34,790 bases of DNA from Bdellovibrionales bacterium (GCA_014323935.1 JACOND010000002.1:1-34790), one strand, 5' to 3'; positions 1 to 34,790 are shown, counted from the first letter of the stretch. A program made the numbers and translations. The notes: generated by a model not told the origin, from the letters alone.

Positions 1-593
1 TCAAGACTTTTCATTTCTGTTATAGCAACTGCAGTAAAACTATCTTGTTTTGCTGAAGATTGTTTAATTGTTGATTCAATGTTTGAGGGAATAAACACGT
101 TACAAGAACTAGATTTAAAATCATGTAAAGTGCAGTTTGTTTTTACAGAGCAGGTATTACTTTGTGGAAAGAATTTTTTATAGGACTCACCAACTCTTGA
201 CTGAATTTCAGAAAAACAATCCCTATTACAAACTTGTAAAAAACTCATACAAGCTGGAATATCAATAACATTTTGTGAATTCACCAAAGGATAATTATCT
301 AATGTCCCATAGTCACTTTTAATATCAGTTTTTTTTCCAAAACCGACATCATAAATATAGGGACCAGAGGGAATAGCTCCAATAGAAACTAAATTTTCAT
401 GGTATCCACCCCATGATGTATGAAAAGCCATTTGAGATGAATAAATATAACTCAGTGAAGTTTTAGCCTCTTTCATTTTAGTTTTATTGACAGACTTTTG
501 ATAGTTGGTGGCACCAATAGCTACTAAAGTCATAATGATTGCAAGTGCTGTTAAAAGTTCTACTAAAGAAAAAGCTTTCTTGTTTTGAATCAT
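1..593 (-). CDS. Type IV prepilin-like protein (C-terminus off window)
   Basis: Reading on the minus strand from ATG at 591-593, an open frame continues to the window edge, so the C-terminus is missing. The N-terminus MIQNKKA-FSLVELLTALAIIM is a class III prepilin signal. A short basic leader is followed by a cleavage site, then Phe+1 and Glu+5, then a hydrophobic helix. Such proteins are cleaved and N-methylated by PilD and assembled in the inner membrane by type IV pilus or type II secretion machinery. The mature part has an AFHTSWGGYHENL stretch and ends a segment with YIYDVGFG, which resembles prepilins I associate with Bdellovibrionota; later it has several cysteines. The ATG overlaps the stop of the upstream gene by one base (TAATG), so the two are probably translationally coupled. 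Whether it is a major pilin, a minor pilin or a pseudopilin cannot be decided here. Confidence 0.85.
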   Translation of the reverse strand, partial: MIQNKKAFSLVELLTALAIIMTLVAIGATNYQKSVNKTKMKEAKTSLSYIYSSQMAFHTSWGGYHENLVSIGAIPSGPYIYDVGFGKKTDIKSDYGTLDNYPLVNSQNVIDIPACMSFLQVCNRDCFSEIQSRVGESYKKFFPQSNTCSVKTNCTLHDFKSSSCNVFIPSNIESTIKQSSAKQDSFTAVAITEMKSL

Positions 594-1686
594 TACCGAG
601 GACTACCTGGAGGTTGACCATCAGGACCAGGATGTGGTGGTGCTTTATAACAATTTTTTTGATGTGCTTCTATTTTGCCTGCTATGTATACCAGTTCATA
701 TTTACGTTCATATGTACCAGCTTTAATAGCCAAAAGATCCTCCGGCGTAATTAGCTTACAATTAATAAATTTACTGATATCAAGTTTAGGTTGTGGGAAT
801 TCACAAATTACCTTTCCTCTATCATCAATACCTGTAACAACTCGACCTTCTAGACAAGTTTTACTTTTTATTTTACTATCTAAATCTTTTCCACAAATCA
901 CACTTCCATTATTATCAATACCTGTAACAACCTTACCTTCTAGACATGTTTTACTGTTTATTTTACTGTCTAAATCTTTTCCACAAATCACACTTCCATC
1001 TGGTCTAATACCTTTAACAACATAACCTGCCTGACATGTTTTACTTTCTACAGCACTTCCACAAATCATACTTCCATCTTTATCAAAGCCTATGATACTT
1101 TCACCTTGTTCACAAACCTGCTGACTTTTAATCTCATCCGCACCCTCACAGCTGAAATCTTCATCCCTTAATCCTGTATAGGTTACATTAACGTCTTGTA
1201 TGCGATTTTGATTCAAAACAAAGGTTCCCATAACTTGAGTTTGATAAACTAAATATAAAGACCATCCTTTAGAACAATTGGTCTTTGAGGAACAATCACA
1301 ATTTTTTGATAAATCACTACACTTCAGCTTAAATTCAACATACCCCTCAATCCCGTATAGCTCTTTATAACTATCTAGGTGATTAGAAGAATCAGAAGCG
1401 TCTAGGTTAATTTTAGTCTTATTTGATTCATCTTTGATTTTTTTAAAAACAAGCTCATTTCCCTTATGTAAAGCTCTTTTACCTTGGAGTAAAGTATTTT
1501 TGCACCCCCCGTATCCATGATGCTTGAAATGTTTTTTTCTACATCTTTCATACCAACTCTTTGTTCTGTTTGAGTCAGCCTAGAGTTTAAATTTGAAAAC
1601 ATCTTAACGGTGCCACCAGAGATAATAAGCATGACAACTGAAGCAATAAGAACTTCTACTAAAGAAAAACCTTTGCTCATAAACAT
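593..1686 (-). CDS. Minor prepilin-like protein with cysteine repeats, split by a frameshift at a G6 tract
   Basis: Two minus-strand frames make one protein. The first (1402-1686) starts MFMSKGFSLVEVLIASVVM, a prepilin signal with Glu+5, and stays pilin-like to about MDTGG. The second frame (ending at 593) is open from about 1510 and continues the protein as CKNTLLQGKRALHKG, then a cysteine-rich stretch, then 30-residue repeats and a Pro/Gly-rich tail. The frames meet at six G (C6 on the plus strand, 1505-1510). Adding one G, or a -1 ribosomal slip there, restores about 364 residues. The first four hydrophobic turns would anchor it in the inner membrane or pilus, with the repeats exposed. Reading the second frame from 1231 as a separate gene is unlikely, because the frame is open well upstream and lacks a ribosome-binding site. 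Real options are phase variation, programmed slippage, a pseudogene or a sequencing error. Confidence 0.75.
794..1117 (-). repeat. Tandem repeats encoding about 30 residues, four units
   Basis: The protein encoded by the prepilin-like gene has four units with the pattern T-C-x-x-G-x-V-V-x-G-I followed by x-x-x-G-S-V-I-C. The two central units (about 860-1039) share long identical stretches with a 90-bp period; for example taaatcttttccacaaatca occurs at 881 and at 971. The outer units are more diverged. Near-identical central units suggest recent duplication, so the copy number may vary between strains. Confidence 0.8.
1505..1510 (-). repeat. G6 tract at the prepilin frame junction
   Basis: Six consecutive G on the coding strand, read as ACG GGG GGT GCA. 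G_GGG_GGT fits the X_XXY_YYZ pattern for -1 slippage, and the downstream frame that makes sense is exactly the -1 frame. Long G runs are rare in DNA this AT-rich. Confidence 0.7.
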
Positions 1687-1835
1687 AAACTTATCATTGC
1701 TTTCCTAATTATTCAAGTTATTTTTTAAGTTTTTTTAATTGTTTCTAATCTTCAAAAATCTAAAACTAAACCGTTATTCCTTCAATCAGGAGCTATTATT
1801 CTAGAGAGTTATTATCGTAACTTCCTAGTTGAATG

Positions 1836-1858
1836 AACTTCATACTTTGTATGAAGTT
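1836..1858. repeat. Perfect hairpin, 10-bp stem
   Basis: AACTTCATAC, loop TTT, GTATGAAGTT. On the plus strand it is followed by TCTTATATAA rather than a clean T run, so terminator function is uncertain. Confidence 0.6.
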
Positions 1859-2142
1859 TCTTATATAAAAAAACCTTTTCAAACTTTATTTATGAGTTGG
1901 AGATATTTAATTAATCTTTATCTTTTTTCAAATAAAAATTGAGAGCATGTCTAAATCATAAAGCTTCTCTTAAATTCTATTTATTTAATACAGTTTTTAG
2001 AGCTTTTCATGAAGAAGGAATAGAGTTCCTCTTTTATTTTGTGAGTTTTATACTAAAAGATTTAATTTTGTCTTATGTTATTTATGTCACAAATCCCTTT
2101 ATATAATTTAAAAAAAACTCCTTGAAGTATTTGAAACGTCAG

Positions 2143-2177
2143 ATGATTCAAAATGCCTGGATTTTGAATCATTTTTC
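2143..2177 (+). terminator. Terminator-like hairpin, 12-bp stem then T5
   Basis: ATGATTCAAAAT, loop GCCTGG, ATTTTGAATCAT, then TTTT. The stem is perfect. No plus-strand gene ends just before it, so it may end an unannotated small RNA or be a remnant of a lost gene. Confidence 0.5.
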
Positions 2178-2422
2178 CATAGATTTTTTTCAGTATCTTA
2201 AAAAAAACTTATAATTGTCCTGTAAAAATTTATATAATTATATAATTACCTATTATTATTACATAATAATAACTCCTAGTTAATGATTAAATTACTAGCC
2301 TTATTTTTCTGACAAAACTTCTTTAGCTTAATTAAGAGATTTGGTACTAACTATTAATTGGTCATTGAAACTATTTTTTTCTTGTATTTAAAAAGGTTTT
2401 ATTTTATAAAGTAATTATACCA

Positions 2423-2479
2423 CCAGTTCCGGTCTTCGGGTCGACTGGCCCCGGGAGCCTGAGCGACCGGGTTTTTTTT
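2423..2479 (+). terminator. GC-rich pseudoknot/terminator abutting the NYN start codon
   Basis: About 50 bases of roughly 70 % G+C sit in AT-rich surroundings. CCGGTC (2429-2434) pairs with GACCGG (2465-2470). Inside it TTCGGG (2435-2440) can pair with CCCGGG (2450-2455) using G-U pairs. The enclosed loop contains ACTGG (2444-2448), which is complementary to CCAGT (2423-2427), so an H-type pseudoknot is possible. G and T8 follow (2471-2479), as in an intrinsic terminator, and the ATG of the next gene begins at 2480. No Shine-Dalgarno sequence is present. It would stop most transcription before the gene unless read-through is regulated. I do not recognise it as a known RNA family. Confidence 0.7.
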
Positions 2480-3079
2480 ATGAAAATTACAGCTTTTATA
2501 GACGGTTTTAATCTTTATCATTCTTTAGTTAAAAATCCAGAAACAGAAAAATATAGATGGCTTAATTTAAAGAAGTTATGTCAGTTCTTTATTAAAAAAT
2601 CTGAAAGTTTAACAGATATTTATTATTTTACTGCCCTAGCTAAATGGAATGAAGGAAAAATTAAAAGACATCAAGAATATATAAAAGCTTTAGAGACAAC
2701 AAATGTTCAAGTGGTTCATGAGAATTTTAAACGAGTCACAAAAAGATGTAGAAAATGCTATGCAAATTATAAAACCTTTGAAGAGAAGGAAACAGATGTC
2801 AATGTAGCTTTATATTTGATAAAAATGGCATTTCAGAATAAATTTGACAAATTTTTTCTTGTAACAGGAGATACTGATTTAATTCCTGCTGTAAAAATGA
2901 TAAAGGAATATTTTCCAAAGAAAAGGTCTCATATAATTACTCCTATAAATAGTCGATCTATGAGTTTAAAAGATATAGCGGATAGCAGTTCAAAAATCAA
3001 AAAGCAACACCTTCAAGACAGTTTATTTCCAAATATAATTCAATCAGATGGAGAGATTTTAAAACCCAAACAGTGGTAA
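2480..3079 (+). CDS. NYN-domain ribonuclease-like protein
   Basis: A 199-residue protein with a NYN (LabA/PIN-like) fold. The first strand is ITAFIDGFNLYHS with Asp8. The middle acidic patch is EKETDVNVALYL (Asp106), and the third is LVTGDTDLIPAVK (Asp131, Asp133). In this family these aspartates bind the metal of a single-strand-specific RNase. A CRKCY pair near residues 90-93 is of unknown role. The start is fixed by the conserved first strand, because any later Met would remove Asp8. There is no ribosome-binding site, and a T8 terminator touches the ATG. The gene converges on the neighbouring restriction-like operon. Its substrate is unknown; tRNA- or mRNA-cleaving defence or regulatory roles are possible. 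Confidence 0.85.
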   Translation: MKITAFIDGFNLYHSLVKNPETEKYRWLNLKKLCQFFIKKSESLTDIYYFTALAKWNEGKIKRHQEYIKALETTNVQVVHENFKRVTKRCRKCYANYKTFEEKETDVNVALYLIKMAFQNKFDKFFLVTGDTDLIPAVKMIKEYFPKKRSHIITPINSRSMSLKDIADSSSKIKKQHLQDSLFPNIIQSDGEILKPKQW

Positions 3080-3309
3080 TAACTTACAGATTTTATAGTA
3101 TCATTGAAATGTATTTTTTAGTTATTAAAAGTTATCAGCAGAAGTTCCATTTTTAAAGAGAGTACATGCAAACGATACAGGCTTAAATCTCTTGATTTTT
3201 GTAAATTGTAGAAAAAGAAGGTTAGTATCTCTGTCAATTAAAGCTGTTTTATAAGCCTTCCAAAAATCTTTATTTTTTCAAGAAAAGAATGAGTTATTTT
3301 TTTTTAAGT

Positions 3310-6300
3310 TCAAGCTTTTTTTACAAGCCCCATGGAACATATAATACGAGGTCTTTCATCTATTTTTTTAACCTCTTTTTTATTTACAAGAGTTTCGCTT
3401 CTATGTTTTTCTTTAACAAGATTTAAAATTTCCTTATCTGATAATTTTCTTTTGAACATTCTTTTAAGAGTATTTTCAGACTCATTGGATAAAGGATAAT
3501 GATGAATATCTTCCATAATTTTTTCTTCCTCATCATTTTTATTAGGAATAGCCTCAAGTTTTTCAAAGATTTTTCTTCTAGGGTTTCGGCTTGTTCCTAG
3601 TCTATTAGATAAGCGGAATTTAATAGAACTTTCATGAATGTAATCTAAACCTGACTTAACGATCTCATAATGTTTTTCAGATCTTTTTAAAGCTTTTGTA
3701 TTTGGCTGACATTCTGCTATCTTTAAAAGGCTCATTTGATCTTCTTTAATACTTTCTCCTTTTTCATTAAGGTAAAGCAAGTAGTTATTGATATGAGATT
3801 TTGCAAAAAGCAAAACTCCTTCAAATTGATCTTCCTTTTTAATTTCTTTTGAGGAATGAACTACATCTGGCATATTTTTAACTTTCTTTTCCAATTCAGG
3901 GTCTTTTTTTATACCCTTATTCCATATCTCTAAGGCAAAAGAAGACAGGTCAATATCATCGATCATTTCTTTTTCCAAAGCTTCTGAATTTTCATTATAT
4001 AAGTCCATTAAAACCTGCTTTTCATTTTCAAAAAATTGTTCATCTGTTCCTATAACTTCCGCATTTTCTCTCAGCCTTTTTTGTATACGACTCCTTAAAT
4101 TTATTTGTCTTTCCAAATCCTTATCCGGCATAAAGGAGTAACAAAAAATCTTATCTGATTCTTGTCCAATTCGATCAATTCGCCCAACTCTTTGAATGAG
4201 TTTGATAACAGCCCAAGGTAAGTCATAGTTTATAACGGTATTACAATCTTGAAGGTTTTGTCCTTCACTTAAAACATCTGTTGTTATTAAAATATCAATT
4301 TCAGATTCTTCGGATTCTTTTACATCAATTTTATCTCTTTGAACTTTATTGCTAATAGGACTAAACCTTTTTATAATGGATTGAGTATTACTCATTCCTC
4401 CTGTGATAAGTTCTAATTTTTTTAATTTTCTTTTTTGAAGCTCCTTTGTTAAATACTCTCCTGTTTCCTTAGATTGAGTAAAAATTAAAACTTTTTGTTC
4501 TGTATCATTTTTAAGCAAATCCTCAAGTCTTTTTAATTTAAGATCTTTTTCTGGATTCCATTTTTTTGACTTTTCTAAAAGAGAGATAAACTGATCGGTA
4601 TCCTTTTTTAAATCTTCTCTGAGTTTATCTGTAAAATAAGAAGAAGAAATCCAACGTAAGCTAGGGCTATTTTTTTCTTTGTATTTTTTATAAGCTTCTT
4701 TCGCTTTTTCATAAAATGAATCATAATCTGTAAAAAACCAGCTTGCCTCTTCATTTTCCTCTGAAAAACCAATCATCCCTCCTTCTTTATCTTCAAAGAT
4801 ACCAGCAATAACTTCCCCTCCTTTTTCACCTATTATAAGATCTTGTTTATTTTCAAAAGCATAAATAAAAATACAATTTCTCAAAATATGTCTTTGAACA
4901 GATTGTAAAAAAGAAAATCCGCTACTTTCCAGTCTTTTAAATAAGTTAATCCGGCAAAATCCTTTAGGATGAGCTCGAGATCTTTCTAAATCTTTAAAAA
5001 GCTCTTTTTCTTCTTTTGAGAGTTCTTTTAAATTTTTCTTTTTATATCGGTTTAAATCATATCTAGCAAGTTTTAAACCACTGATCATATCTACAACTTC
5101 TTCTGAAAAAAGGTTTTTATATTGTTTATCAACTTCATACGAAATAGTTTTAACAACTCTCTCTGGAAAAAAGTTTTTTTCTCCTTTTGTTTTTTCTATA
5201 TAATACCTTCCACTTTCACTTTTTTTTCCATAATTATTTTTAATAAAACTTCTTGTCCTTCGAACTAAAAACTGAGACATAAGTTGTTGCCAATCTTCAA
5301 AGTAAGGGGATTCTTCAAAGGCTTTTAAAGAGGAAGTTAAGCCTTCAAAATGCTTTTCTTCTTCTCTTAAGTATTTGTTAGGTCTAACGCCTAAGTCTGC
5401 ATCAGAATCAATGAAAAGTCCTAACTGGCTTGATAAGTCTTTATAGGTTTTATTGTAGGGAGTCGCAGAAAGTAAAATACATTTGCTGTCATTTTTAAGG
5501 ATATAATTCTTAACTGCCTGATACCTTTTTCCATGGGGATTTCTTAAATTATGACTTTCATCTATAATAACAACATGGTATCTTGCTAACTCAGGAAGCT
5601 TGCTTTGAACTTGACTAATAGGAATTACTCTTCCTCTAATCTCCCAGTTATCTATATATTCATTCCACATAGCTTCTAAATTCTTAGGACATAAAATAAG
5701 GTTTTGCCAACCAAACTCCTCTTCTAAAATTTTAGCAACAGCAATAGCCATAAGGGTTTTTCCAAGACCTACGACATCTCCAATCAAAACGCCACCTCTA
5801 TGATAAACATAGCGAGTGGCTATACGAACCGCAGCTGATTGAAAATCAAAGAGTTTTTTCTTAAGTTTTTTTGGTATATAAAAATCTGTTAATCCTTTTC
5901 TAGCATCTTCTGAAAGATGATAAGCCATTTTCATATAAATATGATAAGGAAGTAATAACTCTTCTCCTGCCCAGCTTTCTTCAATAAGTTTTATAATTTC
6001 CCTTGAGATATCTACGCTGAATTGATCCAGCCATTTCTCATCAAACCATTGACTTAATTTTTCACAAGATTCTTGATCTAAAACATCTATATTAAGTTCT
6101 CCGTTTTTTTCCAATCCTGCATAAGTTAAGTTGCTACTTCCAAGGAAACCAATTTTCCTAGCAAATTCTGTTTGGTTAAACGTTAAGTAGAGCTTGGCAT
6201 GAAGAGGATGGCGGGTAAAACATTTCACGATGACTTTTTTTTCTTTGATTTGATGAGCTAAGTTTCTTAGAGCTTTTTCATCTTCATTAGATGGCATGCC

Positions 6301-6612
6301 CATAGTTAACTGTTTTTTAAATTTTCTAAGAGCTTCTCTTCTTAAATTTCTAGCTTTTTTATTATCCGCTTCCCAGATTTCCTCCACCTGTAAAATTTCT
6401 TTTCTTAAATGCCATTCAGGAGAATACATTCCTAAAAGAAGTCGGCATTGATTTTCTTCTCCTCCTTTGTACTTATCAATAAATCCTGCTATTTTTTTCC
6501 AACCTCTCAGATTAAAATAAGCGGTGCAAATATCAGACCTATGGGATCGATCTAAAGCATCACTTAAACCAGATAAAATAGAAACTCTTTGGTTGTCATA
6601 AATTTTGGGCAT
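3310..6612 (-). CDS. PLD-nuclease/SNF2-like helicase fusion protein
   Basis: A protein of 1100 residues. The N-terminal 200 residues form a phospholipase D-like nuclease module, with HAKLYL at about 137 and GFLGSSNLT at about 157. The acidic residue of the canonical HxK(x)4D is replaced. A superfamily 2 helicase follows: GDVVGLGKT (Walker A, about 278), DESHNLRN (motif II, about 350), SATPYN (motif III), then LITTDVLSEGQNLQ and QRVGRIDRIGQ (motifs V and VI, about 770-815). The C-terminal 250 residues are charged and unassigned. It starts 19 bp after the methyltransferase gene, with AGGAG upstream, so the two form one operon. By analogy with restriction systems and DISARM, it would translocate on DNA and cut unmodified DNA. 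DrmD-like helicases and DrmC-like PLD proteins are known separately; here both are in one chain. Confidence 0.9.
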   Translation of the reverse strand: MPKIYDNQRVSILSGLSDALDRSHRSDICTAYFNLRGWKKIAGFIDKYKGGEENQCRLLLGMYSPEWHLRKEILQVEEIWEADNKKARNLRREALRKFKKQLTMGMPSNEDEKALRNLAHQIKEKKVIVKCFTRHPLHAKLYLTFNQTEFARKIGFLGSSNLTYAGLEKNGELNIDVLDQESCEKLSQWFDEKWLDQFSVDISREIIKLIEESWAGEELLLPYHIYMKMAYHLSEDARKGLTDFYIPKKLKKKLFDFQSAAVRIATRYVYHRGGVLIGDVVGLGKTLMAIAVAKILEEEFGWQNLILCPKNLEAMWNEYIDNWEIRGRVIPISQVQSKLPELARYHVVIIDESHNLRNPHGKRYQAVKNYILKNDSKCILLSATPYNKTYKDLSSQLGLFIDSDADLGVRPNKYLREEEKHFEGLTSSLKAFEESPYFEDWQQLMSQFLVRRTRSFIKNNYGKKSESGRYYIEKTKGEKNFFPERVVKTISYEVDKQYKNLFSEEVVDMISGLKLARYDLNRYKKKNLKELSKEEKELFKDLERSRAHPKGFCRINLFKRLESSGFSFLQSVQRHILRNCIFIYAFENKQDLIIGEKGGEVIAGIFEDKEGGMIGFSEENEEASWFFTDYDSFYEKAKEAYKKYKEKNSPSLRWISSSYFTDKLREDLKKDTDQFISLLEKSKKWNPEKDLKLKRLEDLLKNDTEQKVLIFTQSKETGEYLTKELQKRKLKKLELITGGMSNTQSIIKRFSPISNKVQRDKIDVKESEESEIDILITTDVLSEGQNLQDCNTVINYDLPWAVIKLIQRVGRIDRIGQESDKIFCYSFMPDKDLERQINLRSRIQKRLRENAEVIGTDEQFFENEKQVLMDLYNENSEALEKEMIDDIDLSSFALEIWNKGIKKDPELEKKVKNMPDVVHSSKEIKKEDQFEGVLLFAKSHINNYLLYLNEKGESIKEDQMSLLKIAECQPNTKALKRSEKHYEIVKSGLDYIHESSIKFRLSNRLGTSRNPRRKIFEKLEAIPNKNDEEEKIMEDIHHYPLSNESENTLKRMFKRKLSDKEILNLVKEKHRSETLVNKKEVKKIDERPRIICSMGLVKKA

Positions 6613-6631
6613 AAGATTTCATACTCCTTTC

Positions 6632-9600
6632 TTACCTAGCTTTATCTAAAAAACGATCTTTTTTAAAAGCCTCAAGGGCATACTCTTTTAGAGTTTGTAG
6701 ACGTTTTTGATTTCTACCTGTTGTAAAAGTACTAAGAATATATTCAAATTCATCAAAAGTTAAACCATAGATATAAGCAACTATTGCATCTATGTCCCCT
6801 TGTATTTTCAGACGTTCTTGCTCTTCTACTACGCCTCCTCTTGAAATATCTATTTCATCAGCTAGTTCATCAAATTCTTTTCCAATACAAGTTAACTTTG
6901 CTGATCTTTCAACCAGTTCTTTAAAGTAATAATCTTTTTCCATGAGTCTTGGAATATGTAGAGGAAGAATATATTTTTTATTAATAGCAGAAGATACTTT
7001 TTGCCGGATAAAATAATCCACTACAAAACTGTTAAAAAAAGATTGAAGTAATAAAAGATATTTATTATTTGAGGAAAACCTAGTCTCTTCTTGAACAATT
7101 TGTAGTTTATTTTTTAGATTGGATTTAATAGAAACAGCATGTAAGGTGTTTGAAAGAAAACAATTTTTTGGGATAACAGCAGAAATCAAAGTTCTTTCAT
7201 TTGTATTGCTTGCAATAGATCGGAAAACTAAACGGTAGTTTTTATAATATTTATTTTTAAAGCTTTTGCTTTTTCCTTCTCTGACTTTTATAGCATTTTT
7301 ACTAACATACCTTCGATGAGATAACTTATAATTAAATTCATATTGGTAGATAGTTGATCCTTTATAAAGAGGGAAATCATCATTAGATCGTTTCTCAGTT
7401 TGAAATAAATGAAAATCGATTGTTTCATCAAATTCTCTGTAAATATCAGCTGTCCATAAACCTTCAATAGATTTTCCTAATTCAGGAAAGAATCTTGCTT
7501 TTTTAAGTATAGTTCTATCCTTTAGATTTTTAAATTCAATAATAGAGAGATCACGAGGAGAAAATTTTTTAATTTCTTTAATAGATTGTTTCATTTTTGG
7601 ATTTTTAGGAAACTCGTTTTCATCAAGAATTTTTAAGTCTCTCTCCATAAATTGACAAGGAAATTCATCTTGTGGTTTGTCTTTTTTTAAATTCAAAAGT
7701 AAAAATTTAAACTGAGGATGAACTCCTTCAAAGATTTTACCTTTTCCATAACTCATTTGATTTTGAAAATCAATTAAGCCTTCAATTTTTACTTTACTAA
7801 AAAGGATTCCCTTTCTTAAGCCAACAGCCCCATCATCTTTATGTAAACCACTTGGAAGAACAATACCTAAACGCCCTCTTTTGTTTAAAAGTTCAAAACA
7901 TCTCTCTGTAAATAATTTATATGTATCAGGGTCAGATGAAGATTTTTTTTCTGTTCCATCTAACTGTGTTAATATCCCAGATTGATACTGATATTGTGCT
8001 TTAAAGTAATCCCTTTGAAAACAATAATATTCCTTTGTTTTATAGTAATCTTCTCTTATTTTTGAATCTTTTAATAATTCTAACTTCTTTCTTTCTAATA
8101 AGGATTTTTTTGTTTTTTTCTTTTTTATCTTTGAATCATGTTTAGCAAAAAACTCTTTATCTTCTAATTGAACTTTTTCCCATGGAGGATTGGTAATAAT
8201 AATATCAAAACCCCCACGATGTATAATCTTATTAAAGGCAAAGTCCCAGTGAAATGGATTTAAATTCCTAGATCCTTCTTTCCTAGAAAAATCCTCTGGT
8301 TGAACCATTCTTTTATTTTCCTTCTTTCCTTGAATGTTTATTTCAGTGTATTTTAATCCTTTTTTATTACATTTATCTGCTAAAATGCGGTTAAGTTTAG
8401 AGCTGTTCTTATTAAGAAAGTTTGATATTTTAGTCTTTAATGCTTTTAACTTTTTAAAAGATAAATTCTTATTTTTATATTCACTTACAAGCCTGTTATA
8501 ATTCTCTTTTATTTTTTCATAGGATTCACCTAAAACCGCATCCCATTGAAGTTGTTCCTCATTTTCTTCCTTCAAAAAACCTATAAGAGAACTCCCACAC
8601 ATAATGTTAAAATCTATATTAGGTAAGGGTTCTAATTCTTCTATTTCTAAAGCAGAACTCACAAGGGAGAGAAAAAGCCTTAGCTTACAAACTTCTGTCG
8701 CCTCTTTCATGATATCTAAGCCATAAAGATTTTTAAGAATAATATTCTTTTTAACTCCATATAAAAGACTTTTATTTGTTTCTTTAAAATCCTCAAAATA
8801 AATTTCCAGTTCTCTATCTTCTAAAGTTTCTATCTTTTTCATAATAGGAGTATAAATATCAATTAACTCCTTTAAAGCAGAAACTAAAAAAGCTCCTGAG
8901 CCAACGGCTGGATCTAAAACTGTTAAAGTGTTAAGAATGCTATTTTCATGAGTTAAAAGCAATTTACATAAGTTAGCATCTAAATAATTTAACATAGTCT
9001 CTATGGATTCAAATTTATATCCTTTAGCATTAACTTTATCTAGTACGCATTTTTGAATAGTGTTTCGGCTTAAATAACTTGTGATTTCATCTCTTGTATA
9101 AAAAGCCCCAAGATTTTTTTGTTGCAATTCATTGATATATTTTTCAAATATATATCCCATAATATCTGGACTGATTTCATTATCAGGTTTTCCTTCTTTT
9201 CCTTGTAAGCTCCAGTCATATTTGTTAAAAATTTCAAAGGTTTCTTCAAAGGCTTTATCTTGAATTTTAATTTTATTTTTATATTTTTCTTCAATAGAGT
9301 GAGGAACAAACAAGCCTCCATTTAGATATTTAATTTCTCCAAGAACTTTTTTTGCTTCTTCGCCTCTCTCTTTTGGTTTTTTTGCAAAACCTTCAAAGAA
9401 CAGAAGTGTCAGAAACTTTGAATAATAAACATTCTGTTCTCTTTGTTGGCTTTCTTGTAATTTGGTTTCTAAATAATCAAAATCATTATTTACAAAACCT
9501 TTTTTTTGAAGAAACCAAATAAACATCATTCGGTTCAATATCAAAGAAGCAAACCATTTTTTTTCTTCTTTATTTTCTATTCCTTCTATATATTTCAAAA

Positions 9601-10111
9601 AATTATAATGATTTGTTTTAAAATGATCAAAAAATCTTTTTGTAACTTCTTTTGTGTTAAAAGTTTTTTCCAACTGATTTGCTATCTCTACTATTTTTGG
9701 TTCATCTTCTATCCCAAAGTGAATCCCCGCAAGCTTACTAATAAAATAATCACCACTTTGCCCCTTAAAGTAACTATGACTTCTTAAGTTTTCATTTTTA
9801 GAAAGGTAGGAAAGAGAAAAGAAATTCTCTTCATCAGAAAACAAAGCCAGATGTTTATTTATTTTTACTTTTATTTTTTTATGAATTTTTTTTCTTTCAG
9901 AAATACTTTTAAATTTTTCTAAATAACTTCTGTGACTAAATTTTAAAACTGGAACACTATTTATTTCTGCTATGACAGAATAAGGAATAGAATCACCGTT
10001 AATTTTAAATTCATTCTCTCTTAAGCCTATTGGTTTGTTCCAACCTAAAACTTCAAACATTTCGTTGAACTGAAAAATTTGAATATGTTCTCTTAGCCGT
10101 CCAATATCCAT
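6632..10111 (-). CDS. Large adenine-specific DNA methyltransferase (Eco57I/PglX/DrmMI-like)
   Basis: A protein of 1159 residues. The N-terminal 320 residues are helical and unassigned. The methyltransferase core begins with GAFYTRDEIT (about 330), then LDPAVGSGAF (SAM-binding motif I, about 397), YGLDIMKEATEV, MCGSSLIG, and DIIITNPPW (catalytic motif IV, about 638), and LGIVLPSGLH. The C-terminal part has the RSIASNTNERTLISAVIP pattern of target-recognition regions in this class. These enzymes make N6-methyladenine and self/non-self marks for restriction, BREX or DISARM systems. No PD-ExK nuclease motif is evident to me, so cutting probably falls to the PLD-helicase encoded 19 bp downstream. 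The start is supported by TATAAC 8 bases upstream, implying a leaderless mRNA; no ribosome-binding site is seen. Confidence 0.9.
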   Translation of the reverse strand: MDIGRLREHIQIFQFNEMFEVLGWNKPIGLRENEFKINGDSIPYSVIAEINSVPVLKFSHRSYLEKFKSISERKKIHKKIKVKINKHLALFSDEENFFSLSYLSKNENLRSHSYFKGQSGDYFISKLAGIHFGIEDEPKIVEIANQLEKTFNTKEVTKRFFDHFKTNHYNFLKYIEGIENKEEKKWFASLILNRMMFIWFLQKKGFVNNDFDYLETKLQESQQREQNVYYSKFLTLLFFEGFAKKPKERGEEAKKVLGEIKYLNGGLFVPHSIEEKYKNKIKIQDKAFEETFEIFNKYDWSLQGKEGKPDNEISPDIMGYIFEKYINELQQKNLGAFYTRDEITSYLSRNTIQKCVLDKVNAKGYKFESIETMLNYLDANLCKLLLTHENSILNTLTVLDPAVGSGAFLVSALKELIDIYTPIMKKIETLEDRELEIYFEDFKETNKSLLYGVKKNIILKNLYGLDIMKEATEVCKLRLFLSLVSSALEIEELEPLPNIDFNIMCGSSLIGFLKEENEEQLQWDAVLGESYEKIKENYNRLVSEYKNKNLSFKKLKALKTKISNFLNKNSSKLNRILADKCNKKGLKYTEINIQGKKENKRMVQPEDFSRKEGSRNLNPFHWDFAFNKIIHRGGFDIIITNPPWEKVQLEDKEFFAKHDSKIKKKKTKKSLLERKKLELLKDSKIREDYYKTKEYYCFQRDYFKAQYQYQSGILTQLDGTEKKSSSDPDTYKLFTERCFELLNKRGRLGIVLPSGLHKDDGAVGLRKGILFSKVKIEGLIDFQNQMSYGKGKIFEGVHPQFKFLLLNLKKDKPQDEFPCQFMERDLKILDENEFPKNPKMKQSIKEIKKFSPRDLSIIEFKNLKDRTILKKARFFPELGKSIEGLWTADIYREFDETIDFHLFQTEKRSNDDFPLYKGSTIYQYEFNYKLSHRRYVSKNAIKVREGKSKSFKNKYYKNYRLVFRSIASNTNERTLISAVIPKNCFLSNTLHAVSIKSNLKNKLQIVQEETRFSSNNKYLLLLQSFFNSFVVDYFIRQKVSSAINKKYILPLHIPRLMEKDYYFKELVERSAKLTCIGKEFDELADEIDISRGGVVEEQERLKIQGDIDAIVAYIYGLTFDEFEYILSTFTTGRNQKRLQTLKEYALEAFKKDRFLDKAR

Positions 10112-10119
10112 AAGTAAAA

Positions 10120-10132
10120 GTTATATCGGAGA
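10120..10132 (-). promoter_or_regulatory. Promoter -10 for the methyltransferase operon
   Basis: On the minus strand TCCGATATAAC contains TATAAC (10120-10125), with 8 bases between it and the ATG. Transcription would start at or next to the ATG. The overlapping TCCGATAT resembles the CCGATA motif before three other genes, but a sigma-28-type -35 is not seen here. Confidence 0.5.
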
Positions 10133-10756
10133 ATTTGGTAGAGGAAATTAATAAATTAAATATAAATCTAAAATTGATTTTTAAGATAACATTTATTTAT
10201 AACTTAAAAGAAAGGTTTCTCTTTATGCCTTTTTTAAATGACTCGTTTTATTTGTGTTTTCTATAAGTTTCAGCAAAACTTTAAATTATCTATGGATAAA
10301 AGAACAAAAAAAATTTTAAATACTTATGAATTTATAACAAAATTCAACATAGAAGAAAAAGCTCTTTAATTTTCTTGAAGAGGTAATTTGAGAAGACGGA
10401 GCTTTTTGTTCTAAATTGTAAATCAAAAAACGAAATTATCTGACTTTATAAATCAGGTAATATAGCAAAAAATAATTTTTATGAGAAAACAAGGTAACAT
10501 TTTATTATTTTTAAAAAACAAAAAGCACATGTTTAATATGTAACATAAAAAAGAATATTATAAAGCTCGCTATCTTATTTAAAAAAATTAGTTTTAAAGG
10601 GGCTAACAATAATGAAGATAGGCAAGGAAAATTTAGAATTAGTCAATTGTGGTGTTTGGGAAAATCCTCATGTTTTTACCTTCTTTGGAATGCATTCATA
10701 AGCTATAATTTTCTTGATAAAACCTTGGAAGTCTTTAATTTTTTGATTCTATAGCT
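10133..10756. other. Intergenic region with hairpins and a short ORF
   Basis: No clear gene. A 9-bp hairpin lies at 10435-10461 (ATTATCTGA with TCAGGTAAT, nine-base loop). AAAAAGCTC at about 10357 and GAGCTTTTT at about 10400 could pair over a long loop. A 29-codon ORF at 10612-10701 (MKIGKENLELVNCG...) follows AAAGGGG at a good distance; the next frame continues YNFLDKTLEVFNFL, so it may be the remnant of a broken gene. I do not recognise it. Confidence 0.35.
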
Positions 10757-11131
10757 TTAAGAGTTAGGCGGGGTTATAAAAGGAACTATATGTTTTTGGG
10801 GTTCTGCCTTAAAAACTCCAATGATAGTGGTTGAAAATATAACAGTAAAACTGGTTGTGATTATAGCTAAAACTTTCCATAGACTTTTTAGTTTTTCTGG
10901 ATATTCTAAAACAAAATTCAAAATCTTTATTTGATAATAAAATGAAAAAATAATAAATATTAAAATAACAATCCCTGTGATTCTTTTTAAAAAATGTTCT
11001 AGGGATAATAATTTATTCTTATTTTTAGAGTTTATTATTTTTTGCTCAAATTCTGAATAAGAATTATCTAATTTTTGAGAAGGAGCCTTATCAAAAGTTT
11101 TTTTGATTTTTTTAGTAATATGAATTATCAA
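10757..11131 (-). CDS. Two-helix membrane protein coupled to a Panacea-domain gene (candidate toxin)
   Basis: A 124-residue protein with a basic, Lys-rich N-terminal 50 residues. Two hydrophobic segments follow, at about 51-70 (ITGIVILIFIIFSFYY) and about 85-105 (VLAIITTSFTVIFSTTIIGV), so it should be an inner-membrane protein. It starts with TTG, which overlaps the stop of the upstream Panacea-domain gene (TTGA), so translation is coupled. In PanAT toxin-antitoxin systems the Panacea-domain antitoxin is paired with very diverse toxins, some membrane-active. That makes this protein the candidate toxin. I do not recognise its family, and the toxin role is inference from position and topology only. 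Confidence 0.7.
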   Translation of the reverse strand: MIIHITKKIKKTFDKAPSQKLDNSYSEFEQKIINSKNKNKLLSLEHFLKRITGIVILIFIIFSFYYQIKILNFVLEYPEKLKSLWKVLAIITTSFTVIFSTTIIGVFKAEPQKHIVPFITPPNS

Positions 11132-11610
11132 CTATTGGCTTTCTCCATTCTTATTTTATAATACTTTTTAATTATATCGTCTTGTATTTTATAGTTTTTA
11201 CTATGTTTTCCGCCTTCCCTCCAAGCTTTATCCCAAGGTCCATCTTTCTCATGAGTAAAAGAAATGATCTGGCTTGCTGAATGGTTTTTATAAGCTTCAA
11301 ATGCTGTTTTCATAATACCTTTTTCTATATCATTAAAGTTTGATTCAAAAATGGTACCAAAGGCTTTTGCTTTATGTGTTATTTTATAGATATCTTTACT
11401 AGATTTAAAAGCATGATATATAGCTGGAAAAACCGGACCATATTTCCAAGCTTCTGCTAACTCATTAGATAAAGGCTTCTCTAAAATAGCTAGTGTAAAT
11501 CCGTGAGAAATGTATGTTAATTTTATAAGCTGGACTAAGCTTAACCCCTCAGGATTGCTTAAGTCTATAAAATGATTAGCTATTGCTAAAGGATTATGAC
11601 CATATTTCAT
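11128..11610 (-). CDS. Panacea-domain (DUF4065, SocA-like) antitoxin-like protein
   Basis: The protein has the Panacea/DUF4065 pattern: NPLAIANHFIDLS, then LSLVQLIKLTYISHGFTLA, then EAWKYGPVFPAIYHAFK, and GPWDKAWREGG near the end. This domain occurs in GepA/SocA-like proteins and in PanA antitoxins, where it neutralises many unrelated toxins. The preferred start is the Met at 11610 (MKYGHNPLAIAN), giving about 160 residues. An earlier ATG at 11640 would lie upstream of the likely promoter. TATAAT lies 13 bases before the ATG, so the leader would be only a few bases. It overlaps the next gene, a two-helix membrane protein, and faces away from the XRE-ImmA gene. Confidence 0.8.
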   Translation of the reverse strand: MKYGHNPLAIANHFIDLSNPEGLSLVQLIKLTYISHGFTLAILEKPLSNELAEAWKYGPVFPAIYHAFKSSKDIYKITHKAKAFGTIFESNFNDIEKGIMKTAFEAYKNHSASQIISFTHEKDGPWDKAWREGGKHSKNYKIQDDIIKKYYKIRMEKANS

Positions 11611-11623
11611 CTCTTTGTAGAAA

Positions 11624-11629
11624 ATTATA
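11624..11629 (-). promoter_or_regulatory. Promoter -10 of the Panacea operon
   Basis: A perfect TATAAT on the minus strand, 13 bases before the preferred ATG at 11610. This places the transcription start within about 6 bases of the start codon. Confidence 0.45.
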
Positions 11630-11816
11630 ACAAAAAACATATAAAGCTACAAATAAAAACCATATTCTTAGTTTTGTGTTCAATCTCGAGAGAGCTTTGG
11701 AATTCTTTCATTATTTAATCTTTTTTAAGCTAGTTATATATAATTCCACAAAACCTTAGATTAGCTGTAGTTTTTTTAAGTTATCTATTTTTCTTGTATT
11801 TTTTATAATTTAATTG

Positions 11817-11850
11817 TAAAATTCATAAATTATATAATTTATGAATTTTA
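11817..11850. repeat. 34-bp perfect palindrome between divergent toxin-antitoxin-like genes
   Basis: Left half TAAAATTCATAAATTAT, right half its exact reverse complement, with no spacer. It is AT-rich but includes C and G placed symmetrically. It lies in the 394-bp divergent region between the Panacea gene and the XRE-ImmA gene, 154 bp before the latter. It could be an operator for a dimeric regulator or a cruciform. The rest of the region shows no gene. Confidence 0.75.
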
Positions 11851-11990
11851 ATATCTTTATAACTCAATTATTAGAAGTTTTTTTTCAAAAAATTATTAAG
11901 AAATATATATCCTTGAACTTTTTTAAAAAGCTGTTTTCAAATTTAAAATTCTCTCTTCTTTAAGCTAAGAATATAAGAAATTTAAAATTC

Positions 11991-11996
11991 TATAAT
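11991..11996 (+). promoter_or_regulatory. Promoter -10 implying a leaderless mRNA for the XRE-ImmA gene
   Basis: A perfect TATAAT ends 8 bases before the ATG at 12005, so transcription should start at the start codon. There is no Shine-Dalgarno sequence. No good -35 is visible, which fits a regulated promoter. Confidence 0.5.
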
Positions 11997-12004
11997 TGTA
12001 AAAA

Positions 12005-13126
12005 ATGAGTAAAGTAAGTATGAATAAGATTCCTCAAATCAATACTGAAATTCTCAAAAAATGCAGAGAACAGATGGGGGTATCTTACTCAGAAGTTAAG
12101 AAAAAAGTACCAACAATTATTGAAATAGAAAAAGGAAAGAAATCACCAACACCTCCTCAACTCACTAAACTAGAAGAACTTTATCAAGTTCCGCGTTGGG
12201 TTTTTATTGCAAAAAAACTTCCTTTAGAATATCAGTATGAAAAAAAACCATCTTTTCGTAAGTTTAAGAAATCAGAGGCTTTTAATAGTTTTAAAATACG
12301 CCGGTTGCTATCTAAAGTTGAACAGTACAGGAATTTATTTTTAGAACTTAGGCAAGATCTAGACGAGCCTATTCAACCTTTTAAGATTCCTTTTACTCCT
12401 TCAAATTCAGCAGAAGAAACGGCAAAGCAAGTTAGAAAGTGGTTAAACTTAAAAGAACCTCTTGATTTTGATTCTTATAGAAAAAAAATAGAAGAACAAA
12501 ATATTTTTATTTTTATGACGAGTAAATTTCAAAGTTGGGCAAAAGCAGATAGAGAATCTTTTAGAGGAATGTCTATATTTCATGATAGACTTCCTCTCAT
12601 TATAATTAATGATTCAGACTATAAAAAAGCTCGTTCTTTTACTCTGTTTCATGAATTAGGTCATTTGTTAAAAAAGAAAATGTCTATCAACTGTGAATCC
12701 ATCAACAATAAAGAAGAAAAGTGGTGTGATGAGCTAGCGGGTTGTATCCTCATACCTTCAAAATCTGAGTTTCAAAATTTTTCTTTTAAAACGCTAAGTG
12801 ATTTAGAAAAAGGAGCTAAGAAATTTAAAGTGAGTACTTATGCTTTTTTAGTGCGTTTAAAGCATTTAAAATTAATAAGTCAAAGCGAATATCAGAAATT
12901 TGAAAAACAACTCAGAGAAGAATTCAATAAGTTACAAAAAAAATTTAAAAAAAATCCCCCTCCTCTTTCTAGAAATCGTTCTAAGGAAACTCGCTTTCAA
13001 TTTGGTAATGGTTTTGTAAGGACAGTGATGCAAGTTCTAAATAATAAAGAATTAACTTTATATAAAGCTTCTAAAATTTTAGATTTAAAAGTTCCTCAAG
13101 TATTAAAATTAAGTGATCAACAATGA
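12005..13126 (+). CDS. XRE-family ImmA/IrrE metallopeptidase (antitoxin/regulator)
   Basis: A 373-residue protein. Residues 15-65 form an XRE-like helix-turn-helix (LKKCREQMGVSYSEV, then IIEIEKGKKSPTPPQLTKLEELYQ split over the helices). The ImmA/IrrE zinc peptidase domain has FTLFHELGHLL at about 211-221 and a downstream acidic ligand region EEKWCDELAGCILIP. In phage-like and toxin-antitoxin settings such proteins bind DNA and cleave or control repressors. The stop overlaps the next gene by 4 bases (ATGA), whose product is a DUF4411 PIN-domain protein. XRE-ImmA with DUF4411 is a recurring toxin-antitoxin-like pair. The ATG sits 8 bases after a TATAAT, so the mRNA is probably leaderless. Confidence 0.88.
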   Translation: MSKVSMNKIPQINTEILKKCREQMGVSYSEVKKKVPTIIEIEKGKKSPTPPQLTKLEELYQVPRWVFIAKKLPLEYQYEKKPSFRKFKKSEAFNSFKIRRLLSKVEQYRNLFLELRQDLDEPIQPFKIPFTPSNSAEETAKQVRKWLNLKEPLDFDSYRKKIEEQNIFIFMTSKFQSWAKADRESFRGMSIFHDRLPLIIINDSDYKKARSFTLFHELGHLLKKKMSINCESINNKEEKWCDELAGCILIPSKSEFQNFSFKTLSDLEKGAKKFKVSTYAFLVRLKHLKLISQSEYQKFEKQLREEFNKLQKKFKKNPPPLSRNRSKETRFQFGNGFVRTVMQVLNNKELTLYKASKILDLKVPQVLKLSDQQ

Positions 13127-13616
13127 GTTTGTATTGTTTAGACGCTAATAGTTTCATAACGCCTTGGGAAACAAATTATCCTATTGATGTGTTTCCAACA
13201 CTTTGGAAACACATCAATAAGAATAAAGAGAAGATTATTATTTTGAGAAATATATATGATCAAATAGACCCTAGTTCAAATATCAAAACAAAGGAAGAGC
13301 TCAACGAAAAACATAAACTAAGGGCATGGCTAGAAGAAAATGAAATTCCTTTTTTAAAGGTTCCTAAGGAGATTGATTTTTTATCTTTACGTTTGGAGGA
13401 AAAATATCAAACCAAATCCAACTAAAGGAGCTGATAAGAACGATGTAACATTAATTACTTATGCTAAAAAAAAAGTTATTGTGACTTTAGAAAGTTATCA
13501 AAATCATAAATCCTGAAAAACTTTCGAATTATAAAATACCTCTTATTTGTGAAAGAGAGCAGGTGGATTGTATTAATTATGTTGATTTTTTGAAAAAGCT
13601 AAAAATCAAGATTTAG
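13123..13616 (+). pseudogene. DUF4411 PIN-like toxin, broken by two frameshifts
   Basis: The intact 5' part (13123-13425) encodes MSLYCLDANSFITPWETNYP, the DUF4411 PIN start with its first aspartate (LDAN). The frame then stops early at 100 residues. The family is usually about 160-170 residues. The missing parts are present in other frames. From about 13403 the next frame reads PNPTKGADKNDVTLITYAKKK, which includes a further PIN acidic motif. From about 13510 the third frame reads YKIPLICEREQVDCINYVDF and ends KKLKIKI at 13616. Two +1 shifts are therefore needed. The upstream XRE-ImmA partner is intact and overlaps it by 4 bases. Loss of a toxin while the antitoxin stays is expected during decay; two sequencing errors are the alternative. 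Confidence 0.8.
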
Positions 13617-13653
13617 TAAAATTCTCTACAAAAATTAGTATTCTATTTGTTTT

Positions 13654-15114
13654 TTAATTAAAAATAATGTGTTTAGGTTTAATTTCAGAAAAATCTTTTA
13701 ATCCTAAAGCCGCTAATAATTCATAATTGTATTTCAAAATATTAGAAGCATAATTTTTGACTCTTTCAGATTTTTTTTCAATATTTAAGCCTTTCATAAG
13801 ATGAGCTTTATGTGTTGTGATTCCTGTAGGACAATTGTTTGTATGACATCTTAAGGCTTGAATACAACCTAAAGCTAATAGAAAGCCTCGAGCTGTAGAG
13901 ACCGCATGAGCTCCTAGAGCTAAAGCCATAATTTGATGTCCGGAATTTATTAATTTTCCTGAAGCTATTACTTTAAGCTGATTTTCAATTTCCAGGTCTT
14001 TTAAGATTTGAGAAAGGATTTTTAAAGAAGATTTTAAATCATAACCTAAATCATCCATAAAAGTTTTAGGAGAAGCTCCTGTGCCTCCCTCTGAGCCATC
14101 AAGAGATATGTAATCAGGGAAAATCTTTTCTTTTTTCATAATAGAAAATAAATCATAAAGCTCTTTTTCATTTCCTAAGCAGAATTTGATTCCTGTTGGC
14201 AATTGACTGATTTCTTGTATGTTTTTAATAAAATGAACGGTTGCTAAAGGAGAAGAGCATTCTTTGTGATAAGGAGGAGAATAAAGGTCTTTACCTAAGG
14301 GAATATTTCTGAGTTCAGCAATTTCTGCTGTGATTTTTTCTTTTGGAAGAAGACCTCCTTTCCCAGGTTTTGCTCCTTGAGAAAATTTAATTTCAATCAT
14401 TTTTATCTGTTCGATTTCAGATAATTTCTTGAGTTTATCAGGGTCAAATTCCCCGTTTTCTTTTCTAACTCCAAATTTTCCTGTCCCCATTTGAAAAATT
14501 AAATCACAAGATTCCATAAGATGATATTTAGGGTAACCTCCCTCTCCTGTATTCATGATGAGATTTGCTTTTTTAGCTCCTCGAGCTAAAGCTCTCACTG
14601 CTTTTTTTCCTAAAGCTCCATAACTCATTGCTCCTATTAAAAGAGGTTTCGATAGATGGTAGCTTTGTTTAAGAGTTCTTTCTTCTCCAAAATTTAAAGA
14701 AAAAGTAGAGATAAGATCTCTAGGGTAAAAGGAATGTTTTAAAGCATATTTTCTTTGATTAAAATCTAGAAGAGAACCAAAAGAAGAGGATTTTCCTTCA
14801 TTTTTAGCTTTGATATAGACATCTTTTCTTTCTGTCCGGTTGAAGGGTTTTTCCTCAGTATCATTTGCATAGAGATATTGTCTGAGTTCAGGTCCTATTC
14901 CTTCTAAGAAGTACCTTAAATAAGCTAAAATCCCAAAATTACTTAAAAGAGTATGTTTTTTTTGTATATGTAAAGAGTAGATATTTAAAACAAGTAAAAA
15001 AATGAAAAACCAAGTTAAAGGAGAAGTTAAGGGTAAAAAATAAAAACTTAAAAGAACAACAAAAGGTAAAAGAAAATTTATAAATCTTGCTAATTTTTCA
15101 ATTTTAAATTTCAT
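13654..15114 (-). CDS. FMN-binding glutamate synthase family protein, membrane-anchored
   Basis: A 486-residue protein. Residues 1-50 hold two hydrophobic segments (FINFLLPFVVLLSFYFL and LTWFFIFLLVLNIYSL), so the enzyme is probably anchored in the inner membrane. The rest is the FMN/Fe-S domain of the GltB large subunit. Visible parts include SKPLLIGAMSYGALGKKA, NTGEGGYPKYH, KFSQGAKPGKGGLLP, ISLDGSEGGTGASP, ASGKLINSGHQIMALALGA, and CHTNNCPTGITTH with the cysteines of the iron-sulfur cluster. The glutaminase domain of true GltB is absent. The family is widespread, but the reaction of this stand-alone form is not settled. The gene lies alone, converging on the DUF4411 remnant. Confidence 0.9.
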   Translation of the reverse strand: MKFKIEKLARFINFLLPFVVLLSFYFLPLTSPLTWFFIFLLVLNIYSLHIQKKHTLLSNFGILAYLRYFLEGIGPELRQYLYANDTEEKPFNRTERKDVYIKAKNEGKSSSFGSLLDFNQRKYALKHSFYPRDLISTFSLNFGEERTLKQSYHLSKPLLIGAMSYGALGKKAVRALARGAKKANLIMNTGEGGYPKYHLMESCDLIFQMGTGKFGVRKENGEFDPDKLKKLSEIEQIKMIEIKFSQGAKPGKGGLLPKEKITAEIAELRNIPLGKDLYSPPYHKECSSPLATVHFIKNIQEISQLPTGIKFCLGNEKELYDLFSIMKKEKIFPDYISLDGSEGGTGASPKTFMDDLGYDLKSSLKILSQILKDLEIENQLKVIASGKLINSGHQIMALALGAHAVSTARGFLLALGCIQALRCHTNNCPTGITTHKAHLMKGLNIEKKSERVKNYASNILKYNYELLAALGLKDFSEIKPKHIIFN

Positions 15115-15350
15115 AATACGATTTTAAAGTATTCCTTGAAAAACTTTTTTTGTCTAATAGATAATGTTATTTTTTGTAAAAAACTAAGAAAGAAAAAAAA
15201 CCTTATTAAAGGCTCATGAATTTTTTTATGAAAAATATAAGATTGATTTTTTACAGAAGAAATTTTATTTTAGAAAATTATAAAAACTCTGTTAAAGAAG
15301 TTTGGTTTAGAGAGTAAAAATTTCAAGTCTGAGCTTTATCTAGTCTTTTT

Positions 15351-15356
15351 TATAAT
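15351..15356 (+). promoter_or_regulatory. Promoter -10 for the small membrane protein
   Basis: TATAAT 37 bases before the ATG at 15394. No strong -35 is visible. Confidence 0.35.
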
Positions 15357-15393
15357 TTACAGAAATAGAATGATTTGGTAAACAGAGGAGTGT

Positions 15394-15594
15394 ATGAAAG
15401 TAAAAAACAATAAAAAGGTTCCTTTTATAAAAAAAAGTGCAATTATTTTTATTTTACAAATGTTTTTTCTTATTTTTTCATTGGTTTTAATTTTATGGGG
15501 AAAGAAAAAACTCAAGTCCTTTAGTCAAGATCAAACAAAAAATCCTAAAAATTTGGAAAGAAAAGCTAAATTCCTGTTACAAAAAGAGGAATAA
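15394..15594 (+). CDS. Small single-pass membrane protein
   Basis: 66 residues: a basic N-terminus (MKVKNNKKVPFIKKS), one hydrophobic helix (AIIFILQMFFLIFSLVLILW), and a Lys-rich tail. GAGGAG lies 6 bases before the ATG, one of the better Shine-Dalgarno sequences in the window, which supports a real gene. The positive tail after the helix suggests it faces the cytoplasm on both sides or is a loosely oriented peptide. Function unknown; it sits upstream of tRNA-Asn. Confidence 0.65.
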   Translation: MKVKNNKKVPFIKKSAIIFILQMFFLIFSLVLILWGKKKLKSFSQDQTKNPKNLERKAKFLLQKEE

Positions 15595-15671
15595 AGCTTA
15601 TCTCTTGTTTTTTTAGGAAATGAACTTTGTGTTTTTTGATTAAAAAATTATAAGGAAAGTTTTAAAGAAGC

Positions 15672-15700
15672 TTGAAAACGAATTCTTTTTTATGTAGTCT
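15672..15700 (+). promoter_or_regulatory. Possible promoter of the tRNA pair
   Basis: TTGAAA (15672-15677), a 17-base spacer and TAGTCT (15695-15700) precede tRNA-Asn by 12 bases. The -10 match is weak. Confidence 0.3.
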
Positions 15701-15712
15701 TATCTTCTGTGA

Positions 15713-15788
15713 TCAGGCATAGCTCAGCTGGTAGAGCAAGTGGCTGTTAACCACTGGGTCGGGGGTTCGAGTCCCTCTGCCTGAGCCA
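15713..15788 (+). tRNA. tRNA-Asn (GTT)
   Basis: The acceptor stem TCAGGCA pairs with TGCCTGA. The D arm is GCTC-GAGC, and the anticodon arm AGTGG-CTGTTAA-CCACT gives anticodon GTT. The T arm GGGGG-TTCGAGT-CCCTC is present, and CCA is encoded. It is 12 bp upstream of a tRNA-Gly, so the two are probably co-transcribed. Confidence 0.95.
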
Positions 15789-15800
15789 TTTTTAAAAGTT

Positions 15801-15877
15801 GCGGGTGTAGTTCAGCTGGCTAGAATGTAACCTTGCCAAGGTTAAGGTCGTGGGTTCGAATCCCATCACCCGCTCCA
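15801..15877 (+). tRNA. tRNA-Gly (GCC)
   Basis: The acceptor stem GCGGGTG pairs with CACCCGC. The anticodon loop TTGCCAA in stem TAACC-GGTTA gives GCC. The T arm GTGGG-TTCGAAT-CCCAT is present and CCA is encoded. A T8 run follows directly, which could end the tRNA transcript. Confidence 0.95.
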
Positions 15878-16139
15878 ATTTTTTTTAATTGTTTTGTGGA
15901 AAAGTTTAATTTTATACCAGTTTTTAAAAGAGTGAGTTCTTGATTTTTGATTCAGAGAAGTACCGGTTTTGATAGATTTGGTTTTTTATAAGTCTTAACC
16001 GTAGCGACTTTCTTGAAAGAAATCTCGTTAAACCCACTGACAAATGTCTTTCTTAAAAGTTAAGTTGTTCTGGATAACAAAAAGTTAAACCTACTATCTT
16101 TTATAGATTTTAATGCATCAAAATGCTAAGCTCAGACAA

Positions 16140-16658
16140 TCAGAAGAACCACTTGAAGTTCATGAAAGCTAATTGAAGGAATGTGATTAACAACGCAGTA
16201 AGAAAACCCACATAATGAAAAGCCACAAGTTTCCCAAGTTTATATTTAGCCACCTCATATTTAATTGTTGCAATATTTGTATTTGTATTAAAAATCTCAT
16301 CTACTCTATCAATTCTCTTTTTCAGAAAAATAATTAAAAAGGTAATAAGACAAATCAGATAAGCCCCGAAAATAATAGAGCTTGGAAGATCAAAGTTTCT
16401 TGATATTCCTTGTAGAAAAAGAAAAAAACCTCCCATAATCATAGCAGTTATTATCTTGTTTGGAGGGTATAGGTGATTTAGTCTTTTAAGCTGAGCTTGA
16501 ATATCTCTAACAAGACTCTCTGGTATTTTTTTTGATTTACTATCCCACATGAGACTCCTAACGGGTTTTTCAATGAGACAGAGAGCCTTCAAATAGCCTG
16601 CAGAAAATGCAAAGAAAAAGAAAATCGAACTATTAATATCTACTAGTGTTTCTTCCAT
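16140..16658 (-). CDS. Multi-pass membrane protein of unknown function
   Basis: The preferred start is the ATG at 16656-16658, preceded by AAAGGGGGAACT, a good Shine-Dalgarno sequence. A longer ATG version would add 24 residues. The 172-residue product starts MEETLVDINSSIFFFFAF. It has about four hydrophobic segments: near the N-terminus, IITAMIMGGFFLFLQG, IIFGAYLICLITFLIIFL, and LVAFHYVGFLTALLITFLQ. Two charged cytoplasmic stretches separate them. No family is recognised. It stands alone between tRNA genes and a decayed region. Confidence 0.7.
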   Translation of the reverse strand: MEETLVDINSSIFFFFAFSAGYLKALCLIEKPVRSLMWDSKSKKIPESLVRDIQAQLKRLNHLYPPNKIITAMIMGGFFLFLQGISRNFDLPSSIIFGAYLICLITFLIIFLKKRIDRVDEIFNTNTNIATIKYEVAKYKLGKLVAFHYVGFLTALLITFLQLAFMNFKWFF

Positions 16659-16752
16659 AGTTCCCCCTTTAGAATGTTTCCCAATTAAAATTGGAAACTC
16701 TACAATAAAATTCCTGACTATGCCACCCATAAATAAAGTTACTATATATTCA

Positions 16753-16774
16753 ATTAAGAGATGTAACTCTTAAT
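16753..16774. repeat. Perfect hairpin, 8-bp stem
   Basis: ATTAAGAG, loop ATGTAA, CTCTTAAT. It lies about 95 bp upstream of the membrane-protein gene start and could be an operator or transcript hairpin. The stretch 16775-17003 around it shows no gene; a TCCGATATAAT on the minus strand near 16937 could be a promoter. Confidence 0.45.
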
Positions 16775-17003
16775 ATCAGTACAGTAAAAAAGTAAATGTT
16801 TTTTTAACAACAAATAAAAAAAACTTATTATAGTAAAGTAAGGATTTCTTCGCTTTTGATCTTTGAAACATAGACGTAAAAACAATCTTTTTGACTTTTG
16901 GAAATTATCAAAAATGAAATATTTTTTCTTAAAATTATATCGGAAAAATTTAAAGTAACTAAATTAGCACTTATTTCAACTAAGTTAGATATTGCTCTAA
17001 TTA

Positions 17004-17240
17004 TTAGGAATTTAATTTAACTTGAAAAGAGAGAGACATAAATCTATTTTCATGCCACATTTTCTTCTTGATAATTCTATTTTGTTCTCTTAGATTCTCA
17101 TTATACTCTTCTTCAAGAGATGAAAAATCCTGTAAAGTAAAATCTTCACTGCTGTTAGGCAGAAGGCTGAAACTACTTTAGTAATCACCTTAAAATCAAA
17201 GTTTTCTTCACTATAAGCTTTTAAAAGATTTTTCTTTTAT
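17004..17240 (-). pseudogene. Frameshifted remnant of an unrecognised gene
   Basis: The minus strand reads LLKAYSEENFDFKVITKVVSAF, then after a shift near 17165 LPNSSEDFTLQDFSSLEEEY and a Glu/Asn-rich helix ending SFQVKLNS at a stop (17004). The composition and length of both parts look like coding sequence. No start codon or family can be given. The neighbouring stretch 17241-17590 shows only short broken frames. Confidence 0.4.
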
Positions 17241-17593
17241 TTTGTAGGTTTTGAATTTCAAGCTAGCTGGAGTGGTTGGAAGTTGCTGTTGACTTCTTTG
17301 TATGGGAGTGATGTTTTAGGTCTTTTCTGAATAAAATTATAAAGATTAAGTTTCTATATTTTTAAGTATTTAGACTCATGAATGTTGTATTTTAAACAAA
17401 GCTATCATCTCCAAGAGGCTTTTCTTTTGTGTGTTTAAGACTTTTATCACATAAGGATATATGATTAAGCAAGTAGATAAGGAAAAAGAAATAATTTTAT
17501 TTTTTTAAACAGGATTTTAAGTCTATACCCTAGAAGAAAAGAATTTATTAAAATTCAAGTTTTACTTTAATTTAAAACTAAGTCTAAAAGGCT

Positions 17594-17630
17594 TAAAAAA
17601 AAGAGGACTAAATTTTGAGTTAACCCTCTT
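17594..17630 (-). terminator. Rho-independent terminator after the pilin remnant
   Basis: On the minus strand AAGAGG and CCTCTT form a stem across an 18-base loop, followed by T8. It begins 23 bases after the stop of the pilin pseudogene, so it is that gene's terminator left in place. Confidence 0.6.
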
Positions 17631-17652
17631 CTAGATTTTTTATTTTAGTTGT

Positions 17653-18030
17653 TTATTCACATTCCTCACCATCTTTGCATTCACCCTTTTGACCATTAAT
17701 AAAACTAAATTTTGTTCCCTTTGCAAAAATTCTCTCCATCATCCTTAAAACCTATAAAAGCTTTTAGCCCAGTATCTGATATGACATTATAACAAACTTG
17801 AGACTTTTTTAAGGCTGTGGGATAGTTGTACCTGTTTGAGCTTCTAAATTATCGTCAACGTTACTTGTTGCAAAATATTCAAATCTTTTAAAGCCATACT
17901 TAAATTGTTTATTGAAGTTCTTACAGTGTTTTCTTTTGCACTGTTTCTGTATTTGTTATAAGCTGAAATGGCAACGGTTGCTAAAACTCCAATAATAAAT
18001 AGCTCTATAAGAGAAAACCTTTACGTAAGT
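17653..18030 (-). pseudogene. Type IV prepilin, decayed by several frameshifts
   Basis: Joining frames on the minus strand gives a pilin. RKGF is followed (after one missing T near 18014) by SLIELFIIGVLATVAISAY and NKYRNSAKENTVRTSINNLS. After a shift near 17890 it continues FEYFATSNVDDNLEAQTGT. After another near 17825 it continues LKKSQVCYNVISDTGLKAF and IGFKDDGENFCKGNKI. After a last shift near 17705 it ends SFINGQKGECKDGEECE. No ATG remains at the expected start. At least four indels in 380 bp, next to long intact genes, argue for a real pseudogene rather than sequencing error. It is a third prepilin locus in the window. Confidence 0.75.
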
Positions 18031-18468
18031 TTTTCCTTTGAAAATTTTAAAATCTTTAAAAATCGAGATGTCTTAATTTATATCTTCCTCTCAAGGATTC
18101 TAAAAAGAGTCTTTTCTTTTTTCTAAAAAGTCAGCGAACTTGAGCTTGTTATATAAGCCACTAAACATAAAAAAGATTATATTTTTTAATGATAATAACT
18201 ATAGGAGAACAATAAAAGCCACTATGTAGAGTTAAAAACTCAAAAACAACTTCTGAATATAAAATTAAATACTTAGTATCAGATTCATTGGAGTAAATTG
18301 AAACTAGACTTAAAAATAAAGATATTATTGTTCCTAAAATAAAATTTTGAATTCTTCTTCAAAAGAGATGAACTTTAAATTTTTAACTTTTGATAAATTA
18401 AAAAAATACAATAAAACATTTTATCTTTCTAAGGTAAAGATGTTGAGTTCTTTATCCGAAATACTTTG
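18031..18468. other. Region without a supported gene
   Basis: A minus-strand frame at 18163-18355 is open for about 60 codons (LGTIISLFLSLVSIYS followed by a polar stretch) but has no start codon; it may be a remnant. A plus-strand ORF from 18347 is overlapped by the NERD-helicase gene in another frame and looks like chance. Confidence 0.3.
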
Positions 18469-18474
18469 TAGAAT
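18469..18474 (+). promoter_or_regulatory. Promoter -10 implying a leaderless NERD-helicase mRNA
   Basis: TAGAAT ends 6 bases before the ATG at 18481, so transcription would start at the ATG. There is no Shine-Dalgarno sequence. Confidence 0.4.
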
Positions 18475-18480
18475 TATTAT

Positions 18481-20058
18481 ATGGCGAAGATTTATTCTAA
18501 AAAAAGACCCATTAAAAGTGAAAAGAAAGCTTATAAGGCTTTTTACGAATTTTTATCAGATGAATATACTGTCTTTTACAGTTTTACTTGGTCTGGAAAA
18601 AAAGCAATTCATGGTTCTCGAGACTTTGAGTGTGATTTTGTTGTTTTTCATCCTGAAAAAGGAATTCTTGTTGTTGAGGTTAAAGAAAAATATTACAATC
18701 CAAAGTACTATACAAAAAAAGATCCAATATCACAAGTTATTAGAAACAAGGAAGGCTTAGGTGATTATTTATCTCGGAAGTTTAAAAAGAAATATGGTCG
18801 TAAACCTAAGTTAAAAATGGCTCATTGTGTATGGTTTATGAATACAAAGAGGTGGGGTGATTTATTTCCTTTCCCTTTAAGTGAGGAAGATATTATCTTA
18901 GATAGGTCGTCTTTAGATTATTTAAATGAGGATATTGCAAAGGCTTATTCATTTTTCGATAAGGAAAAAAAGAAGAGAAACATTCCTAAGGAAGATTACA
19001 AAAAACTAATAGAATTACTTCTCTCTCCTGATTTGACTCAAGAACAAATGAAATCTCTTGAATTTATGAGAAAGAATAAAAAAGTTTTTATTTCTGGTGG
19101 AGTAGGAACAGGTAAAACTTTGATGGGTCTTAAAAAAGCAAAGGAAGAGGCTGATAAAGAAAATAAAGTCTTATTTATTTGTTATAGTCGCCCTTTTTCT
19201 GATATTCTTGCTGAGAATAATAAGATGAAAAATCTTACCATTATAAATTTTCATAAGTTTTTAATCTATTTTGAGTATGGGGGAAAAAATGGTAAAAATT
19301 TATATCTTAAAGAAAACTGTGAATCTTCAGATTTTTGGAATGAAAGGAGTATTAAAATTCTGAAAGATCCCACACTTAAAAAAAAAAGAAAACTTCTATT
19401 TGATACTATTATTATTGATGAAATTCAGGATTTTTCACCAAGATTGATTCATGTAATTATATCTGAATTTATCAAAGACAAGAAGGACGGTTGCATTTAC
19501 CTCATTGGAGATAAAAGTCAGACTGTTTTTAAAAAAGGCAAGTTTGAAGAAGTTATTGATTCTAGCTTTGTCACATTTAATTTGCTTAAGAACTTGAGAA
19601 ATACAAAAGAAATATTCAACTTTTGTGATTCCTTTGCAAAAGGAAAAGGACAGAGACCTAGTGGTGGCGATGTTTATTTTATTAAATCTGATAATAAAGA
19701 CATTCAAAATCTTATTAAAAAAGAAATTAATAAGCTTGTTAATGAAGGAATTCCATTAGCTGATATTACAGTTCTATCTGATAGTCATCCAACTAAATGT
19801 TTTCCAGAGCTTTGTAAAAATAAGAAATTTACTACTGATATATTTGCCAGTAAGAAAGTTCTGATGTCTACCATCCAATCTTTTAAGGGGTTAGAAAACG
19901 AAGCCTTGATAGTTAGTGATTTAAAAAAAATCAGAGCTGACTATAAAAAAGAACTTTTATATATTGCTTGTTCCAGAGCTAAAAAGATTCTGATAGTTGT
20001 TGGTTCTGATGAGGAACTTAAAATTTTTAATTTTGCTGACAAAGATAAAACCGCTTAG
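18481..20058 (+). CDS. NERD-domain nuclease/UvrD-like helicase protein
   Basis: A 525-residue protein. The N-terminal third is a NERD (nuclease-related) domain. ECDFVVFHPEKGILVVEVK, at about 50-70, carries the Asp and Glu-x-Lys of the PD-(D/E)xK-like site. The rest is a superfamily 1 helicase. FISGGVGTGKT (Walker A) is at about 206, IIIDEIQDF (motif II) at about 313, IGDKSQTVF (motif III) and LLKNLRNTKEIF (motif IV) follow. Then come STIQSFKGLENEALI and LLYIACSRAKK (motifs V and VI). The inter-motif regions are short, so it is a compact helicase. Such proteins occur in defence islands, and a DNA-cutting role against phage or plasmids is plausible but not shown. It ends 44 bp from the 3' end of tRNA-Ser. 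Confidence 0.88.
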   Translation: MAKIYSKKRPIKSEKKAYKAFYEFLSDEYTVFYSFTWSGKKAIHGSRDFECDFVVFHPEKGILVVEVKEKYYNPKYYTKKDPISQVIRNKEGLGDYLSRKFKKKYGRKPKLKMAHCVWFMNTKRWGDLFPFPLSEEDIILDRSSLDYLNEDIAKAYSFFDKEKKKRNIPKEDYKKLIELLLSPDLTQEQMKSLEFMRKNKKVFISGGVGTGKTLMGLKKAKEEADKENKVLFICYSRPFSDILAENNKMKNLTIINFHKFLIYFEYGGKNGKNLYLKENCESSDFWNERSIKILKDPTLKKKRKLLFDTIIIDEIQDFSPRLIHVIISEFIKDKKDGCIYLIGDKSQTVFKKGKFEEVIDSSFVTFNLLKNLRNTKEIFNFCDSFAKGKGQRPSGGDVYFIKSDNKDIQNLIKKEINKLVNEGIPLADITVLSDSHPTKCFPELCKNKKFTTDIFASKKVLMSTIQSFKGLENEALIVSDLKKIRADYKKELLYIACSRAKKILIVVGSDEELKIFNFADKDKTA

Positions 20059-20102
20059 AGAAGAAATCATATCAAAGTCCAAATATTTAAAAAAGTGTAA
20101 TT

Positions 20103-20194
20103 TGGCGGAGAGGGAGGGATTCGAACCCTCGAGACAAGTTACCCCGTCTATACGCTTTCCAAGCGTACGCCTTCAGCCACTCGGCCACCGCTCC
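20103..20194 (-). tRNA. tRNA-Ser (GGA)
   Basis: On the minus strand the acceptor stem is GGAGCGG with CCGCTCT-like pairing to CTCTCCGCC. The anticodon loop TTGGAAA lies in stem ACGC-GCGT, giving GGA. A long variable arm and T arm GAGGG-TTCGAAT-CCCTC follow, and CCA is encoded. Its 3' end faces the NERD-helicase gene. TATTAT directly upstream (about 20200) is a likely -10. Confidence 0.93.
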
Positions 20195-20246
20195 TTTTAT
20201 AATATCTTCTTGCTTTTGATACATATAAAGTATTAAATGAGTTTTC

Positions 20247-20274
20247 AATTTAAATAAAATCTTTTATTTAAATT
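20247..20274. repeat. Perfect 13-bp inverted repeat with a 2-base centre
   Basis: AATTTAAATAAAA, TC, TTTTATTTAAATT. It consists almost only of A and T, so a chance origin is quite possible, but the perfect 13-bp arms are long. It lies upstream of tRNA-Ser. Confidence 0.45.
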
Positions 20275-20420
20275 AGAATGAGGAATTTTGTTTTTCTGTG
20301 TTTAAAATCTTTTTTTATAAAAAAATTAATAGAATCTATTTTTTTATTGTCTTTCTTTGTCAAAGAACCCTTGCAGTTAGGATATCTGGTCATTTCTTTT
20401 TTTAATTCCTTAGAGTTCAT
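20268..20420 (-). CDS. Possible 50-residue Lys-rich peptide
   Basis: ATG at 20418-20420 opens a frame beginning MNSKELKKEMTRYPNCKGSL and ending at a stop at 20268. There is no Shine-Dalgarno sequence and no recognised family. The rest of 20195-20580 shows no gene. Confidence 0.2.
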   Translation of the reverse strand: MNSKELKKEMTRYPNCKGSLTKKDNKKIDSINFFIKKDFKHRKTKFLILI

Positions 20421-20583
20421 AAATCAACTTTTTTTTCTTTGCAAATAATTTATTAAATAATTTCTTAGAGGTGTAATCTCTATTTCATAGCTGTCGTATC
20501 TAAAACTAAATAGGAAAAATTTTTAAAATCTCATTTTGAGACATTTTTAATTTTAAAATTCTTTTTTTAAATTTAAAAAATCA

Positions 20584-20591
20584 GCCGATAT
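20584..20591 (+). promoter_or_regulatory. GCCGATAT motif, 7 bases before an ATG
   Basis: GCCGATAT is close to the sigma-28 -10 consensus GCCGATAA. It ends 7 bases before the ATG at 20599, so the mRNA would be leaderless. A TAAA lies 12 bases upstream, shorter than the ideal 15. A sigma-70 reading (TATATT) is also possible. Confidence 0.4.
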
Positions 20592-20598
20592 ATTTTAT

Positions 20599-22398
20599 AT
20601 GCACTATACAAAAAATAAAATCACCCCGTTTAGACGTTTTTTTGCTAGACATGGTGACTGGCTTATTACTCTTTTCATATTTTATTTTTTTCTAGAAATT
20701 TTTAAGCTTCTTAACATAGGATTTTCTGTCTTTTTTTCTATTCTTCTTTCAATCTCTTATGAGATTGTTACCATTTCATTATATGGCTCTACCTTATGTA
20801 AACATCTTTTTGGCATAAAAATTCTTAATAAAGATGGGAGTAAATTAAAAATGAAACAATCTTTAAAAAGATGGTTTTTAGTTCACTTAAAAGGTATTGC
20901 TTTCTATATCCCTATCTTATCTTTTATTACTAGTCTTGTCGCTTTTTTTCGCTTAAGAAAAAGAGGTTTTACATCTTGGGATGAAGATCTAAATATTGAT
21001 ATTCTTATCAAACCGCTTACTTTTGTTAAAGTCGGTATATTTTTTACAGTGTTTCTATTAATATATTCTTCTTCTTTTTATTCTATTTATCAAAAAGAAG
21101 CTGTAAAGGTTAGTAAAAATGAAAAAATAAATATAGATACAATTTCTTCTAGATCTAAAAATGATATTGTTGAATCCATTGAAGATATTTACAAAGATTT
21201 TGAGATGGAAAATATCTTACAAACACTTTCTTCATCGAAATACAATAAGTTAAAAGAAATCATCTCATTACAAGAATCTTTAAACAGCTTAAGAAAAGGT
21301 TTAACGAATCAGAAAAAAATAATTTATTTTTCTAAATATTCTAATTTTTTAATAGTTTCTAAAAATGAATTTGATAGGGAAACCATAGGAAGCGGATTTG
21401 CTGTGACTCAAAGCTTAATTGTAACCAACTACCATGTTGTTGAAACAGCAAAATTTATCAATAATCTAAAGGGAGTTAAGTTAATAACTTCTGAGAAAAA
21501 AATAGATGTGGGATTTGTATTACTGGAAGATAAAAAGAATGACCTAGCAATCATTAAGTCCGTTCGAGGACTTTATAAGCCTATGGAACTAGGTGATTAC
21601 AGGAAAGCTTCTTTAGGAGATGAGATTTTTGTTATCAGTTCACCACAAGGTCTTGTTGGAACTTTATCTAAAGGTTTGATTTCTTCAAAAAGAGAAGAAG
21701 AGAAAAAGAAAATATTACAGACCACAGCTCCTATATCTGAAGGAAGTAGTGGATCTCCTGTCCTTTCTAAAGATTTAAAGGTTATAGGAATCAATAGAGC
21801 TCTTATGAAAAATGGACAAAATATAAACTTTGCAATTCCTGTATCTTATTTAAAAACTTTAATACAATCGAATCAAGATAATTTATCTAGGTTTGATAAT
21901 CTTGATTTTTTTAAAAACACTCCTTTACCATCTGACCAATATGCTATCAATCATTTAAACCCTATAAATAAAAAGAGGCTTTATAAATTATTTGATAGTC
22001 AGTATTTTTCTTATTTAGAATTTACTTCTATTTTAAAGTTAGCAAAACAAGGAGAGCCTGAGGCTCAATATCACTTAGCTTTAATCTTTGATAGGGAAAA
22101 ACGTTATGTAGATTCCTTCAAGTGGTTAAAAAAATCAGCTCATAAAGGTCATGCTGACAGTCAAGCTCTTTTAGGTTCTACTTACTTACAGGGCTATGTT
22201 GTTGAGAAAAATTATGGATTAGCTTATGCTTGGAATCAGGTTGCTTACCTCAGAAGCAATGAAGACATATATAAAAAGAGAGCTGAACAAATAAAAATCT
22301 CTTTAACTCCTAGTCAGTTTCAAAAATACCACAATTATTCAAAAACTCTTTATAACTTTTTTCAAAAAAGAGATTTAGCAACAACAGATTCTAAATAA
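20599..22398 (+). CDS. RDD membrane domain-trypsin-like protease-Sel1 repeat protein
   Basis: A 599-residue fusion. Residues 5-160 form an RDD domain: FFARHGDWLITLFIFYFF, then LCKHLFGIKILNKDGS, then SWDEDLN, with three or four membrane helices including one at about 143-160. A polar linker (165-265) follows. The trypsin-like (DegP-type) domain has GSGFAVTQSLIVTNYHVV (His about 278), KNDLAII (Asp about 315) and EGSSGSPV (Ser about 383), so the catalytic triad is complete. The C-terminus (about 475-560) has Sel1-type repeats: AKQGEPEAQYHLALIF and SAHKGHADSQALLGSTYLQG. The protease would lie on the side of the membrane reached after the last RDD helix, probably the periplasm. I know each domain, but not this three-part combination. 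Confidence 0.88.
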   Translation: MHYTKNKITPFRRFFARHGDWLITLFIFYFFLEIFKLLNIGFSVFFSILLSISYEIVTISLYGSTLCKHLFGIKILNKDGSKLKMKQSLKRWFLVHLKGIAFYIPILSFITSLVAFFRLRKRGFTSWDEDLNIDILIKPLTFVKVGIFFTVFLLIYSSSFYSIYQKEAVKVSKNEKINIDTISSRSKNDIVESIEDIYKDFEMENILQTLSSSKYNKLKEIISLQESLNSLRKGLTNQKKIIYFSKYSNFLIVSKNEFDRETIGSGFAVTQSLIVTNYHVVETAKFINNLKGVKLITSEKKIDVGFVLLEDKKNDLAIIKSVRGLYKPMELGDYRKASLGDEIFVISSPQGLVGTLSKGLISSKREEEKKKILQTTAPISEGSSGSPVLSKDLKVIGINRALMKNGQNINFAIPVSYLKTLIQSNQDNLSRFDNLDFFKNTPLPSDQYAINHLNPINKKRLYKLFDSQYFSYLEFTSILKLAKQGEPEAQYHLALIFDREKRYVDSFKWLKKSAHKGHADSQALLGSTYLQGYVVEKNYGLAYAWNQVAYLRSNEDIYKKRAEQIKISLTPSQFQKYHNYSKTLYNFFQKRDLATTDSK

Positions 22399-22526
22399 GA
22401 TTTAAAATCTTTATCTAATGTCAGTTGCTTTTGTGTACCTATTTACGGACTTTGTAATAAGACAGGACGTTCAAATTTTAACTTAATAAATTTAAGGTAA
22501 AAAACAAAACTTTTAGTGAATCTTGA

Positions 22527-22555
22527 TTGACATATAAATTAGTATTCATTACTTT
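22527..22555 (+). promoter_or_regulatory. Possible promoter of the small lipoprotein gene
   Basis: A perfect TTGACA (22527-22532) lies 17 bases before a weak -10 (TACTTT, 22550-22555). The gene starts at 22578 with AGGAG 8 bases upstream. Confidence 0.35.
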
Positions 22556-22577
22556 TTATTAAAAAAGGAGAAAAAGT

Positions 22578-22873
22578 ATGAGGTATTTCATTTTATTTGT
22601 GTTTACTCTCTCAATGGGGGGGGGTGTATGACACTTCCTCGTGATTATACAAAAAGAGTTCATGAAATAAATAAATACTGTGAACTTGTAAAACTCAATT
22701 TACCAAAAAAACAAGATAGCAAAATTTCTAAGACGATTTGCATAACAGAGGCTCATAAACTTTCAAGAGAAATAGAAAGAGATAGAGAAAGAGTTTGGTA
22801 TCAGGTTATAAGGGTTGTTGCTTCTATCCCCGCACTTATTGTGGCTTTTATCACATTAGAGCCAAAATTCTAA
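22578..22873 (+). CDS. Small lipoprotein, out of frame at a G9 tract (phase-variable?)
   Basis: An ATG at 22578 with a strong AGGAG opens the signal peptide MRYFILFVFTLSMGG. With nine G at 22616-22624 the frame runs to TGA at 22629. With ten G (or seven) it would read on as MGGGC and into the 81-codon frame that begins MTLPRDYTKRVHEI at 22628. The joined product has a lipobox-like Gly-Gly-Cys, a charged helix (REIERDRERVW), and a C-terminal hydrophobic segment (VVASIPALIVAFI). The internal ATG at 22628 has no ribosome-binding site except the G tract itself, so its use as a start is doubtful. The current sequence looks like the OFF state of a phase-variable lipoprotein. Confidence 0.65.
22616..22624 (+). 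repeat. G9 homopolymer
   Basis: Nine G in a row inside the signal-peptide codons of a lipoprotein gene, in otherwise AT-rich DNA. Poly-G tracts of this length are the classic slipped-strand contingency sites of Campylobacter and Helicobacter. Confidence 0.85.
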
Positions 22874-23110
22874 AACAATTTCAATAAGAAGTTCAAAACA
22901 CTTATAAGAGAAATAAAAAGAGTAGAAGCTACGTTAGATTATTCTTACTTTCCTCAATTTTTTATTAACTCTTTCAAAGCTTTAGAGGATTTCTCTGTGT
23001 CTTTTATAATACAGGAATTATCTTTTTAAGATAACTTCTGTTTTTCTCGTTCTAACAACTTTAGTTGTTTATAGATTTGATTAAAGAATTCTAAAATAAA
23101 CTGATTTTTT

Positions 23111-23341
23111 TTAGATCTGAGTAAATTTTTTAATCATCCTAACTATACCCTTATCTATGCTATCAACTTTTTCATACTCTTCATTTGTTTCTTCTTCATT
23201 TTTAGAAATAAAATGATTGATCAAAAATGTTTTAAAATTTGGTTTGAAAAATCTTGCAATCCAATTTTGATCTTTAAAGTGATTGAGAGAATTTTCATAT
23301 TTTATCTGGTTGTTTCTTATTTCTGATTTAAAATCACTCAC
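23111..23341 (-). CDS. Possible small soluble protein
   Basis: A 76-residue frame with a GTG start (MSDFKSEIRNNQIKYENSLN...), acidic in the middle (NEEETNEEYEKVD) and ending RMIKKFTQI. There is no clear ribosome-binding site and no recognised family. The region 22874-23110 before it holds only a 7-bp AT hairpin (near 23020). It may be a remnant. Confidence 0.35.
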   Translation of the reverse strand: MSDFKSEIRNNQIKYENSLNHFKDQNWIARFFKPNFKTFLINHFISKNEEETNEEYEKVDSIDKGIVRMIKKFTQI

Positions 23342-23402
23342 AATGAGCTAAAAAGCAAATCGCATTCTTCTTTGAAATTAATAAAGCCTCATTATAGAAT
23401 TT

Positions 23403-23427
23403 AAAAAGCAAAGACAGAGCTTTTTTT
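23403..23427 (-). terminator. Terminator downstream of tRNA-Gly
   Basis: AAAAAGC and GCTTTTT form a 7-bp stem around a nine-base loop, with A/T runs on both sides, so it could act in both directions. It lies 27 bases past the 3' end of tRNA-Gly(TCC) on the minus strand. Confidence 0.55.
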
Positions 23428-23453
23428 ATTAAAGAAATGAATCAATGTAAAGA

Positions 23454-23530
23454 TGGAGCGGGAGACGGGACTCGAACCCGCAACCCTCAGCTTGGAAGGC
23501 TGATATTCTAGCCAATTGAACTACTCCCGC
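23454..23530 (-). tRNA. tRNA-Gly (TCC)
   Basis: On the minus strand the acceptor stem GCGGGAG pairs with CTCCCGC. The anticodon loop TTCCAAG in stem CAGCC/GGCTG-type pairing gives TCC. The T arm GCGGG-TTCGAGT-CCCGT is present, and CCA is encoded. It complements the GCC isoacceptor at 15801. Confidence 0.95.
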
Positions 23531-23573
23531 TGCTAAAGATAGCTATAGTATAAAAACCTTTAAAAAGCTAGAT

Positions 23574-23990
23574 TTATTTTTTATTTTGAAATTTCATGCG
23601 ATTGTGGTAGTAATTAAAAATCACACTTTTAACATTTACTAACATAGCTCCTTTTTTTACGCAATTTTGATCAGTTACTTCACAGTCTTTTTTATAAAAA
23701 ATAACTGTTTTGCTATTGTATCTAGAGGAAACATTATTAGAAGATTGATCCTCATCAGAGGGATTTTCCTCTTTAGAAGAGTTATATTCCTGAAAAGAGT
23801 TGTCTTCAACAGGGAGGGTATTAGGATTTTCCTCATTAGAGATATCTTTTTCAACAGAGGAATTGTTTTCAATTTTTTCTTTAAACATTTCTTCTACTTC
23901 TTTAGGTATTTTTAACAATCCTTTCTCTTGGCTAAAAGCTAAATTAGAGAAATAAAAAGATAAACTCACAACAATAAGAATTTTTCTCAT
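23574..23990 (-). CDS. Exported acidic, low-complexity protein
   Basis: 138 residues. The N-terminus MRKILIVVSLSFYFSNLAFS is a signal peptide, with cleavage likely after AFS. The middle (about 40-90) is rich in Glu, Asn and Ser (NSSKEENPSDEDQSSNN) and is probably disordered. The C-terminus has a short folded part with two cysteines (KKDCEVTDQNCVKKG), possibly a disulfide, and ends FQNKK. It should be periplasmic or surface-exposed. The function is unknown. The ATG lies 9 bases after a good sigma-28-like promoter, so it may be expressed with motility or late flagellar genes if that factor exists here. Confidence 0.75.
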   Translation of the reverse strand: MRKILIVVSLSFYFSNLAFSQEKGLLKIPKEVEEMFKEKIENNSSVEKDISNEENPNTLPVEDNSFQEYNSSKEENPSDEDQSSNNVSSRYNSKTVIFYKKDCEVTDQNCVKKGAMLVNVKSVIFNYYHNRMKFQNKK

Positions 23991-23999
23991 GGTAGATTC

Positions 24000-24026
24000 T
24001 TATCGGATTTTTTTTCAAAATCTTTA
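24000..24026 (-). promoter_or_regulatory. Sigma-28 (FliA)-like promoter
   Basis: On the minus strand TAAAGATT, exactly 11 bases, then TCCGATAA. The sigma-28 consensus is TAAAGTTT-N11-GCCGATAA, so 14 of 16 positions match with ideal spacing. The -10 ends 9 bases before the ATG of the exported-protein gene. Confidence 0.7.
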
Positions 24027-24115
24027 ACTAAAATGATGATTATTTAAAAATATAAAAATTATAAGAAAAACAAAGAATAGCTCTTCAAAAAAAACAAAAT
24101 CGCTTTATCTGAGCT

Positions 24116-24808
24116 TTATTTTTGATAATGAGATTTTTTTGACAAATGGATAGAGTTATAGTTTTTTAAAGCAGGGACTTGGATAATTTTTCTCTCTGGT
24201 AATAAAACGCCAGAGAGTTGAAAGCCATAAACACAGCCAGTGTCTAACCCGATGCTATTTTTTTTTATTTTTAAGCCCTGTTCAGCCCAATGACCATAGA
24301 CAACAAGCTTTTTTTCTTTGTAAAAATCATGCCAGGCCGGATAAATAGGACTTTTAATGTCTTTTCCTTTCTTTCCCCAAGTGCGTATATTCATTAAAAA
24401 TTGAGGCTTTGAATTCTCAGGTTTTTTTTGAGGGACAAGACCTGCATGAACAACTAAAAAATCTTTTTCTTCAATATAAAAAGGTATTTTATTGAGCCAC
24501 TTTATCCAAGAGTTGAGGGAATTTCCCATATCTTCTTTCAACTTTTTTAGTGTGGAACTGAGGATTTTGTTGTTTTTTATTCTATTTATAAAATTTTGTT
24601 CATGGTTTCCTCTCACCATTTCTATCTTATGAGTTTTTACCCAATGTAACATTTCTAAAGAATAAGGACCTCGATTGATAACATCTCCCACTAAAATTAA
24701 GCGGTATTTTGTTGAAGAGTAATCGATAGATTTTAAAAGAGAGAGAAATTCTTTAAAACAGCCATGAACATCCCCTACAATGAAAGTTTTTCGTTCTTTT
24801 TTCTTCAT
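24116..24808 (-). CDS. PPP-family phosphatase, ApaH/PrpA-like
   Basis: A 230-residue metallophosphatase. Motifs in order: GDVHGCFKEF (about 13-22), GDVINRGPYSLEML, MVRGNHEQN, FLVVHAGLVPQ, LVVYGHWAEQG, and IGLDTGCVYGFQLSGVLLP. These bind two metals and match bis(5'-nucleosyl)-tetraphosphatases (ApaH) and related Ser/Thr phosphatases. ApaH hydrolyses Ap4A to ADP. E. coli ApaH is longer (about 280 residues), so the substrate is not certain. Start: ATG followed by Lys-rich MKKKERKTFIVGDVHG. The gene is transcribed away from accC and separated from it by about 130 bp that hold no other gene. Confidence 0.88.
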   Translation of the reverse strand: MKKKERKTFIVGDVHGCFKEFLSLLKSIDYSSTKYRLILVGDVINRGPYSLEMLHWVKTHKIEMVRGNHEQNFINRIKNNKILSSTLKKLKEDMGNSLNSWIKWLNKIPFYIEEKDFLVVHAGLVPQKKPENSKPQFLMNIRTWGKKGKDIKSPIYPAWHDFYKEKKLVVYGHWAEQGLKIKKNSIGLDTGCVYGFQLSGVLLPERKIIQVPALKNYNSIHLSKKSHYQK

Positions 24809-24922
24809 CTTTTCAAACTAAATGAGAAAGAGGAGGAAAATCAAGATTTGAAGTAAAAAGTTTATAAAGAAAGGATAAGTGAATTTTATGAAGAGAAAGC
24901 TGTCTTGAATTCTAAGTTCTTT

Positions 24923-24928
24923 TATAAT
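24923..24928 (+). promoter_or_regulatory. Promoter -10 of the accC operon
   Basis: A perfect TATAAT, 12 bases before the chosen ATG at 24941, gives a leader of about 6 bases. An earlier TTG start at 24905 would lie upstream of it, which supports the ATG. Confidence 0.45.
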
Positions 24929-24940
24929 ATAAAATCCTTG

Positions 24941-26410
24941 ATGGCTTTTGAGAAGGTAGCGATTGCTAATCGTGGAGAAATTGCAAAGCGAATCATAGTG
25001 TCTTGTCATGAATTGAATTTGAAAACAGTTTTGCTTTATGCAAAAGGAGATATTCAACAAGAAGCTTATCGAATGGCAGATGAGAGAGTTTGTATAGGAG
25101 ATTCTGAGCCTATACATTCTTACTTAAACATCTCAGCTCTAATAGAAGGAGCTAAATTCAAAGGAGCTAAAGCCCTTCATCCGGGTTATGGTTTTTTGTC
25201 TGAAAATTCACAATTTGCCAAATCTTGTGAGGACAATCAAATTGCTTTTATAGGTCCTTGTTCAAAAGATATTTCTCTTTTTGGAAATAAAATGAAAGCA
25301 AGAAAGATAGCCCAAAAAGCTGGAATTCCTGTTTTAGCTTCTGAAAAAATATCTTCTAAAGATAAGCTCAAAGAAAAAGCAGAAAAAGTAACTTATCCTC
25401 TCATGGTTAAAGCAAGTTGTGGAGGGGGAGGAAGGGGTTTACGTTTAGTCAATAACTTAGAAGAATTAGAAAATATTATTCCTTTAGTTCGTCAAGAAGC
25501 TTTACAAAATTTTAACAAGGAAGATATTTTTTTAGAAAAGTATTTAAATCAAGCAAAGCATATTGAGGTTCAAGTCTTTATTTCAGCAAAGGGTGAAATC
25601 TTCATCTTAGGAGACCGGGACTGTTCCTCTCAAAGAAGGCATCAGAAAATCATTGAAGAAGCTCCTTCTCTGTTACCTTTAAAAATGAAAGAAAAAATGA
25701 GGGAGCTTTGTTATAAGTTTTGCTCTCTTATGAATTATCGAGGGGCTGGAACTTTAGAGTTTTTAGTTCAAGGGGATAAATTTTTCTTTTTAGAAATGAA
25801 TACAAGAATTCAGGTGGAACATACAGTCACTGAAATGATTTATGGGGTTGATCTTATAAAAGCTCAAATTTTAACCGCTTTAGGTCAAGCTGTTTTTTTA
25901 GATAGAGACTTGAAAGCTCAAGGGCATAGTATTCAATGTAGGATTTGTGCAGAAGATCCCCATCAAGATTTTTTACCCTCAATAGGTCCTCTGTTATCTT
26001 GTGTATGGCCTTTAGGTCAAAATATTAGAGTAGATACTGGATTTCAACAAGGAGATCAAATCTCGTCTTTTTATGATTCTTTAATTTCTAAAATAGTTGT
26101 TTGGGATACTACAAGAAAAGGAGCAATGCAAAAGATGAAACAAGCTCTCAATCAAACTATTATCTTTGGTATTTTTACTAATATTTCGTTTTTAAATTTT
26201 TTATTATCCCATGAAGATTTTATAAAGAATCAAATTCAAATTAACAGTTTAGAAAAAATACATAAAAATTGGCAAACCAATTCTCTTCCTCTTCAAAAAG
26301 AATTGTTAGAGAGTGTTTTTAAGGAATTACAAAGTTCTTTCAATAGAAAAGGTTTAAAAAAAAGGTCTTTTAATCCTTGGTCTGATTTTTTAACCAACAA
26401 GGAAGAATAA
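24941..26410 (+). CDS. accC: Biotin carboxylase subunit of an acyl-CoA carboxylase
   Basis: 489 residues from the ATG at 24941 (MAFEKVAIANRGEIAKRI). This fits the conserved N-terminus better than the upstream TTG. Motifs: HPGYGFLSENSQFA, the ATP-grasp Gly-rich loop KASCGGGGRGLRLV, EKYLNQAKHIEVQVF, RDCSSQRRHQKIIEEAP, and FLEMNTRIQVEHTVTEM with catalytic metal-binding Glu and Asn. It uses ATP and bicarbonate to carboxylate biotin. The next gene, 17 bp downstream, is the biotin carrier. No carboxyltransferase subunit lies in the window, so the acyl-CoA substrate (acetyl-, propionyl- or other) cannot be fixed; the symbol follows the family. Confidence 0.9.
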   Translation: MAFEKVAIANRGEIAKRIIVSCHELNLKTVLLYAKGDIQQEAYRMADERVCIGDSEPIHSYLNISALIEGAKFKGAKALHPGYGFLSENSQFAKSCEDNQIAFIGPCSKDISLFGNKMKARKIAQKAGIPVLASEKISSKDKLKEKAEKVTYPLMVKASCGGGGRGLRLVNNLEELENIIPLVRQEALQNFNKEDIFLEKYLNQAKHIEVQVFISAKGEIFILGDRDCSSQRRHQKIIEEAPSLLPLKMKEKMRELCYKFCSLMNYRGAGTLEFLVQGDKFFFLEMNTRIQVEHTVTEMIYGVDLIKAQILTALGQAVFLDRDLKAQGHSIQCRICAEDPHQDFLPSIGPLLSCVWPLGQNIRVDTGFQQGDQISSFYDSLISKIVVWDTTRKGAMQKMKQALNQTIIFGIFTNISFLNFLLSHEDFIKNQIQINSLEKIHKNWQTNSLPLQKELLESVFKELQSSFNRKGLKKRSFNPWSDFLTNKEE

Positions 26411-26427
26411 TTTAAGGTTCAGTTGAT

Positions 26428-26805
26428 ATGCAATTTCTAGAAAAAAAATGGAAGGGTCAGGAGTTTCGATTTTTTGTTTACAAAACAAAAAAAGGATTAT
26501 GGTTACACTATAAAGGAGAAACTTGGTTTTGGAAAAATCAAGGGACTCAATTTCATTCTATAAAAGTCTCTTCAAAGAAAAAAAAAGAACTTCTTAAAGC
26601 TCAGCTTCCTGGCCGTATTCAAAAAATATTTATTCAAAAATTACAGAGGGTTAAAAAAGGACAAACTCTATTAACTTTATCAGCTATGAAAATAGAATAT
26701 AGTTTTAAAGCTGAGGGAGAAGCTGTTGTAGAAGATTTATTTTGTAAAGAAGGGGAAAGTGTTTCTCTAGATCAGAATTTGATAAAAATTAAATATGATG
26801 AATAA
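26428..26805 (+). CDS. Biotin carboxyl carrier (biotin/lipoyl-binding) protein
   Basis: 125 residues. The C-terminal 70 form a biotinyl domain: LPGRIQKIFIQKLQRVKKGQ, then LLTLSAMKIEYSFKA with Lys in AMKI as the biotin site (the usual motif is AMKM), then EGESVSLDQNLIKI. The N-terminal 50 residues are basic and aromatic and are not the Ala/Pro-rich linker of E. coli AccB. It therefore fits the carriers of propionyl- or methylcrotonyl-CoA-type carboxylases encoded as separate proteins. It lies between the biotin carboxylase gene and priA, only 2 bp before the latter. Confidence 0.85.
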   Translation: MQFLEKKWKGQEFRFFVYKTKKGLWLHYKGETWFWKNQGTQFHSIKVSSKKKKELLKAQLPGRIQKIFIQKLQRVKKGQTLLTLSAMKIEYSFKAEGEAVVEDLFCKEGESVSLDQNLIKIKYDE

Positions 26806-26807
26806 AA

Positions 26808-28802
26808 ATGGCATATTTTTATTATAAAATAGCCCCTAAGGCTCCTTTATTTAAAACGTTTACTTATAAATCTTCTTTAGAGTTACAAATAGGTCAGAGA
26901 GTTAAAATTCCTTTTCGTTCTAAAAAGATAAAGGGATTTGTTTTAGATAAGGAAAAAAACATTCCTCCCTCTTCTATTTTTATTAAAGAGATTTTAGAAG
27001 TAGATAAAAGTCAAGCTCCTTTAGCAATAGAGAGATTAGATTGGATGAGTTGGATGAGTGAATATTATCATTATCCTTTAGGAGATATTTTAGATTTAAG
27101 TTTTTTTTCCAACTCGTTTAAACCTTATTCTGGGTTAAAGCAAAAAAAGAAAGCTTTAGATCAGACTTTAAAAAAAAACTTGTTACATTTAAATTCCCAG
27201 CAACAACACTGTGTAGAACAAATAAGTCAAACCCCTTTTTTTCAAGTTCATTTAATTCATGGAGTGACAGGAAGTGGTAAGACAGAGGTTTATATTCATT
27301 TGATTTCTAAAATTTTAGAACAAGGTCTACAAGTTTTGGTTTTATTACCAGAAATTTTTTTAACCCCTCAAATTGTTACAAGACTCTCTCAAGTTTTTCC
27401 CAATCAAACAGCGGTTTGGCATTCTCAAGTAACACCGGCACAAAAAAAAAGAGAATCTCAATCTCTTTTCTTAAAAGAGAAAAATTTACTTGTAGGAACC
27501 CGGTCAGCTCTTTTTTGCCCTCTTCCTAAATTAGGTTTGATTGTCATTGATGAAGAGCATGACAGTAGTTTTAAACAAGAAGAAAAACTGAGATATAATG
27601 CTAGAGATTCAGCAATTGTTTTAGCAAAAAAAGAGAATGTTCCTATTGTTTTAGGCTCTGCAACTCCTGATTTTTCCTCTTACAACAAAGCCCTTAATTC
27701 TTCTTATAAATTGTATGAATTGAAAAAGAGAGCTTTAAAACAAGATTTACCTCAAGTTTTAATTGCAGATTTGAAAAAAGAGAGGAAAAAGTCTTCTTTG
27801 TTTTGGATGAGTGATCTTTTATTTGAAAAAATGGAACACACCTTAAAAAAAGGAAAACAAGTTGCTTTATTTTTAAATAGAAGAGGGCAAGCAACAGCTA
27901 TGTTATGTGCTTCTTGTGGACATAGAATAAAATGTGTTAATTGTGATATCAGTTTAACTCTTCATAATCAAGATTACTTAATATGTCATTATTGTTCTTA
28001 TTTAGAGAAAAAGCCAAATCGTTGCTGTTTTTGTCAATCAGATCATTTGTTAGAAAAAGGTTTAGGGACTCAAAAAGTAGAAGAAGAAATCAAAAAACTT
28101 TTTCCAAACTATAAGACTTTACGTTTTGATAGAGATAGTATTTCCTCACAAAAAGAAATGTTAGAATTCATTAAAAAGGTTGAATTTGAAGAAATTCAAA
28201 TTCTGATTGGAACTCAAATGCTTTCAAAAGGACTTAACTTTCCGTCCCTTCATTTGGTGGGAGTGCTTTTAGCTGATATGGACTTTAATTTTCCAGATTT
28301 TAGAGCTGAGGAAAGAGCTTTTCAAACTTTGTTGCAAATGGGAGGTCGGGCCGGAAGGGCTGGATTAGGAGAGGTCGTTTTACAGACTTTTTATCCTAAA
28401 CATGTGAATTTTGATTTTGTAGTAAAGCATGATTATAAAGCTTTTTTTTCAAAGTCTCTGAAAAGTCGTCAAACTTGGAATTATCCTCCTTTTTCTAGAC
28501 TTTGTTTGTTAAAAATAGACTGTTTTAAAGAAACTGAGGGGCGAATATTTTCTGCAGAACTAGCTAAATGGATTAAAGCTTTTATCCAAAATTTTCATAA
28601 AAGTTCTCAAAAAACAAGCTTTCAAAGCTTAGGACCTAGTCCCGCTCCTCTTGGAAAGATAAAAAATCGTTACCGTTTTCAGATTCTTATTAAAGCTGAA
28701 AATTCTACTTTATTAAGCTATTTTCTAAAAGAATTTTACAAATTTCCAAAAAAAAAAAGAGTTCAAATTAAAATAGATCGTGATCCCTACTCTATGTTGT
28801 AA
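26808..28802 (+). CDS. priA: Primosomal helicase PriA
   Basis: 664 residues; E. coli PriA has 732. The N-terminal 100 residues form the DNA-binding domain (KAPLFKTFTYKS, then RVKIPFRSKKIKGFV). Helicase motifs: IHGVTGSGKTEVYIH (Walker A, about 152), VIDEEHDSSFKQEE (motif II, about 248) and GSATPDFSS. Eight cysteines in CxxC pairs between about 367 and 410 (CASCGHRIKCVNC, CHYCSY, CCFC) form the two zinc sites. LIGTQMLSKGLNFP and MGGRAGRAG are motifs V and VI. It reloads the replisome at stalled forks. The start is 2 bp after the biotin-carrier stop, so translation is probably coupled. Confidence 0.96.
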   Translation: MAYFYYKIAPKAPLFKTFTYKSSLELQIGQRVKIPFRSKKIKGFVLDKEKNIPPSSIFIKEILEVDKSQAPLAIERLDWMSWMSEYYHYPLGDILDLSFFSNSFKPYSGLKQKKKALDQTLKKNLLHLNSQQQHCVEQISQTPFFQVHLIHGVTGSGKTEVYIHLISKILEQGLQVLVLLPEIFLTPQIVTRLSQVFPNQTAVWHSQVTPAQKKRESQSLFLKEKNLLVGTRSALFCPLPKLGLIVIDEEHDSSFKQEEKLRYNARDSAIVLAKKENVPIVLGSATPDFSSYNKALNSSYKLYELKKRALKQDLPQVLIADLKKERKKSSLFWMSDLLFEKMEHTLKKGKQVALFLNRRGQATAMLCASCGHRIKCVNCDISLTLHNQDYLICHYCSYLEKKPNRCCFCQSDHLLEKGLGTQKVEEEIKKLFPNYKTLRFDRDSISSQKEMLEFIKKVEFEEIQILIGTQMLSKGLNFPSLHLVGVLLADMDFNFPDFRAEERAFQTLLQMGGRAGRAGLGEVVLQTFYPKHVNFDFVVKHDYKAFFSKSLKSRQTWNYPPFSRLCLLKIDCFKETEGRIFSAELAKWIKAFIQNFHKSSQKTSFQSLGPSPAPLGKIKNRYRFQILIKAENSTLLSYFLKEFYKFPKKKRVQIKIDRDPYSML

Positions 28803-28846
28803 GTTACTTATTTGGAATCTGAAATGAATTTTAAAGGAAAGTAATA

Positions 28847-30118
28847 ATGTTATTTGAAAAGAAAAAAATATTTTCTTTAACTCGTTTTTTTCATGAAAAA
28901 CCAGAGCTTCCTTGTTGGTTGGCTGGAAGATTTTTTGAAAAAGATTCAAATCATTATTTTTTAAAATCTCAAGGGAAATTTATAGTCTGTAAAAAGGATA
29001 GTTTTTCTAAAAAAGTTAAGCAAGGAGATTGGTTAGCTGTTTATCTTTTATCTCAAAATATGAAATCTTTAGGAAATAATAAAGACGAAAAGATTTTTAA
29101 AAAAGAGTCTTCTTTTTTAGAATCTGTGTATTTAACAAAAGCCTGTTATATTTTAAACCGGCCAGAAGATTTTTATATTGAAAAGAATTTTTCTTATAAA
29201 AAAAAAGGTCAGGTTTTACAAAAATGGCATTTCTTTTTAAGAGCTGTAGAGGGTTTTTTTATTTCTAAAGGTTTATCCTTTGCTTCAACTCCGCATTTAG
29301 TAGAATGTCCCGGCACAGAACCTCATTTAAAACCTTTAAAAAGCTCTTATCGAAATTACTATTTGGCAACGAGTCCTGAAATTCATTTGAAAAAACTTTT
29401 ATGTCAGGACTGGACAGATTTTTTTGAAATTAAAACTTGTTTTAGAGAAGAGGAAAATAATTCTACTCATCAGATAGAGTTTAGTTTGTTGGAATGGTAC
29501 CGTGCTTTTTATTCTTTAAAAGATCTCATGACAGAGCTTTATGAATTGATTTTGTTTTTAAAAAAAAAAGGTTTTTGTAAGAGAGATATTCCTTCCCCTC
29601 AATTTTTTAGTGTCTCTGAATTGTTTCAAAAGTATTTGAATTTTCCTTTAACCCCCAAAAACTCTAAAAAAGAGCTTTTGAATTTAGCAACAAAACAAGG
29701 TCTTTTTGTTTCTTCAAGCTTAAATTTTGAAGATCTGTTTTTTCTAATATTTTTAAATAAAATTGAACCTCAATTGTGTCAAAAAAACCCTTTCTTTATA
29801 TACAATTATCCACCTCAACTCAGAGCTTTTTCTCAAATTAATAAAGAGGGTTGGGCTCAAAGATTTGAATTCTACTGGCAAGGATTAGAGTTAGCAAATG
29901 CTTTTTATGAAGTGACAGATTTTAAGGAGCAAAGAAACTTATTTCAAGAGCATTTAGAACAAAGACAAGATGACATTCTTTTAGATGAAAATCTTTTAGA
30001 TCTGATGAAGAAAACTGCTATGCCTCCCTCTTGTGGTATTGCTGTAGGTTTAGATCGTTTATTTTTAGCTTTCACTGAGGAAAAAGACTTAAGAAAAATG
30101 AGATTATTTCCTAGTTGA
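28847..30118 (+). CDS. epmA: EF-P lysine aminoacylase EpmA with N-terminal extension
   Basis: 423 residues. The last 310 are a class II lysyl-tRNA-synthetase-like core (GenX/PoxA). It includes VEGFFISKGLSFASTPHL, LATSPEIHLKKLL, FEIKTCFREEENNSTHQIEF, LLEWYRAFYS, ELANAFYEVTDF and GIAVGLDRLFLAF. EpmA joins (R)-beta-lysine to a lysine of EF-P. E. coli EpmA has about 325 residues, so the first 100 here are extra; KQGDWLAVYLL could be part of a small beta-barrel. The start has AAGGAAAG. The last two codons and the stop (Pro-Ser-TGA) come from the end of the insertion element. Without the insertion the gene would read ...MRLFSL and stop. Confidence 0.92.
   Translation: MLFEKKKIFSLTRFFHEKPELPCWLAGRFFEKDSNHYFLKSQGKFIVCKKDSFSKKVKQGDWLAVYLLSQNMKSLGNNKDEKIFKKESSFLESVYLTKACYILNRPEDFYIEKNFSYKKKGQVLQKWHFFLRAVEGFFISKGLSFASTPHLVECPGTEPHLKPLKSSYRNYYLATSPEIHLKKLLCQDWTDFFEIKTCFREEENNSTHQIEFSLLEWYRAFYSLKDLMTELYELILFLKKKGFCKRDIPSPQFFSVSELFQKYLNFPLTPKNSKKELLNLATKQGLFVSSSLNFEDLFFLIFLNKIEPQLCQKNPFFIYNYPPQLRAFSQINKEGWAQRFEFYWQGLELANAFYEVTDFKEQRNLFQEHLEQRQDDILLDENLLDLMKKTAMPPSCGIAVGLDRLFLAFTEEKDLRKMRLFPS
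30103..30109 (+). repeat. Target-site duplication, left copy (ATTATTT)
   Basis: Seven bases directly before the left inverted repeat of the insertion element. They are repeated at 32492-32498. An 8-bp reading (GATTATTT) is possible if the last base of the right end is counted. Confidence 0.75.
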
Positions 30119-30126
30119 GTGCTAAA

Positions 30127-30659
30127 CTATAGCTTTTTTCTTATTTCTGCGTGTTTTTTATGTATCCAGTCTGGCCACTTATCTTTTCTTTCCTGCAAAT
30201 TCCACAAGGGAAATTGATCTTTTCCAGCTTTCCCTATTGAGTAATCATCTTTACAAGCTTTTTCAAATTCTAAAGAAGGCGAGACACTAACATAATGTTT
30301 TTTATAAAGACCTTCAATCTCTCTTTTTATGCCTTCAGAAAATTTAAGATATATCTCAACTAGATTTCTTTTTTTTAATTCTTTTTCAATATAGCAATTT
30401 ATTCCAACATTTCTTACACTTGGTTTTCCTGACCTTGCTTCTTGATAAAAACCCAATGTTCCCTTAATGCCAGATTTATCTTTTGAATATCCAATCTTAT
30501 AATTTTTTCCATTAATAGCTATCAAATAAATCTTCCTATCATTGTCTTTTTAAGAAAATCCTTATTCTTACAAACCCCATAATCAAATTTAATTCCTGTT
30601 TTTCTATTTAAAACAGCTTTAGCCACTAAAACAAATCCTTTTGTTTTTGATATTTCCAT
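30127..30659 (-). pseudogene. Passenger gene, frameshifted; possible GIY-YIG nuclease
   Basis: From ATG at 30657-30659, 15 bases after the methyltransferase stop, the frame reads MEISKTKGFVLVAKAVLNRK, then TGIKFDYGVCKNKDFLKKTM, and stops near 30523. The next frame, open to 30127, continues YLIAINGKNYKIGYSKDKSG and then a basic protein ending HKKHAEIRKKL. One indel near 30540 separates them. The joined product has about 175 residues. YLIAING-KNYKIG followed later by REIEGLYKKHY resembles the GIY, YIG and distal Glu of GIY-YIG nucleases such as Eco29kI-type enzymes. This is a pattern match by eye only. Its place after a methyltransferase suggests the matching restriction enzyme. The TTG start at 30525 lacks a ribosome-binding site. 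Confidence 0.6.
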
Positions 30660-30674
30660 AATTCAAGTTGAATT

Positions 30675-31601
30675 TTAAATTTTAATTGCCAATATCTCGT
30701 GAGATTTTTTTATATATGCATTTTGTTTTAATAAGTTTCTGTTTCCTAATGTTTTTGAGATTCTAGTTTCTCCCTGCCCCATAGTATATTGCCAGTTAGG
30801 ATAAACGAGTTCATATTCTCTATAATAATCTCTTGCTTTATTGCAATTATTATAAGATAAAATAAACTCGCCTTTATGGTTTTTTAAGCAATCTCTTAAA
30901 AGATCATGGTTAAAGTTATTATGGTAAAAGGGTTTATTTCTTTCAGGATAAACTCCATTAAACATTTTACTTGTCGGACAATCCTCTTTTAAAAAATAAG
31001 GGGGATCACAATAAAACAAATCATTCGGATATTTTTTAAATAATTTTTCAAAAGACCAGTTATGTATTTTTATATCAGCTTTAAAATGTCTCACTTTATC
31101 AATCAGTTTTTTATATCTTTTTTCATTCAAATAAACTTTCGAAGGCCAGCCTATAAAACTTGGTCCATAACTTAAAGCATGATTAAAGAAAAAATATGTT
31201 GCAAGTTGAAGGTTTGTTAATTTCTTTTTTTTTGCTCTCCAATCTCTACATATAGCCATAATTTTATAATAAGTGTCTCTATCTGGATTTATTTTTTTTA
31301 AAGACCTATAAAGCTGTTCTGGTTTATTCAACTGCAAATCCCAATAATTAGCCAAAGGTTTATCTATATCTGATCCTATAACTTTTATTCCTAGTTTTTG
31401 AGCGATTACAATCTCAACACTTCCACCACCAAAAAAAGGAGAGATAAGTCTTTTTATATTAGGCAATTTTTCAATAATATGACCTACAGCTAAAGACTTC
31501 CCTCCAGCATACCTAATAGGGGACAAAGAAAGTCTTTTATATTTGTTTTTATTTGACTTTAAACTATTTAAAAGAGCTTCTTTTCTTTCTTGAAAAATCA
31601 T
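30675..31601 (-). CDS. D12-class DNA adenine methyltransferase
   Basis: 308 residues. SPIRYAGGKSLAVGHII (about 27) contacts SAM, SPFFGGGSVEIVIA (about 54) is motif I, SDIDKPLANYWDL is motif II, and LFYCDPPYF (about 195) is catalytic motif IV (DPPY). Together these mark a Dam/DpnII-like N6-adenine methyltransferase. The core looks complete, so it is probably active. Its ATG overlaps the stop of the transposase remnant (ATGA), and it lies wholly inside the insertion element as a passenger. The next gene, 15 bases on, may be the partner nuclease, now broken. If so, the methyltransferase is an orphan survivor. The recognition sequence cannot be told. Confidence 0.9.
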   Translation of the reverse strand: MIFQERKEALLNSLKSNKNKYKRLSLSPIRYAGGKSLAVGHIIEKLPNIKRLISPFFGGGSVEIVIAQKLGIKVIGSDIDKPLANYWDLQLNKPEQLYRSLKKINPDRDTYYKIMAICRDWRAKKKKLTNLQLATYFFFNHALSYGPSFIGWPSKVYLNEKRYKKLIDKVRHFKADIKIHNWSFEKLFKKYPNDLFYCDPPYFLKEDCPTSKMFNGVYPERNKPFYHNNFNHDLLRDCLKNHKGEFILSYNNCNKARDYYREYELVYPNWQYTMGQGETRISKTLGNRNLLKQNAYIKKSHEILAIKI

Positions 31602-32351
31602 GAGACCATTTTAAATTTCTTATTAAAATCATATTTTAACAGGTCCAGATTTAGCTGTAGCCGTTCGTTAGACCTGTTAAAAGACCAAGACTTTCTGTTC
31701 ATTCGGCTTAATCTATTTCTTACTAAAGCACAAGTAAAGTTTAAGTGTTGTAAATAATAATCAGCTTCTCTACCCTTTAATTTTAGATAGTCATTGTTAG
31801 GATAATGTTTTTCTATTATTGGAACATACATCTTATCATCATCACAAAAAAAGGTTGTTCTTTCGCTTACAAAATTTTTCACATCCGATAACACCTTATT
31901 TAAAATTGTATATCTATCCACCCCACTTCTAAAAGATAAAATCTTATCATATCCACTTACAGCTAAAGCAATATAAAGTTTTTGCTTCTCGCCTTTTAAT
32001 CCAAGTGTGCATTTCGTCTATCTGTATTATATGGCATTTTTCTTTTTTGCCAGTCACCTCTTTTTTGTTTTTATGCACTGCAAATTTAGAATATTTAATA
32101 AACTTTCTGACAGAAGTTCTGTAATCACACTTGGCTAATCTAGCCGTGCCTCTAAGAAAACCTCCCTCTAAATAAGACTCTAAAATCTTGCTATTTAAAG
32201 CTGGTTTCTTTTCTCTGTATTCAGGTAAGAAATTTCTTTATGTGAATGTTCTTTTGCAGTCATTACACTTAAACCGCTGTATTCTTTTGCTCCACTTTAT
32301 TGTCTTGACCTTTCCAAATTTTTTGATATTCTCATTTTGAGGGCATTTCAT
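31598..32351 (-). pseudogene. IS1-family-like transposase, broken
   Basis: The start is the ATG at 32349-32351 after GGAAGTGG. The zinc-ribbon N-terminus MKCPQNENIKKFGK...RIQRFKCNDCKRTFT lacks one cysteine of the first CxxC. A TAA follows RTFT; beyond it the same frame reads NFLPEYREKKPALNSKILES, then CHIIQIDEMHTW with the first catalytic Asp. A frame change near 32010 leads to LGLKGEKQKLYIALAVSGYD and to the 107-residue open part ending LVRNRLSRMNRKSWSFNRSN and YDFNKKFKMVS. The last part matches the InsB C-terminus of IS1. One stop and one frameshift make it inactive. The frameshift does not resemble the A6C site of IS1. Confidence 0.85.
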
Positions 32352-32491
32352 ATCCACTTCCCGTCTTCTATAAGACTTATCAGCGGGATTGCTCCTAGAT
32401 TTTAGTTTTATTTTAAGAAAAAACACTTATTTTATAAGGGTTTTAAGATTTTTTTTGAAAAAAAAAGCTATAGTTTAGTCACTCAACTAGG

Positions 32492-32498
32492 ATTATTT
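32492..32498 (+). repeat. Target-site duplication, right copy (ATTATTT)
   Basis: The sequence after it reads T-CTTTGTAG. Joined to epmA at 30109 it gives TTA TTT TCT TTG TAG, a Leu-Phe-Ser-Leu-stop ending. Confidence 0.75.
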
Positions 32499-32514
32499 TC
32501 TTTGTAGATGAATT

Positions 32515-32541
32515 TAAGTTAAAAAGAGTAAAAACCGATAT
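32515..32541 (+). promoter_or_regulatory. Sigma-28-like promoter before the lipoprotein gene
   Basis: TAAGTTAA (32515-32522), 11 bases, then ACCGATAT (32534-32541). The -10 fits; the -35 is only partly like TAAAGTTT. The motif ends 7 bases before the GTG start, so the mRNA would be leaderless. Confidence 0.4.
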
Positions 32542-32548
32542 TTTTTAT

Positions 32549-33883
32549 GTGAAAATCTCTTTTTATTTAACTTTATTAGTCTTAATCTCTTGTAATCCTT
32601 TAATCCCTTATCAACAACAAAGTCGTTCTCAAATATTATCTAATCAGCAAGCTTCCTCTAATCAACAGATTTCTTCTAATGAATTATCTAATAATCCTAA
32701 TCTCATTGGTAGAAATGTTACCCCTGGTAACGGAGCTATTGCTACGGAAAGGAACAATGAGCTTCCCTATGAGTTGATACCAGATTTTATATCCGCATTA
32801 ACTTGTACTCAAAGAGTAAGTAATATCAATCCTCCTTATACTTTATCTATAAGTTCTTTTTTTGAAGGTTTGAGATTATCAGATGAATTTAAGAGAACTT
32901 TTAATTTTAGGGAGGATGAACCGGATAGAATCCGGCAAGCTTTAACTCAAAGTTCTTTTTTAAATGCAACAGCAGAGTTTTCAGTGAGAACAAAAGGCAG
33001 TATAGAAACAACAGTGTCTCTTAATTCTAATCCTATAAACTCTTTATTTCCAAACTTTAATACCTCCTATATTCAAGAGCTGTTAATTAATAAAGGGAAA
33101 GCTTTGTCAACCAGGCCCTCTTCAAATCGTTCTAGATACAATAGCTCTCCTTTTCGTTCTCGGTTTAGAATAGATAATTTGCTATTTGTTAGAGATATAG
33201 CTCCTCATTTATCAGCAGGGAGTATAGGTAACTATCTTTTGACAATGTTATATACTTTTCCCCAATCAAGAAATGTAAAACCCATTTCAACTCCCATTTA
33301 TGATTTTGAGGGAAAGCCCTATGGAAAATCTTATACGATTGATTTTAACTCAAATCTAAATATAGATTATCTCTATAACATTCAAGAAGAAAATCTTCGA
33401 GGTTCTGACCGAGTGGGGAAAAGATGGATTTGTCCAGAAGATTTAAGATTTATAGTTCATAAAAATAAAAGTGAAAGGGATAGTTTTTTTAACAGGGAGG
33501 CGACAGAAAGATACTCTAAAACAGTTCCTTTAGATAAAGTGGGTAAAGAAGGTTACTGTGATATAACAAACCGGCAAATTTTAAAGGATCAGCAAGAAGA
33601 TTTCTTGTCTCTTGAATTTGGTGATCGGTGGCCCTTTGAAGTAGGGGAATTGGTCCTTAGAGAATCGGGTCGACTTAAGAATTCAGGGACCCCTTGTATT
33701 GTATTTCCTGCTAACAGCTGTTATCCTTCTGGTTTTTACCGCATAGAATTTGATTCTCAAAAATTATCTGATTGTAAGAGGATATATCATCAAAGTAGTT
33801 TTGATAATGATTTTAGAGATTCTAATAGCAGTTTCTATAGAGTATGTCCCGCTTTTTTATCAATGTGTTATAGAAGAAAATAA
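32549..33883 (+). CDS. Large lipoprotein of unknown function
   Basis: 444 residues with a GTG start; an overlapping ATG at 32547 runs into a stop at once. MKISFYLTLLVLISC is a lipoprotein signal with the lipobox L-I-S-C, so Cys15 is lipidated. A Gln/Ser/Asn-rich linker with short repeats (SNQQASSNQQISSN) covers residues 25-60. The folded part has several cysteines (for example GTPCIVFPANSCYPSGFYR), suggesting disulfides and a location outside the cytoplasm, probably the outer membrane. I recognise no family. Before the element inserted, the gene lay about 40 bp after epmA. It is followed by an outer-membrane protein gene, so the two may work together at the cell surface. Confidence 0.8.
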   Translation: MKISFYLTLLVLISCNPLIPYQQQSRSQILSNQQASSNQQISSNELSNNPNLIGRNVTPGNGAIATERNNELPYELIPDFISALTCTQRVSNINPPYTLSISSFFEGLRLSDEFKRTFNFREDEPDRIRQALTQSSFLNATAEFSVRTKGSIETTVSLNSNPINSLFPNFNTSYIQELLINKGKALSTRPSSNRSRYNSSPFRSRFRIDNLLFVRDIAPHLSAGSIGNYLLTMLYTFPQSRNVKPISTPIYDFEGKPYGKSYTIDFNSNLNIDYLYNIQEENLRGSDRVGKRWICPEDLRFIVHKNKSERDSFFNREATERYSKTVPLDKVGKEGYCDITNRQILKDQQEDFLSLEFGDRWPFEVGELVLRESGRLKNSGTPCIVFPANSCYPSGFYRIEFDSQKLSDCKRIYHQSSFDNDFRDSNSSFYRVCPAFLSMCYRRK

Positions 33884-34050
33884 TTTTATCAAACAAAAAG
33901 AAATTCCTAATTTAAAATTCCTTATCTCATATTTTTTAGAGCTTTTGCTAAGGAGTTAGTTTGTTAATTCATGTTAAAGAATAAAAAAATATTTTTGTTT
34001 GATTTCTAGAAGAATAAAATTTATTCTTTGTATTAAAATAAGTTTAAGTT

Positions 34051-34790
34051 ATGTTTAAAATATTTCAAAATAGACTTTACTATCTTGTCATTTTGACTTT
34101 TTTTAAGCTTATAAGTTTTTCTTGTTTTGCAAATAAAGGAGAAGATGTTTTATCTCATCCTCTCTTTTTAAGTGTATCTGGTTCAGGGGGAGCTAGAATT
34201 AATGAAGATGACTCATACCTTATTAACCCTGCACTTTTAGCTTTTCATAAAAAGAAAAAGCTGACTTTTTCTTATTCTTTTAAAAAGAATCAACAAATCG
34301 CTCTTTTATCTGTTGTAGATAACAAAAGACTTTTTCCTATGGCAATAAGCTATCAAAGGTTTTGGAGTCATTCTTTTCAAGAAGGAGCTGAAAATGTCAT
34401 TTTTTTCAGTTCAAGTTTTAAAACCAGCCCCTTTTTATCTTTTGGTTTAAATATAGAAAGAAATTTAAATCCTTTCTTTTGGAATGCTAGTATAGGTTCT
34501 TTTTTAAGATTTAACTCTCATTTTTCAGGAGCTGTTTTTTTGGATAAAATCTTAATAGAAAAAGGTAAAAATTTAAGAACTCTTAGCTTTGCAACTTTTT
34601 ATCGTTGGAGAAATTTTTTTTCAATACAAGGGGATTTATCTAGGTCTGCTCGAAAAGAGTGGATTTTTAAAACAGCTGTTGAAAGCTTATTTTACTCTTT
34701 TTTTTCTGTTCAGTTAGGAACTTTACTTGTGATGAAAGATAGAGATCAAAAAATACAAAGACGAGTTATTTCAGGAGGTATCAATTTTTA
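34051..34790 (+). CDS. Outer-membrane beta-barrel-like protein (C-terminus off window)
   Basis: An ATG at 34051 opens a frame that runs to the end of the window, so 246 residues are seen and the stop is missing. MFKIFQNRLYYLVILTFF with a second hydrophobic stretch to SFSCFA is a signal peptide, with cleavage after CFA. The start of the mature part, VSGSGGARINEDDSYLINPA, resembles PorV/FadL-like barrels in which such a motif precedes the first strands. Alternating strands with aromatic ends follow (LTFSYSFKKNQQIALLSVV, YQRFWSHSF, FLSFGLNIERNLN). TAAAAT lies 11 bases upstream. It is probably a surface protein co-located with the lipoprotein encoded before it. Confidence 0.75.
   Translation, partial: MFKIFQNRLYYLVILTFFKLISFSCFANKGEDVLSHPLFLSVSGSGGARINEDDSYLINPALLAFHKKKKLTFSYSFKKNQQIALLSVVDNKRLFPMAISYQRFWSHSFQEGAENVIFFSSSFKTSPFLSFGLNIERNLNPFFWNASIGSFLRFNSHFSGAVFLDKILIEKGKNLRTLSFATFYRWRNFFSIQGDLSRSARKEWIFKTAVESLFYSFFSVQLGTLLVMKDRDQKIQRRVISGGINF

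Follow-up and report, generated by a model that had tools for sequence, protein, structure and literature searches.

A dead IS1-family element at the end of epmA that very probably carried a type II restriction-modification pair as passenger

Introduction

Restriction-modification (R-M) systems are highly mobile, and the route by which they move is often unclear; the usual proposals are long target duplications, composite insertion sequence (IS) units, plasmids and phages. The question of route is raised by a locus of a Bdellovibrionales bacterium (GCA_014323935.1 JACOND010000002.1), where a broken transposase gene, a DNA methyltransferase gene and a broken third gene lie between inverted repeats at the end of epmA. 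We asked whether these genes are the contents of one mobile element, as a preliminary description of this DNA had proposed, or neighbours that met by chance. The whole stretch of 34,790 nucleotides that was analysed is called the window below.

Results

The element spans positions 30110-32491 (2,382 bp) with a G+C content of 29%, similar to the rest of the window, and is bounded by terminal inverted repeats at 30110-30142 (the cargo end) and 32458-32491 (the transposase end, with an exact 24-nt match in contig G014:C82 of a congener). In alignment the repeats comprise 33/34 nt and differ by one 1-nt indel and one mismatch. Their presence and places had been correctly recognized in the preliminary description, but not their size and divergence, which had been given as about 29 bases and a single base. 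The sequence ATTATTT, also reported there, stands immediately outside both repeats (30103-30109 and 32492-32498) as a 7-bp direct repeat. The inverted-repeat pair scored 58, compared with 28-34 for the best matches in shuffled loci, and a pair of such length exactly adjoining a direct repeat is far more than chance would give. Terminal repeats of 33/34 nt with a short target duplication are as expected of an IS1-family element. IS1 elements usually duplicate 8-10 bp of their target, and the 7 bp found here lie at the low end.

On its left side the element has entered the end of epmA, the target gene, which encodes the EF-P lysine aminoacylase (28847-30118, plus strand; TIGR00462, E 1.6e-72). 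With the element present, the last two codons and the stop codon are supplied by the left repeat and EpmA ends in ...KMRLFPS-stop; with the flanks joined over one ATTATTT, the end reads ...KMRLFSL-stop. Removal of the element had been predicted to restore ...RLFSL-stop, and the joined flanks do read so. A comparison of EpmA C-termini agrees with this prediction, the nearest element-free EpmA (G033, 57% identical) ending in ...ETRLFPL-stop. The joined-flank ending is similar to the end in G033, and EpmA was thus barely altered by the insertion. No genome with a true empty site was found; gene order is rearranged in the congener G013, and the G014 assembly holds no EpmA-grade match. The EpmA of the window also has about 120 extra N-terminal residues (28847-29220), the TIGR00462 match beginning at residue 125, which may form an anticodon-binding-like domain; EpmA frames in this bacterial family mostly have 410-530 aa.

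The interior is read on the minus strand and holds an IS1-family transposase gene, then an alpha-class methyltransferase gene and then the third gene, R. A broken transposase, a 4-base overlap with an intact DPPY methyltransferase and a broken third gene, all noted earlier, were found again. The transposase gene (31598-32351; 66% identity to a copy in G014) has a TAA at 32238-32240 in the frame that starts at 32351 and one frameshift near 32005-32020, in its second half. Read through stop and frameshift, its product matches the IS1 family over the full length (NF033558, E 1.3e-17 over residues 2-221, at 64 bits under the curated cut-off of 100). It also matches the IS1/IS1595 zinc-ribbon model, and profile A3 places it among other IS1-like transposases. 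The close subfamily (66-69% identity) was found only in G014, another species of the same genus, and a plasmid search with the transposase gave no match. The gene ends in ...TCATGA, of which ATGA belongs both to the stop of the transposase and to the start (31601) of the methyltransferase. The nonsense codon and the frameshift of the transposase gene leave the window copy unable to transpose, and with these two lesions and the one in the endonuclease the element is now dead. Elsewhere in the same genome (G000), short minus-strand remnants in C10 (L005, 1730-1882) and C27 (L010, 37-171) resemble zinc ribbons of another transposase family, IS1595-like by eye.

The methyltransferase (30675-31601, minus strand; 308 aa) is an intact alpha-class (D12) adenine DNA methyltransferase by PF02086 (E 2.5e-31), with an open reading frame, a DPPY motif and a match to TIGR00571 dam (E 8e-19) that is below cut-off. 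When genome contigs were scanned, a single sequence as query returned nothing and an alignment as query returned matches. Relatives were present at 62 loci of bacteria and archaea, about 50 of them with 42-56% identity, and a relative of the third gene adjoined the methyltransferase at nine of the 62, in tandem or convergent orientation. The pairing recurs in Helicobacter, Patescibacteria, archaea and Synechococcus phages (S-PM2, Syn30, S-P4 and others) without IS1, and no transposase like that of the window was found at the nine loci. In G014 a D12 methyltransferase 50% identical to that of the window lies between purQ and secF, together with a short piece from the start of an R gene (G014:C145, L009, 1734-2850). 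No transposase accompanies it, and a repeat-like match there scored no better than shuffles. This gene was rejected as the source of the cargo, a 99/97 branch separating it from the window protein, and by its place in the tree it is an independent acquisition.

For the third gene (30127-30659, minus strand; one frameshift near 30547-30551, at a short T/A run), searches of Pfam, NCBIfam and the PDB with the single sequence gave nothing useful, and a weak lipocalin match was rejected as chance. The family profile alone succeeded, and it placed Hpy188I first in the PDB (E 0.003) and T4 EndoII second. The predicted structure of a relative from Verrucomicrobia (pLDDT 86.6) likewise retrieved Hpy188I (E 1.1e-5) and T4 EndoII in a fold search, at modest TM-scores of 0.38-0.46 by query length. 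Tyr45 and Lys55-Ile-Gly are invariant in endonuclease alignment A2, Lys replacing the Tyr of YIG. In our own mapping to Hpy188I numbering the window protein has Tyr45, Lys55 in KIG, Thr68, four residues ahead of Tyr72, where the helix Arg would stand, Arg82 within the loop GKPSVR, and Glu133. The R.HpyAORF481P branch has an alpha-class PF02086 partner, Lys for Tyr in YIG, and a catalytic Arg that is missing from the helix and present in the loop (PMC2630997; Kaminska et al., 2008). The alpha-class PF02086 methyltransferase next to R corresponds to that partner. On profile, predicted fold of a relative and catalytic residues, we therefore assign the third gene to the R.HpyAORF481P branch of predicted Hpy188I-like GIY-YIG restriction endonucleases. 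In that study function was determined solely for R.Hpy188I and R.HpyF17I, both members of the other branch (PMC2630997).

The endonuclease gene of the window is interrupted by its frameshift; intact relatives exist, and a plasmid search with a Helicobacter relative of the endonuclease gave no match. The endonuclease of Helicobacter mesocricetorum (L080, 4873-5094 and 6738-7328) is split by an insert of about 1.6 kb, and its frame is broken in a Sericytochromatia genome (L059, 4913-5505) and in Huberarchaeum (L061, 2093-2705), the methyltransferase being open in each case. In an R-M unit the survivable order of loss is that R is lost and M is kept.

Both M and R lie between the transposase gene and the left repeat, that is, as passengers inside the terminal repeats, as in a transporter IS (tIS). 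The R stop codon sits inside the left repeat, together with that of epmA, so that the element has almost no spare DNA. In contig C27 of the same genome (G000:C27, L171, 477-760) the 3' portion of the R gene, in decayed form, runs into a decayed version of the same repeat at similar spacing; methyltransferase and transposase have been lost. The short repeat by itself scored no better there than the best shuffle; what counts as evidence is that R end and repeat align colinearly. The R-end/repeat junction is therefore present at two places in this genome. The divergence of the two copies is too large for recent transposition. No full second copy of the element was found; solo element ends occur in G014, with up to 24 exact bases. 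Pattern matches to the inverted repeat with 3 mismatches were left out, being as frequent as those of a reversed-pattern control.

In G014 the same spot is occupied by other cargo. An element end and a related transposase, 69% identical to that of the window, lie in the same intergenic spot (G014:C280, L041, 4583-6302), 5' of the orthologue of the window gene at 32549 and in the same orientation; the distance to CCGATATTTT, which both loci share, is 47 nt there and 43 nt in the window. Behind this transposase stands a methyltransferase of the unrelated class PF01555 (E 1.9e-18, read through breaks), which is broken by a stop and runs into sequence common with IS3-like transposase ends. Contigs that overlap the broken end lead to IS3-like transposase ends and not to epmA. 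The similarity of the shared flank is modest, 5 of 300 shuffles being as good, and given this we do not claim that the insertion is orthologous in the two genomes. The spot may reflect either an ancestral insertion with exchange of cargo or two elements that entered one place. The neighbouring window gene (32549-33883) is lipoprotein-like, has no Pfam match and was found in no other genus of the family, with identities of 39% in G014 and 28% in G013.

Two further genera of the family, represented by G035:C17 (L043, 2-1691) and G032:C64 (L046, 2096-3458), likewise have an IS1 transposase directly followed by a PF01555 methyltransferase. Their transposases are 64% identical to each other; their methyltransferases are 72% identical over the part left in G032 and 31% identical to that of G014. 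In G032 transposase and truncated methyltransferase lie within repeats flanked by an 8-bp duplication, AAAAATTA. A motif scan that took one locus from each genome found no methyltransferase motif within 1.5 kb downstream at about 27 further IS1-like loci of the class, and other delimited elements of the class are simple and 1.0-1.1 kb long, in comparison with 2.4 kb with cargo in the window. In the transposase tree the four methyltransferase carriers fall within a set of six rows (91/89), the other two being an unresolved contig end (G006) and a viral-contig element without cargo. A strict single clade of the four carriers is weakly rejected (p-AU 0.043), and we do not claim a single capture. 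From this tree at least two captures of a methyltransferase, three by cargo type, are likely.

Discussion

The element in the window is, with high probability, a dead IS1-family tIS, that is, one transposase and short terminal repeats with a type II R-M pair as passenger. The proposal that it carries a whole R-M unit is supported by the IS1-family transposase, the recurrent M-R pair, the Hpy188I-like third protein and the recurrence of the junction. A simple IS1-like element might instead have come to lie beside an R-M unit by chance, with the outer repeat as the relic of a second IS in what was once a composite transposon and has kept a single transposase. R-M units with IS copies on either side are indeed known (PMC3031569), and the solo ends in G014 would suit such a history, but we consider it unlikely. 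There is no IS copy at each end: a single transposase is present, the cargo end is a bare repeat by the R stop codon, which lies within it, and no remnant of a second transposase was seen between R and the repeat. Also against it are the same junction in C27, the start of the methyltransferase within the stop of the transposase, and the three other genomes in which a methyltransferase follows an IS1 transposase directly.

It is quite unlikely, too, that the methyltransferase is an orphan that serves the IS, for instance by controlling when it transposes, the role that Dam has for IS10, and that the small third gene is unrelated to it. An endonuclease was not seen in the other methyltransferase-bearing IS1 elements, whose contigs end or are deleted at that place, and the endonuclease frame in the window is broken; against this, the third gene is Hpy188I-like and is the partner of this methyltransferase family in different phyla and in phages. 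Least probable, and very improbable in our judgement, is that the lesions of the transposase and endonuclease genes were introduced by assembly, in an element that is whole and still mobile. The draft genome comprises 57 contigs and the R frameshift falls in a short homopolymer, but three lesions, one of them nonsense, are crowded into 2.4 kb, whereas priA, epmA and the gene downstream have open frames; moreover, the other copy in the genome is heavily decayed and the relative in G014 is damaged too.

If the tIS reading is correct, the transposase would have acted on the terminal repeats, with duplication of 7 bp of the target, and the ATGA coupling would have made expression of the methyltransferase dependent on the reading frame of the transposase. 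Foreign DNA would have been restricted by the R-M pair, and cells that lost the element would have been punished. By analogy with other type II R-M units, such cargo most probably helped the IS to persist through post-segregational killing, which selects linked R-M copies (PMC3031569). Transposase and endonuclease would have been broken during later decay; the methyltransferase, still open, may serve as an orphan modifier.

IS220 of the IS1380 family is described as a tIS with a methyltransferase passenger (PMC11891212). As in that description, the element of the window has an IS-type transposase and repeats, the methyltransferase of IS220 being dispensable for transposition; it differs from IS220 as described there in belonging to the IS1 family, in carrying a whole M-R pair and in having sister elements with unrelated methyltransferases. 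With the R.HpyAORF481P branch (PMC2630997) it shares a PF02086 methyltransferase adjoining a GIY-YIG endonuclease in which KIG is present and the Arg is displaced, but here the pair lies inside an IS, the endonuclease is frameshifted, and M precedes R directly behind the transposase. Zinc-ribbon and InsB-like transposase and short direct repeats are those of the IS1 family, whereas the other loci of the class that were examined show no methyltransferase downstream. R-M units are known to spread with IS elements and in composite transposons (PMC3031569), but there they lie outside the IS, between or beside its copies, and in the window inside one element.

Methyltransferase-carrying IS and IS-flanked R-M units are thus already known; what is new is a methyltransferase slot that recurs and changes its content. 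In the open-access literature we found no report of an IS1-family element that carries a full R-M pair, or of sister elements with unrelated enzymes in their methyltransferase slot; an earlier description of either is possible. Tentatively, and as a possibility that we do not yet hold to be probable, this bacterial family may have an IS1-family lineage whose cargo slot, immediately behind the transposase, receives unrelated methyltransferases or complete R-M units time after time, perhaps more than once at a single chromosomal site. The IS would then be an addiction module that spreads with exchangeable specificity.

An IS with a single transposase and a whole R-M pair would be a simple vehicle for R-M systems, and its sister elements carry other methyltransferases. 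Such cargo would favour persistence of the IS, loss of which would be punished, and the long-standing idea that R-M systems and IS elements cooperate becomes testable in a unit of 2.4 kb. Since the IS1 element of the window carries a pair of enzymes and related elements of neighbouring species carry other methyltransferases in the same slot, our findings suggest that 'addiction' gene pairs can ride within a simple insertion sequence.
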